64,000 bases of DNA from Desulfovibrio sp. Marseille-P6017 (lineage in GTDB: Bacteria > Bacillota_A > Clostridia > Peptostreptococcales > Peptostreptococcaceae), in NCBI GenBank assembly GCA_900604495.1, contig UWOR01000004.1, forward strand, positions 1-64,000, written 5' to 3'. Numbering within the stretch: position 1 is the stretch's first letter; the number at the start of each line of letters is the position of its first letter. Made by a program: the position numbers and the translations under genes. Under the pieces are notes generated by a model. That model saw nothing but the letters and a program-made list of their open reading frames with translations, had not been told where the DNA came from and did no database searches. Shown piece by piece: positions 1 to 64,000 of the stretch.

Positions 1-17
1 ATATTAACTCCATATTA

Positions 18-776
18 TTACACTCTCTTAATAGTTAATATATATATAAATTTTAAATTCGTATTTATATATCGTTTTAATAGTCTTTTTGGATCTTGCA
101 TCAATCTATATAGCCATTCTAAACTCATATTCTGCATCCACTTAGGAGCTCTTGATATATTACCTGCATGATAGTCAAACCCGGCACCAACACCTAACAT
201 TAATCCATTTACTTTATTTTTATGTTTACACATCCAAATTTCCTGTTTAGGAGCCCCCAACCCTACCCATATAAAATCTGGTTTAACTTTATTTATACTT
301 TCTATTACTTTCTTATCTTCTTCTTCCGTTAATTTTCTAAATGGGGGTGAATACATACCCGATATTTTCATATTAGGATATTTCTCATTTAATTTTGCTT
401 GCAATGTATCCAAAGTTTTTTGAGTACTACCATAAAAATAATGACTATATCCATTTTCTTCAGATATTTTAAATATCTCCTCCATTAAATCTGGACCTGT
501 CACTCTTTCAGCTTCCTTAAATCCTCTTTTTTGGCTAACTATAGATAAAGGTTTACCATCTGGCAAAGCCATAAAACCACTATTTTGAATATTTCTATAA
601 CGTTCATCCTCATACGACATTACTGTTGTGTGAACATTAGATACACATATATAATTACCTTTTATATCTTCTAAATTATGCGTTATAACTTTAATAGTAT
701 CCTTCATATTAGTTACATTTATATTCACACCTAATATGTTACAAACCTTTAATTTTGGCTTAGATTTACTTTGCAT
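18..776 (-). CDS. WecG/TagA/CpsF-family glycosyltransferase
   Basis: Predicted N-acetylmannosaminyltransferase of the WecG/TagA/CpsF family (GT26), which adds ManNAc or a related sugar to an undecaprenyl-diphosphate-linked sugar at the inner face of the membrane. The family signature GAPKQEIWM is present about three quarters along, followed by GVGAGFDYHAG, and the length (about 252 residues) is normal. An in-frame GTG lies 9 bases upstream at 785, but the ATG at 776 is better spaced from the AGGTG ribosome site, so I chose it. It overlaps the 3' end of the upstream GT4 gene by 11 bases, which suggests translational coupling. It is the last complete gene of the polysaccharide operon here. Its likely donor, UDP-ManNAc, would come from the WecB homologue at 56369-57472. 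Acceptor is unknown. Confidence 0.88.
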   Translation of the reverse strand: MQSKSKPKLKVCNILGVNINVTNMKDTIKVITHNLEDIKGNYICVSNVHTTVMSYEDERYRNIQNSGFMALPDGKPLSIVSQKRGFKEAERVTGPDLMEEIFKISEENGYSHYFYGSTQKTLDTLQAKLNEKYPNMKISGMYSPPFRKLTEEEDKKVIESINKVKPDFIWVGLGAPKQEIWMCKHKNKVNGLMLGVGAGFDYHAGNISRAPKWMQNMSLEWLYRLMQDPKRLLKRYINTNLKFIYILTIKRV

Positions 777-1953
777 TATTATCACCTACCAAACTTTTGT
801 ATATATTTATTAAAGCTTCATAGTTTTTATCATCAGTATAATATTTATAAAATGTACTATAAGCATTATTTCCTAATTCTATATTCAATTCTTTATTATA
901 GAATAATTTTTCAACTTTACTCTTTAAACTTAACATACTATTTTTTTCAAATAATAAACCGTTATATTCATTTTTAATTAATGAACTCACATTACCTAAA
1001 TTATTTCCTATTATAGGAACACCTAAAGCAAAGCTCTCAGCTATTGTCATTGGAAAACCTTCATAACACTGTGATGGAACTATAACTGCTATAGATTTTC
1101 TTATAATATCAAATGCTTTTTCCCGTTCCATAAATCCTAAAATCTTTATATTATTTAACTTGTTTTCTTCTATAAAGATTTTGATTCTATCTTTTTCTGG
1201 TCCATCACCAATTATATATAAATTAACCTTTTTATTAACTTCTTTCCATGCTTCTATTAAAAAATTAATTCCTTTTATATCCTCTAGTCTACCTATATAA
1301 ACAAAATAATCCTTTAGCTCTCTTTCTACTTTATCTCTTTTCTCTATAAAGTTTGGTTTAATATAAACTTTCCTTTCATCATTAACTAAATTTAATATTT
1401 TATTTTTATTAAAATTAGTTAAGGTTATATAGTTAACTTTTTTATGAGTACCAATTAGCCTATGGAATTTTAACATAGTATACATTATAAATGTTTGAGA
1501 TAATGAATTTCTATAACATCTATTTTTTAATGATTGTTCTAATCCTCTAGCTAAGCAATCTTCACATATTTCGCCATTCCTAGTAAATGTAGCTCCTGGA
1601 CATAATAACCTAAAGTTATGTATAGTCTGAACTACAGAAACCTTCTTTGATCTAGCTGCATAGTATATAGATGGACTTATTAATGGTAATGTATTATGAA
1701 CATGTACTACATCTATATCATTTTCATCTATTAACTTTTTAACTTCCTTATATGTTTTTAAAGAAAATATAGTTTCTATACCTAATTTTAACTTACTAAG
1801 TATTCCACCTTTTATTTCATCGTTATGTCTAGTATATTTAGTCACTTTGTGACCATTTTTCTCTAACATTTTAACCTCATTATGAAAAACTGTATCTTCT
1901 CCACCAGGAACTTGATAATAGTTATGTGCCATTAATACATTTTGTTTCTTCAT
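766..1953 (-). CDS. GT4-family glycosyltransferase of surface polysaccharide
   Basis: A 395-residue GT-B fold retaining glycosyltransferase of family GT4. The N-terminal acceptor half opens with NYYQVPGGEDTVF. The C-terminal donor half carries the EGFPMTIAE motif (E-x7-E) around residue 310 and the usual GDGPEKDRIK stretch. A cysteine cluster (CPGATF, CEDC, CYRN) near residues 120-150 is typical of a clostridial subgroup. It presumably adds one sugar of the repeat unit, perhaps fucose or mannose given the GDP-sugar genes upstream, but the substrate cannot be read from sequence. An AGAGG ribosome site precedes the ATG. The downstream WecG-type gene overlaps its end. Confidence 0.85.
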   Translation of the reverse strand: MKKQNVLMAHNYYQVPGGEDTVFHNEVKMLEKNGHKVTKYTRHNDEIKGGILSKLKLGIETIFSLKTYKEVKKLIDENDIDVVHVHNTLPLISPSIYYAARSKKVSVVQTIHNFRLLCPGATFTRNGEICEDCLARGLEQSLKNRCYRNSLSQTFIMYTMLKFHRLIGTHKKVNYITLTNFNKNKILNLVNDERKVYIKPNFIEKRDKVERELKDYFVYIGRLEDIKGINFLIEAWKEVNKKVNLYIIGDGPEKDRIKIFIEENKLNNIKILGFMEREKAFDIIRKSIAVIVPSQCYEGFPMTIAESFALGVPIIGNNLGNVSSLIKNEYNGLLFEKNSMLSLKSKVEKLFYNKELNIELGNNAYSTFYKYYTDDKNYEALINIYKSLVGDNNAK

Positions 1954-2027
1954 ATGTATCCTCTTTCTTATTAATAAGGATACTAATTTTTAGCATCCTT
2001 AATTATCAGATTTTATTACTTAATATT

Positions 2028-2957
2028 TTATTTATAGTTCTCTAAGAACCAATTGTAAGCTAACTTAATTCCTTCATTTAAACTAACCTTATGCTTCCAT
2101 CCAAGTCCATGTAACTTATCTACAGTAGTTAACTTTCTAGGAGTACCATCAGGCATGTCAGTATTAAACACTAACTCACCATCAAATCCAATAACTTCCT
2201 TAACAGTCTCAGCAAGCTGCTTTATAGAAACCTCTTCACCAGTTCCTATATTTACATGACCTTCACCATCATAATTTTCCATTAAGAATACACAAGCATC
2301 AGCCATATCATCAACATATAAAAACTCTCTAAGTGGAGTACCAGTTCCCCAAACTTCAACAACATCACTATTATTAATCTTAGCTTCATGGAACTTTCTA
2401 ATAAGTGCTGGTAATACATGAGAATTATTTAAATCAAAATTATCATTAGGACCATATAAATTAGTAGGCATACAACTTATAAAGTTATCTCCATATTGTC
2501 TCTTAAAGAACTTACACATCTCAAGACCTGCAATCTTAGCAACAGCATAAGCTTCATTAGTTTCTTCTAAACTTCCAGTTAAAAGATACTCTTCCTTTAT
2601 CGGTTGAGGAGCCATCTTAGGATAAATACAAGTACTACCTAAAAATAATAACTTCTTAACCTTAAAATCATGAGCAGCCTTAATAACATTATTTTGAATC
2701 ATCAAATTATCATATATAAAATCAGCAGGATAAGTATTATTCGCATGAATTCCACCAACCTTAGCCGCAGCTAAAAACACATACTCAGGCTTCTCTTCCT
2801 CAAAAAACGCTCTAACATCAGCCTGATTAGCTAAATCCAATTCCTTATGCGTCCTACAAATAATATTAGTAAATCCTCTATCCTGTAAATTTCTAACAAT
2901 AGCCGAACCAACCAAACCTCTATGTCCAGCAACATATATCTTAGAATCTAATTTCAT
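2028..2957 (-). CDS. fcl: GDP-L-fucose synthase
   Basis: GDP-4-keto-6-deoxy-D-mannose 3,5-epimerase/4-reductase, the last step to GDP-L-fucose, using NADPH in the cytoplasm. It is an extended short-chain dehydrogenase: N-terminal nucleotide motif GHRGLVGSA, catalytic Tyr-Lys in YAVAKIAG, and the family segments [14 protein letters not shown] and [10 protein letters not shown]. The length of about 310 residues is usual. Two ATG codons stand in tandem; the second is better spaced from GGAGAG, so I chose 2957 (2960 is possible). It follows gmd, its partner enzyme, but the two are separated by a 156-base gap filled by a long hairpin of the dispersed family described at 3000-3114. Confidence 0.94.
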
Positions 2958-2999
2958 CATCTCTCTCCATTCTATTAATCTAAGCTTTAAAAACTAATT

Positions 3000-3114
3000 A
3001 TCCGCAAGTACCAGAGCGCAGCGGTGAGAATATAAATTTAACTGACATTGGCATACACCTTTTGTATGCATGGAAGTAAATTTATATCTCACCACAAGCT
3101 CCGCTTACGAATGG
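3000..3114 (+). repeat. Dispersed structured hairpin, copy A
   Basis: Long imperfect palindrome between fcl and gmd. The central stem runs from GGTGAGA (3023) to TCTCACC (3093). Its head reads CAT, bulge TG, GCATAC, loop, GTATGC, ATG. Outside the stem are a short AGC/GCT pairing and an AGTACC box on the 5' side. There is no T-run, so it is not a simple terminator. The 3' flank ends 3 bases from the gmd stop codon. It is one of eight copies sharing the head but not the stem sequence. Confidence 0.75.
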
Positions 3115-3116
3115 AT

Positions 3117-4190
3117 TTAGTTTTCAAACTTAGATTTGTATCCTCCACCATTTTTAAGTTCTTCTAAGTCTGATTGAACCATTTCCTTAACTAAATCCAT
3201 AAATGAATACTTAGGCTCCCAACCTAACTCAGTTCTAGCCTTAGTACTATCTCCCCATAATAATTCAACCTCAGCAGGTCTGAAGTATCTTGGATCAACC
3301 TCAACTAAAACCCTTCCGCTCTTCTTATCTATACCTTTTTCATCTACTCCAGTTCCTTGCCACTCTATTTCATATCCTAACTCAGCAAAAGCAAGCTCAA
3401 CGAACTCTCTAACTGTATGAGTTTCATTCATTGATAATACATAATCTTGAGGTTTATCTTGTTGTAATATTCTCCACATTCCTTCTACATAATCTTTAGC
3501 ATGACCCCAATCTCTTTTGGCATCCATATTTCCTAAGTATAACTTTTCTTGCTTTCCTAAATGTATAGCAGCAGCAGCTCTAGTTATCTTTCTAGTAACG
3601 AAAGTTTCTCCTCTTCTTGGAGATTCATGGTTGAATAATATTCCGTTACAAGCAAATATATCGTATGATTCTCTGTAGTTTACAGTTATCCAATAAGAGT
3701 ATAATTTTGCAACTCCGTATGGTGATTTTGGATAGAATGGAGTTTTTTCGCTTTGTGGTGCAGTATCTGGAAGTCCTCCGAATAATTCACTTGTAGATGC
3801 TTGGTAGAATTTAGTCTTAACACCAGTTTCTTTTATTGCATCTAATATTCTAAGTGTGCTTACTCCTGTTGCTTCAGCTGTGTACTCTGGTGAGTTAAAA
3901 GATACTCCAACGTGAGATTGAGCTGCTAAGTTATATATTTCATCTGGTTGTATTTTTTCTATTAATCTATTTAAGTTACTTGAATCTGTTATATCTCCGT
4001 AATGTAAAAATAAACTTACATCTCCTTCATGTGGATCTTGATATAAATGATCTATTCTTTTTGTATTAAAAGTACTAGCTCTTCTTATTATCCCATGTAC
4101 CTCATATCCTTTTTCTAATAGTAACTCCGCTAAGTAAGAACCATCTTGTCCTGTTATACCTGTTATTAGTGCTACTTTTTTCTTTTGCAT
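3117..4190 (-). CDS. gmd: GDP-mannose 4,6-dehydratase
   Basis: Converts GDP-D-mannose to GDP-4-keto-6-deoxy-D-mannose, the committed step toward GDP-L-fucose. It is an extended SDR protein of 357 residues with the start motif [15 protein letters not shown], the catalytic STSELFGG Ser/Thr region, and [10 protein letters not shown] carrying Tyr and Lys. [15 protein letters not shown] is characteristic of Gmd. The C-terminal [16 protein letters not shown] block is also typical. An AGAGGGAG ribosome site precedes the ATG. It lies 17 bases downstream of manC, so the substrate-making and substrate-using genes are adjacent. Confidence 0.96.
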
Positions 4191-4207
4191 TTTATATCTC
4201 CCTCTAT

Positions 4208-5254
4208 CTATATAATTTCTTTTAATTCCTTTATATTAGCTACATTTGATTTTTTTCCTATCAATATTTTCCCATCATGTTCAATAACATATATATCACT
4301 TAAACCTTCAACTACTACACTCTGACTAGAAGATATAACCAAGTTATTTTCACCTTCAACTGTCTTAGTATCTCCTACTAAAACATTTCCAGCTTCATCC
4401 TTATCCCTATATCTATCAAGTGCTTCCCAACTACCTACATCATCCCAACCAAAACTACTTGGAATAACATAAATATCCTTAGACTTCTCAAGTACAGCAT
4501 AGTCAATTGATATAGCCTCAGTATCTTTATAATTTTTATTTATCGTCTCTTGTAACTTCTCTTCTGAAGTAGTCTCAACTTCCTCAAGAGCATTGTAAGT
4601 ATTTGGTGAATACTTCTTAATCTGATCTAGTACATTATTAATACTCCATAAGAACATACCACCATTCCATAAATAGTTACCTTCATTTAAGTACATCTCA
4701 GCTTTTTCTTTATTAGGCTTTTCAACAAAAGCATCAACTTTTATAACTTTATGATCATTAACCTTAGTTTCATTGTTACTGTATCTTATATATCCGTATC
4801 CAGTTTCAGCTCTAGTTGGCTTCATTCCTAAAGTTATAATCGATTCATAATTCTTATTAACAAACTCATCTGCACTAGTTACAACTTTTCTAAACTCATT
4901 TTCATCACCAATAAGATGATCTGATGGAAGAACTACCATAGTAGCATCGTTATAATATCTGTTTATCACAAAAGCAGATAATGCTATACAAGGAGCTGTA
5001 TTTCTACCTTGTGGTTCTACTATTATATTTCTTTCTGGAATTTCTGGTAATTGTTCTTTTACTAAATCTACATACATCTCTCCAGTAGATATGAATATTC
5101 TTTCTACTGGTATAATAGGTTTTATTCTATTTACAGTCATTTGTATCATAGTTTCTTCACCTATTAAGTTTAAAAACTGTTTTGGCTTTTCTTCTGTAGA
5201 AAGAGGCCAGAATCTAGTTCCTTTTCCTCCAGCCATTATTAAAGCACATAACAT
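4208..5254 (-). CDS. manC: Mannose-1-phosphate guanylyltransferase
   Basis: Transfers GMP from GTP to mannose 1-phosphate, giving GDP-mannose. It starts with the nucleotidyltransferase signature [13 protein letters not shown] and has [10 protein letters not shown] and WNGGMFLW in the usual places. At 348 residues it is the single-domain form without the C-terminal phosphomannose isomerase domain found in long ManC/AlgA proteins. No isomerase gene is seen in the window, so mannose 6-phosphate must come from elsewhere. It lies between the phosphohexomutase (33 bases upstream) and gmd (17 bases downstream), in pathway order. Confidence 0.93.
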
Positions 5255-5287
5255 TCCCTATCACCCCATCTATATTCACTTGTATAT

Positions 5288-6967
5288 TTATAATGTAGTT
5301 ATTTCTTTTACCATTTCTTGTAGTTTGTTATCTACTTCTACTTTTTTTCTCCCGTTACATCCAAAGTAGAATTTAATCTTGGGTTCTGTTCCAGATGGCC
5401 TAACTGCTACCCAGCTTCCATTTTCTAATATAAATTTAAGTACATCTGAATTTGGTAAGTTATCAATTCCTAGTTTGTAGTCATTTAATTTTTCAACTTT
5501 TATATTAGCTATTTTTTCTATATTAGAATTTCTAAAATTAGCCATCATTGACTGAATTTTTTCCATTCCATCTATACCTTTTAATGTCATAGATACTAGT
5601 TCTTCTTTGTAGTATCCATACTTTTTATAGACTTCTTGTAACCCCTCATATAGAGTCATTCCTTTATCATAATAGAATGCAGCCATTTCAGATATTAGTA
5701 ATGATGATACTACTCCGTCTTTATCTCTAGCATGAGTACCTATTAAGTATCCATAGCTTTCTTCATATCCCATTATGAATGTTCTATCTTGATTTATCTC
5801 AAACTCATTTATTTTTTCACCTATGAATTTAAATCCTGTAAGTGTATTTAAACAGTCTACTCCAAAGCTTTTTGCTATAACTGCTCCTAGCTCTGATGTT
5901 ACTATTGTTTTTACTATACTTGGATTTTTCATGTCTTTTAACTCGTCTTTTCTTTGAGTTAATACATAATCAACTAAAAGTGATCCTACTTGGTTTCCAT
6001 TAAGAACTACGTATTCTCCTTCTGTATCTTTTACAACTAAACCTACTCTATCGCAGTCTGGGTCAGTACCTATTATTAAGTCTGCTCCATTTTCTTTTGC
6101 CATTTCTATAGCTATATCGAAAACTGCTTTTTCTTCTGGGTTTGGATACTCTACTGTAGAGAAGTTAGAATCAGGTAATTCTTGTTCTTTTACTACTTCT
6201 ACATTTTCAAATCCAACTTCTTTTAATGCTCTTCTTATTGGTAAGTTTCCTGTTCCGTGTATAGGAGTGAAGATTATCTTCATTTCTTTACCAACTTTGT
6301 TAATTATATCTTGTCTTATAACTTGTTTTTTTACAGCTTCTATAAAAGCAGTATCTACACTGTCATCTAATAAAGTTATTAGTTTATTAGTTTCTTCTGT
6401 AGTTGGTATACTTTCATAGTTTTCTATTTTATTTACTTCCGTTATTATTTCTTCTGCAACCTTAGGGCAAACTTGTCCACCGTCACTCCAATAAACTTTA
6501 TATCCATTATATTCTGGTGGGTTATGACTTGCTGTTATAACTACTCCTGCTATACATCCTAGATGTCTTACTGCAAATGAAAGTTCTGGTGTAGTTCTTA
6601 AGTCGTTGTAAATATAAGCTTTTATTCCACAAGCTGCTAATGTTTTAGCAGTTTCTAAACAAAATTCTCTAGACATGAATCTACTATCATGAGCTATTAC
6701 TACTCCTTTTTGTTTACCTTCTTCACCGCATTTATTTATTATGTAATTAGCAAGTCCAAACGTTGCTCTTCTTATTGTGTATATGTTAATTCTATTAGTA
6801 CCTGCGCCTATTACTCCTCTAAGTCCACCTGTACCAAATTCTAAGTTTTTATAAAATCTATCTTTTATTTCTTTTTCATCATTTTTTATATTTATAAGTT
6901 CTTCTCTTGTTTTTTTGTCAAAATATTCATTATTAGTCCAGTTTTTATATACATCTATATAACTCAT
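5288..6967 (-). CDS. Phosphomannomutase/phosphoglucomutase
   Basis: Alpha-D-phosphohexomutase that interconverts 6-phospho and 1-phospho hexoses. Next to manC it probably makes mannose 1-phosphate, though PgcA-like members also act on glucose. The active-site serine loop is TASHNPPEYNGYKVYW near residue 140, the metal-binding loop is GTDPDCDRVG near residue 300, the sugar-binding loop contains GYEESYGYL, and the phosphate-binding loop is RPSGTEPKIKFYF near the C-terminus. All four functional loops are intact. Its 559 residues fit the long Bacillus PgcA-like group. An AGAGGGG ribosome site precedes the ATG. Confidence 0.9.
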   Translation of the reverse strand: MSYIDVYKNWTNNEYFDKKTREELINIKNDEKEIKDRFYKNLEFGTGGLRGVIGAGTNRINIYTIRRATFGLANYIINKCGEEGKQKGVVIAHDSRFMSREFCLETAKTLAACGIKAYIYNDLRTTPELSFAVRHLGCIAGVVITASHNPPEYNGYKVYWSDGGQVCPKVAEEIITEVNKIENYESIPTTEETNKLITLLDDSVDTAFIEAVKKQVIRQDIINKVGKEMKIIFTPIHGTGNLPIRRALKEVGFENVEVVKEQELPDSNFSTVEYPNPEEKAVFDIAIEMAKENGADLIIGTDPDCDRVGLVVKDTEGEYVVLNGNQVGSLLVDYVLTQRKDELKDMKNPSIVKTIVTSELGAVIAKSFGVDCLNTLTGFKFIGEKINEFEINQDRTFIMGYEESYGYLIGTHARDKDGVVSSLLISEMAAFYYDKGMTLYEGLQEVYKKYGYYKEELVSMTLKGIDGMEKIQSMMANFRNSNIEKIANIKVEKLNDYKLGIDNLPNSDVLKFILENGSWVAVRPSGTEPKIKFYFGCNGRKKVEVDNKLQEMVKEITTL

Positions 6968-6982
6968 TTTTATTCCCCTCTT

Positions 6983-7648
6983 CTAACTTGCTGTTTTATC
7001 TCCAAATAAAACGAATACAGTTTTAAAGATTAATTTTATATCAATCCATAAATTTCTTTCTTCTATATACTTAATATCAAGTTCTATCCATTCATCAAAT
7101 CCAATTTCATTTCTTCCTCCTACTTGCCAGTAACAAGTAAGTCCTGGCTTAACAAGAAGTCTTTGCCTTTGATAAGTTGTATATTGAGCAACTTCTCTAG
7201 GAATGGGAGGTCTTGGACCTACTATACTCATATCTCCTTTAAGTATATTTAAAAGTTGAGGAAGTTCATCTATACTTGTTTTACGTATAAACTTACCTAC
7301 TTTAGTTATTCTTGGATCGTCTTTTATTTTAAAAACAGGACCGCTTTGTTCATTTTGTTCTTGAAGTTGTTCTAATAACTCTTCTGCGTTATGAACCATA
7401 CTTCTAAATTTGTACATATTAAATGTTTTTCCATTAATTCCGTTTCTCTCTTGTGAGAAAACTACTTTTCCCTTAGGATCTTCTAGTTTTATTAAAATTG
7501 CAACTATTAGAAACACTGGTGATAATATTATAAGTCCGCATAAAGAGCCTACTATATCCATGGCTCTTTTTAAAAATAAATAAATCTTACTCTCTTTAAG
7601 GTTACTACTATCAATTATTTCACTATAAGTACCCAGTTCTCTCTCCAA
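6983..7648 (-). CDS. Undecaprenyl-phosphate sugar-1-phosphate transferase (initiating)
   Basis: Bacterial sugar transferase of the WbaP/WcaJ catalytic-domain type, which loads the first sugar phosphate on undecaprenyl phosphate. The 221-residue form has one hydrophobic hairpin (residues about 26-52) and the catalytic domain only, lacking the four-helix N-terminal domain of WbaP. Conserved segments are KRAMDIVGSL, YKFRSMV, KVGKFIRKTSIDELPQ, and GPRPPIPREV. The start codon is TTG at 7648, placed behind GGAGGGG. It sits directly after the CpsC/CpsD regulators, the usual arrangement in Gram-positive capsule operons. Confidence 0.9.
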   Translation of the reverse strand: MERELGTYSEIIDSSNLKESKIYLFLKRAMDIVGSLCGLIILSPVFLIVAILIKLEDPKGKVVFSQERNGINGKTFNMYKFRSMVHNAEELLEQLQEQNEQSGPVFKIKDDPRITKVGKFIRKTSIDELPQLLNILKGDMSIVGPRPPIPREVAQYTTYQRQRLLVKPGLTCYWQVGGRNEIGFDEWIELDIKYIEERNLWIDIKLIFKTVFVLFGDKTAS

Positions 7649-7676
7649 AAACTTCCCCTCCCAAAAACTTTCTTAT

Positions 7677-8390
7677 CTACTTTCTACCAAATAAGCCACG
7701 CTTTGGCTTCCTTTTTTCACTTGAACTACCATAGTAGTAGTTATAATATCCGTAGCTCTTCTCATCTGCTTCAAATTTATTTAAAACTGCTCCAAGAATA
7801 TTAGCATTAACACTTTCTAATCTTTCCTTAGCAATTTTAGTAGCTTCTATATCTGCTTCATTCGCTGCAACTAAAAGAATTGTTCCATCTACATACTGAG
7901 CAAGTATACTGGCATCAGTAACAATTCCAACAGGTGGTGTATCTATAAATATGTAATCATAATGAGGTTTTATAGCTTCCATAAAACTTTTCATTTTCTT
8001 AGATTGAAGCATTTCAGAAGGATTAGGTGGTATTTTACCAACCTTTAAAATATCTAAATTACTAACCTTAGTATTCTCTATACACTTTTCTACATCTTTT
8101 TGTCCTGTAAGCACATCTGTAATTCCATTTATATTGCTAACTCCAAACATCTTATGAACAGTTGGATTTCTTAAATCACAATCTATTAACAGAACTTTTT
8201 TATTCTCAAGACTTGCAAAACTTGCAGCTATATTTGATATAGCCGTACTCTTACCCTCATTTTGACCTGAACTAGTAATTAATATAGTTTTTAGATTCTT
8301 ATCTACATTAGAAAACTCTATGTTTGTTCTTAATAATCTATATGCCTCTGATATATGAGACTTTGGATTTCTATGTATATGTAACTGCAT
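7677..8390 (-). CDS. CpsD-type capsule tyrosine kinase
   Basis: BY-kinase that controls polysaccharide export and length together with the membrane protein encoded upstream. Walker A is GQNEGKST (about residues 42-49), Walker A' is LLIDCDLRNP, and Walker B is DYIFIDTPP. The tail contains the autophosphorylated tyrosine cluster YGYYNYYYG near residue 215, then a basic end. It is 237 residues, the free-standing kinase size. The gene starts 13 bases after the CpsC-type gene ends, with AAAGGAGGT in front of its ATG. No CpsB-type phosphatase gene is present nearby, so dephosphorylation would need an enzyme encoded elsewhere. Confidence 0.92.
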   Translation of the reverse strand: MQLHIHRNPKSHISEAYRLLRTNIEFSNVDKNLKTILITSSGQNEGKSTAISNIAASFASLENKKVLLIDCDLRNPTVHKMFGVSNINGITDVLTGQKDVEKCIENTKVSNLDILKVGKIPPNPSEMLQSKKMKSFMEAIKPHYDYIFIDTPPVGIVTDASILAQYVDGTILLVAANEADIEATKIAKERLESVNANILGAVLNKFEADEKSYGYYNYYYGSSSEKRKPKRGLFGRK

Positions 8391-8403
8391 ATCTATACCT
8401 CCT

Positions 8404-9081
8404 TTAAGCTATATCATCTTTAGGTATTACACCTAATATTGGAAGACCTAAGTGTTTTGTTATATCTTCAGGCTTTTTCATTTTAGTATCCATATATTCT
8501 ATTAAGAATACTAAGAATAGTCCTACCATAATTCCAAGCACACCTGCTATTGCTATATTCATCTTTTTGTTAGGTGAAACTGGTTCTTCTGGAGTTATTG
8601 CTTTATCTATTACCTCAGCTCCATTTGCCTTAGTTATCCTTTTTACTTCTGTTGTAAATACTTTAGGTATAGCATTTGCTATATTTCTAGCTTGTATAGG
8701 ATTGGTATCTTGTACTTTTACATTAATGATTTGTGTATCACCAACTTGTCCTACAGTTACATTTGATACTAAATCAGAGTAAGTCATGTCTAAGTTTAAA
8801 TCTTCTATTACCTCATTAAGTACAGTTCTAGATTTTATTATTTCTCCATATGTAACTGCCAACTTTTGAGCAACATTATACTCATCACCTGTCATACTTT
8901 GAGTTTCCTTAGACTCACTTCTATTTACTATTAATGTAGTGTTTGTTTCATATACTGGTTTCAATAAGAAAAAGCTAACCAGTGCACTTATTATTACTGC
9001 TACTACTGTTATAGCTATTATAAGTTTTGATCTTTTCTTGATAATTCCAAAATACTCCCTTAAGTCAATAGTTTCTTCCAT
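8404..9081 (-). CDS. CpsC/Wzz-type polysaccharide chain-length protein
   Basis: Membrane adaptor and kinase activator of the Wzz/CpsC/YveK family. It has an N-terminal cytoplasmic segment, a first membrane helix near residues 20-42, an extracellular loop rich in helix-forming sequence, PEEPVSPNKK just before a second helix near residues 175-197, and a cytoplasmic tail. The PxxP motif before helix 2 is the family hallmark. The 225-residue length is typical of firmicute CpsC. It is the first gene of the operon, and TGGAGG precedes the ATG. A 320-base leader with a terminator-like hairpin lies upstream. Confidence 0.9.
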   Translation of the reverse strand: MEETIDLREYFGIIKKRSKLIIAITVVAVIISALVSFFLLKPVYETNTTLIVNRSESKETQSMTGDEYNVAQKLAVTYGEIIKSRTVLNEVIEDLNLDMTYSDLVSNVTVGQVGDTQIINVKVQDTNPIQARNIANAIPKVFTTEVKRITKANGAEVIDKAITPEEPVSPNKKMNIAIAGVLGIMVGLFLVFLIEYMDTKMKKPEDITKHLGLPILGVIPKDDIA

Positions 9082-9404
9082 AAGTTATCCTCCATTTAAA
9101 TTTTCCGAATTTTTTAAGCTTTTTATGTTGAATTGTTCACATTCCTTTTTAGCATAATAAAAAGCTTATAACAAAACACCATATAATTTATAAGCTTTTA
9201 CATATCTTTAATAAGTATTTTATTGTTGATTCTATTTAACCAGACACATATCCACATAAAACTACTTTTCATTCCATATAATAACATTTATCTGTAAAGT
9301 TTAAAATAGATTCGACAAAACAAGACAGTTTTTTACCATATTTTTGATATTTTTTGCTTTTAACTATTTATATCTTTAATATATAATATATTTGAGGTGA
9401 TATT
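9082..9404. promoter_or_regulatory. Divergent control region of capsule operon and sortase, with leader hairpin
   Basis: This 323-base AT-rich gap separates two diverging transcription units. On the minus strand, about 80 bases before the first capsule gene, a hairpin pairs AAAAGCTTATAA (9199-9188) with TTATAAGCTTTT (9171-9160), followed by T-rich sequence. That is the layout of an attenuator in the capsule mRNA leader. A third AAAAAGCTT copy at 9115-9123 could compete for the same bases. I could not assign a confident -35/-10 pair. The sortase ribosome site GAGGTGA lies at 9394-9400. Confidence 0.45.
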
Positions 9405-10100
9405 TTGAGAAAATTTTTAAGAAATTTAACGAATATTATTTTAATTTCTATCTTAATTTTTTCTGGATATAAAATTTATACAAAGCTTTCAGAATATAAA
9501 AAAGCAGATAAAGTATATACAGAAATTAGAGAGAAATCAAAAAAAAGCAACAAAGACGAAGAGTTATCTTCTTCAAACCCTGATTATAGATTTTGGCTTA
9601 AAGTAGACAACACAAACATAGACTACCCTGTCGTGCAAGGAGCAGATAACGACTACTACCTTACTCACGACTTCAACAAAGACTACCTAGCATCAGGAAG
9701 TATATTCATGGACTACAGAAATGACTTTGAAAATGACAAAAGCATAATAATCTACGGACACCACATGAGAAACAAAACAATGTTCGGAGAACTAGCAAAC
9801 TTCAAAGACAAGTCATTCTTTAATGAAAACAATAAAATAGAAATTGAATACAAAGGTAAAACCTATACATACGAAGTATTCTCAGTATATATAGCAGACT
9901 CATCAGAAGAATTTTTAGAAATGAATTTTAGCAATGATAACGAATATGAAGATTATCTAAACAAAATCATAGATAAATCACTATTCAAAACAAACATAAG
10001 TGTAACAAGTGAGGACAAAATAATAACCCTATACACATGCAGCTACGAATTCAACGGAGCCCGAACAATAGTAAACGCAAAACTAACATCTATAAATTAA
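9405..10100 (+). CDS. srtB: Class B sortase
   Basis: Membrane-bound cysteine transpeptidase that fixes surface proteins to peptidoglycan. It has an N-terminal signal-anchor (about residues 8-25), then the sortase barrel with catalytic His in IIYGHHMRNKTMF, catalytic Cys in ITLYTCSYEF, and Arg in GARTIVNAKL. The TLYTC motif and the 231-residue length match class B. The start is TTG, chosen because GAGGTGA is well placed and no better start exists. It is alone on the plus strand beside the capsule operon. A possible substrate, the LPQTG protein at 18752-22618, is in the same window, although class B enzymes often prefer other motifs. Confidence 0.92.
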   Translation: MRKFLRNLTNIILISILIFSGYKIYTKLSEYKKADKVYTEIREKSKKSNKDEELSSSNPDYRFWLKVDNTNIDYPVVQGADNDYYLTHDFNKDYLASGSIFMDYRNDFENDKSIIIYGHHMRNKTMFGELANFKDKSFFNENNKIEIEYKGKTYTYEVFSVYIADSSEEFLEMNFSNDNEYEDYLNKIIDKSLFKTNISVTSEDKIITLYTCSYEFNGARTIVNAKLTSIN

Positions 10101-10126
10101 ATCCATCCCCTACCAGTTTACTCGTA

Positions 10127-10256
10127 TAGTATTATAAACAGTAAAAAAAGGGTGGCAGAAGCTAAATATTAATTTATAGTCATTTGCAGCATTTTTTCAG
10201 CTGCATGACTATAAATTAATATTAGCGCCCGCCACCCGGCTTTACAAACTTTACTA
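10127..10256 (+). repeat. Dispersed structured hairpin, copy B
   Basis: The best-formed copy of the family, between the converging srtB and LCP genes. The main stem runs from GGGTGGC (10150) to GCCACCC (10237), with more than 30 paired positions. Its head is CAT, bulge TT, GCAGC, loop, GCTGC, ATG. Outer pairings are GTAAA with TTTAC (10141 and 10241) and TAGTA with TACTA (10127 and 10252). The outermost arm includes the LCP stop codon. There is no T-run after the stem. Confidence 0.8.
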
Positions 10257-11141
10257 ATTATACATGAAACTATCGAGTAGTTCTAAGTTTTTATCTTTGT
10301 CCCAAAGCACTACCCAACCAGCTTCCTTAAGTCTAACTTCTTCCTTATAATAAGGAAACTCCAAAGTCTTCATATTATCGGTACCAATTCTTAACGCCTT
10401 ATAACCAAGTATCACAATCTCAGAAGGAGTCAAATTGGTCTTAACACCAGATAATATTATATTTAGAGAACCTATATATCCACTAATACCAGATTTCTTC
10501 AAATTATCAAGAGCGCCTTTGACTACCATTCTTTGTCTAGAATTTCTAGCATCTGTACTATCTTGATATCTTATTCTACTAAAAGCAAGTGCTTGATATC
10601 CATTTAAATTATAAGTACCTGCACTATCTATAAGTTCTATATCTTTTTCTTGTGGGTATAAGTTATAACAGATTTTTATAAATTGATTAAGTGCTTCAAC
10701 ATCATTTTCTGTTACTTCTACTTCTACACCACCTATTAAATCAATTATTTTCATAAATGAAGAAAAATTCACTGTAGCATATCTATCTATACTAAGTCCA
10801 AAGTTATTATTTATAGTTTCTATTAATAAGTCTGGACCTCCATATGCATAAGCATGAGTTAGTTTTTCCTTACCATGCCCTTTTATATCTACATATGTAT
10901 CTCTACCTAAAGATGTTAGTTTTATATTATTATTTTCTTGATCTATGCTCATAATAATCATAGTGTCAGAACGATTATATCGCTCTAAATTTTCTCCATC
11001 TACTCCTATTAATAAAATGTTTTTTATTCCACACGATGCACTTGAATTTGCATCTTCATATGCAGGCTGTGCATATGTTACTTTAAAAAATGTAAGCATA
11101 AAAAATATTGCTAGTATAATACTTGATGATTTCCTTTTCAT
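10254..11141 (-). CDS. LytR-CpsA-Psr (LCP) family ligase
   Basis: Predicted extracytoplasmic enzyme that moves undecaprenyl-linked glycopolymers onto peptidoglycan. After a signal sequence (residues 1-25) come the LCP landmarks: NILLIGVDG, RSDTMIIMSID with catalytic-site Arg and Asp, SLGRDTYVDI, KLTHAYAYGG, and the C-terminal FSRIRYQDSTDARNSRQRM carrying the conserved arginines. All are intact in 295 residues. Its place next to the capsule operon suggests that it attaches that polymer to the wall. It may instead serve another polymer. Confidence 0.9.
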   Translation of the reverse strand: MKRKSSSIILAIFFMLTFFKVTYAQPAYEDANSSASCGIKNILLIGVDGENLERYNRSDTMIIMSIDQENNNIKLTSLGRDTYVDIKGHGKEKLTHAYAYGGPDLLIETINNNFGLSIDRYATVNFSSFMKIIDLIGGVEVEVTENDVEALNQFIKICYNLYPQEKDIELIDSAGTYNLNGYQALAFSRIRYQDSTDARNSRQRMVVKGALDNLKKSGISGYIGSLNIILSGVKTNLTPSEIVILGYKALRIGTDNMKTLEFPYYKEEVRLKEAGWVVLWDKDKNLELLDSFMYN

Positions 11142-11170
11142 GCTATCACCACTATTCTTATATTAAAATA

Positions 11171-11680
11171 TTAATTCTTTACTTTACTTTTCCCAAGAAA
11201 AAGATTAGTTATTCCTATTAATATAAGTCCTATTATTCCACCTAATGTATCTACCATTATATCTCTAAATTCTCCACTTCTTCCCGGAATAAATAGTTGA
11301 TGAAATTCATCCGTGCATGCATATAAAAATACGACTATTAAACTTATTATTATTGAGTTTAATATTTTTTGTGAGTTTCTATGATATATTCCATTATATA
11401 CTAAGCTATATGTTAGTATTGCTAATACAAAGTATAAAAACATATGAGCTGATTTTCTTATAAAAAATTCCCCTATTGATGATGTTAGTATTGGTTTTGT
11501 TATAACTCCTAGTATAGGCATTTCTATAATCATTTTTCGAAATGATCCTGATTGACTAGCTGATACTGTTGCTGGTTGATTTGACAAATAAAATATAAAT
11601 CCCATCCAAAATATTATAGCAAGTACTCTTATTGTAATTTTACTTAAGTTTATTTCTTTATTTTTTGTAATTGCCCTCAT
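11171..11680 (-). CDS. VanZ-like family membrane protein
   Basis: A 169-residue protein of the VanZ-like family (glycopeptide-resistance VanZ homologues), with about four to five membrane helices. Diagnostic segments are FYLSNQPA near the first helix, FIRKSAHMFLYFVLA, and ACTDEFHQLFIPGRSGEFRDIMVDTLGG, which holds the conserved DEFHQ and DxxxDxxG motifs. Its biochemical function is not established for most members, so vancomycin-type resistance should not be inferred. AAGGAG precedes the ATG. It ends 29 bases before the LCP gene starts, so the two may be co-transcribed. Confidence 0.85.
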   Translation of the reverse strand: MRAITKNKEINLSKITIRVLAIIFWMGFIFYLSNQPATVSASQSGSFRKMIIEMPILGVITKPILTSSIGEFFIRKSAHMFLYFVLAILTYSLVYNGIYHRNSQKILNSIIISLIVVFLYACTDEFHQLFIPGRSGEFRDIMVDTLGGIIGLILIGITNLFLGKSKVKN

Positions 11681-11804
11681 TTAATACTCCTTTTTATTTA
11701 TAATTATAAATTTTATCACTTCTATAAAGATATTTGTATTTTATTTTACGAAAATGTTTATAATCAAATTATTAAATTATACTAATTTATGAAAGGAATG
11801 TTAT

Positions 11805-12362
11805 ATGTTTAAATTTATAAGAAGATTATTTTTCATTTGCATATTCTTTATAGTTGCCTTAGTAGGTGGTATTATGTACATTAATTACCGTAATTATTCC
11901 AATTTTACAAAAGATCTTACTACAGTTTCTAATGATACTATTAATGCTAGTAAGGATTCAGATACTAATAATTCTACTTCTATACCAGAGGTAAAAATGG
12001 TGAAGGAAAGTGCAAGTATTTCCAAGGTAATGTCGGATATTGTTTCCAATGAAGATAATTATGATTTATTAGTTAGATGTGATGATATTAGTTCTTTAGT
12101 TTATTGGAATAAAAATGATAAGAGAGTTTCTATTGTTCCTTTAGAAGATAGTGATGATTTTGATACTTTGTCTAGTAAGACTGATAAGTACATAAATCTT
12201 AGTGATTATACTATGGATGATTTAGAAAGTCTTAAGGATGAGTTTTTATCTGGTGATATTTCTAAGAAGTTAAGCATTGTTAGTAATGTTTTAAAAAATA
12301 GCGATACTAATATAAAGGAAAGTGATTTGATTGGAATGTATTTATCTTATGCTTCTAATTAA
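11805..12362 (+). CDS. Membrane-anchored protein of unknown function
   Basis: I do not recognise this 185-residue protein. It has a basic start (MFKFIRRLF), one strong membrane helix (about residues 8-26), and then an acidic, Asp/Ser-rich external part with several predicted helices. There are no cysteines beyond the first helix except one near residue 92, and no catalytic motif is visible. It is transcribed away from the VanZ-like gene from the shared 11681-11804 gap, where AAAGGAATG gives a ribosome site. A bidirectional terminator follows. A single-pass extracytoplasmic accessory protein is the most that can be said. Confidence 0.65.
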   Translation: MFKFIRRLFFICIFFIVALVGGIMYINYRNYSNFTKDLTTVSNDTINASKDSDTNNSTSIPEVKMVKESASISKVMSDIVSNEDNYDLLVRCDDISSLVYWNKNDKRVSIVPLEDSDDFDTLSSKTDKYINLSDYTMDDLESLKDEFLSGDISKKLSIVSNVLKNSDTNIKESDLIGMYLSYASN

Positions 12363-12376
12363 TATTTCTTTTATTT

Positions 12377-12416
12377 GAAAAGGCTATATTAAAGTTTATC
12401 TTTAATATAGCCTTTT
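12377..12416. terminator. Bidirectional intrinsic terminator
   Basis: The arm AAAGGCTATATTAAAG pairs with CTTTAATATAGCCTTTTT around a short loop. It has A-run and T-run sides, so it can end the 11805-12362 gene on the plus strand and the small gene at 12449-12559 on the minus strand. Confidence 0.85.
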
Positions 12417-12448
12417 TATATCTTTTATATTTTTTATATTTAAGGAAG

Positions 12449-12559
12449 TTATTTTTCGTTTTTATTTTCTTTATTAGCTTCTTTTTTTCTAGCAACTATT
12501 TCTTTTTGCATTTTTTTATTTAATTTTCTTTTTTCTCTTTTTTGTTTCTTAGTAGCCAT
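12449..12559 (-). CDS. Small, highly basic protein (36 residues)
   Basis: A short gene inside an apparent 310-base gap. It begins ATG GCT ACT AAG AAA and reads MATKKQKREKRKLNKKMQ, then KEIVARKKEANKENKNEK before TAA. About 40 percent of residues are Lys or Arg, with no hydrophobic segment. A very strong ribosome site (AAGGGGG, 7 bases before ATG) and a terminator just after the stop support real expression. Function is unknown. Its charge suggests RNA or nucleoid binding, which is only inference. It does not overlap any neighbour. Confidence 0.7.
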   Translation of the reverse strand: MATKKQKREKRKLNKKMQKEIVARKKEANKENKNEK

Positions 12560-12610
12560 AATATATCCCCCTTAATATTTTTATATTGTTTAGGATAATT
12601 ATATTAAGAT

Positions 12611-12658
12611 AATCTTTATTATATGATTAAATCTTATTAATCATATAATAAAGATTAA
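12611..12658. other. AT-rich hairpin after the pseudokinase gene
   Basis: AATCTTTATTATATGATTA pairs perfectly with TAATCATATAATAAAGATT across an 8-base loop. It sits 16 bases past the pseudokinase stop but has no following T-run, so it may be a mRNA-stabilising end or a weak terminator. Confidence 0.5.
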
Positions 12659-12673
12659 GAAGTTAGTTGCTTT

Positions 12674-14374
12674 TTATTGTGGTGTAACTTCAGGTGTTGT
12701 TTGTGGTTCTTGTATTGGTGACTGATCTGTAGGTGTATTTGGAGTTTGTTCTGGTTTTTGCTCTGGTTGCTGAGGTGTCTGTTCTGGTGTTGGTGTCTGC
12801 TCTGGTTGCTGAGGCGTTTGTTCTGGCGTTGGTGTCTGTTCTGGTTGCTGAGGTGTTTGTTCTGGTGTTGGTGTCACTTCTGGTTTTTGCTCTGGTTTTT
12901 GTTGTATATTATTTTCTGTATTATTGTCTTGGCTAGGTTGTGATGTGTTTGTGTCACCTTCATTTTTATTTTGCTCGTTATCTGTATTTAAAGTATTATC
13001 AATTTCTACATCTTCAATTTCTATTGGGTTATATTTTTTATGAGTATATTCACTATTATCTGTATTTGTATTAGTGTTATTCTCTTGTGTTGCATTTGTG
13101 TTTTGTTGATTTACTTTATCTCTTGTTTTATTTGTATAACCTGTTGGTTTATTTTGATTTGATATAGTTGTATTTGGTACATTATCTTTATTTTTTAAAC
13201 CTTCAATAATATCACTTCCTGCAAATTTTAAAGTTGCAGATACTATACCTACTGCTGCGCATGCTGATACAATTTTCATATATTCTTTATATTTAGATCT
13301 GTCCTCTTCTTTTCCTGTACCTTCAGTTTTTAAATTTTTAACTTCTTTAAATTCTTCATTATCATCTTCATTTTTTCCAGATTCTTTTATATTATTTTCA
13401 TTTATAGTTTCATTAGAGTCTATATTCTTGTGATTCTCATTAATATTATTATTTTCTTCAATATTATTATCGTCTTTATTATTCTCTACTTCTATACTTT
13501 TGCTTTTTTCCATGTTTGCTATTGCTTTTAATTTAGCTTCTATCATTCTTTCTTTAGCTTGCTTTTCAAATTCTATATCATTTCTAAATGTTCTTATATT
13601 GTAATCTAGGTGTGAGCTTATATCTAATAAAAAAGCATCTAAGTTTTCATATCTATCTTTGGGATCTATATACAAACAGTTTTCTAATATAGATATTACG
13701 TTTAAACTACATTTTTCTTTGTCTATATAAAATTCTTCCATCATACTTTTATATAATTCTTTTTTACCATTTTCCCATACGAATGGTAGCTTTTTATTTA
13801 TTATTTCAAATAGTACTATACCTAGTGAGTATATGTCTGATGTTTTATTTATTGATTTGTTAGCTACTTGCTCTGGTGATATATATTTTATTGTTTTAGG
13901 ATATTTATCTATATATCCTGTAGAGTCTAGTTTTATAGTATTATCTTCATTTATATATATTTTTTCAGTGCTTAGATTTTTATAAACTATATTTAGTCTA
14001 TGTAAATCATGTAATCCGTTTATTACTTGTTTTATAATCCCTAAAGCTTCATTTTCTGTAAAATCTTTATTCTCTAATATTTTTTCTAAAGTTTCATATT
14101 CAGTGTATTCCATTTCAACAATGTAATATATAGTGTCCATATAACAACCACTGTCTACATTGTTTATTTTAAGCAAGTTTTCATTTTCATTTATATTTGA
14201 AAATTGAACAATCTTTTTTAACTCATCAAATTTACTTTCCTTATACTGACTTTTTTCGTAAAGCTTTAAAATTACCTTCTCTTTTGTTTCTATATTGATG
14301 GCTGTATATGTTAATTTTGATTTATCCTTCGAAACAAGTTCAAGTGACTCATATTTTTCTGTAAAATTAATCAT
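12674..14374 (-). CDS. Predicted Ser/Thr pseudokinase with membrane helix and repeat tail
   Basis: A 566-residue protein with an N-terminal protein-kinase fold (residues about 8-255) related to bacterial Hanks kinases. The VAIK lysine is kept (VILK, Lys37) and an SPEQ segment is at 166-169. The catalytic loop reads YKNLSTEK instead of HRDLKPEN, and the DFG triplet is STG. The catalytic Asp, the metal-binding Asn and the DFG Asp are therefore all missing, as is a glycine-rich loop. A helical, very acidic/Asn-rich linker (260-365) leads to one membrane helix (about 367-384). The outside part is Asn/Thr-rich and ends in Pro-Glu-Gln-Thr repeats. I infer a non-catalytic binding or scaffold protein. 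PASTA domains are absent. Confidence 0.8.
   Translation of the reverse strand: MINFTEKYESLELVSKDKSKLTYTAINIETKEKVILKLYEKSQYKESKFDELKKIVQFSNINENENLLKINNVDSGCYMDTIYYIVEMEYTEYETLEKILENKDFTENEALGIIKQVINGLHDLHRLNIVYKNLSTEKIYINEDNTIKLDSTGYIDKYPKTIKYISPEQVANKSINKTSDIYSLGIVLFEIINKKLPFVWENGKKELYKSMMEEFYIDKEKCSLNVISILENCLYIDPKDRYENLDAFLLDISSHLDYNIRTFRNDIEFEKQAKERMIEAKLKAIANMEKSKSIEVENNKDDNNIEENNNINENHKNIDSNETINENNIKESGKNEDDNEEFKEVKNLKTEGTGKEEDRSKYKEYMKIVSACAAVGIVSATLKFAGSDIIEGLKNKDNVPNTTISNQNKPTGYTNKTRDKVNQQNTNATQENNTNTNTDNSEYTHKKYNPIEIEDVEIDNTLNTDNEQNKNEGDTNTSQPSQDNNTENNIQQKPEQKPEVTPTPEQTPQQPEQTPTPEQTPQQPEQTPTPEQTPQQPEQKPEQTPNTPTDQSPIQEPQTTPEVTPQ
12760..12880 (-). repeat. 39-base coding tandem repeat
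   Basis: About three copies of a 39-base unit encode the 13-residue unit PTPEQTPQQPEQT in the C-terminal tail of the pseudokinase. Neighbouring PEQKPE units are degenerate copies. Such low-complexity repeats often span the cell wall and can change copy number between strains. Confidence 0.8.
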
Positions 14375-14390
14375 ACTTTTATCATCCTTC

Positions 14391-14436
14391 TATAAAAAAT
14401 TAAAGGTATGAATCCAATTTCTATCCATACCTTTTT
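14391..14436 (-). terminator. Intrinsic terminator after YitT-family gene
   Basis: On the minus strand GGTATG pairs with CATACC around a roughly 15-base loop and is followed by TTTAATTTTTT. It lies between the YitT-family stop and the pseudokinase start, so it separates the two units. Confidence 0.7.
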
Positions 14437-14526
14437 ACCTTAGATTATAATAAATTTTATGCTTTTCTTATAATAACTATTCTACTAGTTTTATTTCATT
14501 AATTTATTATATCTGATTATATTTAA

Positions 14527-15387
14527 TTATACATTTATATCCTTAAATCCTTCTCCAAGTACTTCATGTACATCACTTACTATTATAAATGCTCTTGGGT
14601 CTACTCTTTTTATAAGTTTCTTAAGATGAACTTCTTGTTTCTTTTTTACAACTGCTAGTAGTATACTCTTATTATTGTTAGTGTATCCACCTCTACCATC
14701 TAGTATTGTAACCCCTCTGTTTATATCATTTACTATTGCATCTCTTAGAATTTCTTCATTATCACTTATTATCATAAATGCTTTTGAATAATCAAATCCT
14801 GATATTATTGCATCTACTAATTTAGCTATTATATATAAAGCTATACCTGAATATAGCCCAGTTTCTAAATTTCCATTTGCAATACCTGCTGATACAACTA
14901 CCATTCCATCTATAACTATTAAACATTTTGATAAAGGTATACTTGGTATTATTCTATTTACCATAAGTGCTATTAAGTCTGTTCCACCTGTTGAACCATC
15001 TACGCTAAATACCATACCTATACCTACTCCTAAGAATATTGCTCCTGATATTGCTGATAAAAGTACATCTTCTGTTACTGATACGTTAGATAGTGGTGCT
15101 GTTACATCTAGTAATCCTGATAGTATTAACATACCTATTAGTGTTTTTATAGCATCTTTTTTACCTAGTATTTTCACTGAGAATATTAGTAGTGGTATAC
15201 CCATTGCTAACATTATTGTTGATACTGATAGTCCTGTTAGTTTACTTAGTACTAGTGATAAACCACTTAGTCCTCCCGGTGCTATTGTATATGGTTTAAA
15301 GAACATGTTTAGACCTATACTCATTGATAGACATCCTATTATTAATCCTATAAATTCTATGATTCCTGTTTTTATTTTATTATTCAT
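14527..15387 (-). CDS. YitT-family membrane protein
   Basis: A 286-residue member of the YitT/YvjA family: an N-terminal integral membrane part (DUF161, about five to six helices) and a C-terminal cytoplasmic domain (DUF2179) seen in KAFMIISDNEEILRDAI and RGVTILDGRGGYTN. Conserved GLSGLSLVLSKLTG and DGSTGGTDLIALMVNR are characteristic. The true function of this family is not established. I start at 15387 because the preceding GGAGGGA is a clear ribosome site; an ATG at 15462 has none. A terminator separates it from the cellulose-synthase-like operon. Confidence 0.88.
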   Translation of the reverse strand: MNNKIKTGIIEFIGLIIGCLSMSIGLNMFFKPYTIAPGGLSGLSLVLSKLTGLSVSTIMLAMGIPLLIFSVKILGKKDAIKTLIGMLILSGLLDVTAPLSNVSVTEDVLLSAISGAIFLGVGIGMVFSVDGSTGGTDLIALMVNRIIPSIPLSKCLIVIDGMVVVSAGIANGNLETGLYSGIALYIIAKLVDAIISGFDYSKAFMIISDNEEILRDAIVNDINRGVTILDGRGGYTNNNKSILLAVVKKKQEVHLKKLIKRVDPRAFIIVSDVHEVLGEGFKDINV

Positions 15388-15443
15388 TTCGACAAATCCC
15401 TCCCTTGCTATGAATATTATATCAGTAATATTTTGTTTTTCAA

Positions 15444-15482
15444 ACAAAAAAATGGATAGCAAGTAATTTTGCTATCTATTTT
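15444..15482 (-). terminator. Intrinsic terminator of the cellulose-synthase-like operon
   Basis: ATGGATAGCAA pairs with TTGCTATCTAT around a short loop, and the minus strand continues into seven T residues. It follows the 15489-16604 stop codon by a few bases. Confidence 0.8.
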
Positions 15483-15488
15483 ATATTT

Positions 15489-16604
15489 TTATTTTTCAAA
15501 TGAAGAGAAATATGCCGAAACTATTTCTAATTGACCACTTCGATTAGTAATTGTATTATATGGATTTGAGTCTACTAATAGCTCTACTTTTTCTATATTA
15601 CCTAGTTTATTATTATATTCCAATATGTCGTATTGAAAACTTAAGTCAGTTTTTGATTTTTTAGTTAAATCAATATTTATATTTGCTACTTCATTGTTTT
15701 TACCATATACATTTATAACTATATTTTCTACGCTATTATCTATATTTTTAATCTCTAAATTAAAATATCTACATCTAGGATTATAGTTTTTAACCTCACT
15801 ACTTATGTTTTCAAAGTCATTTAAGTTCTCATATGTTACTACGTTATTATTTATATTATATCCATTAGTGTATGCCCATGGTGTAAGTGTATTCTCTCCA
15901 TATTTTATACTTAAAGCTTCTACTGATTCTAAAATCATCTCACCTTGTCTATCATATAAGTCCTGATAATCACTATCAGATTCAACTCTCATTGCTAGTC
16001 TTACACCATTTGTCATATGACCCTCTAATTCTTTTAATGATTCTTCTATATCTATTGTCATATTTATTGCATCTGATTTATTTGAGTTTTCTAATTTGTA
16101 ATCTCCTATTTTCTCTTCAAAATATTCCATATATTGATTGTCACCACTACCTACTAACATCTTTTCATCACCTTGTAGGTAAAAGCTAATTTGAGATATG
16201 CTATTATTTATATTTTTAAATTTCAATGATAATGAATTAGTTAACTCTCCATCTACATATGATAAAGGAACTTCTTTCGTTATATATGTATTATTTTGAG
16301 TATTACTAAACTTAAGTAAAACTTCATTATTTTCATTGTAACTTAAATTATAGTCATTACTTTTTTCTCCTATATTCCACTCTTTTACCTTACTTATTGT
16401 ATTTGATGTGTCTGAAGTGTTTTTAAGTTTATCTATATTGGTGTGACTATCTGATTTTACCAGACTAGTACTGTTTACTACATTATTAGTAAAACCTTCT
16501 ATAGTATCATAGTTATCCATAAATAAAATACTTAATCCACATACAGCAGCTATTGTTACTGATGTTGCTACTTTTCTTTTTCCTGATACTTTACCTATAC
16601 TCAA
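15489..16604 (-). CDS. Exported beta-rich protein paired with a cellulose-synthase-like enzyme
   Basis: I do not recognise a named family for this 371-residue protein. It has a basic start, one membrane helix or signal (about residues 12-29), and then an all-beta extracytoplasmic region. The region seems to hold two similar halves, ending GEMILESVEALSIKYG (about residue 235) and GQLEIVSAYFSSF (C-terminus), which suggests tandem jelly-roll, carbohydrate-binding-like domains. The start is TTG. It overlaps the stop of the upstream glycosyltransferase by 4 bases (TTGA), so translation is coupled. A role like BcsB, guiding the secreted glucan, is an inference from context only. Confidence 0.65.
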   Translation of the reverse strand: MSIGKVSGKRKVATSVTIAAVCGLSILFMDNYDTIEGFTNNVVNSTSLVKSDSHTNIDKLKNTSDTSNTISKVKEWNIGEKSNDYNLSYNENNEVLLKFSNTQNNTYITKEVPLSYVDGELTNSLSLKFKNINNSISQISFYLQGDEKMLVGSGDNQYMEYFEEKIGDYKLENSNKSDAINMTIDIEESLKELEGHMTNGVRLAMRVESDSDYQDLYDRQGEMILESVEALSIKYGENTLTPWAYTNGYNINNNVVTYENLNDFENISSEVKNYNPRCRYFNLEIKNIDNSVENIVINVYGKNNEVANINIDLTKKSKTDLSFQYDILEYNNKLGNIEKVELLVDSNPYNTITNRSGQLEIVSAYFSSFEK

Positions 16605-18523
16605 TATTCAATCTCTCCTTTCATTAATTGTTGTATATAGTCTGTTTTATTGACTATTCTATCTAAATCATAGAAAGGTCTTAGTGAATCTGAGTATATA
16701 TTTATTAAATTTAGATATGCATCTTTTGATATTTTATCAATTTGTAATATTGCTTCTCCATTAGTTGATTTCTCTATTACTCCTGAAATTACATTTCCAT
16801 TTAATGATAGTTTTAATTTTTCTCCTTTTAGAAGTACTCTATCATTATCTTGTTCTAAAGTTAAGTAATCTTCAGAAATACCTATTAGCTTAAAACTAAA
16901 TTCTGTTTCTAGTTTATCTTCTTCAACTAACTGTAGTCTTATATATTCACATACTATCGTATATGGTTCTTCATTATAATCTTTTATTAATGATATACGT
17001 ATTAGTACAAACATTGGTATTACATTATATATTGTCCATAGTATGTTTATACCAAATATGCCTAAGTTAAGTTCACCTGTACTAACTCTATAACATCCCA
17101 TTAGCCAAGATAATATTGTTAATATTATTAAAATTATATGAGGGTAAGCTTCTTTTATATATATATTTCCAGCTGATGATTTTACATCCTTATTTGTAAC
17201 TTTAAACTTTGTATTTGATTTTTTAAATATATGTGCAAAACAACTTTTTGCGTTGTATGGAGCCATTATTGTTTCATATATATGTGCCCAGTACATAGTT
17301 CTTGTATTTGGTGAGTTTACACTGAATATTGAATATTGAACTGCAAAATATGGTACGAACATTACTAATAGATCTTTAATAGGTGCGTCTATAAAGAATA
17401 TACCTGTTAATAAATAAAATATTGGAGCTATTATAAATATCATTTTTAATATACTTGAATACCAAGATAGTAATCCATCTATATAAGCTATTTTTTGATT
17501 TAGTTTTAATCCTTTTATTTTAAATGGATTTTTACTTTTTAATAATTGAAGATTACCTCTACACCATCTATCTCTTTGAACTAAAAAGTCTTTTAAATTA
17601 GTTGGATTTAATCCTAATGCTAACGGTTCATTTAAAAATACACTTTTATATCCTTTTGACTGAATCAAAAATCCTAGTGCTATGTCTTCAGTTATAGAAA
17701 AAGTAGGATATCCTCCAATAGCATCAAGAGCTGTTCTTCTAAATACAGCATTTGTTCCAACATGTATTTCTGAGTTTATATATGAACGATTTTCTTGAAC
17801 ATCCCTCATAAAGAAATCTTGTTCTGCTGGAATTTTACGCTTAAAAGCTTTTTGGAATATATCTGCATTATAAAAACTTTGTGGTGTTTGTACAAATCCA
17901 ACATTTTCATCATTAAAATATGTCACAGTTTTTTCTAAAAAGTTACTCTTTGGAATCATATCTGCATCAAATACAGCTATTAAATCTCCATTTGAATGTA
18001 ATAACATATTGTTTATGTTTCCTGATTTTGAATAAGTGTTATCTTTTCTTACTGAATAATGTACATTTAGCTCTTCACATAATTTTTTCACTTCGTATCT
18101 TTTACCATCATCACATACGTATATATTTTTCTTATCTTTATCATATTTTATATCCAGTGCTGCAGCTATAGTTGTTTTTATTATATATGTAGGTTCATTG
18201 TATGTTGGTATAACTATATCTACAGTAGGTAGATTTTCATCTTGGGATTTTCTTAATAGTTCAAATTCTTCCTTTGGATTTCTTGAGCTTATATATACAA
18301 ATAACATAAATTGTATAAACCCAAGTATTTCAGCAATAAGTAATCCTATTCCTATATATTTGCTTATACCATATGTTGGTACTGCTGAGAATCTCCAAAC
18401 GATGTAGTTAAAGGAAAGTATTATACTTATTGCATATAGAATACTTTTTACTTTTGGATATATTAGAAATAGTAAAATTAGTATTCCTAGAGATAAAGAA
18501 AAATATAAATATATTATCTTCAC
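16601..18523 (-). CDS. Cellulose-synthase-like processive GT2 glycosyltransferase
   Basis: Membrane enzyme expected to polymerise and export a beta-glucan or related polymer. It has about two N-terminal helices, then a GT2 domain with DDGKR, the DAD motif in VFDADMIPKS, TED in SITEDIALG, and QRDRWCRGN (the QxxRW motif), followed by further helices (about 350-505). All catalytic motifs are intact. The C-terminal 100 residues occupy the place of the BcsA PilZ domain but show neither the RxxxR nor the DxSxxG c-di-GMP motif, so direct c-di-GMP control is doubtful. The start is GTG with AGGAGG unusually close (3 bases). It is 640 residues and coupled to 15489-16604. Confidence 0.85.
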   Translation of the reverse strand: MKIIYLYFSLSLGILILLFLIYPKVKSILYAISIILSFNYIVWRFSAVPTYGISKYIGIGLLIAEILGFIQFMLFVYISSRNPKEEFELLRKSQDENLPTVDIVIPTYNEPTYIIKTTIAAALDIKYDKDKKNIYVCDDGKRYEVKKLCEELNVHYSVRKDNTYSKSGNINNMLLHSNGDLIAVFDADMIPKSNFLEKTVTYFNDENVGFVQTPQSFYNADIFQKAFKRKIPAEQDFFMRDVQENRSYINSEIHVGTNAVFRRTALDAIGGYPTFSITEDIALGFLIQSKGYKSVFLNEPLALGLNPTNLKDFLVQRDRWCRGNLQLLKSKNPFKIKGLKLNQKIAYIDGLLSWYSSILKMIFIIAPIFYLLTGIFFIDAPIKDLLVMFVPYFAVQYSIFSVNSPNTRTMYWAHIYETIMAPYNAKSCFAHIFKKSNTKFKVTNKDVKSSAGNIYIKEAYPHIILIILTILSWLMGCYRVSTGELNLGIFGINILWTIYNVIPMFVLIRISLIKDYNEEPYTIVCEYIRLQLVEEDKLETEFSFKLIGISEDYLTLEQDNDRVLLKGEKLKLSLNGNVISGVIEKSTNGEAILQIDKISKDAYLNLINIYSDSLRPFYDLDRIVNKTDYIQQLMKGEIEY

Positions 18524-18709
18524 CCACCTCCTAATATTTTTTTGTTTTTTTGATTAGATAGTTGGATATGATACTAATTATTATTATGCTTTTTAACTTT
18601 TAATATGAACTATAATTTATAATGCCATACTCAATAAATTAATATATATCTTAAATACATTACTATTCCTTTTTATTTCTTTATTTTTATTCTTATATAT
18701 GAATAAAAG

Positions 18710-18748
18710 AAAAGCAGATAATAAATTAAGTTTTATTATCTGCTTTTT
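18710..18748 (-). terminator. Intrinsic terminator of the pectinesterase gene
   Basis: AAAAGCAGATAATAAA pairs with TTTATTATCTGCTTTT around a 6-base loop, with T-rich sequence on the minus strand. The rest of the 18524-18751 gap is plain AT-rich DNA that should hold the promoter of the GT2 gene. I see no clear box in it. Confidence 0.85.
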
Positions 18749-18751
18749 ATA

Positions 18752-21700
18752 TTAATTATTTATTTTTCTTTTATTTAATATATAAAGTACTGCTGATGAT
18801 AGAACTACTAAAGCTATTAAACCTAGTATACTATTATCACCTGTTTGAGGTAGTGCAGTTGATTCCATATTTGAGTCATTTTTATCATCTGATGAATTTT
18901 GGTTATCATTTGGAACTTGTGGTGATTCAGGCTTACTCGGTATTTCTTGAGTATCAGATTCACCTGGAACCTCTGGTTCAACTGGTATTTCTGGATCACT
19001 TGGTAATTCCGGTTCTTCCGGGTCTACTTCTGGAATTTCTGGTAATTGTAATTTTTCATTTACAGTTACTTTTATCTCCTTAGTGAAACTTGCTCCATCT
19101 AAGTCAGTTACCTTATAAACTACTTTATATTCTCCAGCTGTTTTTGTATCTACTGTATTTTCTATAACTTCAATCTTTTCTGTTAAATCTCCGTCTTCTT
19201 TATCATTTGCTTTTACATAATCTTTAGGATCAAAAGTATCTCCTAACTTTATATTTACATCTTCTGCATTTATTTCTGGTACATTATTCATTTGTACTAA
19301 TGGAAGTTTAACAGTTACTGTACATGTAGCTTCTTCACTACCACTTCTTGCTGTTATTACTGCTGTTCCTATACCTACAGCTTTTACATTTCCATTGTTA
19401 TCTACTATAGCTACATTTTCATTGCTTGATTCAAATATAACTGTTTTATCAGTAGCATCCTCTGGCCCTACTGTTGCTATAAGTTTTGCTGTATCTCCTA
19501 TATTCATAGGTAATTCTGATATATTTAATTCTACTAATGAAACATTTACTATGTTATCGTATGCAGAGTTTATATTTGTAGAATCTGACTTTTCAGTTGG
19601 ATTCCAATCATCATTGTAGGCATCATTTCCGTTTACTGATGCTGATGAAGTTGAAAATACATTTTCTAATGAGTAATTTGCTATTTCACTATTTTGTATT
19701 AATGGTCTAGTATCACTTAATTTAGCTCCTGGTCCATAACTTCCATATTCAAAGAATCTTGCTGTTGATGCTAAAGAGTTTGCACCCATATCATCCCAAC
19801 CATTAGTTGCTATATGACTTCCCATGTAGCAGTTTATATATGCAACTGCTGGAGTTACTGTATCAGTAGCACTACTTGGTCTCCATGGTCTTCCTAAAGA
19901 TACTGAGTTATCAGCTATATCATCAAGTCCAATTAATCTTGAATTCATTATTACATATCCATAAGCATCTTTATCCCATGTATCTGCTGCTGTTATATAT
20001 CCATTCTTTGGAGATAAGTTTCTATTTACTGATGCTATATCACAGTCATTAAATACTGCTTGTGCACGTCCAAATATAAAGTCAACATCACCTTCTATAT
20101 AACATTTATAGTAATATTGTCTTGCTGGCGAAGAACTACTTGCATCTGCTAATAGTGTATCTTGATTTCCTATAAATCTACAGTTTATAAATATACTTTG
20201 ATCAGCTTGGTTATTTAATGCTACTGCTTGATCACCTTCTACTATTTGCTTTTCTTCGTAAGCATTTTCTATTGTAATGTTTTCAGCTATAAATCCAACA
20301 GCTTTTGATTTTATAGTTACACTAGCACTTTTACTTGTTCCATATTTTTCTCCTGTTTCAGGATTTATTGTTCCATTTGAAGCATCGTAAGTCCATATAG
20401 TCTTTTGGCTATCTTCGCCTATTATACTTATATATGGTGATTGTACTATTGTTTTTTCTTTATATACGCCATTTTTTACAAATATGTTTACACGTTCTGT
20501 ATTTTTAGTTGGTACAGAGTTTACTGCTTCTGTTATTGTGCTATATGTTTTTATTCCATCAACTTCTCTTCCTTCAACACCATTGTATGTTGAATCAACG
20601 ATTATATCATAGTTACCATTGTTTAAATATACTATGTTATAAGTTTTTACTGTTGTTTTTCCATCTTCTGTTGTATGGTAAATTTCTATTATGTTTCTTC
20701 CTAAGTCTAATGTTAAGTTTTTAGTAAATACTTCATCTTTTGATTTTTCTATAGCATTTACTTTTATTTTATCATTTTGCTTTATTGTTATCTTTCCATC
20801 TTTATCAACTGAACCTTTTAATGTTATTACAGGATTTGATACTGTATCATTTGGTTCTTCTATCATGTTGAAATTAGCGGCATTATCTTCATATTGTATA
20901 TTGTCTGGATTACTATTGTTTGGTACTGCTACTACTTCTTTTGAGTCGTATGCATTTCCATTTTCATTTTTTGCCATTATCTTATAGTAATATGTTTGGA
21001 AGTTTACTACTTCTAAATCTTCATATGTTGTTTTAGAAGAATCAACTTCTGCTATTTCTTTATATTCTCCATTTTTTTCTGTTGATCTTTTTATTACATA
21101 TGAAGTAGCATCTTTTACTTCATCCCAGCTTAAAGTTACTTTAAAATCTTTAGCCTCAGCTTTTACATTTTCTACTGTATCAACTGGCATTTTTTCTATT
21201 GTTGAATCATAGTAAAGTTTATCTTCATTTTCTATTCTTACATTGTCAAAAGTAGCAACTGCTGGAGTTTCACTTCCTCCGTTACTTACTACAAATCCTA
21301 CATACCAAGTGTTACTTTCATTTACAACAGTTTGAGTTTTTACTATTGTTTTATCGGTTGGGAATGTTGGGTCTTTAGATATATAAGCTTTAAATTGAGT
21401 TTTATTTCTTTCTATTTTTATATATTGATTTTTAGAATCTGCATTTAATTCACCTATTTGAGCTGCACCTGATTTTGCTGATGCATTATCTCTATAAGCA
21501 TATCTATATTGATTTTTACTTGGTTCTACATATACGCCAAAGTAGTCTGCATCATTAGTAGAATTATTATTACGTACAAATACACCTGCTTGACCATATT
21601 TTGCATTACTCATATCAAAGTCTACTAATCTAGCTACTATAGTAGCGTTACCTTCTACTTTGTAATTTATAAACTGATAGTTATCAGTTGATGATACATC

Positions 21701-22618
21701 TTTTCCTATATATGTACCTGATCCATTTACTGTGAATGATTTTGTATCTTTATCAAAATTAGCATATACATTTTCACTGTCATTCCCTATTGATGAATTA
21801 TTAAATCCATCTGGTAATGTTCCCACACCATAGTTAGGAAGTTCAGGTGTTTCTGGTATTTCTGGTACTTCAGGTACTTCTGGAGTTTGTATATCTGTTG
21901 AAGTGTAAATAATTCCACTTTCATTTTTTATTGTTATATCATTAAAACTTGCAACTGCTGATGTTGTACTTCCTCCATTACTTACTACAAATCCTAAGTT
22001 CCATGTAGTAGATGATGAGTTTATACTTTGTCCACCAGATGCTATTATGTCATTAAAATCTTTGTCATTAGCTATATAATATTTAAAAGAAGTTTTATTC
22101 TTTTCAATTTTTATATATTTATTTTTAGATTCTTTTGTTAATCCTGATATAGCTGCTGCACCAGTTCCACCTGTAGAGTTATCTCTATAAGCATATCTAT
22201 ATTGATCTTTACTTGGTTCTACATATACACCAAAATAATCTGCATTGTCGCTAGTATTATTTTCACGCATAAATACTCCTGCTTGACCATATGGAGCATT
22301 ACTCGTATTAAAGTTTTCTAATTTAGCTATAATTGTAGCATCACCATTAACTTGGTAACTTACAAATTGATAGCTATCAACTGATCCCTTATCTTTTCCT
22401 ATTAGGTTACCTGAGCCTTGAATTTCTAATGTCTTACTAGTGTTGTCAAAAATTGCACTTCCATTACCGTAATTGTTACCTATAGCTACACTTGTAAATC
22501 CTTCTGGTAATACGTTTGTTTCTGCATTAACTATACCTAAATTTGGAACCATGTACCCTATTACCATGGCTATTGTAAGAACTATAGATAATACTTTCCT
22601 TTTTAGATTGTTTTTCAT
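18752..22618 (-). CDS. Wall-anchored multidomain pectinesterase
   Basis: Secreted 1288-residue protein expected to remove methyl esters from pectin. Domains in order: signal peptide (1-32); two tandem laminin-G/DUF1349-like modules (about 36-245 and 260-470), each with QYRYAYRDN; a fibronectin III domain (about 485-570); a linker domain; a CE8 pectinesterase beta-helix (about 680-1000) with GNQDTL, DVDFIFGRA and SLGRPWRP, so the catalytic Gln, two Asp and Arg are kept; a Big2 Ig-like domain; a DUF5011-like domain; a Pro/Glu-rich wall spacer; and LPQTGD, a membrane helix and KRK tail for sortase anchoring. Two c-di-GMP-II riboswitches precede it. A pectin-facing adhesin/enzyme made at high c-di-GMP is the likely role. 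Confidence 0.92.
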   Translation of the reverse strand: MKNNLKRKVLSIVLTIAMVIGYMVPNLGIVNAETNVLPEGFTSVAIGNNYGNGSAIFDNTSKTLEIQGSGNLIGKDKGSVDSYQFVSYQVNGDATIIAKLENFNTSNAPYGQAGVFMRENNTSDNADYFGVYVEPSKDQYRYAYRDNSTGGTGAAAISGLTKESKNKYIKIEKNKTSFKYYIANDKDFNDIIASGGQSINSSSTTWNLGFVVSNGGSTTSAVASFNDITIKNESGIIYTSTDIQTPEVPEVPEIPETPELPNYGVGTLPDGFNNSSIGNDSENVYANFDKDTKSFTVNGSGTYIGKDVSSTDNYQFINYKVEGNATIVARLVDFDMSNAKYGQAGVFVRNNNSTNDADYFGVYVEPSKNQYRYAYRDNASAKSGAAQIGELNADSKNQYIKIERNKTQFKAYISKDPTFPTDKTIVKTQTVVNESNTWYVGFVVSNGGSETPAVATFDNVRIENEDKLYYDSTIEKMPVDTVENVKAEAKDFKVTLSWDEVKDATSYVIKRSTEKNGEYKEIAEVDSSKTTYEDLEVVNFQTYYYKIMAKNENGNAYDSKEVVAVPNNSNPDNIQYEDNAANFNMIEEPNDTVSNPVITLKGSVDKDGKITIKQNDKIKVNAIEKSKDEVFTKNLTLDLGRNIIEIYHTTEDGKTTVKTYNIVYLNNGNYDIIVDSTYNGVEGREVDGIKTYSTITEAVNSVPTKNTERVNIFVKNGVYKEKTIVQSPYISIIGEDSQKTIWTYDASNGTINPETGEKYGTSKSASVTIKSKAVGFIAENITIENAYEEKQIVEGDQAVALNNQADQSIFINCRFIGNQDTLLADASSSSPARQYYYKCYIEGDVDFIFGRAQAVFNDCDIASVNRNLSPKNGYITAADTWDKDAYGYVIMNSRLIGLDDIADNSVSLGRPWRPSSATDTVTPAVAYINCYMGSHIATNGWDDMGANSLASTARFFEYGSYGPGAKLSDTRPLIQNSEIANYSLENVFSTSSASVNGNDAYNDDWNPTEKSDSTNINSAYDNIVNVSLVELNISELPMNIGDTAKLIATVGPEDATDKTVIFESSNENVAIVDNNGNVKAVGIGTAVITARSGSEEATCTVTVKLPLVQMNNVPEINAEDVNIKLGDTFDPKDYVKANDKEDGDLTEKIEVIENTVDTKTAGEYKVVYKVTDLDGASFTKEIKVTVNEKLQLPEIPEVDPEEPELPSDPEIPVEPEVPGESDTQEIPSKPESPQVPNDNQNSSDDKNDSNMESTALPQTGDNSILGLIALVVLSSAVLYILNKRKINN

Positions 22619-22631
22619 ACTATTCTCCCTT

Positions 22632-22704
22632 CAAAAAAAGGCTATAGTTTAACTTATTTAGTTAGATTAAAATATCTAAACTAAGTTAAGTTAAAATATA
22701 GCCG
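22632..22704 (-). terminator. Riboswitch terminator 1 (proximal)
   Basis: On the minus strand GGCTATA, from the 3' side of the proximal aptamer, pairs over a long AT-rich stem with TATAGCC followed by TTTTTTT, just before the GGGAG ribosome site. Its 5' arm shares bases with aptamer helix P1, so ligand binding should block it and switch expression on. Confidence 0.8.
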
Positions 22705-22774
22705 GTTGCACTACTAGCTCCATATGATTTAAGTGCCCATTTACAAATCATACTTCTTAGCTTCTATAATTTTT
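22694..22774 (-). promoter_or_regulatory. c-di-GMP-II riboswitch, proximal copy
   Basis: The minus strand contains the conserved class-II core: AAGAAG, TGGGCACTTAAATCAT, then GGAGCTAGTAGTGCAACCGG. The pseudoknot-forming GGGCACTT and GTGCAACCG blocks match the class known from Clostridium acetobutylicum and Clostridioides difficile. P1 forms from TTATAG and CTATA. The downstream terminator is mutually exclusive with P1, so I infer an ON switch for the pectinesterase gene. Confidence 0.9.
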
Positions 22775-22806
22775 TGTTTAAATAAAGGATATTAGTCTTT
22801 TTGCAA

Positions 22807-22875
22807 TAAAAAAGACTATATCTGTTTATAAATCAATTAGTTTCATTTCTAAATGACTTATAATTAAACATAGCC
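22807..22875 (-). terminator. Riboswitch terminator 2 (distal)
   Basis: GGCTATGTTTA on the minus strand pairs with TAAACAGATATAGTC (with a small bulge), followed by TTTTTT. The 5' arm again overlaps P1 of its aptamer. The 3' arm can instead join a second hairpin (AGTCTTTTT with AAAAAGACT, 22795-22815), a possible antiterminator. Confidence 0.75.
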
Positions 22876-22942
22876 GGTTGCACTAGTAACTCCATACGAT
22901 TCAAGTGCCCATATATAAATCGTACTTCTTTGTCTCTATTTT
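22866..22942 (-). promoter_or_regulatory. c-di-GMP-II riboswitch, distal copy
   Basis: Second aptamer about 170 bases upstream of the first, with TGGGCACTTGAATCGTA and GGAGTTACTAGTGCAACCGG. It has the same core and spacing as the proximal copy, but peripheral bases differ and stay paired, so both copies seem to be under selection. With its own terminator it makes a two-gate leader. Confidence 0.9.
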
Positions 22943-23043
22943 TTTCAGACAAAATCATTGTCTTTTGTTATAATATCAAATTAATATGATAAAATCTACT
23001 ATTTTCATTCGATTTATTTTTACATATTCTGTAAATTCGTTTT

Positions 23044-23080
23044 TGAACACAAAAAAAGACTAAGAATATCTTAGTCTTAA
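23044..23080 (-). terminator. Terminator of the rRNA-tRNA operon
   Basis: AAGACTAAGA pairs with TCTTAGTCTT and is followed by seven T residues on the minus strand, right after the tRNA-Thr 3' end. Confidence 0.88.
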
Positions 23081-23081
23081 A

Positions 23082-23156
23082 TGGAGCTGGTGATAGGAAT
23101 CGAACCTACAACCTGCTGATTACAAGTCAGCTGCTCTACCGTTGAGCCACACCAGC
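23082..23156 (-). tRNA. tRNA-Thr (anticodon TGT)
   Basis: Cloverleaf on the minus strand: acceptor GCTGGTG pairs with CACCAGC, discriminator T, encoded CCA. The anticodon arm GCTGA-CTTGTAA-TCAGC gives anticodon TGT (codon ACA and wobble). The T arm has GGTTCGATTCC. It lies about 80 bases after the 23S gene with no promoter between, so it is transcribed with the rRNA operon. Confidence 0.96.
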
Positions 23157-23237
23157 AAATATAACATTTTAGGATTAAAGTATGATAATACTTTCAAAAC
23201 TACATATCATTTACAATATTTATCATTTAAATTTATT

Positions 23238-27932
<4,695 letters not shown>

Positions 27933-28190
27933 AAATTCTTCGAATTTATATTGCCAACGTCTTTACCTTCATATTCATTCAGGTAAATCCCGTTGCTCAA
28001 ATAAAATTTGATTTCCTTCGCTCAGCTAATCATTATCTGAATATCTGGCTTGGTTGTTTGTGTTTTAATTCTTAAATAAGAATTAGTTATATAAATTAAC
28101 CTACTGTTTAATTTTCAAAGTTCGTTTTGTTTTTCGCCCGTTTCTCTTTCGGACAAGTATTACTATAACATCTATTTTTATTGATTGCAA
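27933..28190 (-). promoter_or_regulatory. rRNA operon promoter and leader
   Basis: A sigma-A promoter is clear on the minus strand: TTGCAA (28185-28190), a 17-base spacer, and TATAGT (28162-28167). The leader of about 220 bases carries the 5' half of the 16S processing stem at 28100-28122. No 5S gene or protein gene is present. From 28191 to 28375 the DNA is AT-rich and should hold the pdaA promoter. Confidence 0.8.
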
Positions 28191-28375
28191 TACTTTTTTA
28201 TATATTTTTTTAACTTTTTTATTTATTGTTTTACTTTTTGACCCAAAAAACTTATATACTTATTAATATGTCCTTTTAAATATCTATATTTTACACTCTT
28301 TTTAAGTTTAAGTTATTTGATTTTTGTTAATAAATTTTATTAACGACACTATTATGTGTAAGGAGGTATAAATTT

Positions 28376-29251
28376 ATGCGTAAATTATTAATTTATTTTT
28401 CATTATTTGCACTTACTATACTTTGTGCTACAGGTTGTTCCTTTAATAATAATAATTCAAATGAAAATTCATCTAGTGAGGTTTCAAATATAGATAGTAA
28501 TTCAAAAAATCAAAATACACCAAGTTCATCATCTCAAAGTAATAAATCAAATAATTTAGACAACGAAATAACAAATTGGTTCTACATTCCAAATACTACA
28601 CACACAACACCTGACATAAACCCAGACCTAAACTACGAATTATCAACTTATGATGCAATTTATAACTTAGACTCAAATAGAAAAAGTAAAACTTTATATT
28701 TAACTTTTGATGAAGGATATGAAAATGGATATACTACAAAAATATTAGACATCTTAAAAGAGAAAAATGTACAAGCAGTCTTCTTTGTTACATCATCTTA
28801 TATAGATAAAAATCCTGATCTCATAAAACGAATGGTTTTGGAAGGACATATTGTAGGAAATCACAGTGCAACTCATCCATCTATGCCAACATTAACATCT
28901 AATGAAAATGAGTTTAATGAAGAAATATCAGATGTAGAAACTAAGTATGAAAAACTTATAGGCGCTAAAATGAATAAGTTATTCAGACCACCTATGGGAT
29001 GCTACTCTGAGAAAAGCTTATCTATGACAAAAGACTTAGGATACAAAACAGTTTTTTGGAGTTTTGCATATGACGATTGGGATCCTGAAAAACAACCGGA
29101 ATTAAAATATGCAAAGAAAAAAATATTAGACAACCTTCATGATGGCTCTATATTACTTTTACATGCAGTATCTAAAACTAATACTGAAATATTAGGTGAT
29201 GTTATAGATTCTGCTAAAGATTTAGGTTATGATTTCCAATTAATAAAATAA
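28376..29251 (+). CDS. pdaA: PdaA-like polysaccharide deacetylase, lipoprotein
   Basis: Predicted N-acetylmuramic acid deacetylase used to build muramic-delta-lactam in spore cortex. A lipoprotein signal ends in ATGC (Cys21), followed by a Ser/Asn-rich linker. The NodB domain starts near residue 95 with TFDEGYENGY, the PdaA form of motif 1 (Asp then Glu). Metal ligands follow in GNHSATHPSMP, motif 3 is RPPMGCYSE, and the last motif includes LLLHAVSKTN. The 291-residue length fits. AAGGAGGT precedes the ATG. PdaA of Bacillus has a cleaved signal, so the lipobox is slightly unusual. The gene implies that this organism makes endospores. Confidence 0.88.
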   Translation: MRKLLIYFSLFALTILCATGCSFNNNNSNENSSSEVSNIDSNSKNQNTPSSSSQSNKSNNLDNEITNWFYIPNTTHTTPDINPDLNYELSTYDAIYNLDSNRKSKTLYLTFDEGYENGYTTKILDILKEKNVQAVFFVTSSYIDKNPDLIKRMVLEGHIVGNHSATHPSMPTLTSNENEFNEEISDVETKYEKLIGAKMNKLFRPPMGCYSEKSLSMTKDLGYKTVFWSFAYDDWDPEKQPELKYAKKKILDNLHDGSILLLHAVSKTNTEILGDVIDSAKDLGYDFQLIK

Positions 29252-29388
29252 ATTTTCCTTAAATTATTTTATTATATACATAAATATTTTTTTGTGCTAT
29301 ACCTCTTATTCTTAGCATAAGATTAATATGTGGATGATAATAGTTTTCATCACTTTATAAAATCTTATTTTTTGGGGGTACACTAAAT

Positions 29389-29928
29389 ATGGAGTTAAAA
29401 GGATCTAAAACTGAAAAAAATTTACTTACAGCATTTGCTGGAGAATCTCAAGCAAGAAATAAATATACTTACTATGCTTCAAAGGCAAAAAAAGAAGGAT
29501 ATAATCAAATAGCAGCAATATTTGAAGAAACTGCTAATAATGAAAAGGAACATGCTAAAATATGGTTCAAACTTTTACATGATGGTATGCCTTCTACAGC
29601 TGAAAATTTAAAAGATGCTGCAGCTGGTGAAAATTATGAATGGACAGATATGTATGCTACTTTTGCTAAGGAAGCTGAAGAAGAAGGTTTTACTAAAATA
29701 GCTTACTTATTTAAAGCAGTTGGAGAAATAGAAAAAGAACATGAAGAAAGATATCTTAAGTTACTTGAGAACTTAGAAAATGGTGTAATATTCGAAAAAG
29801 ATGACATCGTTGTTTGGAAATGCCAAAACTGCGGACATATACATATTGGTAAAAAAGCTCCAAATGTATGTCCAGTATGTGACCATCCACAATCTTTCTT
29901 TGAAGTAAAAGCTGAAAATTATAAATAA
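29389..29928 (+). CDS. rbr: Rubrerythrin
   Basis: Cytoplasmic non-haem iron peroxidase that detoxifies hydrogen peroxide in anaerobes. The N-terminal four-helix ferritin-like domain provides the diiron ligands in [24 protein letters not shown] and [13 protein letters not shown]-terminal rubredoxin domain has CQNCG and CPVCDHP, binding one Fe(SCys)4. At 179 residues it is the classic form. TTGGGGG serves as ribosome site. It stands alone, ended by the bidirectional terminator at 29999-30028. Confidence 0.96.
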
Positions 29929-29998
29929 AATACTATTTTTATATAACTATATTTTATAAGTTATCAGTAAGTATTAAATTAATATAATTTACTTAAAT

Positions 29999-30028
29999 AA
30001 AAAAGTCATATAAATATATGACTTTTTT
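29999..30028. terminator. Bidirectional terminator
   Basis: AAAAAAGTCATATA pairs with TATATGACTTTTTT. It serves the rubrerythrin gene on the plus strand and the SH3-domain gene on the minus strand. Confidence 0.85.
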
Positions 30029-30029
30029 A

Positions 30030-30542
30030 TTACTTTATTTCTATGTAATCTGCACTTGACCAACCTATCGTTCCATCTGATAATTTTATCTTGTTCCATC
30101 CATCTTGACTTCCTAAAACTATAACTTGTGTATTTCTATTTATTATACCTATCTTTTGATAAGTTGTTCCTGGCCCACTTCTTACATTTAACATTAATCC
30201 TGTTACAAATCCAACCCGCTCATTCTCTTCCATATTATCTAATTTATTAGAACTAATGTTACTTAAAACTTTTAAATAATCCTTACTAGAATATCCAGTA
30301 GTATTGTTATACTTTATTTTTACCCATTTTCCATAATAAGAAATTATCTCTACCTTTGTATCTTTCTTTATTGTATAAATAACCTTGCCCTTTGAACTTG
30401 GAACTTTTCTAAAGTTTAGATTTGTTGTTGTCACCGCATATTTAGTCGATTCTTCTTCTATGCTTTCAGATATATTAGTAAATGATATACTAGATGTAAC
30501 TGCACCAGCACTTAGCAAGAATTTCAATTTCTTATTTTTCAT
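30030..30542 (-). CDS. Exported protein with two bacterial SH3 domains
   Basis: A 170-residue protein with a short basic N-terminus and hydrophobic segment (about 7-24) that may be a signal peptide. Two SH3_3 domains follow: LNFRKVPSSKGKVIYTI (about 42-95) and LNVRSGPGTTYQKIGII (about 117-168). Such domains bind peptidoglycan peptides or act as wall-targeting modules. No catalytic domain is attached, which is unusual because they normally accompany amidases. TTAGGAGGG precedes the ATG. It stands alone. Confidence 0.85.
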   Translation of the reverse strand: MKNKKLKFLLSAGAVTSSISFTNISESIEEESTKYAVTTTNLNFRKVPSSKGKVIYTIKKDTKVEIISYYGKWVKIKYNNTTGYSSKDYLKVLSNISSNKLDNMEENERVGFVTGLMLNVRSGPGTTYQKIGIINRNTQVIVLGSQDGWNKIKLSDGTIGWSSADYIEIK

Positions 30543-30662
30543 GAGCCCTCCTAATTTCTCCCCTATCGTTTTATTATAGATAATTAATAGAATTTTATCA
30601 ACATTTCGAATTTTCCAATTTTTACCTTAAGTTTCCATATATCTATAAATGTTTATTATTTA

Positions 30663-30746
30663 TATGTAAATAGAGTTGAAAATTAATTATTTAGTCCTTT
30701 CAGTACATATTAAACTGAGTATCTAAATAATTAATTTTCTATACTC
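30663..30746. repeat. Long AT-rich palindrome
   Basis: GAAAATTAATTATTTAG and its exact complement flank an internal loop and an inner TCAGT/ACTGA stem with a 9-base loop. An outer GAGT/ACTC pair may extend it. It resembles the dispersed hairpin family in architecture but lacks the YAT-TN-GCA head, so I list it separately. There is no T-run. Confidence 0.6.
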
Positions 30747-30777
30747 AAGACCAAGGTTATATAAATAAATTCTCTAT

Positions 30778-32151
30778 CTAAATAATAAATACCGCGACAA
30801 TGGTAGTAACAATAAATCCAATCATTACTGGTTTAAAGTTTCTCTTAGCCAAATCAACCGGATTAACTCCACAGATTGCTGCAGCTGATATTAATCCCCA
30901 AGGAACTAAACATCCTCCACCAACCCATACACCTGCTATTTGACCTAATGCACAAAGTGCTCCAACACTTGCATTTACTGCTGTTGCAAATACTGATGCA
31001 AGTGAACCTACTAAAGATATACCAGAAAATCCAGAACCATCAAGGCCAGTTATTGCTCCTACTACTGTTTGTATACTTGCTACTGCAAATTTATTAAGTG
31101 GTACAGCATCAGCTAGTGCTAGACCCATATCTGAAAGTAAACCTTGAGATGTAGCTGGTAGTACTTCACCTAATACAGATGTTAATGGTGCTACTTCACC
31201 CATATAGAAGAATGCTGCTATTGGTATTATTGCACCGAATATTTTTATACCAAATACAAATCCATCTATAATATTTTGGCAAACTGAATCAAAGAAATTC
31301 TTTTTATGATTCATTGCATTTATAATCATAATTAAAATAAATGCTGTTCCTCCTAGTAAGGCTGTAGCATCTCCACCTTTTAAATTAAGTTTAAACATTG
31401 CAATTAAATCAAGTATAAAACCAATTAATACTAGAAAAGTTGCTATTTTTGCTTTTTTATTAAAAGTCTTAACTTGAGAATGTTCAACTTTACTTAGTTC
31501 ATCTTTAAATATGCCTTTCTTAATATCTCTTCTTAAGAAATAAAATGCTGCCCCTATTGTAACTACTGCCATTACCCAAAATAGTGGCATACCTTCACTT
31601 ATAACTTGACTTGCTTCAATGCCTGCTGCTGAACCAGTTATTTGTGGTGCTCCTTGAATAACAAAGTCTGTTGATAAAGCAAGACCATGGCCAAATAAGT
31701 TAAGTGCCATAGCTACACCAATTGCAGGAAGTCCTACTTCCATTGCTACTGGTAAGAATATTGCTCCAACCAATGCAACTGCTGGTGTTGGCCAGAAAAA
31801 CCATGATAGTGTACACATTACTATCCCTATTATGAAAAAAGCTGTTGTAGGATTTTTTATAACTCTCGAAAAAGGTTTTATCATATAGTAAATTGCATTG
31901 TTATCTTCTAGTGCTTTAGATAATGCAACCATTACTGCGATGATTAGAATAATTGGACCTAGTTCATTTAATGAAACAATAAGAGAATTGAATATTGCAT
32001 TTGTTGATTGAGGTATACTGTGAGTGTAATATAGTGCCAAGCAGAATATACCTACTATACATGGTACAATGACATCTTTCTTCATTATCATTATGACTAA
32101 AATTAATAGCATGAAGAAAAGATAAATATAATGCGCTCCTGTTAATACCAT
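30778..32151 (-). CDS. Polytopic membrane transporter, substrate unknown
   Basis: A 457-residue integral membrane protein with about 11 to 12 helices, arranged as two similar halves with helix-breaking Gly/Pro segments such as FFWPTPAVALVGAIFLPVAM and LDGSGFSGISLVGSL. It looks like an ion-transporter-superfamily permease (citrate/dicarboxylate/antiporter-like), but I cannot name the substrate. AAGGGGGAC precedes the ATG. It is not in an operon; the neighbours point away or are far. The call rests on topology rather than a diagnostic motif. Confidence 0.65.
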   Translation of the reverse strand: MVLTGAHYIYLFFMLLILVIMIMKKDVIVPCIVGIFCLALYYTHSIPQSTNAIFNSLIVSLNELGPIILIIAVMVALSKALEDNNAIYYMIKPFSRVIKNPTTAFFIIGIVMCTLSWFFWPTPAVALVGAIFLPVAMEVGLPAIGVAMALNLFGHGLALSTDFVIQGAPQITGSAAGIEASQVISEGMPLFWVMAVVTIGAAFYFLRRDIKKGIFKDELSKVEHSQVKTFNKKAKIATFLVLIGFILDLIAMFKLNLKGGDATALLGGTAFILIMIINAMNHKKNFFDSVCQNIIDGFVFGIKIFGAIIPIAAFFYMGEVAPLTSVLGEVLPATSQGLLSDMGLALADAVPLNKFAVASIQTVVGAITGLDGSGFSGISLVGSLASVFATAVNASVGALCALGQIAGVWVGGGCLVPWGLISAAAICGVNPVDLAKRNFKPVMIGFIVTTIVAVFII

Positions 32152-32371
32152 TTTCTATTGTCCCCCTTATATTTTTATATAGTAGTATTATATGGCTTTT
32201 AATTTAGTATGTTACCTTCATATAATTTTACTTTTATGTAAAAACTACATATAAGTAGGTAAAAGTTTTTTATTTAATATAACCTAATTATTTTTACATA
32301 TAGAACACCTATTTTACTTAAATATTTGATATAATATTCTTCTATCATAAAAGTCTTACGGGAGGTGTTTT

Positions 32372-33160
32372 ATGCTAAGAGTAGATGAACCGCATTATAA
32401 AAAAAATATGCTTAGATTAGCTTTATTTATAGGAGAATTAATGCTATCCAATGGAGCTGAAACTTATCGTGTTGAAGATACACTAAAAAGGATTTGTAAA
32501 TCTAGGGGGTTTAATCATATTAATGTATTTATTACTCCTACAGTTATAATTATTTCAGATGATAGATTTGATGGGTATTCTTTCATGAAAACTATCAATC
32601 GTAGAGCAATAAATTTAGGAAGAATAGCACTTATAAATGATTTTTCAAGAGATTTTGTAAAAAACACAGATATGACTATAGAAGACTCTATGGCTAGATT
32701 AAAGGAAATAGCAAGTTTCAATGCATATCCAACTTGGCTTATATACGTATTTACAGGATTAGGATCTGCTTCATTTGCTTACTTAGTAGGTGGAAACACT
32801 ACATTTGATTTTGTATTAACATTTTTGGTTTCAATAGTAGCAGCTATTGTATATGACCAATTAATAAAAATAAGTTACATACCAACATTTTGTTGTTTAA
32901 TTTCATCAATACTAATGGCAGCATCAGGTGTAATGCTTACAGAATTAGGATTTTTAACAACTCCTAAAATGCTTATTGTTGGCTCAATAATGCCACTACT
33001 ACCTGGGGTTCCATTTATAAAGGGTGTACGTGACTTAATAGCCGGAGATTTAATGTCTGGAGTTGTACGATTCTTCGATGCAACAATAATTTTTATCTCA
33101 ATCGCTGCTGGAGTTGGGTTTGTACTTGAAATGTGGTTTAGAATGGGAGGTGCTTTATAA
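32372..33160 (+). CDS. Threonine/serine exporter ThrE, N-terminal-type subunit
   Basis: A 262-residue protein of the DUF1212 half of the ThrE exporter. The soluble N-terminal part has LSNGAETYRVEDTLKRIC, the family signature, followed by about five membrane helices from residue 120 on. In Corynebacterium ThrE this half is fused to a second membrane domain; here the second half is a separate gene that overlaps by one base (TAATG). The two probably form one complex that exports small neutral amino acids. CGGGAGGTG precedes the ATG. Confidence 0.88.
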   Translation: MLRVDEPHYKKNMLRLALFIGELMLSNGAETYRVEDTLKRICKSRGFNHINVFITPTVIIISDDRFDGYSFMKTINRRAINLGRIALINDFSRDFVKNTDMTIEDSMARLKEIASFNAYPTWLIYVFTGLGSASFAYLVGGNTTFDFVLTFLVSIVAAIVYDQLIKISYIPTFCCLISSILMAASGVMLTELGFLTTPKMLIVGSIMPLLPGVPFIKGVRDLIAGDLMSGVVRFFDATIIFISIAAGVGFVLEMWFRMGGAL

Positions 33161-33657
33161 TGTTAAATATACCACTTTACTTAAACTTCACCTTTGCATT
33201 TTTAGCAACTGTAGGTTTTGGAGTATTTTTCAACGCACCAAAAATATCCTTACTTCCATCAGGAATAACAGGAGGAATTGGCTGGTTATTTTATATATTC
33301 CTATTTAGATTTAGTGAAAACGAAGTATTCGCAACATTCTTTGCAGCAAGCTTCGTAGCACTATGTGGAGAAATACTAGCAAGAAAACTAAAAAACCCTG
33401 CCACAGTATTCATCATACCAGGAATACTACCACTAGCACCAGGGCTTGGAATATACAACACAATGCTATACATGGTCCAAAAAGAATTCGAACTAGGACT
33501 ATCAAAAGGAGTAGACACACTATCAATAAGTGCATCAATAGCACTAGGAATACTAGTAGTAACTTCAATAGTCAACACTTACAATATACTAAACAGAAGA
33601 AGACTAATAAGAAAACTAAAACCAATAAGTTCACATATAAAAAAAGATATTAACTAA
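33160..33657 (+). CDS. Threonine/serine exporter, C-terminal-type subunit
   Basis: A 165-residue membrane protein with about five helices, of the ThrE C-terminal half (DUF3815/YjjB-like). Segments typical of the family are GFGVFFNAPK, ITGGIGWLFY, ARKLKNPATVFIIPGILPLAPG, and GLGIYNTMLYMV. Its ATG shares a base with the stop of the preceding subunit, so synthesis is coupled. The stop codon lies in the loop of the terminator that follows. Confidence 0.88.
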   Translation: MLNIPLYLNFTFAFLATVGFGVFFNAPKISLLPSGITGGIGWLFYIFLFRFSENEVFATFFAASFVALCGEILARKLKNPATVFIIPGILPLAPGLGIYNTMLYMVQKEFELGLSKGVDTLSISASIALGILVVTSIVNTYNILNRRRLIRKLKPISSHIKKDIN

Positions 33658-33673
33658 GTTAATATCTTTTTTA
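33639..33673 (+). terminator. Terminator of the thrE pair
   Basis: AAAAAAGATATTAAC pairs with GTTAATATCTTTTTT with only TAA plus flanking bases as loop. The hairpin overlaps the last codons of the gene. Confidence 0.85.
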
Positions 33674-33702
33674 TTTTATCTCCCCACCCCTTAATCCTGC
33701 AT

Positions 33703-33806
33703 AGTATCTGGGCCTAGCCAGAAAAAATTAAAAATTCCAGATCATTTGCAGAGTTTTTTTATCTGCATGACCTGGAATTTTTTATTTTTCTGGCGGACCC
33801 GACTAC
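33703..33806 (+). repeat. Dispersed structured hairpin, copy C
   Basis: The main stem runs from GCCAGA (33717) to TCTGGC (33794). The head is CAT, bulge TT, GCAGA, loop, TCTGC, ATG. An outer arm pairs GTA and GGG on the left with ACCC and TAC on the right, and AGTATCTGG stands where other copies have AGTACCTGG or AGTACCAG. It lies between converging genes. Its 3' end covers the stop codon of the transporter gene at 33803. Confidence 0.75.
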
Positions 33807-35110
33807 ATCAAGACCTTAAGAAGAACGCTTGCAACTATTAGTATAAGTGCCCCACATATACGAGTAGCAATCTGAGCAAAAGGAATTAGCTCCATTCTAT
33901 TAGAAGCAGATAAAACAGCAACATCACCTGTTCCACCCATATTAGTCGTACAAAGACCAGCTGTTATAGAAGACTCTATAGGATAAAATCCTACTAACTT
34001 TCCACCTACACCAGCTCCAACTGCTACTCCTGAAACAACAACAAAGACTAATAATAAATAAAGTGGACTTATTGCATTCACAACTGCATTTAAATCTATC
34101 ATTGAAATTCCTATACCTACTAATAAAGCACTAGTCAAATTAGTCATTACAAATTGTCCCCATTGATTTGCACTTTGTTCTAAGTTTTCAGGTATAATTC
34201 CTATTATCTTACTAAATGCGACTGCTATTATCATCCATGCATAAGCATGTATACCTGGAACTAGCTTCCCAATTAAAGTTCCAAGTGTCAAATATGTAAT
34301 AGATAATAATAGACCTATTCCTAACATTCTTAAATTTAACTTATTACTTTTCTTTTCATCTAAATCACTAGAATCATTTTTCATAAGCTTGCCATTTCCA
34401 GACCAACTTGGCTTTACTGTTCCTATTTTCGCAATTATACCTGCACCTATTATAGCCATTACATTTCCTAAAGTAGATGCTGGTATCATTACTGAAAGAA
34501 GTTGAGAAGTTTCTGTTCCTAGAGCTTGAGAGTACATATTAGATAAAGGAATTACTCCTGCTCCCATTCCTCCTCCCATCATAGGAATTGCTACAAACAT
34601 TATAGCTTCTTTAAATCCATATCCTACTACACTTCCAACTATACCAACTAGTATTAAAGCAAAAGTTATTGCACAAATTGCAACTGGTAAAAATCTTACT
34701 GATGCTTTTATTAAAAGTTGTCTATTCATTCCAAGTATACTACCTGTTATAAGTGCTGCTATATAAAAGTTTAAAAAACCTACATCATTCATAAAAAAAT
34801 CAACATTTTCAACTACTGAAGTTGGCATTATATTAAAGGTAACCATTGCTGCCGATGCAAATATACAAACTATAGCGCCTCCTCCAAGATAAGTTTTTAC
34901 AATTGGAGTTCTATTCCCAATTTCATTAAATGCTCCACCTAAAACTATCATTATTGCTAAAGCTCCTACCATGCCACTTGGTAGGTTATCTGTAAATGTT
35001 GCTATCAATACCACTAAGGATACTAAAGCAAATGACAATAAACTCATTCCGTATATTTCTATCCCCTGTTTCTTAACTACATCATTATTATTTCCAATAG
35101 CCCCTTGCAT
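33803..35110 (-). CDS. 2-hydroxycarboxylate transporter (malate/citrate type)
   Basis: A 435-residue membrane protein of the 2HCT family (CitS, MaeN, CimH), which carries malate, citrate or lactate in symport with sodium or protons or by exchange. It has about 11 helices and two reentrant Gly-rich loops, MMGGGMGAGVIPLSNMY and CTTNMGGTGDVAVLSASNRM, the two GGxG-type motifs of the family. It lies 12 bases after the malic enzyme gene, and a CitA/CitB-like two-component system is next door, so malate is the most likely substrate. Confidence 0.92.
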   Translation of the reverse strand: MQGAIGNNNDVVKKQGIEIYGMSLLSFALVSLVVLIATFTDNLPSGMVGALAIMIVLGGAFNEIGNRTPIVKTYLGGGAIVCIFASAAMVTFNIMPTSVVENVDFFMNDVGFLNFYIAALITGSILGMNRQLLIKASVRFLPVAICAITFALILVGIVGSVVGYGFKEAIMFVAIPMMGGGMGAGVIPLSNMYSQALGTETSQLLSVMIPASTLGNVMAIIGAGIIAKIGTVKPSWSGNGKLMKNDSSDLDEKKSNKLNLRMLGIGLLLSITYLTLGTLIGKLVPGIHAYAWMIIAVAFSKIIGIIPENLEQSANQWGQFVMTNLTSALLVGIGISMIDLNAVVNAISPLYLLLVFVVVSGVAVGAGVGGKLVGFYPIESSITAGLCTTNMGGTGDVAVLSASNRMELIPFAQIATRICGALILIVASVLLKVLM

Positions 35111-35122
35111 TTATATCACCTC

Positions 35123-36322
35123 TTATACTAACTCAATTTGAGATTCTTTGTATAACTTTGATATACCTTGTTTTATTGCTATATTTCCAACTTCTTTTGC
35201 AACTATTTCAGCTACTCTTTTATCAAATGCACCTGGTATTATATATTCTTCATTTAATTCACTTTCATCTATTATACTTGCTATTGCTCTTGCTGCTGCA
35301 ACCTTCATTTCTTCTGTGATATCAGTTGCACAAACATCTAGTGCTCCTCTAAATATTCCTGGGAATACTAATACATTGTTTATTTGGTTAGGGAAATCTG
35401 ATCTTCCTGTTGCTATTACTCTAGCTCCACCTTTTTTAGCTTCATTAGGCATTATTTCTGGAGTTGGATTTGCCATTGCAAATACTATAGAATCTTTATT
35501 CATTGTAGATATCATTTCTGCTGTAACACAGTTTGGTCCTGATACTCCTATGAATACATCTTTATTTTTTATTACTTCTTTTAAGCTTCCTTTTTCATTA
35601 TACTTGTTAGTTATTTTAGCCATATCTGCTTGAGCATCATTCATCCACTCTTCACCTACAGCTACTGCACCTTCTCTATTTACAAGTACTATATTTCCTA
35701 CATTAAATTGTAAAAGTAATTTAGCTATAGATATTCCAGCTGAGCCTGCTCCATTTATTACAACATTAGCATCTTCCATATTTTTTCCTACTAATTTTAA
35801 TGCGTTTAATAATCCTGCTGCAACTACTATCGCTGTTCCATGTTGGTCATCATGGAATACTGGTATATCTAGTTCTTCTTTTAATCTTCTTTCTATTTCA
35901 AAACATCTAGGTGCTCCTATATCTTCTAGGTTTATTCCTCCAAATGTTGGTGCTATATATTTTACTGTTTTTACTATTTCATCTACATCTTTTGTATCTA
36001 AACATATTGGAAATGCGTCTACATTTGCAAACTCTTTGAATAGTATTGATTTTCCTTCCATTACTGGCATTGCTGCTTGTGGTCCTATATCTCCTAACCC
36101 TAGTACTGCAGTTCCATCTGATACTACTGCTACTAAGTTCCCTTTTGCTGTGTATTTATATACGTCTTCTTTATTTTGGTGTATCCTTCTACATGGTTCT
36201 GCTACTCCTGGTGTGTATGCTGTACTTAAGTCTTCTCTTGTTTCTACTTTTACTTTTGATGTGACACTTATTTTTCCTTTATTATTTTCATGCATTTCTA
36301 ATGCTAATTTATTGTAATCCAT
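35123..36322 (-). CDS. NAD(P)-dependent malic enzyme
   Basis: Oxidatively decarboxylates malate to pyruvate and CO2. This short bacterial form has 399 residues. Catalytic Tyr is in AYTPGVAEP, catalytic Lys in the YTAKGNLVAVVSDG segment, metal ligands in the DDQHGTAIV and PTFGGINLEDIGAPRCFEIE segments, and the nucleotide-binding GAGSAGISIAKLL is at about residue 190. AGGGAGG precedes the ATG. It is the first gene of a two-gene operon with the 2HCT transporter. A perfect AT-rich dyad lies about 65 bases upstream of the start. Confidence 0.94.
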   Translation of the reverse strand: MDYNKLALEMHENNKGKISVTSKVKVETREDLSTAYTPGVAEPCRRIHQNKEDVYKYTAKGNLVAVVSDGTAVLGLGDIGPQAAMPVMEGKSILFKEFANVDAFPICLDTKDVDEIVKTVKYIAPTFGGINLEDIGAPRCFEIERRLKEELDIPVFHDDQHGTAIVVAAGLLNALKLVGKNMEDANVVINGAGSAGISIAKLLLQFNVGNIVLVNREGAVAVGEEWMNDAQADMAKITNKYNEKGSLKEVIKNKDVFIGVSGPNCVTAEMISTMNKDSIVFAMANPTPEIMPNEAKKGGARVIATGRSDFPNQINNVLVFPGIFRGALDVCATDITEEMKVAAARAIASIIDESELNEEYIIPGAFDKRVAEIVAKEVGNIAIKQGISKLYKESQIELV

Positions 36323-36385
36323 TTTATTCCTCCCTATGATTTGTTTTTCTTTATGGTTATATAGTACAAAAAACGTTCTCCTAAG

Positions 36386-36406
36386 TATATATTTTGAAAA
36401 TATATA
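36386..36406. promoter_or_regulatory. Candidate operator upstream of malic enzyme
   Basis: A perfect 21-base dyad, TATATATTTT, central G, AAAATATATA. It stands 64-84 bases upstream of the malic enzyme start and close to the genes for a CitB-type regulator. CitB/DcuR-family regulators use AT-rich sites, so binding by the regulator at 36702-37388 is plausible but not shown. Confidence 0.4.
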
Positions 36407-36437
36407 AACCCTTTAGTAAGTATTGTTCATAGGACTA

Positions 36438-36549
36438 TTCGAAATACGGCAATGGGTGGGGAGATGTGATTGGCTTCCATGCAGCAAATGGCGCTGCAAA
36501 TATCAGTCCAATTCACATTCTCCACCACTTCATTGCAATGTACTTCGAA
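36438..36549 (-). repeat. Dispersed structured hairpin, copy D
   Basis: Minus-strand orientation, in the 379-base gap between the malic enzyme and its regulator. Outer arms are TTCGAA with TTCGAA (36438 and 36544) and CAATG with CATTG. The main stem joins GTGGTGGAG to CTCCCCAC. The head reads TAT, bulge TT, GCAGC, loop, GCTGC, ATG, with a T-G wobble replacing the usual C-G. An AGTAC box lies in the 5' arm. The rest of the gap to 36701 is AT-rich without a visible gene. Confidence 0.75.
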
Positions 36550-36701
36550 TATATTGAAGGGCGGTGGTATGTTAGAGTAGGTTTTGGTTTTATCTTTTAG
36601 ATTTTTTACTTTGCCGTAGGCATTTATTTTTCGTTTACATATTATTTATATATAATTAATTTATATAATACTTATCTCTATAAAGTAATTTATTATAGTA
36701 A

Positions 36702-37388
36702 CTATATTGAACTATTTGAGTTGCATGTTATTTTGTATTTTATGCTTGGTCTTCCTCCTGTTGAGTAGTCTATTTCACTTGTTATTTCGTTTGTTTCTAC
36801 CATGTAGTTCATGTATCTTCTTACTGTTACTCTTGATAGGCCTACGTGTTCTGCTATTTCTTCGCTTGTGCTTTTGGTATTTATATTTTTTCTCATGTAT
36901 TCTCTTATTTTCTCTAGTGTTTTTTCATTTAGTCCTTTTTTGATGATTGTTTTATTTGTTTTAGTGTTTATTAATGAATCTATGTCTCTTTGACTAAATG
37001 TTTGATTTTCATTTATTAGTTGATATTTTTTTAAGAATTTTTTTAATGCATTTATGAATCTATCGTATTCAAATGGCTTTACTAAGTAATCTAATATTCC
37101 TAGACTTAATATTTCTTTTAGTGATTCGGTTTCTTTTGCTGCTGTTACCATGATTACATCTGTTTGTATGTTGTTTTTCCTTATTTCTCTTAAAACTTCT
37201 ATTCCATTTAGTTTAGGCATGTATACGTCTAGTATTATTAAGTCTATTTTTTCTTTATTTAAAATTTCTAATGCTTCTTTCCCATTATTGCAAATGTTAC
37301 TTACTTTAAATTCTTGTAATTGTTCTATGTATGTTTTATCTATTTTGGCAACCATAGGATCATCTTCTACTATAAGTACTTTTATCAT
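36702..37388 (-). CDS. CitB/DcuR-family response regulator
   Basis: A 228-residue two-component regulator. The receiver domain (1-120) has VEDDP, the phosphoacceptor Asp in LIILDVYMPKLNG (about residue 54), and Lys in LVKPFEYDR. The C-terminal helix-turn-helix is SEEIAEHVGLSRVTVRRYM, as in CitB, DcuR and MalR proteins that control organic-acid use. It starts 27 bases after the sensor kinase gene ends. The nearby malic enzyme and 2HCT transporter are the probable targets. Confidence 0.92.
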   Translation of the reverse strand: MIKVLIVEDDPMVAKIDKTYIEQLQEFKVSNICNNGKEALEILNKEKIDLIILDVYMPKLNGIEVLREIRKNNIQTDVIMVTAAKETESLKEILSLGILDYLVKPFEYDRFINALKKFLKKYQLINENQTFSQRDIDSLINTKTNKTIIKKGLNEKTLEKIREYMRKNINTKSTSEEIAEHVGLSRVTVRRYMNYMVETNEITSEIDYSTGGRPSIKYKITCNSNSSI

Positions 37389-37415
37389 AATTTTACCTCA
37401 TGTATTTTTAAATAT

Positions 37416-39005
37416 TTAATTATGCTTATTACTGATTCTTATTGTAAAGCAACTTCCTTCATTTTCTTCACTTTCTATGTCAATTTCTCCATTATGTGTT
37501 TCTACTATATTTTTAATTAAATATAGTCCTGTTCCCCTGCTACTTCCTTTTGTTGAAAATCCTTTTTGATAGATTTTTTCTATATTTTCTTCTTTTATTC
37601 CTTTTCCCGTATCGTGTACATTTATTATTAAGTTTTCATTATCATTATATACTAAAAGACTTATTTCTTTAAAATCATCATCTTTTTCATTTATACTATC
37701 AATTGAGTTTTCTATTAAGTTACCTAAAACTGTTATTAAATCATTTCTACTTAAGTATTTATTGTTATTCTCTAAGTAACTCTTTGGATATATATTAAGT
37801 TTTATACCAATTTCTTTAGCTCTACTTACCTTTCCAATAAGTAATGCAGCTATTGTTGGATCTTTTATTTTGCTAATTATATTACTAGTTGATTCTCTTT
37901 GAACTTCATTTATATTGCTTATATATGACTTTGCTTCATCTACCTTATTTATCTGTAAAAGACCTAATATAACATGTAGTTTATTCATAAACTCATGAGT
38001 ATTTGCTCTTAATGCATCTATTATTTGATTAACTCCAGTTAACTCCTCTGCTAACTTTGTAACTTCTGTTTTATTTCTAAATATACAAACTGCTCCTATA
38101 GCCTTATTGTTTTCTATTATAGGTATTCTATCAGTGATTATTTTAACATCTTCTATTGTCATATGCTGACTATACTGACCTTTTTTACTTTCTATAACAT
38201 CTAATAAATTAGTTTGTGGAAACACATCTTTTATAAATTTACCTTCAACATTATCTTCTTTTATATTTAACATATTAAGAGCTGCATCATTAAAAACAAT
38301 TATTTTACCTTCATCATCAATTGCAATAATACCTTCTTCTAGCGAAGATAATACTTCTTGTCTTTGAAGATATAATTTAGTAAACTGCTCTGGCTCATAT
38401 CCAAGTAAAGTTCTTTTTATACCTTTTGAAATGATTAATGATATTACTATACCTAAGCTAAAAATAATACTTCCAACGATAATATAGTTCTTCAGAATAT
38501 CACTAATAACTTTATTAATACTTTCAGTAAGAGTACTTACCATTATAAAACCAATCTGATTATTATCTTTATCCAAAACAGGAGTGAAGTATCGTTTTTG
38601 ATTTCCCAAAGTACCTGTCGCTTCAGAAAGATAGCTTTCTCCACTCATAATAACGGAACTCTCATCTCCACCTACAAATCTCTTACCTATATTCTCCTTA
38701 CTAGGATGGTAAATCCTAGTCCCATCATTATTAGCCACAACAATAATATCAACATCATCAATACGAGAGATAATATCATCTAGGTAGTTTGTAAAATTAT
38801 CACTAGAAGTACCACTTTCTAAACTATTAATAACCAAAGGATTTCTAGAAAGCATCTGCCCTACATTAACAATATTATTCTCAATCTTATCAACAAAAAT
38901 ATCAGTACTAAACCTCATAGTAATGCCCAAGGTAATAACCAAAACAGCAAACACAACAACAATATTCCCAAAGGTAATCTTACCTTGCAAAGACATCTTT
39001 CTCAT
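37416..39005 (-). CDS. CitA/DcuS-family sensor histidine kinase
   Basis: A 529-residue membrane sensor. A helix at about 13-35 is followed by an extracytoplasmic PDC-type domain (about 36-170) with IYHPSKENIGKRFVGGDE, the segment that lines the dicarboxylate/citrate site in this family. A second helix (173-193) leads to a PAS domain (about 215-310), a phosphoacceptor region ANTHEFMNKLHV, and an ATPase domain with NLIENSIDSI, DTGKGI and KGFSTKGSSRGTGLYL. All catalytic boxes are present. The ligand is likely external malate or a related acid. AAGGAG precedes the ATG. Confidence 0.92.
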   Translation of the reverse strand: MRKMSLQGKITFGNIVVVFAVLVITLGITMRFSTDIFVDKIENNIVNVGQMLSRNPLVINSLESGTSSDNFTNYLDDIISRIDDVDIIVVANNDGTRIYHPSKENIGKRFVGGDESSVIMSGESYLSEATGTLGNQKRYFTPVLDKDNNQIGFIMVSTLTESINKVISDILKNYIIVGSIIFSLGIVISLIISKGIKRTLLGYEPEQFTKLYLQRQEVLSSLEEGIIAIDDEGKIIVFNDAALNMLNIKEDNVEGKFIKDVFPQTNLLDVIESKKGQYSQHMTIEDVKIITDRIPIIENNKAIGAVCIFRNKTEVTKLAEELTGVNQIIDALRANTHEFMNKLHVILGLLQINKVDEAKSYISNINEVQRESTSNIISKIKDPTIAALLIGKVSRAKEIGIKLNIYPKSYLENNNKYLSRNDLITVLGNLIENSIDSINEKDDDFKEISLLVYNDNENLIINVHDTGKGIKEENIEKIYQKGFSTKGSSRGTGLYLIKNIVETHNGEIDIESEENEGSCFTIRISNKHN

Positions 39006-39150
39006 AAAAAACTCCTTAAAAAATCTTTAATCTACATAAATAATACCACTACCATATTTCTATATCCATTTTATTTAATGTCTTTCCCTATTTTTATTAA
39101 TTTTTTTTATTAATTTTCATCCCCCTAAAAAATTTTGATAAGTAGCTACG

Positions 39151-39279
39151 GTAGTTTTTAACTCAGCACAAAAAAGGTGGATGTGAATATATTAATTTCC
39201 TGACATTCGCAGCATCACTTCGCTGCATGTCAGAAATTAATATATCAAATCCACCCGGTGCTCGAGCCTCAAAAACTAC
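39151..39279 (+). repeat. Dispersed structured hairpin, copy E
   Basis: Shows the nested helices most clearly. P1 is GTAGTTTTT with AAAAACTAC, P2 is AGCAC with GTGCT, and P3 starts GGTGGAT and ends ATCCACC with over 30 paired positions. The head is CAT, bulge TC, GCAGC, loop, GCTGC, ATG. Internal loops separate P1, P2 and P3. It ends 10 bases from the stop codon of the gene at 39289. Confidence 0.8.
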
Positions 39280-39288
39280 ACGCCACCC

Positions 39289-39711
39289 CTACTTCTCAAT
39301 ACCTTTTAACAAAGCTTCTTTAAGTTTTTCTCCTTTAGCAGATGTTATTACATTTTGTTTTACCATATTATTTATATTTTCATTTATCATTTCTTTTAAT
39401 CTTGCATCTCTTTCAGATTTATTGTACTCTTCTATCTTTTTAACATCATCTACAGTTAGTACACCAGATTCTTGTAGTTGTTGAAGTGTTTCTTCATATG
39501 GTCCTTTACCTCTTCTACAACCATGTTTTTCAGGGGCTACTGCACTAGTTTCTGTTGTACTAGTAGTCTGAGCTGATACATAAGTTTCTTTAGTATAAGC
39601 TGCATTCGCTTCTTCTAAATCTCCTTTATTAAGGCCTTCTTTTACTATTCCTATTGCTAGAACTACAAGAGCAACCACTGTTACTGTTATTATTTTTCCT
39701 TTGCTATACAT
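39289..39711 (-). CDS. Single-pass membrane protein of unknown function
   Basis: Unrecognised 140-residue protein. A helix at residues 7-23 could be a signal-anchor. It is followed by an Ala/Thr/Ser-rich stretch (about 35-60), a single Cys in HGCRRGKGPYEET, and a charged helical C-terminal half that looks like a small four-helix or coiled domain (VKKIEEYNKSERDARLKEM). AAAGGAGG precedes the ATG. It lies between the malate sensor gene and the gfr-like operon but shares no obvious role with either. Confidence 0.6.
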   Translation of the reverse strand: MYSKGKIITVTVVALVVLAIGIVKEGLNKGDLEEANAAYTKETYVSAQTTSTTETSAVAPEKHGCRRGKGPYEETLQQLQESGVLTVDDVKKIEEYNKSERDARLKEMINENINNMVKQNVITSAKGEKLKEALLKGIEK

Positions 39712-39802
39712 TAAAAATTCCTCCTTTAATTTTGGTTTACTCTTATATTTTCCAATAACCTTAATTTAACCTTAAATTTTGGAAAAATTTTAAGGTTATA
39801 TA

Positions 39803-39846
39803 AAAAAGGATTAGCATTTGGATAAAACTCACAAATGCTAATCCTT
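39803..39846 (-). terminator. Terminator of the gfr-like operon
   Basis: AAGGATTAGCATTTG pairs exactly with CAAATGCTAATCCTT, followed on the minus strand by six T residues. It lies just past the last SIS-domain gene. Confidence 0.88.
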
Positions 39847-39861
39847 CTATTATGTTAATAA

Positions 39862-40872
39862 TTAATAAGCAAATTGACGGTAGTAACGACGTATATCTAA
39901 AGAGTGACCTGTATTATCTTCAAAGTGGAAAGCTAAGCGGTCAACTAAAAGTGTTGATATTATAGTTGGTGCTAATATCCAACGGAATTTATCATCTATA
40001 CCTTCTAACTCATAATCTTTACTATCTATTACAGTAAATTTATTAGTATATTTTTCAACAAATCTTTCAACTCTATTGTCTATTTCACGGCATTTGCCTT
40101 CTCCCTTAACTAAGAATACACAAACATCGTCTTCAACTAATTCTAATGTTCCATGGAAAAATTCTGCTGAAGTTACTGATTTAGTTCTTAGCCATTGCAT
40201 TTCTTCTAATAAACACATAGAGAATAAATAAGTTTCTCCCCATGTTTCTCCTCCACCAATCCACATCATATATGGTTCTTGATAGTACTTCTTAGCTATA
40301 TCAGCTGCAATAGGATCAAATTTCGCCTTAGCTTTTATTAGATTTTCTGGTAATTTTTCAAGTTGATCTGCAAATTCACTATATTCTTCAAAGTCACCAT
40401 TATTATTTAATAATCTAAAGAAGAACCAGTATAATAACATATATTCATACTCAACACCATTCTCATGTCTCATAGGAATTAAGTATTCACTACACTCTGC
40501 TAATGGAGATTCTGGATTTTTTGTAAGACAAACTACTGTTATACCTTGTTCTTTACACCATTTAGCAATTTCAACAGTTTCCTTAGTGTCTCCTGATTTA
40601 GACATTGTTACAACTATAGAATCTTTACCTAAACTTTTATGACCTCTTAATAATAGTTCAGCTGCTTGTTCTACAAATACTGGTAATGTAGTTGTTTGCT
40701 TTGCCATTTCACCTATAGCCATCATTGGTGCTAAACTTCCACCAACTGCTGTAAAGAATATATTTTTATATCCCCTTTTACTTAATTCATCTGCTGCTCT
40801 TTCTGCATCTACTCTTGCTTCACATATTAATTTCATACTTGTTCTGTACTCTTGTCCATTGAATTTTAACAT
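39862..40872 (-). CDS. SIS-domain deglycase, GfrF/FrlB-like
   Basis: A 336-residue protein with two SIS folds, like fructoselysine-6-phosphate deglycase (FrlB, GfrF) and the isomerase half of GlmS. Sugar-phosphate-binding Ser/Thr loops are AVGGSLAPMMAIGE and VTMSKSGDTKETVE. TSAEFFHGTLELVED holds the conserved Glu and His. It is the last gene of a mannose-family PTS operon. By analogy with Salmonella gfr it would split fructoselysine 6-phosphate into glucose 6-phosphate and lysine. The exact substrate is inferred from gene order. Confidence 0.82.
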   Translation of the reverse strand: MLKFNGQEYRTSMKLICEARVDAERAADELSKRGYKNIFFTAVGGSLAPMMAIGEMAKQTTTLPVFVEQAAELLLRGHKSLGKDSIVVTMSKSGDTKETVEIAKWCKEQGITVVCLTKNPESPLAECSEYLIPMRHENGVEYEYMLLYWFFFRLLNNNGDFEEYSEFADQLEKLPENLIKAKAKFDPIAADIAKKYYQEPYMMWIGGGETWGETYLFSMCLLEEMQWLRTKSVTSAEFFHGTLELVEDDVCVFLVKGEGKCREIDNRVERFVEKYTNKFTVIDSKDYELEGIDDKFRWILAPTIISTLLVDRLAFHFEDNTGHSLDIRRYYRQFAY

Positions 40873-40899
40873 TATTAAATCCCCCTAAGTTTATGTATT

Positions 40900-41970
40900 T
40901 TATATTTTACTTTTTAATTTATCATCAAAATCTTCAAAGATTTTTTGACTTAATTTATTACCCTTATCTTCTGCAAGAAAATAAGACAATATTTGAATAG
41001 GTATTACAAATAGTAGTGGACTTATTAATTCATCAACACTTATATCTAGCGCTAAGTCACGTCTATCTTCTTTATAATTTTTATATGTTATTTTATAAAT
41101 ATGATCTGTGTATTCATTCAGATATAACCTTAGCGCTTGTTGCCTATCTTCTAATTTTCCTTCAGTCTCTATAAATATTATGTGATGTTTATTTGATAGT
41201 GATAAATATGGACCATGCATATATTCTTCTAGTTCATGCCCATTCATCGGTATTCTAACAGTTTCTGTTATCTTAGTATCAGCTTCTCTTGTAACTCCAT
41301 ATCCTGGACCATATCCTATACATGCTATTTGCTTTGCACTAATTAGTTCTTCTTTATTCTCTTCATACCAATTCAAAGTTTTTTCTATTACATTATCAGT
41401 ATGTTCTATAGCTTGTTCTATCTTTCTTAGTTCATCCATATAAGTTTGTTCATTAATTTTATCACTCTCATATGCCAGTTCTAATCCCATAAGCATAAAT
41501 GTAAGAACCGTTGCACTAAACCCTTTTGTTACATATCCAACTTTTTCTTCACCACAACCGATATCTACGACAACTTTACTAATATCACATACTGAACTAT
41601 TTAAATTAGCTGTAAGAGAAATAATATCGGCATTTGTTTTGCTTGCAGTTTTTAAGGCCTCTATTGTAGAATAGCTACTACCACCTTGAGTAACTCCTAA
41701 ATATAAGGCATTTTCATTTATACCTTTACCATAATTACTAAATACAGAAGGCATTTTCATTTCAATATTAATTTCTAATATATTTTCTACATAGTATTTA
41801 GCACACTCTATTGCATTGATAGAAGATCCAGTAGCTAAAACTACCCATTCATCATAATTTTTATCTTTAGCTAAATTAATGAACTCTTTTAGATTTTTCT
41901 TTCTGTTAGATAATATACTTTTATTTGTCTTATATTCTTCATTTATATAAGTAAACATCGTTTCTTTCAT
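40900..41970 (-). CDS. SIS-domain deglycase, GfrE-like
   Basis: A 356-residue protein with tandem SIS folds. Key segments are LATGSSINAIECAKYY, GVTQGGSSYSTIEAL and GHELEEYMHGPYLSL, the last equivalent to the active-site Glu/His region in GlmS-like enzymes. In Salmonella the matching gene product GfrE acts on glucoselysine 6-phosphate. It sits between the PTS IID gene (10 bases upstream) and the second SIS gene (27 bases downstream). GGGGGAT precedes the ATG. Family membership is firm; substrate is inferred. Confidence 0.8.
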   Translation of the reverse strand: MKETMFTYINEEYKTNKSILSNRKKNLKEFINLAKDKNYDEWVVLATGSSINAIECAKYYVENILEINIEMKMPSVFSNYGKGINENALYLGVTQGGSSYSTIEALKTASKTNADIISLTANLNSSVCDISKVVVDIGCGEEKVGYVTKGFSATVLTFMLMGLELAYESDKINEQTYMDELRKIEQAIEHTDNVIEKTLNWYEENKEELISAKQIACIGYGPGYGVTREADTKITETVRIPMNGHELEEYMHGPYLSLSNKHHIIFIETEGKLEDRQQALRLYLNEYTDHIYKITYKNYKEDRRDLALDISVDELISPLLFVIPIQILSYFLAEDKGNKLSQKIFEDFDDKLKSKI

Positions 41971-41980
41971 AGTTATCCCC

Positions 41981-42832
41981 CTATGCTAGGAATCCGAAAA
42001 ATGCACCTAATATTCCTATTATAGCTATTATCATTAGTATAGTTGTTGTCTTAAAGTTTTTACCTAATAGCATATAAATAAATCCTGTAAATCCTATAGA
42101 CATTATTCCTGGAATAATACCATTTAATATGTCTGCTAATGCCATTGCACTATCTCCACTACCTATGGTTAATGGTATATTTACAGTTACCATTTCTGCT
42201 GTCATTCCTCCAATTACCATTAATCCTAGTATTGCTGCTCCATATGTTAGAGATTCCATTAATCCAGACTTTTGTATTTTGTCCAGTACTCCTGCACCTA
42301 ACTTATATCCCCACATCATAGCAAAATACCTAACTAGTATATGTGGTATATTAAATACTAATAAAAATAGTATTGGTCCTAATATGTTTCCTTGTAATGC
42401 TAGAGATGTACCTATACCTGTTGCAATAACCCTAAGTGTCCCCCAAAAGAATGAGTCACCTATTCCAGCTAGTGGTCCCATAAGACCTACCTTTACATTG
42501 TTTATTGATGAAGTATCAAAATTATCTGATTTTGAATTACTTTCTTCCATTGCTGTTGATATACCCAGTATTAATGTTGATATATGAGGAGTTGTATTAA
42601 AAAATTCTAAGTGTCGTTTTAATGCATCTGCTCTTTCTTCGTCAGTCTTGTACAACTTTTTAATTATAGGCATCATACCATATGCATAAGACATATTAGC
42701 CTGTCTTTCATAATTCCATGACCACTCCATAGTAAATGATCTCCAAAATACTTTCATTAAATCTTTTTTAGTTATCGTTGTACTATCATCTTGAATGGTT
42801 ATATTTTTATTTTCTTTAGAAGTCGTCGTCAT
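41981..42832 (-). CDS. PTS mannose-family IID component
   Basis: Membrane component IID of a mannose/fructose/sorbose-family phosphotransferase system. Residues 25-160 hold the cytoplasmic region with WSWNYERQANMSYAYGMMP and LGLMGPLAGIGDSFFWGTLR, both family signatures. The C-terminal half has hydrophobic segments and a last membrane helix. Two in-frame ATG codons are possible. The second, at 42832, is properly spaced from GGAGG, whereas the first at 42838 is too close. It overlaps the end of the IIC gene, so the two are translationally coupled. Confidence 0.92.
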   Translation of the reverse strand: MTTTSKENKNITIQDDSTTITKKDLMKVFWRSFTMEWSWNYERQANMSYAYGMMPIIKKLYKTDEERADALKRHLEFFNTTPHISTLILGISTAMEESNSKSDNFDTSSINNVKVGLMGPLAGIGDSFFWGTLRVIATGIGTSLALQGNILGPILFLLVFNIPHILVRYFAMMWGYKLGAGVLDKIQKSGLMESLTYGAAILGLMVIGGMTAEMVTVNIPLTIGSGDSAMALADILNGIIPGIMSIGFTGFIYMLLGKNFKTTTILMIIAIIGILGAFFGFLA

Positions 42833-43586
42833 CGTCATTACCTCCTACTACAGCAACTTTATTTTGATTATTTAAACCAACTAAAATAATCGCTAGTATT
42901 GTACCAAATATTGCAATTCCTGTTATTGGTATGCCTAAATATACTGATAATGCAAATCCTAAGAAATAGAATACTGCAACCTTTTTATTTATTATCATTT
43001 TAACTAGTAGCGCAAATCCTAGTGCTGGTAATAATCCTGTAGCTATAGCTAATCCATTTTGTATGAATTCAGGTATTATATTTAATATTTTTTCAATTGC
43101 TGATGAACCTAGTAAATATGAGAAAAATACTATTAGTCCTATAGGTAAGTTAACTCCAAAGAATCCTCCTAATAAATGCATTCTTTCAACTCCAGAACAA
43201 TTTCCTTTTTCTGCATATTTATCTGCTTTATGTACAAACATTGGAAGTATAAAAATCATACAAGCATTTTTTATTACTAATGCTAATGCTGCTATTGGGA
43301 CACCTAGTGCTAATGCTACTTCAGGTCCTTGCCCTGTAGTAATAGCAAATGCTGTGCCTAAAATTGCTCCAGAAATTATTTCTGGTGGTATTACTGCTCC
43401 AACCGAGAATGCTCCTATAAATGCAAGTTCTAATGTTGCACCCAGTACTATCCCCGATTGTAAATCTCCTAATACAAGACCTGTTAATACTCCAGTAACA
43501 ATTGGTCTTGATAATAGAGATGTACCTAATAAATATTCTGCATTAGCAATCATCGCTACTAATCCAAGTAATATAGCTGTTACCAT
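42816..43586 (-). CDS. PTS mannose-family IIC component
   Basis: A 256-residue membrane channel component of the sugar transporter, with about eight to nine helices. Typical segments are GTSLLSRPIVTGVLTGLVLGDLQ split across helices 1-2, GATLELAFIGAFSVGAVIPPE, and GLLPALGFALLVKMI. It forms the translocation complex with IID. The C-terminus is an odd acidic run (GGNDDDDDF) that overlaps the IID start. The acidic tail is unusual but is out of the membrane. Confidence 0.93.
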   Translation of the reverse strand: MVTAILLGLVAMIANAEYLLGTSLLSRPIVTGVLTGLVLGDLQSGIVLGATLELAFIGAFSVGAVIPPEIISGAILGTAFAITTGQGPEVALALGVPIAALALVIKNACMIFILPMFVHKADKYAEKGNCSGVERMHLLGGFFGVNLPIGLIVFFSYLLGSSAIEKILNIIPEFIQNGLAIATGLLPALGFALLVKMIINKKVAVFYFLGFALSVYLGIPITGIAIFGTILAIILVGLNNQNKVAVVGGNDDDDDF

Positions 43587-43608
43587 AACATAGCTCCCCT
43601 TTAAGTAA

Positions 43609-44082
43609 TTAATTTAATACATTTTCTGCTAATATCTTTTGGTCATTTGGTATTTGTCTTATTTCTACTGTAACTCCAGAATTTATTAATTCTTTTAAAG
43701 TCTCTTCTTCTTCCTGAGTAATATTTATTGCTTTAGATATATTTTTTGTTCCTTCCCTTGCTTTTATACCTCCAAGGTTAATAACATCAAACTTATCTGT
43801 TCCTTTAACTAATCTATTCGCATCTTCTATTGATTCTACGACTACAAATAGCTTATATTTATCAGTAACTCCACTGTTTATAGCATCTATAGAGTCTTGT
43901 ATATTTTTCATAACAACTTTTACACCTTGAGGCTTAGCTAGCTTTATTGTTGTTTTGCGTAATTCATCGTGCATTAGTCCATCATTTGCAATTAGTATGC
44001 AGTCAACTCCTAAAAATTGAGTCCAAGAAAATGCTACTTGTCCATGTAGTAATCTATGATCAACTCTTAATAATTTAATCAT
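43609..44082 (-). CDS. PTS mannose-family IIB component
   Basis: A 157-residue cytoplasmic phosphotransfer protein. The phosphorylated histidine is in RVDHRLLHGQVAFSW (His near residue 14). AKPQGVKV and NLGGIKAREG are further family segments. It takes phosphate from IIA and gives it to the incoming sugar at IIC/IID. GGGGGAAAT precedes the ATG. It follows IIA by 33 bases, as a separate gene rather than the fused IIAB of E. coli ManX. Confidence 0.93.
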   Translation of the reverse strand: MIKLLRVDHRLLHGQVAFSWTQFLGVDCILIANDGLMHDELRKTTIKLAKPQGVKVVMKNIQDSIDAINSGVTDKYKLFVVVESIEDANRLVKGTDKFDVINLGGIKAREGTKNISKAINITQEEEETLKELINSGVTVEIRQIPNDQKILAENVLN

Positions 44083-44115
44083 CTTATTTCCCCCTATTAT
44101 ATTTTTATAATCAAT

Positions 44116-44535
44116 TTAAAATCCATCATCATCTAAAGCTAATGATTTTATAACACTATTACAATACTTAATAGTTTGCTTTGAATTATCTAAAGCATTT
44201 TGGATATTTTCACCTATGTTACAATCATCTTGAATAAGTATTAATTCCATTACTAAAGGTAAATTAAGTCCACATACTAAGTGAAAATTTTCCCTTTCTA
44301 TATAAGTCATAAATTCATTATTAATACTTCCTCCAAAAATATCTGTTACAACAATTAACTGATCTTCGTCTTTTAAGTCCTTAAATATATTTTCTACTTC
44401 CTTTTTTAAATCAAAATCTTCATCTTTATAAGCACATAGTGTAGATATATTTTTTTGCTCTCCCATTATTATTCTCATAGAGCTCTGAATCCCATATGCT
44501 AAATCTCCATGAGAAGCAAGTAATATTTTTACCAT
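44116..44535 (-). CDS. PTS mannose-family IIA component
   Basis: A 139-residue EIIA-Man domain, first gene of the operon. The phosphoacceptor histidine is in LLASHGDLAYGI (His near residue 9), with DIFGGSINNEF further on. It takes phosphate from HPr. AAGGGGG lies ahead of ATG. A sigma-54 promoter at 44579-44595 is upstream, and the LevR-type activator gene comes before that. Together with the two SIS genes the order matches the gfrABCDEF operon of Salmonella. Confidence 0.92.
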   Translation of the reverse strand: MVKILLASHGDLAYGIQSSMRIIMGEQKNISTLCAYKDEDFDLKKEVENIFKDLKDEDQLIVVTDIFGGSINNEFMTYIERENFHLVCGLNLPLVMELILIQDDCNIGENIQNALDNSKQTIKYCNSVIKSLALDDDGF

Positions 44536-44578
44536 TGTGATTTACCCCCTTTCCTTTTTATCATCTCAACTTAATATA

Positions 44579-44595
44579 AAGCAAAAAGCATGCCA
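44579..44595 (-). promoter_or_regulatory. Sigma-54 promoter of the gfr-like operon
   Basis: TGGCATGCTTTTTGCTT matches the -24/-12 consensus TGGCACGN4TTGCW at all but one position, with the invariant GG and GC 10 bases apart. It stands 44 bases upstream of the IIA gene and behind a gene for a sigma-54 activator. The -24 element is inside the 3' arm of the terminator of that activator gene. Confidence 0.88.
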
Positions 44596-44614
44596 AATTA
44601 GTGGCATGCTTTTT
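44583..44614 (-). terminator. Terminator of the LevR-type activator gene
   Basis: AAAAAGCATGCCA pairs with TGGCATGCTTTTT around a 6-base loop. It lies about 10 bases past the activator stop. Its 3' arm is also the sigma-54 promoter, so the two signals overlap physically. Confidence 0.85.
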
Positions 44615-44623
44615 TATTTTTTT

Positions 44624-47401
44624 CTAAAATTCTTTCAAAGCCTCTGTTGGAGCCGTTATAATATCATACACATAACCAATCTCTTCAACATTGATTTTGA
44701 CATTATACGTTTCTTCTATCCCACTAAAAGCTTTTTTAATATTATTTATCATGTTTTCTTGACACTGTACAAATGTATCTAAGTTATTATAATTTTCTAT
44801 AGGAACCTTACGTATTAATCTTTCTATAAGACAGCTTATATGTATGTATAATGTAACTTTTTTATCATTAGGTATTCGCCTTCCAATAAGTAATTCTAAT
44901 TCATTCAAGCACATTTCAACATTTTCTAAAATTTTATTACTATCTAATATAGTTACTGAACTAACTATACTTTCTAGAGATAAATTACGTACTAAGTTAT
45001 TATTTATGGCGATAATAGTATCTTCATCAGCTACTGAGTTAAATATTTTGTGCATTTTTTCTTCTCCACGCCCCGAAATCAGATCATCTAATGATATATA
45101 ATTTACATCACCAACTTCTGGGTCTAATGTACTTATTATTGCTATGACATCATATAGTTGGAACAATGCATCTTTAGTACCATCTCTTTTTAATCTGCCA
45201 TAATCATTAGCTATAATATTTATACCTAATTCTTTTGGAATACTCTTTTCTAATAACTTTTGTATTTGTTTAGCTGTTCCTATACCTGTAATACATGAAG
45301 TTATTATAGCTTTTTCTTTTGCCTTTTCTGGATAAATTATTTTATATTCTGTTTCATTGTGATTTTTAACTTTTTCAATTACCTCTTCTATGTATAAGTC
45401 TTTATTTAGTAATCCTCCTATAAATAAGGCCATTTGAGTAGATACATTATTAACTATCGCTATTGGATAATTAATATGATCTTTTATTTGATTATAAATA
45501 TCCTTTAATGAACCCATATCAACTAAAATTATAAGTCCTTTAGATATATCATTTCTGTGTATATATTCAATAAGTCTCTCACCAATTTCTTTTACTGAAA
45601 TATCTATAGGCATATCAAATGGTTCATATATATTACTTTCTAGTATTCTATTGACAACACTACTAATACTGCTTGCAGTTGAATATCCATGAGCTAGTAT
45701 TACTGACTTTATAGTTTTTTTATCTTGGAAAATTTTTAAACTTTTCAAATAAAATGAAAGAAAAATCTCATCTTCTTTGAATAAGTTAACATCCATTTTA
45801 CTATCTATTAAGCTAGATAACTTAGATACTAACTTAAATTCTTCTTCATTATTTTCCAAAATATAGTGGTAAAGATTATCTCTTAATTTATCTTCATGCT
45901 TACTAAACCTGATATTTTCACATCCTTTTAAATACAGGAAGTATGCTATAGTGTAAATACAGTTACCATTTAGTCTGATATTATAGCTATTTTCTATGTA
46001 TTTAAGAACATCTTGTAATGACGAAATAATGAATTGCAGCATTACATTTTTATTATCTTTTGATTTATCAAATATAAGTCTATCTATAAAAGAGTTAATT
46101 TCTAAAAATATATTTTTTTCAAATCTTTCTCTATCCCTATCATCTTGATAAGTTTTATATAAATAAAAAATTTTTTTATAAACACTTTTAATATCCTTCG
46201 TTGAATTAATATCATCAAATAATAATTCATTATAATTTGATGTTGGTGTTATTAAAATATCACTTCTCTTTTGTATTTTAGATTCTTTTATGCTTGATGC
46301 CTCTTTTAAAAAACTTTCCGGTAAATCCTTTAATTTTATTATTATCTTATCTGAGTCAATATTTTTAGAATAAGACAACGCACATATATACTTAATTGTA
46401 TTTTTTAATTCTCCTACATTACCTTTATATGTATGAGATGCCAATGCTTCTAATGCTCTTTGAGATATGAGAATATTCTTACTTAATGTTTTTGATTCAT
46501 TAATTAAAAAAGTATATACAAACTGCAACTTTTCTAATATATCTCGATCATTTAACCCTGGTATGTTTATAGTTATAGGCACCCTTCGTAAAAACGTTTC
46601 TAAGAAGTTTTCAGAAAGTGACTCTGTTGTTGCAAAAATTAATCGAACATCAGATTTGTGCCATCCATCCGACTCCCCCATACGTCTTACTAAACCTTTG
46701 TCCATAAAAGTAAATAACTTTTCTTGACCTTCACTATTTAATCTGTGTACTTCATCTAAAAATAATATTCCTCCATTTGCAGCTTCAATCATCCCTGGTT
46801 GGTTTTTGTCTGCACCTGTAAATGCACCTTTTACATAACCAAATAGATTGCTTGACAGTAATTCTGGGTTATTATAATACTGAGCACAGTTAAATATTAT
46901 AAATGGTGCATCCTTTTTTATTACACCCTGCTCGATACTATATTTATAAATAAGGTCTGCTGTAAAACTCTTTCCTACACCAGTTGGTCCGCTTAACATA
47001 ATTGGTAGGCCATTTTTAGTTGGATAAAGCACAGATGTTTTTATTTTATCTATGGATTCAATTAAACTACCATTATATCCAATTAATTCCTTGAAAGTAT
47101 CATCAGTTTTCTCTTTATCTGTATGCTCATCAAATAATTCTTCTATGCTGGAAAAGTTATTCCTCGATACTCTAAAGAATTTTTTCTCGAATACACTTTT
47201 ATGAAAGAAATAAACAGGTCTTGTATTTATCTTTATAACTTTATCTTCATCAATCATTTGATTTATATAATGACTTATAGTATTTCTTTTTACACCAAAT
47301 ATTTCTGATATGTATTGAGCTGTATATACTTCATTTTGTTGATCTTGAATATAGCTTTCAGTTTTTTCACCTAAGTATTTTAATATATTATCCTTTAGCA
47401 T
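44624..47401 (-). CDS. LevR-type sigma-54-dependent PTS regulator
   Basis: A 925-residue activator for the adjacent PTS operon. In order: an N-terminal winged helix (about 20-60); an AAA+ domain (about 95-335) with Walker A GPTGVGKS, the sigma-54-contacting GAFTGA, and GGILFLDE; a PRD domain (about 430-540); an EIIA-Man-like domain with [14 protein letters not shown]; an EIIB-like domain with [12 protein letters not shown]; and a second PRD at the end. The PTS domains allow phosphate-dependent control by sugar supply. I start at 47401 where AGGGGGGAC is 4 bases before ATG; an upstream ATG at 47488 has no such site. It corresponds to Salmonella GfrR. Confidence 0.92.
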
Positions 47402-47587
47402 AATTGTCCCCCCTAGTAACAAGTCTATATTAAAATTCTTTACCCTTAACTTACTTTTGTTACCAAATTTCATATATAATCTTATCATACTTTTTATATC
47501 ATGAATATCAGTTAAATAGTTTAACTGATAATTTTTAAGTTGAAACTAATATTTATTTTAAGCCTATAAAAGTACATTCAGTTATAA

Positions 47588-47634
47588 TAAAAGGATTGAT
47601 ATTTGATTAAAATTTCCAAACACCAATCCTTTTG
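47588..47634 (-). terminator. Terminator after the RseC-family gene
   Basis: AAAAGGATTG pairs with CAATCCTTTT, and the stem continues imperfectly toward an 11-base loop. It lies about 65 bases after the RseC-family stop. Confidence 0.65.
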
Positions 47635-47699
47635 TTATATAAGTATATTATTTCTAAGATTTATTTTTAATAAAATTTAATTATACCAATACATTAGCT

Positions 47700-48137
47700 T
47701 TAATCTAATATCCTTACTATTGTCGGTATGAATTTTTTGCTTTCTCTGAATTTATTGTCATTTCTTTTTAAGATTACATAAGAAATTAACATTAAAGCTA
47801 TTCCTATTATTCCACTTACTACCTCTAATGTCATTCCTTGCAGTGCGTTTAATTTTTCTAATATGAAGTAACTCCCCATTGTTCCTATCATTAGAAAAAT
47901 TAGTGGCACTATATATGCTAGTGCTGTTGCTTTTAGTACATTTACATTTTCCATGTTTACTTCTACATGGTCTCCTTTTTTTGCACCTATTGTATTATCT
48001 ACTTCTACTAGTATTTCTTTTGATTCTGAAGATAAAGTCTGACATTTTCCACATGCTGCACATGCTGAATGTCTTTGCATTTTCATCTTTGCAGTTTTTT
48101 TGTCTACAATCTCAATTACATACCCCTGTTGGTTCAT
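47700..48137 (-). CDS. RseC/MucC (SoxR-reducing) family membrane protein
   Basis: A 145-residue protein with an N-terminal cysteine motif, HSACAACGKCQ, near residue 24, and two membrane helices at about 70-90 and 100-122. This matches RseC-family proteins, some of which act with the Rnf electron-transfer complex to keep SoxR reduced. No rnf genes are in the window. GGGGGAAG precedes the ATG. It is 10 bases behind a CsoR-type repressor gene, so the two are likely one operon. The role in this organism is open. Confidence 0.85.
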   Translation of the reverse strand: MNQQGYVIEIVDKKTAKMKMQRHSACAACGKCQTLSSESKEILVEVDNTIGAKKGDHVEVNMENVNVLKATALAYIVPLIFLMIGTMGSYFILEKLNALQGMTLEVVSGIIGIALMLISYVILKRNDNKFRESKKFIPTIVRILD

Positions 48138-48147
48138 AATCTTCCCC

Positions 48148-48438
48148 CTATTTTGTAAACTTGCTTATTGTGTCCATAAGCTCTTGTATTGTTTCCTCTG
48201 TTAATTCTGTATCGTCATTCTTTAAACTGTTTGTTACACAGCCTTTTATGTGATTTTCTAATATTATTGATCCTACTTTATTTATGGCAGATCTTATTGC
48301 TGATACTTGTACTAATATATCTACACAGTATCTTTCATCTTCTACCATTTTTTGAATTCCCTTTACTTGTCCTTCTATTCTTTTTAACCTTTTTATAAGG
48401 GCTTCTTTGTCATTACCTTGAGCTAATTTCTTTTCCAT
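48148..48438 (-). CDS. CsoR/RcnR-family metal- or sulfur-sensing repressor
   Basis: A 96-residue all-helical repressor (DUF156). It has RLKRIEGQVKGIQKMVEDERYC, split as RLKRIEGQ and a Cys near residue 38, then NHIKGC giving His63 and Cys67. That Cys-His-Cys set is the copper-binding triad of CsoR, so copper(I) sensing is possible, though persulfide sensors share two of the residues. No copper ATPase gene is adjacent. I start at the ATG 48438 because AAGGAG overlaps the GTG that lies 9 bases upstream. Confidence 0.88.
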   Translation of the reverse strand: MEKKLAQGNDKEALIKRLKRIEGQVKGIQKMVEDERYCVDILVQVSAIRSAINKVGSIILENHIKGCVTNSLKNDDTELTEETIQELMDTISKFTK

Positions 48439-48504
48439 TTTGCCCACTCCTTATTAAGTGATATATTTTATTATATCATATTATATAATTGTTATTTATT
48501 TTTA

Positions 48505-48553
48505 TAAAAAAATAAATAGGAAGTAATCCTCAATTAGATTTACTTCCTATTTG
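48505..48553 (-). terminator. Terminator of the DUF2325 gene
   Basis: AAATAGGAAGTAA pairs with TTACTTCCTATTT around a 13-base loop, followed by TATTTTTTTA on the minus strand. Confidence 0.8.
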
Positions 48554-48569
48554 TTTTAATAGTCATATT

Positions 48570-48902
48570 TTAATTTCCTCTTTTCGAGCTTTTTATTTTA
48601 CAATTCTTACAATTACCTGTACATTCATCAACTAAATTTAAACATTCTGTAAATGCTACTTTACTATTATTTCTATGCCTTATTATAGGTATGTTTTTCT
48701 TTCTAGCTTGTTCTTCTACTGATATTACCATTTTATGGGATACTGCTGATGTAAATATAACTATTGCGTCAGGCTCTCCTACACATTTCTTTACCTTTGG
48801 TGACATATTTAAAAATACCTTAGCTTTATACCCCTTTTGCTTAGCCAGTGATATGTAATCTTTCTTCATTTTTTCATTTCCACCTACAACAACTAAATTC
48901 AC
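48570..48902 (-). CDS. DUF2325-family protein
   Basis: A 110-residue protein of the DUF2325 family. It begins with VNLVVVGGNEKM, a Rossmann-like strand and Gly loop, then has several cysteines at the end (CLNLVDECTGNCKNCKIK), suggesting metal or iron-sulfur binding. I choose the GTG at 48902 because GAAGGGGG is 8 bases before it; an ATG 24 bases upstream has no such site. Its function is unknown. Inverse arrangement with the CsoR/RseC pair does not explain it. Confidence 0.78.
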   Translation of the reverse strand: MNLVVVGGNEKMKKDYISLAKQKGYKAKVFLNMSPKVKKCVGEPDAIVIFTSAVSHKMVISVEEQARKKNIPIIRHRNNSKVAFTECLNLVDECTGNCKNCKIKSSKRGN

Positions 48903-48961
48903 TTTAATTCCCCCTTCGTATCTCATCTAATTAATAATAATTCTCATTATTAATTATAGTA

Positions 48962-49001
48962 TAAAAAAAACCTTAAAGCAATATTTTACTCCAAGGTTTT
49001 T
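48962..49001 (-). terminator. Terminator of the GGDEF/HD-GYP gene
   Basis: AAAAACCTTG pairs with TAAGGTTTTT and is followed by more T residues on the minus strand, directly after the stop codon. Confidence 0.8.
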
Positions 49002-50712
49002 ATGTACTATTTTTATTTTTTTCTAACATTTCCATAAATGAATTTACTAACTTTGGGTCATAAGCTTTTCCTGAATTGGATTTTATTTTTTCCTTAGCCT
49101 CTTCTATTACTTTTTTATTTATATATTGATGCTTTGATATAATAGAATCAAAACCATCAACAACAGCAATTATACGTGCTAAGTAAGGTATTTCTTCTCC
49201 CTTTAATCCATCTGGATATCCTTTACCATCATATCTTTCATGATGATATTTTACCATGTATGTATATGGTTCTAAGCACTCCACATCATTTATAAGTTGT
49301 TCTCCATTTATACAATGCTCTTTAAATAATTCTAATTCTTCTACATTTAAGTTATCTCTTTTATTTAATATGTCTTTTGATATATTAAACTTACCTATAT
49401 CATGTAAGTATGCTCCTATTTGTAAGTTAAGTTGTTCTTTAGTGCTTAGCTTTAAATATATTCCAAATTCTCTACATCTTCTAACAACTCTTTCTACATG
49501 ACCATAAGTATATTTATCTTTTTGATTAATCATTCGTATAAATTTATTTATATTGTCTAATATTTCTTTATCTATATTAGAATTGTATAAATCCTCTAAT
49601 ACAATATGATAATATTCAACTCTATTTCTATTAAACGCTTTTGCTCTATATAAAGCGTGGTCAGCTGTATTTATAAGATCATATTTACTATTTGCTATAG
49701 TTGGATATGTTGATACACCTATAGACATAGTTAAGTTTTTATTTGGTTGTTCATCTTGACCATTAAAATATTTTATTTCAATAGTTTGTCTTATTCTTTC
49801 AGCTACTTTCATAGCTTGTTTTTGATCTGTATTTGGAAGAATTACTGCAAATTCTTCTCCTCCATATCTAGCTACAATATCCCCATGTCTTGTACACTTT
49901 TTTAATAAATCCCCAATTTGCATAAGTAGTGAATCTCCAGCCTGATGCCCATGTGTATCATTATAATGTTTAAAATAATCTATATCCATAAATAATAAAG
50001 ATACTTCAGTCTTCATTTCATCACTTTTTTCAATTGCTAAACTTAACGAATCTTGGAAATACCTATGATTATACATTCCAGTTAGTTCATCCATATTTGC
50101 AACAATTTTTAGCTCTTTAAAATACTGTCTTTCAATATCTACATACATTCCAAGAACTATTGCAATTATAAATAAAACTGCAGCTAAAACTAGATCCCTT
50201 TCAAAATAGAACTCTATCGAGGTTTCTGATAATATATTTATAAATATATCTATTGTAAATAAGATAATTGAATATACTAAAGATATTCCTATACTATATT
50301 TTTGACCAAATTGTATTGCTCCTATTATTACAGCTAAAATACTTAATATCTTATAGTCACTACTTCCTCCACCAGTATTTCCAACTACTAGTGCAAATAT
50401 AACTATAAGTACTATACTTTCAATATAGTCTTTTATAGTAGGTTTATCATAAACTCTATCTTTAGTATAATTTGCAGACCAAGATAAATAATAATTTAGC
50501 ATAATAGATATTATTCCGCCGCCTACAGTTACTAAAAGTATATTATTACTTACATCAAACTTCATTGCGGCTAACTTAGTTAAAAGTGCTATTAAAGATA
50601 GTGTTATATAAATTATTTTCAAAATTATAACTAATTTAAAAACATTCTCGTATCTTTTATTATCATATTCGTGCCGTTTATTTTGTTCTGATATTCTTTT
50701 GTCTTTTTCCAT
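49000..50712 (-). CDS. Membrane GGDEF plus HD-GYP protein (c-di-GMP turnover)
   Basis: A 570-residue bifunctional protein. The N-terminal 195 residues form about six membrane helices. The GGDEF domain (about 200-370) has an intact active site GGEEF (284-288) and an inhibitory site RHGD five residues before it, so it can make c-di-GMP and be inhibited by product. The HD-GYP domain (about 385-565) has HDIGK (437-441) and HHERYDGKGYP (490-500), so it can also degrade it. Which activity dominates cannot be read. It lies directly after the agr locus, across a terminator. Its product would be the ligand of the riboswitches at 22694-22942. Confidence 0.93.
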   Translation of the reverse strand: MEKDKRISEQNKRHEYDNKRYENVFKLVIILKIIYITLSLIALLTKLAAMKFDVSNNILLVTVGGGIISIMLNYYLSWSANYTKDRVYDKPTIKDYIESIVLIVIFALVVGNTGGGSSDYKILSILAVIIGAIQFGQKYSIGISLVYSIILFTIDIFINILSETSIEFYFERDLVLAAVLFIIAIVLGMYVDIERQYFKELKIVANMDELTGMYNHRYFQDSLSLAIEKSDEMKTEVSLLFMDIDYFKHYNDTHGHQAGDSLLMQIGDLLKKCTRHGDIVARYGGEEFAVILPNTDQKQAMKVAERIRQTIEIKYFNGQDEQPNKNLTMSIGVSTYPTIANSKYDLINTADHALYRAKAFNRNRVEYYHIVLEDLYNSNIDKEILDNINKFIRMINQKDKYTYGHVERVVRRCREFGIYLKLSTKEQLNLQIGAYLHDIGKFNISKDILNKRDNLNVEELELFKEHCINGEQLINDVECLEPYTYMVKYHHERYDGKGYPDGLKGEEIPYLARIIAVVDGFDSIISKHQYINKKVIEEAKEKIKSNSGKAYDPKLVNSFMEMLEKNKNST

Positions 50713-50750
50713 GTATTTTCACCTGAATATATTATATCATTTTACTTAAT

Positions 50751-50786
50751 AAAAACCATAAGGAAATAAACACCTTATGGTTTTTA
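50751..50786 (-). terminator. Terminator of the agr operon
   Basis: AAAAACCATAAGG pairs exactly with CCTTATGGTTTTT around a 9-base loop, and T residues follow. It separates agrD from the GGDEF/HD-GYP gene. Confidence 0.88.
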
Positions 50787-50791
50787 TTTTA

Positions 50792-50911
50792 TTATTCTTC
50801 TCTCAGAGATTTTGGCACTTCTGGTTCAAAGAATACAAACATACAATATGTTGATGCACTTGATGCTAAATTTGATATAAATCCAGCTATTGAATCAAAT
50901 AATGAATTCAT
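50792..50911 (-). CDS. agrD: AgrD-type autoinducer peptide precursor
   Basis: A 39-residue gene between agrB and the GGDEF gene. An amphipathic leader (MNSLFDSIAGFISNLASS) is followed by the likely signal core ASTYCMFVF and the conserved recognition tail FEPEVPKSLREE. The Cys plus four hydrophobic residues (CMFVF) would form the thiolactone ring, and EPxxP-x-L is the hallmark of AgrD. A strong ribosome site, AAGGGGGG, lies 7 bases before ATG. AgrB, encoded 48 bases upstream, would process it. The exact ends of the mature peptide are not known. Confidence 0.88.
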   Translation of the reverse strand: MNSLFDSIAGFISNLASSASTYCMFVFFEPEVPKSLREE

Positions 50912-50959
50912 ATATGTCCCCCCTTGTGTAATATTTTATATAAATATTAAAAATATTTA

Positions 50960-51613
50960 TTACTTAATATTAATTAAATTAAAAAGTTTTTCAAGTAAGT
51001 TAATAGTAAAATCTCCTATTTTTGACATCGCAAATATTTGAAGCATAATTCCCATTGTCATAGATATTATAATTAATTTAACTATGTATACCTGATTTAT
51101 TTTATATATTAGTAACATACATATAATAGATGATACATATATGCACATTAACTTAAATGCCTTTTTTCTTAACTTATTTCTAGTACTTTCTTTTTTTAAT
51201 GGTTTATTCTTTGACCCAACTGGGCATTTTAAATAAATAAAATATATTGAAAATACCAGTGATACTAATTCAAGTATTATTAAATTTATATCACTAATAT
51301 TAATAGCCATATATTTAGATATAAATGATATTAATAAAGATAATATAAGTCCAGATAATATACATCTATTAGGAGTACTTGAATGAGTTCCTCCACAGTA
51401 TCGCTTTAATAATGATGCTGTAATAGATATTGACATTATCTCTATTAATACGTTAAATATAATTCCGAATATAAATGTTATTAAAATTGCACTAAATGTA
51501 TGTATTATAAAAAATAAACCATAATTTAAAACTTCTACCTCTTCATCACTCTTATTTAGCTTATTTCCCAACCCTTTTGCAAGTTTTAAGGAAACATTTT
51601 CAATTGCCCCCAT
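50960..51613 (-). CDS. agrB: AgrB-type autoinducer-processing protease
   Basis: A 217-residue membrane cysteine peptidase that cuts and cyclises AgrD. Catalytic residues are in RYCGGTHSSTPNRC, with His and Cys in the expected places, followed by four or so helices and the family segment KCPVGSKNKPLKKE. AAGGAGAG precedes the ATG. It sits between a small membrane protein and agrD in one unit. The typical agrC and agrA genes do not follow. Confidence 0.93.
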   Translation of the reverse strand: MGAIENVSLKLAKGLGNKLNKSDEEVEVLNYGLFFIIHTFSAILITFIFGIIFNVLIEIMSISITASLLKRYCGGTHSSTPNRCILSGLILSLLISFISKYMAINISDINLIILELVSLVFSIYFIYLKCPVGSKNKPLKKESTRNKLRKKAFKLMCIYVSSIICMLLIYKINQVYIVKLIIISMTMGIMLQIFAMSKIGDFTINLLEKLFNLINIK

Positions 51614-51625
51614 TAAACTCTCCTT

Positions 51626-52090
51626 TTAAAAACTTTTCATCATTTTTTTCTTCATAGACTTTATCATTAATACTATTATTAATAATACTCCTATTGATGG
51701 TAAAGTTGATATTGCACCTTGAACAGTTTTGTAATCTGTAAGTATGCTAGCATCTATTTTTAATATGCCAGTAGCAATTAAATAATATATCCCTTCGCTT
51801 AGAGCTAAAGATATCCATATATCACAAGGTACTATAATTACTTCCACAAATTTTCTTTTAGTTATTTTAAACAATATTAATCCTAATATTATCATAGATA
51901 GTAACGTATGTACTCCAAAAGATATTGGTAATTTTCTTATAAGTGATACTACAACACCTAAAAAGCAACCAAGTTTTAATATTTTTTTTACATCTAATTT
52001 TAAATCTAATAATATAAAACTAGATAGCATTATTATTATACTTTCTGGAATACTTCTTATTACTACATATGCCAAAGATGACTCTAGCAT
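51626..52090 (-). CDS. Polytopic membrane protein resembling the AgrC sensor domain
   Basis: A 154-residue protein of about five helices, first gene of the agr operon. It looks like the N-terminal peptide-sensing membrane half of AgrC-type kinases (SIPESIIIMLSSFILL at the start, a KLPISFGVHTLLSM segment, and basic inter-helix loops) but ends after the membrane part, so no kinase domain exists. It may be a decoy, co-receptor or accessory of AgrB. The similarity is by pattern only. AAAGGAAG precedes the ATG, and agrB begins 12 bases after its stop. Confidence 0.6.
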   Translation of the reverse strand: MLESSLAYVVIRSIPESIIIMLSSFILLDLKLDVKKILKLGCFLGVVVSLIRKLPISFGVHTLLSMIILGLILFKITKRKFVEVIIVPCDIWISLALSEGIYYLIATGILKIDASILTDYKTVQGAISTLPSIGVLLIIVLMIKSMKKKMMKSF

Positions 52091-52120
52091 TGCTTCACTT
52101 CCTTTATTTTTTCTATGATA

Positions 52121-52172
52121 ATTATACCATCATTACCATAATATGTAACGAAAATATTATCATTTTATGTAA
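52121..52172 (-). promoter_or_regulatory. Candidate agr operon promoter
   Basis: TATAAT (52121-52126) and TTACAT (52143-52148) with a 16-base spacer fit a sigma-A promoter 31 bases before the first gene of the agr operon. A second TTACATA lies 24 bases further up (52166-52172), a direct repeat that might bind a regulator. Confidence 0.5.
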
Positions 52173-52218
52173 TATTTTTTAATTTGTTCGTATAATATGA
52201 ATTATACTTACTATTTAT

Positions 52219-52264
52219 AAAAAAATAAACGATATAGTAAATTTATATACCATATCGTTTATTC
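52219..52264 (-). terminator. Terminator of the siroheme reductase gene
   Basis: AATAAACGATAT pairs with ATATCGTTTATT, and the minus strand continues into TTTTTTT. Confidence 0.88.
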
Positions 52265-52280
52265 TATTTAATTTATTATT

Positions 52281-53831
52281 TTATACTAAGTATTTTCCAA
52301 CTATTAAGTCTACAACATCTGATTTATTATTTACAAACTCTTCATAACTAACACCAGAATTATCTATTTCTACTGCTAAATCATATAAGAATTTAGGAAT
52401 ATCATCTCTACAAATATCTCCACGAACTTTACCAAACTCAGCATTCTCTCTATCTAATCCACCGTCCATATGAAGTTCAAATGCCTCTGTTACAACATCA
52501 TTCACTCTCTTTTTCTTTCCAGCAAATCCAAGTGCACCTATCTGATGAGTACCACAAGAGTTATTACATCCTGATATACGTAGTGAAGGTAGTATATCTT
52601 TATTGAATTCTTTTTCATTGAAGTAGTCTAATATTTCATTTAATAAGTTTTGACTTTCTGCTATACCTATTTGACAAGTAGGAACCCCTATACAAGCAGC
52701 ACTTTGTTCTAACTTAGTTTCTCCTCCAAGGTTTTGAGTTAACTCTAATAAAGATTTTGCTTCTTCTCCATTTAAGTTTCTTATGTACATTCCCTCAGTC
52801 ATTGATAATCTTATTTCTACATCTTCTACACCTTGTATATTATCTAATATAGTTTTAAATGTATCTAATTTTAAGATTCCTCCAATTGGGTGGAAGTACA
52901 CAGTATATAATCCTTCTTGCTTTTGCTCTATTAATCTATTATGATTTAATTCTATTTTTACTCCAGACTTGTTATATGACTTCTGCTCAATAACTACATC
53001 TAAATTTTCATTTTCTTTAACATCAGCTAAATGTTTTTTGTAACACTCTAAAGCTGCTCCTTCACCCATTCTAGCTGTTATGTATCTAGTACGAGCTTTA
53101 TTTTTATTTCCATAATCACCTTCAGCCATAAATAAATTAGTTATAGCTTCTACATGATATAATATATCCTTTGTCTCTATTAATTCATCAAACTCAATTG
53201 CTTTAGCAGCATTTTTTCCAAGTCCACCTGTTAAATATACTTTAAAGAATTCTTTATCATCTTTTTTAACTGCTATAAATCCTAAATCTGCAATTTTAGC
53301 ATTTCCATTATCTCTATTACTGCTTGAAAAAGATACTTTTAACTTTCTTGGAAGTTTATAAGTAGTTATTTTACTCATAAAATGATTATTTACAGCTTGT
53401 GCATATTGAGTAACATCAAAAGCTTCTTCTTTATCTACACCTGATAATGGTGATATTGAAACGTTTCTTGGGAAGTTTCCGCCTCCACCTCTTGTGTACA
53501 TATCATTTTCTAAAGCTTCTTCCATTATGTCACATACACCATCTATACTTAAACCATGTAATTGTATTGCTTGACGAGTAGTAGTGTGTACACTTTCTAA
53601 ATTATATTTTTTAGCTAATTCATAAACTAATTTTAATTGATCTATATTCATTATTCCTGATGGGATTCTAAGTCTTATCATGAACTCTTCTCCTCCACGA
53701 TGAGCATAAACTCCCATCCCACCTGATGTTGCTTTAAATTCTAGTGCTGATATCTCTTTGTTCTCAAATTTGTGACCTAATTTTCTAAAACTAGGTATTT
53801 CTTTTAATAGCATGCTTTTTAAGGTTTCCAT
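52281..53831 (-). CDS. Siroheme [4Fe-4S] sulfite/nitrite reductase
   Basis: A 516-residue ferredoxin-type sulfite or nitrite reductase. It has two internal repeats (NIR_SIR half-domains and 4Fe-4S domains). The first half has RQAIQLHGL and the TRGGGGNFPRNV substrate region; the second carries the cluster-siroheme cysteines, CIGVPTC and CNNSC, in the C-x5-C...C-x3-C arrangement. Substrate cannot be decided from sequence. I start at 53831, where AAAGGAG is placed before ATG; an ATG at 53855 lies upstream of that site. No flavin or siroheme-synthesis gene is next to it. Confidence 0.88.
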   Translation of the reverse strand: METLKSMLLKEIPSFRKLGHKFENKEISALEFKATSGGMGVYAHRGGEEFMIRLRIPSGIMNIDQLKLVYELAKKYNLESVHTTTRQAIQLHGLSIDGVCDIMEEALENDMYTRGGGGNFPRNVSISPLSGVDKEEAFDVTQYAQAVNNHFMSKITTYKLPRKLKVSFSSSNRDNGNAKIADLGFIAVKKDDKEFFKVYLTGGLGKNAAKAIEFDELIETKDILYHVEAITNLFMAEGDYGNKNKARTRYITARMGEGAALECYKKHLADVKENENLDVVIEQKSYNKSGVKIELNHNRLIEQKQEGLYTVYFHPIGGILKLDTFKTILDNIQGVEDVEIRLSMTEGMYIRNLNGEEAKSLLELTQNLGGETKLEQSAACIGVPTCQIGIAESQNLLNEILDYFNEKEFNKDILPSLRISGCNNSCGTHQIGALGFAGKKKRVNDVVTEAFELHMDGGLDRENAEFGKVRGDICRDDIPKFLYDLAVEIDNSGVSYEEFVNNKSDVVDLIVGKYLV

Positions 53832-53957
53832 AATATTCTCCTTTGTATTATTCATCTATATTCATCTAAAAATTATATCATACATTCTTCCAATATTAGC
53901 TAAATTAAGCTAGAATAATACATCAAATATTCTTATGGATACTATTTATTTTTTTAA

Positions 53958-54608
53958 TTATTTTTTTGCTATTACCATAAATATTGATTTAGGTTTATAA
54001 GATAGAACTCCTTTTTCATGCCATAATAATTTATATAAATTTTGGTCAATACTTACATCTGAAAATCCACTTTTTCTTAAAATTTCCTTATCCAATAACG
54101 GTCTACTTTCAATATTTTCTTCTGTTGACCAATTTGAATCAAAATAAACTAAAACTCCATCATCTTTTAAAACTCTTCTCCATTCTCTAAATGAAATTTC
54201 AGGACTTTGTAGTTTCCATACTATATTACTAGAAATTATAAGATCAAAGCTTTTATCTTTAAAATCAAGTGAGCTTTTATGCATTGTCTTAAAATTAATT
54301 TTAACTTTATTCTTGCTTAAATTATTATTATTAATTGAACTTATTATTTTTGAACTAGAATCAATAGCAGTTACATTATGACCTTCTTCCGCCATAATAG
54401 TTGCAAAAAATCCATTTCCAGTTTCAATATCTAATATTTTAATTTTATTCTTTTTATTAACATTTTTTAATATAAGATTCTTTAAAATCTCTCTTTTATA
54501 GTCTTCAAGCTCATCGTAATTAAACTCTAATTTTGATGTTGCTCCCTTATTCCATAACTTTTTTTCATTTTCAAATACGCTTCCCCTATAGTCGGTATAA
54601 TCTCGCAT
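53958..54608 (-). CDS. Class I SAM-dependent methyltransferase
   Basis: A 216-residue methyltransferase with motif I DIETGNGFFATIMAEEG (near residue 70), the acidic end of strand 2 in TAIDSSSK, and FDLIISSNIVWKL as motif IV, followed by EWRRVLKDDGVLVYFD. These are all typical of ubiE/bioC-like methyltransferases. The substrate is unknown. A strong AAAAAGGGGG precedes the ATG. It has a long leader with a stable hairpin right before the ribosome site, so control at the RNA level is possible. Confidence 0.85.
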   Translation of the reverse strand: MRDYTDYRGSVFENEKKLWNKGATSKLEFNYDELEDYKREILKNLILKNVNKKNKIKILDIETGNGFFATIMAEEGHNVTAIDSSSKIISSINNNNLSKNKVKINFKTMHKSSLDFKDKSFDLIISSNIVWKLQSPEISFREWRRVLKDDGVLVYFDSNWSTEENIESRPLLDKEILRKSGFSDVSIDQNLYKLLWHEKGVLSYKPKSIFMVIAKK

Positions 54609-54632
54609 AAATCCCCCTTTTTATATACTAAA

Positions 54633-54680
54633 AACCATGAATTTAGGCATATATACATATGCTTCATATTCATGGTTTTA
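54633..54680 (-). promoter_or_regulatory. Leader hairpin before the methyltransferase
   Basis: AAAACCATGAAT pairs with ATTCATGGTTTT around an inner GCATAT/ATATGC stem, with T residues after it, ending about 20 bases before AAAAAGGGGG. This is terminator-like and would attenuate expression. A TTGACA box lies upstream at about 54740. A partial dyad, AGGT and ACCCT, lies between the box and the hairpin. Confidence 0.5.
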
Positions 54681-54862
54681 TGTTAAATGTTACTTTCAAT
54701 AAGAGGGTACCATCACCTATTATTTTGTCAATTTACCTATTTCTAGAATTAAATTTACTTATATCAATACTTATATATATATATTTATATATCTACAATT
54801 TAATACCTTATATTTTATTATTTTTTGTATAAATTTTGCTAAAAATTTTTTTATATGATAAA

Positions 54863-54891
54863 AAAAAAGACAGCAAAAAGCTGTCTTTTTT
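54863..54891 (-). terminator. Terminator of the AgrB-like gene
   Basis: AAAAAAGACAGC pairs with GCTGTCTTTTTT around AAAAA. The gene's stop codon overlaps the outer arm. The rest of the 54609-54862 gap is AT-rich. Confidence 0.88.
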
Positions 54892-55390
54892 AGTCTATTA
54901 TTATATTTTCCCTTACAATTTCTATTATTAAAACTATATATACAATTAATATAGGATTACTTATAGAAAATATATATTCTATTAATTTATTTGAATTTAA
55001 GCTAAATAATATAAGCACTAAATATATAACAGATATAACTATCATAAGTTTATCTTTTATGCATCTTAAATTATTAGGAGTATTATTTCTTTTATAAATA
55101 GGCGCAAGCACATTTATTCCCACTATACTAATTATGGTATAAAACAATATTAATTCTTTATAAAATTCTATATCTATAACTTCTGTGGCTAAAATAGTTA
55201 ACAAAAAAATAAATATAGATTTTACAAAGTGTATTTCTATACATTCTTCATTTTTTAAGCCAACTAAAATATTTAGTGGAAGATAGCAAGTTAAAAATAC
55301 TATCGATTGATCTATCTTATTAATAAATATACCCATACTCACAATAGCAATTACACTTACAATAGTATCTTTATATCTTACACTTAACAT
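54890..55390 (-). CDS. Degenerate AgrB-like membrane protein
   Basis: A 166-residue membrane protein of about five helices. Its second half, NVLAPIYKRNNTPNN followed by two helices, matches the family segment of AgrB (CPVGSKNKPL in the true AgrB at 50960). The catalytic GGxH...C motif expected about 50 residues earlier is missing; the region reads LKNEECIEIHFVKS. I infer an AgrB relative that has lost peptidase activity. No AgrD-like gene lies on either side. AGGAGG precedes the ATG. It follows a LytTR regulator gene. Confidence 0.6.
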   Translation of the reverse strand: MLSVRYKDTIVSVIAIVSMGIFINKIDQSIVFLTCYLPLNILVGLKNEECIEIHFVKSIFIFLLTILATEVIDIEFYKELILFYTIISIVGINVLAPIYKRNNTPNNLRCIKDKLMIVISVIYLVLILFSLNSNKLIEYIFSISNPILIVYIVLIIEIVRENIIID

Positions 55391-55454
55391 ACTAGCCTCC
55401 TAAAAATCTTTGTTTTAAAATAACATTTTATTTATTTACATTCAAGACTTTTAG

Positions 55455-55474
55455 CATAACTGGTCGTTAACTGT
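55455..55474 (-). promoter_or_regulatory. Candidate LytTR (AgrA-type) binding boxes
   Basis: The minus strand reads ACAGTTAAC, two bases, CCAGTTATG. Each is close to the 9-base AgrA/LytTR consensus (ACAGTTAAG), and they are 11 bases apart, one helical turn. They lie between a LytTR regulator gene and the AgrB-like gene, upstream of a possible TTGAAT/TTATTT promoter. Confidence 0.45.
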
Positions 55475-55498
55475 GCAAACTTAGACACATTTATACAT

Positions 55499-56212
55499 TT
55501 AACATACAATTGCACCTAAGCAATTAGCTAAACTAACTTTAAATTCTTTTATAGCATATTTACTTATAGGAACTTCTTTATCTTGTATATATATAGTATT
55601 TTTATTTAATGAATCAACTTTCATCAAATTTACAATAAAACTAGTATGACATCTAAAAAAATTTTTTCCATTTAATATTTTCTCCATATTTTTCATAGAC
55701 ATTTTCACTCTATGCGATTTATCTTTTTCATGAATAATCAATTCTCGCTTACAGGTTTCTATATATAATATAGAATCTAAATCAACTTTAACTAAATTAT
55801 TTTTAGTAGTTATAATTATATGATTATTTTTCCTTTTAATTATATTATCAACACATTCTTTTAAATGCTTTTCTATAGTTTCATAACTTATAGGCTTCAT
55901 AATATATCTATAAGCCCTAACTTCATATCCTTCATGAACATAATCTACAGTTGATGTTACAAATAGTATCTCTACATTATCGTCAAATTCTCTTATTTTT
56001 TTAGATGCATCCATACCAGTAATATCATCCATTAAAATATCCAAAAATAATATATCTAATCCATCTGGATAGTTTTCTATTAGATCTTCACCTGACGAAA
56101 ATTCATATATGCTAAATTCAATGTTTCTACTATTCAAATATCTTTTTATCATCTCTACAGTGAAATTTCTTTGCAATGAAATATCGTCACAAACACCTAT
56201 CTTTACCATCAT
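55499..56212 (-). CDS. LytTR-family response regulator (AgrA/VirR type)
   Basis: A 237-residue regulator. The receiver domain (1-125) has CDDI, the phosphoacceptor Asp in ILFLDILMDDITGMD (about residue 58), and KPIS. The LytTR DNA-binding domain (about 135-232) includes FFRCHTSFIVNLMKVDSL, the typical recognition segment. Members include AgrA. No histidine kinase gene is adjacent, so it is an orphan in this window and may serve the agr locus 4 kb away. GAGGG precedes tandem ATG codons; the first is used here. Confidence 0.9.
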   Translation of the reverse strand: MMVKIGVCDDISLQRNFTVEMIKRYLNSRNIEFSIYEFSSGEDLIENYPDGLDILFLDILMDDITGMDASKKIREFDDNVEILFVTSTVDYVHEGYEVRAYRYIMKPISYETIEKHLKECVDNIIKRKNNHIIITTKNNLVKVDLDSILYIETCKRELIIHEKDKSHRVKMSMKNMEKILNGKNFFRCHTSFIVNLMKVDSLNKNTIYIQDKEVPISKYAIKEFKVSLANCLGAIVC

Positions 56213-56309
56213 AAATTCCCTCTTTTTTATGTTTATCCAATTTATTTTATATAGTCATATTATAATTTACATTACTTAGTGTCAAATATTCAATGTTTTT
56301 TTATGTTTA

Positions 56310-56361
56310 TAACAAAAAAAAATAAAGTACACCTAAAAATATTATATATTTTAAGGTATAC
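56310..56361 (-). terminator. Terminator of the wecB gene
   Basis: GTATACCT pairs with AGGTGTAC across an AT-rich stem, followed by TTTATTTTTTTTTG on the minus strand. Confidence 0.75.
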
Positions 56362-56368
56362 CCTATCT

Positions 56369-57472
56369 TTAATTTAAAAATCTATTAATTATAACATCAA
56401 CTATATACTTACTAGCAAATCCATCTCCATATGGGTTACTAGCTTTTGACATCTTTTCATATTCATTTTTATCACTAAGTAACATATTTGCTAAATAATA
56501 TATATCTTCTTCCTTGGTTCCTGTTAATCTAAGAGTTCCTACGTTAACACCTTCTGGTCTTTCTGTAGTATCTCTAAGTACTAAAACTGGTTTTCCTAAT
56601 GAAGGTGCTTCCTCTTGAATTCCACCACTATCAGTCATAATCATATATGATTTATTTAAAAAATTATGAAAATCTACTACGTCTAGTGGTTTTATCAAAT
56701 GCACCTTTTTATTATCACCTAAAATTTCTTTTGCAATATCTTGAACATAAGGATTTAGATGAATAGGATAAATAACTTGAACATCATCAATTTTTTTAGT
56801 TATTTTATTTATCGCTCTAAAAATATGTTTCATCGGTTCACCTAAATTCTCTCTTCTATGAGCTGTAAGTAAAATTATCCTATCATTTTTCATACTGTCT
56901 AGTAATGGATGAGTATAATTTTTATCAATTGTTGTTTTTAAAGCGTCTATAGCAGTATTTCCAGTGACAAATATATTTTTTAAATCTTTATTTTCTCTTA
57001 ATAAATTATCTCTTGCTGTATTAGTTGGTGCAAAGTGCATATCTGCTATTACAGACGTAACTTGTCTATTTATTTCTTCTGGGTATGGTGAATACTTATC
57101 ATAAGTTCTAAGGCCCGCTTCAACATGTCCTAAAGAAACTTTATTATAAAAAGCAGCAAGACTTCCAACCAAAGTAGTTGTAGTATCACCATGTACTAAA
57201 ACTATATTGGGCTTAACTATATTAATTATTTTATATAATCCTTCCAAAGCTCTTATACTAATCTCTACCAAGCTTTGCTTATTTCTCATTATATCCAAAT
57301 CATAATCTGGTTTTATATTAAAAGTTGTCAAAACTTGATCTAGCATCTCTCTATGCTGAGCAGTCACACAAACTATACTCTCTATCTCGCTTCTACTTTC
57401 CAACTCCTTAACAATAGGAGCCATCTTAATAGCCTCAGGTCGAGTTCCAAAAACAGTCATAACCCTAATCAA
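56369..57472 (-). CDS. wecB: UDP-N-acetylglucosamine 2-epimerase
   Basis: Non-hydrolysing epimerase that makes UDP-N-acetylmannosamine. The 367-residue protein has the usual start VFGTRPEAIKMAPIV, then VHGDTTTTLVGSLAAF, GHVEAGLRTYD, LTAHRRENLGEP, and TDSGGIQEEAPSLGKPVLV with the active-site residues. The start is TTG at 57472, placed behind AGGAGAGG. Standing alone here, it could feed the WecG/TagA transferase of the polysaccharide operon or wall teichoic-acid-like polymer synthesis. Confidence 0.95.
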   Translation of the reverse strand: MIRVMTVFGTRPEAIKMAPIVKELESRSEIESIVCVTAQHREMLDQVLTTFNIKPDYDLDIMRNKQSLVEISIRALEGLYKIINIVKPNIVLVHGDTTTTLVGSLAAFYNKVSLGHVEAGLRTYDKYSPYPEEINRQVTSVIADMHFAPTNTARDNLLRENKDLKNIFVTGNTAIDALKTTIDKNYTHPLLDSMKNDRIILLTAHRRENLGEPMKHIFRAINKITKKIDDVQVIYPIHLNPYVQDIAKEILGDNKKVHLIKPLDVVDFHNFLNKSYMIMTDSGGIQEEAPSLGKPVLVLRDTTERPEGVNVGTLRLTGTKEEDIYYLANMLLSDKNEYEKMSKASNPYGDGFASKYIVDVIINRFLN

Positions 57473-57597
57473 AAAATCCTCTCCTAAGAAGAATTATTAT
57501 ATGAATTTCCTCCTATTTAATATATATGCAAAACAATAATAAACTCTATTAATTTACATTAATTTATATTTTTTATTTTTCTTCCCAATAAAAAAAG

Positions 57598-57752
57598 AGC
57601 CCTAAAAGCGGCACTTTTGAGTTCAGACAATTATGTGCGTAATGTATAATTTTATTATCCATTTGCAACGTCTTTTTGTTGCATGGATATAAAATTATAC
57701 ATTAGCTACTCACCTGCCGGCAAACTTCAAAGCTACGCTTTTGGTAGGCTCT
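57598..57752 (+). repeat. Dispersed structured hairpin, copy F, inside a terminator
   Basis: The head is CAT, bulge TT, GCAAC, loop, GTTGC, ATG on a long AT-rich stem (57634-57711). The outer arm is longer than in other copies: GAGCC with GGCTC, AAAAGCG with CGCTTTT, and CTTTTGAGTT with AACTTCAAAG. The outer GAGCC/GGCTC pair has an A-run before and a T-run after it, forming a bidirectional terminator around the element. The aspS stop codon is in the T-run. Confidence 0.75.
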
Positions 57753-57756
57753 TTTT

Positions 57757-59541
57757 TTACTCTTCTATGTTAACTTCTATGTTAAGTTCATGTAATTGCT
57801 CTTTTTCTGCTGGAGATGGAGCATTAGTCATAGGACAAACAGCACTTTGATTCTTAGGGAATGCTATAACATCTTTTATGTTAGTAGTTCCAGTAAGTAT
57901 CATTGTAAGTCTATCAAGACCAAATGCTATACCTGCATGAGGAGGAGTTCCATACTTGAATGCATCTAATAAGAATCCAAACTTCTCCCCAGATTCTTCT
58001 TCATCCATTCCAAGTGCAGCAAACATCTTTCTTTGAACATCTGGGTTGAATATTCTTACACTTCCTCCACCTACTTCGTAACCATTGATTACTATATCGT
58101 AAGCTTTAGCTCTTAAAGATGCTTTATCATCAGAGTCTAATTTATCTAAATCTTCGCCCATTGGTGATGTAAATGGGTGATGCATTGCTATGAATCTTCC
58201 AGTTTCTTCATCTTGTTCGAATAATGGGAATTCAGTTACCCATAACATTTTGTATTCATCATTATTTAATAAATCTAATCTTCTAGCTACTTCTAGTCTA
58301 ACTTGACCTAGAGCATCGAATACTACGCTATTTTTATCAGCAACGAATAATAATAAGTCGCCTTCTTTAGCATTCATTCTATCAAGTATTGAAGTTAATT
58401 CTTCTTCTGAGAAGAATTTAGCTATTGGAGAAGTAACTTCTCTGTTAGCTCCAACTTTCATCCAAGCAAGTCCTTTTGCTTTGTAAGTCTTAGCATGGTC
58501 TTCTAATTTACCTATTTGCTTCTTAGAGAACTCTTCTGCCTTACCTTCAACATTTATACCTCTAACACTGAATCCTGGCTTTGTAGCGTTAGCAAATACC
58601 CCAAATCCACAGTTTTCAACTAAGTCAGATATATTAGTTAATTCATATCCAAATCTAGTATCTGGCTTGTCAGATCCGTATCTTTCCATAGCTTCTGCAT
58701 AAGTCATTACTGGAAGTGGTAACTGTACATCTACATTTACTATTTCTTTGAATAATACTTGTACCATTTTTTCCATTATAGCCATAACATCTTCTTGCTC
58801 AACAAAACTCATTTCACAGTCTATTTGAGTGAATTCAGGTTGTCTATCAGCTCTTAAGTCTTCATCTCTGAAACACTTAACTATTTGGAAGTATCTATCC
58901 ATACCACTTACCATTAATAATTGTTTGAATAATTGTGGTGATTGTGGTAATGCGTAGAATTTACCTGGGTTAACTCTACTTGGTACTAAGTAGTCTCTAG
59001 CTCCTTCTGGAGTTGGCTTTATTAAGAAAGGAGTTTCTATTTCAAAGAAGTTATTTGAACTTAAGTAATTTCTAACTATGTTAGCTATTTTACTTCTAGT
59101 CATTAACTTTTGTTGCATAGATGGCTTTCTTAAGTCTAAGTATCTATATTTTAATCTTAATTCTTCAGAAACATTGTCGTCATCTTTTATGTAGATTGGA
59201 GGAGTTTCTGATTTGTTAAGTACTTTTAAGCTTGTTGCAACTATTTCTATATCTCCAGTTGGTAAGTTAGGGTTCTTTGAAGATCTTTCACTTACTTTTC
59301 CTGTTACTGCTATTACATATTCTGATCCTAGTTTTTCTGCTTTTGAAAATGCCTCAGCGTTAACATCTGTATCGAATATTATTTGGCATAATCCACTTCT
59401 GTCTCTTAGGTCTACGAATACTAGTCCACCTAAGTTTCTTTTCTTTTGTACCCATCCCATAAGTACAACTTCTTCACCTATGTTTGTGGCTCTTAAATCT
59501 CCACAATAGTGAGTTCTCTTTAATCCGTTTAAAGTCTCCAT
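57757..59541 (-). CDS. aspS: Aspartyl-tRNA synthetase
   Basis: Class II synthetase of 594 residues, the bacterial long form. An N-terminal OB anticodon-binding domain (VVLMGWVQKKRNLGGLVFVDLRDRSG, spread over 28-53) is followed by the catalytic domain with motif 2 CFRDEDLRADRQPEFTQID, the inserted GAD domain (about 300-410), and motif 3 GIAFGLDRLTM. AAGGAGG precedes the ATG. It follows hisS, a common order in firmicutes, with a 349-base gap holding hairpin copy G. In organisms lacking AsnRS or GatCAB the enzyme can be non-discriminating; that cannot be judged here. Confidence 0.97.
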   Translation of the reverse strand: METLNGLKRTHYCGDLRATNIGEEVVLMGWVQKKRNLGGLVFVDLRDRSGLCQIIFDTDVNAEAFSKAEKLGSEYVIAVTGKVSERSSKNPNLPTGDIEIVATSLKVLNKSETPPIYIKDDDNVSEELRLKYRYLDLRKPSMQQKLMTRSKIANIVRNYLSSNNFFEIETPFLIKPTPEGARDYLVPSRVNPGKFYALPQSPQLFKQLLMVSGMDRYFQIVKCFRDEDLRADRQPEFTQIDCEMSFVEQEDVMAIMEKMVQVLFKEIVNVDVQLPLPVMTYAEAMERYGSDKPDTRFGYELTNISDLVENCGFGVFANATKPGFSVRGINVEGKAEEFSKKQIGKLEDHAKTYKAKGLAWMKVGANREVTSPIAKFFSEEELTSILDRMNAKEGDLLLFVADKNSVVFDALGQVRLEVARRLDLLNNDEYKMLWVTEFPLFEQDEETGRFIAMHHPFTSPMGEDLDKLDSDDKASLRAKAYDIVINGYEVGGGSVRIFNPDVQRKMFAALGMDEEESGEKFGFLLDAFKYGTPPHAGIAFGLDRLTMILTGTTNIKDVIAFPKNQSAVCPMTNAPSPAEKEQLHELNIEVNIEE

Positions 59542-59584
59542 GAGGCCTCCTTTAATTCTTGATATAAATGGTTTTTTAATCTTA

Positions 59585-59695
59585 TTCAGCCGAAGGCTTG
59601 GGGGCGTGAGTCGTAACTTGACCCATGCAAGGGAAAAGCGCCTTGCGAATGGGTACTACGTTTACGACTTCACACCCCCTTCGCCAGGTACTGAA
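59585..59695 (-). repeat. Dispersed structured hairpin, copy G
   Basis: Minus-strand orientation in the hisS-aspS gap, and the most GC-rich copy. P1 is TTCAG with CTGAA, P2 is CGAAG with CTTCG, and the main stem joins GGGGGTGTG to CACGCCCCC. The head is CAT, bulge TC, GCAAGG, loop, CCTTGC, ATG. An AGTACCTGG box lies in the 5' arm. From 59700 to 59770 a further possible rod begins AAACCCTA and ends TAGGGTTT on the minus strand. The rest to 59889 is T-rich without a visible gene. Confidence 0.75.
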
Positions 59696-59889
59696 CTAGA
59701 TTACAAAACCCTAAGTTATATTTTCGTATTTTGCGTCGGTAGTATTTTTGGGGTAGCTAGGGTTTAGCTAGTCTTTGTTGTACTACTTTCGTTTTTATAC
59801 TTTTTTTGTTATGTTATGTTTTGTTTTTGTTGTTATGGTTGTTATTTGTTTACTTTATTTAGTATACGGTTTATTTTCAATTTATTCAA

Positions 59890-61152
59890 TTATAATCTAT
59901 TTTTTAATTCTTCTACTAATTCACTTAGTTTTACTGTTGTTTGTTCTGATGTTTGCATGTTTTTAAGTGTTGCACTATCGTTTGCTAGTTCATCGTCACC
60001 TATTACTATTGTGAATCTTGAGTTTATTTTGTCTGAGTATTTAAATTGTGCTTTTACACTTCTGTCTAAGTGGTCACTATCTGCACTTATGTGGTTGTAT
60101 CTTAATTCTTTTAGTAACCTGAAACTTTTAGTTTTTGCTTCGTCTCCTATTGTTACTATGTATATGTCTGTAGATTGTGGGTTTTCTATTTCTATGTTGT
60201 TGTTTTCCATAGTAAGTAGTAGTCTTTCAACCCCTAATCCAAATCCTATTCCACTTGTTCCTTTTGGTCCACCTATTTGCTCTACTAGTCCGTCGTATCT
60301 TCCTCCACCGCAAACTGTACTTTGAGATCCGATATCGTTAGATATTATTTCAAATGCAGTTTTCTTGTAGTAATCAAGTCCTCTAACTATAGTTTTATCA
60401 AGTACAAAGTTTACATCCATTTCTGTTAAGTAAGTTTGTAATTTTCCAAAGTGATCTTTACAATCTTCACATAAATGATCAACCATGAAAGGTACATCTT
60501 GTAAGTTTTCTTTACAAGTTGGGTTCTTACAATCTATAACTCTCATTGGGTTTTTGTCTTTTCTTTCTAAACAAGTAGCACATAATACATCTGATTTTGC
60601 ATCTAAGTATGATTTTAATAATTCATTGTATTTTGCTCTACATGTTGGACATCCAACAGAATTTATACTTACTGCTAAGTCCTTAAGTCCAACTTCATTG
60701 AAGAACTGTATAGCAAGTGCTATTACTTCTGCATCTAAAGATGGATTGTCACTTCCTATTGCTTCAACTCCGAATTGGTGGAATTGTCTTTGTCTACCAG
60801 CTTGTGGTCTTTCATATCTAAAACATGGTGTTATATAGAATAACTTTGTTGGTTGAGCATCTGAGTATAATTTATTTTCTATAAATGCTCTTATAACACC
60901 TGCTGTTCCTTCTGGCTTTAAAGTTATGTCTCTTTCACCTTTATCTGTAAATGAGTACATCTCTTTTTGAACTATGTCAGTAGTGTCTCCAACACTTCTT
61001 TTGAATAATTCTGTATGCTCGAATATAGGAGTTCTCATTTCTTCATATCCGTATAATCCACATATTTCTCTAAATTTATTTTCTACATAATTCCACTTGT
61101 ATGATTCTTTTGGAGTTATGTCCTTAGTCCCTCTAGGTGCTTTAGTTAGCAT
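59890..61152 (-). CDS. hisS: Histidyl-tRNA synthetase
   Basis: Class II synthetase of 420 residues. It starts APRGTKDITP, and has motif 1 TPIFEHTELFKRSVGD, the TLKPEGTAGVIRAF block, motif 2 FRYERPQAGRQRQFHQ, histidine-specific RGLDYYKKTAFEI, and GGGRYDGL, with a C-terminal anticodon-binding domain. It overlaps the end of hemZ by 11 bases, so translation is probably coupled. AGGAGGTC lies before the ATG. Confidence 0.97.
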   Translation of the reverse strand: MLTKAPRGTKDITPKESYKWNYVENKFREICGLYGYEEMRTPIFEHTELFKRSVGDTTDIVQKEMYSFTDKGERDITLKPEGTAGVIRAFIENKLYSDAQPTKLFYITPCFRYERPQAGRQRQFHQFGVEAIGSDNPSLDAEVIALAIQFFNEVGLKDLAVSINSVGCPTCRAKYNELLKSYLDAKSDVLCATCLERKDKNPMRVIDCKNPTCKENLQDVPFMVDHLCEDCKDHFGKLQTYLTEMDVNFVLDKTIVRGLDYYKKTAFEIISNDIGSQSTVCGGGRYDGLVEQIGGPKGTSGIGFGLGVERLLLTMENNNIEIENPQSTDIYIVTIGDEAKTKSFRLLKELRYNHISADSDHLDRSVKAQFKYSDKINSRFTIVIGDDELANDSATLKNMQTSEQTTVKLSELVEELKNRL

Positions 61153-62614
61153 TCTTGTAGACCTCCTCTTTCTTTCTATGTATCATTTCTTCTACTCTAT
61201 CTATGTATTGTTCAACGTTTTTCACGTTTTCTACTCTTTCAATTCTATCTTCATCAACATATACAAACTTTGAAATAGAACCAGCGCCTAATGCATAGTT
61301 ACTTTGTTTTTCTTCCATTATTTGCATATTGTATATGCATTCATATCCTTCTTTAGCATATCCTATGTTTTCTAAGTTACCAAGCATTTGCTTTTGACGG
61401 TACATATAGTATGGATTAAGATTCATTTCTTTTGCATATTCCATTGATAAATCAATCATCTTAACCATTTCTTCATATTGAGTAAGTACATACTCGTCCA
61501 TTTTTTCTTTTAACTTAGAGGCTCTTTTTATTGCTAAAGTATGAACAGTTAAACTTTCTGGAGATAGTTTTTTGATTTCTTCTAAAGTATTTCTTACCAT
61601 CTCAACATTTTCGCCTTCAAGACCTAGGATTAAATCCATATTTATGTTATCAAATCCTATTTTTCTAGCTAAATTAAATGCTTCTTTTATTTCTTCAACA
61701 CTATGACCACGACCTATTTTATCTAAAGTTTCTTGATTCATAGTTTGAGGGTTTATACTGATTCTAGTAACATTGTTTTTCTTTAAGCATTCTAAAATTT
61801 CTCTATTTATAGTATCCGGTCTACCAGCTTCTACTGTAAATTCTTTTATTTTACTTAAATCTAATTCTTTATATAAAGCCTTAATTAAGATATCCATTTC
61901 CTCGGCATCTAGAGTTGTAGGAGTACCTCCACCTATATATAAAGTTTCTATTTCCTTATTTGTTTCTTCTAAAAGTTTAGCAAGTCCCTTTATCTCTATT
62001 ATTAACTTTTCAAGGTAATTTTTCTTTAAATGTCCAAATTGCTTTAAAGGATTTGCAGGGAATGAACAGTAGTAACATCTTGTTGGACAAAATGGAATAC
62101 TTACGTATAAAGAAATCTTATTTTTATCTATAGGGTAAATAAACTTTCTTTCTCTTTTAGCAATACTTAAGGCTAAATCTATTTTTTCATCACTAATTAA
62201 ATAATTAGTTTTTAAATTTTCTCTTATTTCTTCATCACTTAAGTTTTTATCAAGAAGAGTGTGAACTATCTTAACAGGTCTTATACCTGTAAGTATTCCC
62301 CAAGGAACATAAGACTTAAACTTCTTCATTAAAACATTATACATGCTTCTTTTTATAGTTTCTTTAGTCACTTTTTTAACTTCTTGTTCTGATAAACCTT
62401 CTATACTTCTATGGTCTAAAGAGTCATAAATAACTTGATAATTTTCAAGATATACAGTTTTAGAAAATACTTTATCATTATAATAAACAACACTATTTTC
62501 TAAAGTCATACCTACTTGCTTATTATCAACAAAATTAAACTGAGTAGTAAATAACTTTATTAATTCAGCAACTTCATATTTAAAATCATGACCTTTTAAA
62601 ATCACATTTAACAT
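61142..62614 (-). CDS. hemZ: HemZ-type radical SAM coproporphyrinogen dehydrogenase family protein
   Basis: A 490-residue radical SAM protein of the HemN/HemZ family. An N-terminal domain of about 165 residues specific to HemZ is followed by the cluster motif IPFCPTRCYYCSF (CxxxCxxC), GGGTPTTL (the GGE-like motif), and ITISR-like NPQTMNQETLDKIGRGH. HemZ acts in anaerobic haem synthesis, but many members of the wider family do other jobs, and no other haem genes are near. AAGGAGAC precedes the ATG. Confidence 0.85.
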   Translation of the reverse strand: MLNVILKGHDFKYEVAELIKLFTTQFNFVDNKQVGMTLENSVVYYNDKVFSKTVYLENYQVIYDSLDHRSIEGLSEQEVKKVTKETIKRSMYNVLMKKFKSYVPWGILTGIRPVKIVHTLLDKNLSDEEIRENLKTNYLISDEKIDLALSIAKRERKFIYPIDKNKISLYVSIPFCPTRCYYCSFPANPLKQFGHLKKNYLEKLIIEIKGLAKLLEETNKEIETLYIGGGTPTTLDAEEMDILIKALYKELDLSKIKEFTVEAGRPDTINREILECLKKNNVTRISINPQTMNQETLDKIGRGHSVEEIKEAFNLARKIGFDNINMDLILGLEGENVEMVRNTLEEIKKLSPESLTVHTLAIKRASKLKEKMDEYVLTQYEEMVKMIDLSMEYAKEMNLNPYYMYRQKQMLGNLENIGYAKEGYECIYNMQIMEEKQSNYALGAGSISKFVYVDEDRIERVENVKNVEQYIDRVEEMIHRKKEEVYKNAN

Positions 62615-62663
62615 AAATACCGTCTCCTTATCTACGCCTCTTCCCCAAAACTATTCATCCTTA

Positions 62664-62771
62664 TATCTAGGTGAGGGGCAGGGGAAATGTAAGTTTTGCA
62701 CCCATTAGCAAGACGGTTTTTGTCTTGTATGGGTCAAAACTTATATTCCCCTAGCCCCCACCGGTTAGATA
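62664..62771 (+). repeat. Dispersed structured hairpin, copy H
   Basis: Outer pairings are TATCTA with TAGATA and GGTG with CACC. The main stem begins GGGGC and ends GCCCC. The head is CAT, bulge TA, GCAAGAC, loop, GTCTTGT, ATG, where a G-T wobble replaces one G-C pair. It ends 3 bases from the stop codon of the MBL hydrolase gene. Confidence 0.75.
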
Positions 62772-62773
62772 AA

Positions 62774-63397
62774 CTAATTCATGTAAGGATTAGTAAGTTT
62801 TTCTCTTTCAATAGTTGATGTAGGCCCATGACCTGGATATATAGTAATATTTCCGTCTTGATTAGCTAGTTTATTTAGTGACTTAGTCATTTGTTTAAAG
62901 TCTCCACCATAAAAATCAGTTCTTCCGATGCTTCCTGCGAATAGTGTGTCTCCTGTAAACATATGATTTCCTACTTTTATACACATCCCACCTGGTGTAT
63001 GTCCTGGTGTATGAATAAATGTAAGTCTAAGTTCACCTACTTCTAATCTTTCCTTGTCCTTAACATATATATCCGCATCAAATTCTTGTGGTCCACATGG
63101 GAATCTAACGCTTAGATTTTTCTTTCTGTCTATTAAAAGCTCTCTTTCATTTTCATGAGCTACTATTTTTGCATTTGTTTCTGCTTTTAACTTTTTAACA
63201 TTTCCTATATGGTCTGCATGTCCATGAGTTAATACTATATATTCAACAGTAAGATTTCTTAACTTTACTGCTGCTAATATATCTACAAGACTTGCTCCTG
63301 GGTCTATTATTACACATTTTTTAGTTTTTTCATCACCTAATAAGTATGTGTTTTCACCCATAAATCTATCTTCAATTGTTTCTATTATCATATTCAA
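62774..63397 (-). CDS. Metallo-beta-lactamase-fold hydrolase (glyoxalase II-like)
   Basis: A 207-residue hydrolase with the metal-binding motif THGHADHIG (HxHxDH), His in HTPGHTPGG, Asp in FTGDTLFAGSIGRTD, and a final His in YPGHGPTST. This set matches the YcbL/glyoxalase II-like subgroup. The substrate is unknown. The first codon is TTG; an ATG lies 6 bases further in and could be the true start, since GGGGGCGAT is close to either. It is 8 bases after dtd, likely in the same operon as relA and dtd. Confidence 0.9.
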   Translation of the reverse strand: MNMIIETIEDRFMGENTYLLGDEKTKKCVIIDPGASLVDILAAVKLRNLTVEYIVLTHGHADHIGNVKKLKAETNAKIVAHENERELLIDRKKNLSVRFPCGPQEFDADIYVKDKERLEVGELRLTFIHTPGHTPGGMCIKVGNHMFTGDTLFAGSIGRTDFYGGDFKQMTKSLNKLANQDGNITIYPGHGPTSTIEREKLTNPYMN

Positions 63398-63405
63398 ATC
63401 GCCCC

Positions 63406-63855
63406 CTAGAAAGTTTTAGTTGAATCTAATAACATAGTTACTGGTCCATCATTAGTTAGGTCAACCATCATATGTGATCTGAACTTTCCAGTTCCCACTT
63501 TTATACCTTCAGCTCTTGCTTTAGCTACATATTCTTCATATAGCTCATTAGCAGCTTCTGGTTTCGCAGCTGTTGAGAAACTTGGTCTTCTTCCTTTTCT
63601 ACAATCGCCATATAAAGTAAATTGAGAAACTACTAGTAATTCTCCACCTATATCTTTTAAAGATAAGTTCATTTTACCTTCTTCATCTTCAAAAATTCTT
63701 AAGTTTAAAGTTTTGTCTATCATATAGTCTACATCTTTAGATGTATCTTCATGAGTTACACCTAATAATACTAATAATCCTTGACCTATTTCACCAGTTA
63801 TTTCTCCATCTACAGTTACTTTAGACGAAGTTACTTTTTGTACTACTGCTCTCAT
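63406..63855 (-). CDS. dtd: D-aminoacyl-tRNA deacylase
   Basis: Removes D-amino acids (and Gly-tRNA-Ala errors) from tRNA. The 149-residue protein has [17 protein letters not shown] and the catalytic [11 protein letters not shown] block near its end. The start [18 protein letters not shown] is typical. AGGAGG in front of the ATG overlaps the stop codon of the upstream RelA/SpoT-type gene. That order (relA-dtd-MBL-hemZ-hisS-aspS) is common in Clostridia. Confidence 0.96.
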
Positions 63856-63866
63856 TTAACTTCCTC

Positions 63867-64000
63867 CTAATTATGCACTCTATATACTTCCTCAACACCT
63901 GGAATTGCTTTTATCTTCTTCATTAATGCATCTAAGTCTTTTATATTATTAACTTCTATTAATAAGTTTATATTAACAACTTCATCTTTACTTTTTCTAG
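63867..64000 (-). CDS. relA: 3' end of a RelA/SpoT-type (p)ppGpp synthetase/hydrolase gene (partial)
   Basis: Only the last 43 codons are in the window; the gene continues past the right edge. The reading frame ends NIKDLDALMKKIKAIPGV then EEVYRVHN and stop, which fits the C-terminal ACT domain of RSH proteins. The position directly before dtd supports this, as relA-dtd is a conserved pair. The stop is 11 bases from the dtd start. No catalytic part is visible. Confidence 0.75.
   Translation of the reverse strand, partial: RKSKDEVVNINLLIEVNNIKDLDALMKKIKAIPGVEEVYRVHN

What the first reader, a model, noticed from the sequence alone, without database searches (positions are those of the whole stretch)
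10127..10256. Eight-copy family of structure-conserved, sequence-variable intergenic hairpins
Seen directly: eight intergenic hairpins (3000-3114, 10127-10256, 33703-33806, 36438-36549, 39151-39279, 57598-57752, 59585-59695, 62664-62771), six read on the plus and two on the minus strand. Every head is YAT, a two-base bulge TN (TT, TC, TA or TG), GCA plus 2-4 bases, a 7-9 base loop, the complement, then ATG. The 26-34 base stem below differs in sequence from copy to copy (AT-rich in most, GC-rich at 59585) but stays paired, with wobble replacements at the head in copies D and H. An AGTA(C/T) box and nested outer helices recur. Pairing kept while sequence changes is evidence of selection on structure. 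Possible identities are a dispersed structured RNA, single-stranded DNA hairpins of REP/IS200-IS605 type, or integron-attC-like recombination sites. I know no named family with this head.
Basis: partly seen in the sequence, partly recalled or inferred. Interest (0 to 1): 0.85.

Follow-up and report, generated by a model that had tools for sequence, protein, structure and literature searches.

The report
Gene-end giant hairpins with conserved cap
Some bacteria of one gut and marine family carry dozens of very long hairpins placed just after gene stop signals; the arms differ in sequence from copy to copy but stay paired and share one small bulged cap, so this looks like a new family of repeat at gene ends whose mover or binding partner is unknown.

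Summary
The eight hairpins are real and are the only copies the model finds in the window on the head strand; shuffle z-scores run from -5.1 to -11.1. No match in the other 390 genomes of a class-wide sample, under strict filters. No Rfam family at gathering score; one element tried against plasmids and phages found nothing.

The gene on the head's 3' side faces the element in 75 of 85. Related genomes show compensatory change, an empty site, and whole-element replacement or inversion. T-runs are common on both sides, so a one-way terminator role is not shown. I read them as REP/MITE-like gene-end repeats with a recognition cap for an unknown factor. REP/RAYT tests failed; attC is unsupported.

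The parts
3000..3114 (+). Copy A: long hairpin, head 3046-3072; 3 nt from the TAA stop of the GDP-mannose 4,6-dehydratase-like gene 3117-4190 (-)
   Evidence: orthologous copy in G059 (L159) with some compensatory changes
10127..10256 (+). Copy B: long hairpin, head 10181-10207; between convergent sortase (9405-10100 +) and LytR-type (10254-11141 -) genes, overlaps the TAG stop of the latter; stem followed by T7 on that gene's sense strand
33703..33806 (+). Copy C: long hairpin, head 33743-33769; overlaps the TAG stop of the 2HCT transporter gene 33803-35110 (-); the convergent ThrE gene has its own terminator-like hairpin before it
36438..36549 (-). Copy D: long hairpin, head 36478-36502 on the - strand; one of the two '++' copies of the window, not next to a stop codon
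39151..39279 (+). Copy E: long hairpin, head 39204-39229; 10 nt from the TAG stop of gene 39289-39711 (-); inner stem followed by T6 on that gene's sense strand
57598..57752 (+). Copy F: long hairpin, head 57660-57685; directly after the aspS stop (57757-59541 -); outermost stem is flanked by A7 and T7 like a terminator stem
   Evidence: the same place in G059 holds a copy with other arms (L160:5116)
59585..59695 (-). Copy G: long GC-richer hairpin, head 59624-59651 on the - strand; hisS-aspS spacer, '++' copy
   Evidence: orthologous copy in G059 (L160:7082)
62664..62771 (+). Copy H: long hairpin, head 62703-62731; at the TAG stop of the MBL-fold hydrolase-like gene 62774-63397 (-); empty site in G059 and R. 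maritimum, with a possible 12-13 nt duplication flanking it

Best explanation
The hairpins are copies of a lineage-restricted family of about 105-170 bp palindromic repeat elements that sit right after stop codons. SHOWN: the family, the conserved cap, largely kept pairing, placement at stop codons, orientation biased relative to the preceding gene, presence/absence between relatives, and whole-element replacement at one gene end. INFERRED: in the mRNA the element is the 3'-end hairpin of that gene and often ends the transcript. The arms may change as long as they pair, while the bulged cap (on the gene's sense strand 5'-CAU-GCA..loop..UGC-NA-AUG-3') is a recognition site for an unidentified protein or enzyme, which may also spread or swap the elements.
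For: Placement: with a stop within 110 nt of the centre (51 of 57 copies) the stem base starts a median 9 nt after it, 44 of 51 within 20 nt. Orientation: the 3'-side gene faces the element in 75 of 85 copies that have such a gene; tandem gene pairs split 43 '--' to 8 '++' (summed; binomial 7e-7, but orthologues and array neighbours are not independent; 26:7, p 0.0013 in the first set). The transcribed strand tends to be the more stable fold: '--' against '++' differ, Mann-Whitney p 0.007, although it is the better strand in only 15 of 26 '--' (2 near-ties) and 6 of 7 '++'. Covariation: 180 cells with both sides changed against 61 shuffled. Cap pairs: A-U 51 of 51 and 50 of 51, U-A 48 of 50, C-G 46 of 51. 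Gain: H is absent from G059 and R. maritimum. Replacement: at one gene end G038 has a plain terminator, G036 and G037 an element, G035 an element with inverted head and other outer arms, G035 and G036 being 93% alike over 1.8 kb.
Against: No expression data. T-runs of 5 or more lie 20-95 nt from the centre on the sense side in 37 of 57 and on the mirror side in 29 of 57 (p 0.18; 20-75 nt: 27 against 16, p 0.053; 20-60 nt: 11 against 10), random windows 27%: terminator-like ends, but no clear direction; one search's larger contrast (39 against 19) used a mirror window cut short at the stop and is withdrawn. D, G and H of the window have no sense-side T-run. Eight '++' copies and two at contig ends break the orientation rule. 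In convergent contexts the strand test is neutral (12 of 24). No partner protein was found. Gene orientation and replication direction are hard to separate: 18 of 21 G036 hits also agree with replication (origin at the dnaA-like start, terminus assumed halfway). In the eight orthologous pairs, 93 changed pairs are broken (76 by one change, 17 by two) against 45 kept (22 by one, 23 by two), largely where arms do not align.
Confidence: 0.42

Rival explanations
1. Purely DNA-level non-autonomous mobile elements (MITE or REP-like): a transposase or recombinase in trans recognises the bulged tip as a DNA hairpin, and gene ends are where insertions do least harm or where stop/terminator sequence is the target. 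Any effect on transcripts is incidental.
For: Copy H present in the window species, absent in G059 and R. maritimum, with a possible 12-13 nt direct duplication (by eye); sequence-similar copies in R. maritimum (14 places 80-100% alike to one copy over 109-176 nt, the query included); replacement with inversion at one site; patchy presence among sisters; stop TAG next to copies in the window/G059 clade in 11 of 17 against 7 of 44 other window genes, though only 5 of 34 in the other genomes; T-runs on both sides.
Against: No transposase is tied to the family: Y1_Tnp occurs in 6 of 10 genomes tested, including G001 and G006 without elements, and not in G007 or G039, which have them; no model hit in the six Y1 loci checked. 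No terminal repeats shared across the family by eye. Other transposase families were not searched.
Confidence: 0.38
2. The long arms are kept paired mainly by mutation, not selection: template switching between imperfect inverted repeats rewrites one arm from the other, so arms drift together; only the bulged tip is selected.
For: Arms can differ wholesale between relatives 94% alike over 13 kb while the inner core is kept and arms still pair; head-less central-deletion derivatives still have paired arms; template switching that homogenises inverted repeats is published (starts of the abstracts of PMC7202029 and PMC8604942, listing).
Against: The same process should tend to erase the 2-nt bulge, the tandem A/G mismatch and the GCGAA/AAGC loop, which recur; it does not explain placement or orientation.
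Confidence: 0.1
3. Free-standing regulatory or catalytic RNA whose arms are a scaffold for the tip.
For: Conserved bulged tip with covarying stem.
Against: No shared function among the window genes next to the copies; no Rfam match at gathering score in the window. In four relatives' loci at E<=1 only MIR2599 (E 0.23, 27.7 bits against a gathering score of 120, over the L170 element) and PVX_3 (E 0.079, outside the L159 element) appear, both at chance level.
Confidence: 0.04
4. Integron attC-like recombination sites.
For: Placement right after stop codons in a biased orientation, sequence-variable and structure-conserved.
Against: Neighbours such as aspS, hisS and hemZ keep their order in relatives, so they are not cassettes; the conserved part is the tip, whereas attC (recalled) conserves the foot boxes. 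No integrase search was made.
Confidence: 0.03

Closest known systems
Bacterial MITEs of 100-200 bp with long stem-loops (ERIC, RUP, Correia/NEMIS, YPAL, RPE), reviewed in PMC2229807
   Same: Size, single long stem-loop, intergenic, multi-copy; transcripts fold into long stem-loops and ERIC effects on mRNA depend on orientation (passages read).
   Different: There copies are recognised by sequence and mostly by terminal repeats; here arms differ from copy to copy and a bulged tip is what is shared. Tight placement at stop codons with orientation bias was not in the passages seen.
REP sequences with RAYT transposases (PMC3733652, PMC12306157)
   Same: Extragenic palindromes, some within 15 nt of stop codons, hypothesised roles in termination and mRNA stability (start of abstract; passages read).
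   Different: REPs are 20-40 bp with an end tag GTAG or CGTC; these are 105-170 bp, no constant tag was seen, and none lies near the Y1 genes tested.
Rho-independent terminators
   Same: Hairpin soon after the stop codon; T-run within 95 nt on the sense side in 37 of 57.
   Different: Far longer stem, a conserved tip and dispersed family copies; T-runs nearly as common on the other side (29 of 57) and absent on the sense side in 20 of 57.
MRSC-65-2 motif (PMC11109978)
   Same: Single long covarying stem, often dozens of copies per genome, suspected mobile, DNA or RNA form undecided (section 13 read).
   Different: The figure was not available for comparison.

Membership tests
REP/RAYT | 20-40 bp palindrome | tested here: not met
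   104-155 nt in the window
REP/RAYT | GTAG or CGTC tag at one end | tested here: not met
   no constant end tag by eye in the folds; a TAG stop is enriched only in the window/G059 clade
REP/RAYT | Y1 (RAYT) gene flanked by copies | tested here: not met
   0 model hits at E<=5 in six of the seven Y1 loci, roughly 1.5 kb each side (L185, next to L184, not given); the window species' own genome is not held
MITE | short, multi-copy, long stem-loop | tested here: met
MITE | terminal inverted repeats shared across copies | tested here: inconclusive
   GGGCTGTYTCAAAA-type ends in part of the R. maritimum copies only
MITE | target-site duplication | tested here: inconclusive
   one candidate at copy H, 12-13 nt with an indel, by eye
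MITE | mobilised by a transposase in trans | not tested
   only the Y1 family was searched
Rho-independent terminator | hairpin followed by a T-run on the gene's sense side | tested here: inconclusive
   37 of 57 at 20-95 nt against 27% of random windows, but 29 of 57 on the mirror side
Rho-independent terminator | transcripts end there | not testable with these tools
   no RNA data
integron attC | sites end cassettes in an array | tested here: not met
   syntenic chromosomal genes around copies F, G, H and A
integron attC | integron integrase nearby | not tested
   no integrase search made
any Rfam family | score at the gathering threshold | tested here: not met
   whole window: only rRNA, tRNA and c-di-GMP-II; four relatives' loci at E<=1 gave two chance-level matches
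MRSC-65-2 | conserved UYCCGG repeat | tested here: not met
   not in the consensus of the 101-column (A1) or 62-column (A2) alignments around the cap; paper text; stem feet not covered

The most novel reading that the evidence does not exclude
A new kind of mobile gene end: an element that spreads by swapping itself into the 3' ends of genes in a preferred orientation, recognised only by a small bulged cap, while its long arms are re-made for each copy (by template copying or capture of the local terminator), so that structure is inherited without sequence.
Probability: 0.22. Interest if true: 0.85.

Novelty: new variant of a known kind. Interest (0 to 1): 0.6.

Why it matters
It is a repeat family that sequence searches largely miss, because structure and a small cap are what copies share. 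If the elements end or protect transcripts, they are a case of gene ends being replaced wholesale between close species. It also gives a natural test bed for whether long palindromes stay paired by selection or by template-switch mutation, and it points to a possible unknown cap-binding factor in Peptostreptococcaceae.

Tried and rejected
Plasmid and phage BLAST with one 191-bp R. maritimum stretch: none. Viral contigs: 11 exact-pattern stretches, best model E 0.14; a second pattern 0. Y1 transposase association: not seen in the six loci tested. The two copies 2 kb apart in L148: the ORFs between them, read by eye without a family search, do not look like a transposase. Shared ends GGGCTGTYTCAAAA: 8 sites, all in R. 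maritimum, of five genomes searched; the sites were not inspected further. Kink-turn and group II domain V resemblance of the tip: considered from memory and dropped on anatomy. Snap-back copying of flanking DNA as source of the arms: no flank match seen by eye at two sites, so not claimed. One-way terminator claim: a first count (39 sense against 19 mirror) used a mirror window cut at the stop codon; with equal windows the contrast is 37 against 29. I therefore lowered the best explanation from 0.5 to 0.42, raised the DNA-only rival from 0.33 to 0.38 and lowered the novel case from 0.25 to 0.22.

Literature: ten searches listed no description of this family in the open papers held; of the listings I opened six papers, in passages or one section.

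Rows dropped: A2 uses 15 of the 21 sequences of A1, chosen by me. Copy L149:8346 (weak, head incomplete) and duplicate loci were left out (59 copies). Searches also left out two copies at contig ends (57). One search's stop distances leave out six copies with a stop farther than 110 nt. One search took 24 of the 37 hits; the 13 left out are a duplicate, array-internal units and hits near locus ends. A4 keeps the 51 hits at E<=0.0005 in 37 loci. One search's printed output was cut by the tool.

Full report
OBSERVATION. The eight hairpins fold as reported and are more stable than dinucleotide shuffles (z -5.1 to -11.1; weakest is the GC-richer copy G, whose best shuffle of 200 reached -50.4 against -51.9). 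None of 1500 random 115-nt pieces of window 1-22615 outside copies A and B folds below -40. The cap is Y-A-T, bulge T-N, G-C-A plus 2-4 nt, loop, complement, A-T-G in all eight. A covariance model (R1) finds these eight and no others on the head strand of the window.

HOST. No genome is held for the window. The window is therefore Peptostreptococcaceae and Romboutsia-like. A notebook entry calls G035-G038 'Paraclostridium-like'; that is a guess from no call.

FAMILY. The exact cap pattern matched 14 times in R. maritimum (reversed-pattern control 0), of which 12 are paired caps by eye, and one paired cap was seen in [Eubacterium] tenue. With model R1, 9 of 71 family genomes match at E<=0.001. 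With model R2 and laxer filters, 15 of 31 chosen genomes match at E<=0.01: G004 27, G036 21, G037 21, G035 18, G059 14, G007 3, G010 2, and eight others 1 each (four of these singles have E above 5e-4); array units count separately and at most 150 candidates per genome were scored. None matched in G001, G006 or G038. In a class-wide sample only G004 of 391 matches at E<=1e-4, but that run scored 14 candidates per genome, so rare copies would be missed. In R. maritimum 14 places are 80-100% alike to one copy over 109-176 nt, while others such as L107 share little beyond the cap. No Rfam family reached its gathering score over the copies; two chance-level matches appear at E<=1 in relatives' loci. 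One R. maritimum element found nothing in plasmids or phages.

COVARIATION. On 15 sequences the covariation score is 0.328 against 0.120 shuffled and at most 0.167 slid. On 51 sequences it is 0.361 against 0.123 and at most 0.132, with 180 double-changed cells against 61. This alignment was fitted to the structure and holds orthologues and paralogues, so the numbers lean towards it. The number of pairs with a double change is less telling (18 against 15.9 shuffled, reached by 48 of 500). The outer helix is 64% paired in this frame, partly because arms carry small shifts and many copies have a tandem A/G mismatch below the cap; the upper stem is 98% paired.

PLACEMENT. Of 59 copies the gene on the 3' side of the head faces the element in 50, and tandem contexts split 26 '--' to 7 '++'. 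Adding 18 new copies (13 '--', 3 '+-', 2 with one neighbour missing) and 9 (4 '--', 4 '+-', 1 '++') gives 86 copies: 43 '--', 31 '+-', 8 '++', 4 with a missing neighbour. They include orthologues and neighbours in arrays, so they are not all independent. Genes here are ORF calls by length, not annotation. Read on the sense strand of the anchoring gene, and for the 51 of 57 copies with a stop within 110 nt, the stem base (outermost predicted pair with span up to 135) starts a median of 9 nt after the stop codon, 44 of 51 within 20 nt.

TRANSCRIPT SIDE. With equal windows, T-runs of 5 or more lie 20-95 nt from the centre in 37 of 57 copies on the sense side and 29 of 57 on the mirror side (p 0.18), at 20-75 nt in 27 and 16 (p 0.053), and at 20-60 nt in 11 and 10, with random windows at 27, 23 and 16%. 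So many copies have terminator-like ends, often on both sides, but a one-way terminator is not shown. The stronger contrast came from an unequal window and is withdrawn. In tandem contexts the transcribed strand tends to be the more stable one (15 of 26 '--' with 2 near-ties, 6 of 7 '++'; Mann-Whitney '--' against '++' p 0.007); convergent contexts are neutral, 12 of 24. Orientation also tracks replication: of 21 G036 hits 18 agree with replication, taking the dnaA-like gene at its start (by eye) as origin and the midpoint as terminus. Of the three that do not, two sit between convergent genes and still obey the gene rule, and one ('++' at 977733) breaks both.

ORTHOLOGOUS SITES. Against G059, copies A and G are present at the same place with some double changes that keep pairing (kept 4 and 4, broken 3 and 2; single changes breaking a pair 10 and 7). 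At F both species have an element in the aspS end, but the arms do not align. H is absent from G059 and R. maritimum; beside it the window carries ATGAATTAGTTT and ATGAATAGTTTT, a possible 12-13 nt duplication (by eye). At the nearest counterparts of the B, C and E gene ends in G059 only plain hairpins are seen, and D has no counterpart in the stretch compared. Among unnamed relatives, one gene end holds a plain terminator in G038, an element in G036 and G037, and in G035 an element with inverted head and other outer arms, while G035 and G036 are 93% alike over 1.8 kb. At a second site G036 and G035 share the inner core but not the arms, inside 13 kb that is 94% alike. Other pairs are simply conserved (L171/L178 94%, L169/L173 90%, L257/G035 97%). 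Over all eight pairs, 282 pairs are unchanged, 45 changed and kept, 93 changed and broken, 24 gapped. In G035-G037 some copies form tandem arrays of about 80 bp in which the last unit has the full right arm. In R. maritimum head-less copies with a deleted centre exist.

MECHANISM. Shown: a dispersed family, conserved cap, mostly paired arms, gene-end placement, orientation bias, gain and replacement. Inferred: the mRNA hairpin ends or protects the transcript, the cap is bound by an unknown factor, and that factor or a transposase spreads the element. The strongest rival, nearly as likely, is a DNA-only mobile element with a target preference for stop/terminator sequence; stop TAG is over-represented next to copies in the window/G059 clade (11 of 17 against 7 of 44 other window genes; 5 of 34 in the other genomes), and at H a TAG is also present in the empty G059 site. 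Template-switch mutation keeping the arms paired is not excluded and may act with either, but it should erase the bulge that persists.

KNOWN KINDS. It works like the palindromic MITEs and REPs described in PMC2229807, PMC3733652 and PMC12306157 (passages read) and resembles in outline MRSC-65-2 of PMC11109978 (section 13 read), but it fails the REP/RAYT tests made here and lacks the UYCCGG repeat near the cap. I therefore call it a new variant of the small palindromic repeat kind. That it is undescribed rests on the ten paper searches and Rfam only; most subscription papers are not in the library.

Noticed in passing
window 22691-22774 and 22863-22946 (-): Two tandem c-di-GMP-II riboswitches upstream of a 1288-aa protein (18752-22618) that matches pectinesterase models below their cut-offs.
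   Followed up: no
window about 59697-59889 (hisS-aspS spacer): A long spacer poor in G on the sense strand, similar in G059 (by eye); no Rfam match at gathering score.
   Followed up: no
   Followed up: partly
L225, L229, L230, L232 (R. maritimum): Head-less derivatives: the palindrome is kept but its centre is missing.
   Followed up: partly
copies in the window and G059: Stop codon TAG is enriched next to the elements in this clade: 11 of 17 against 7 of 44 other window genes.
   Followed up: partly
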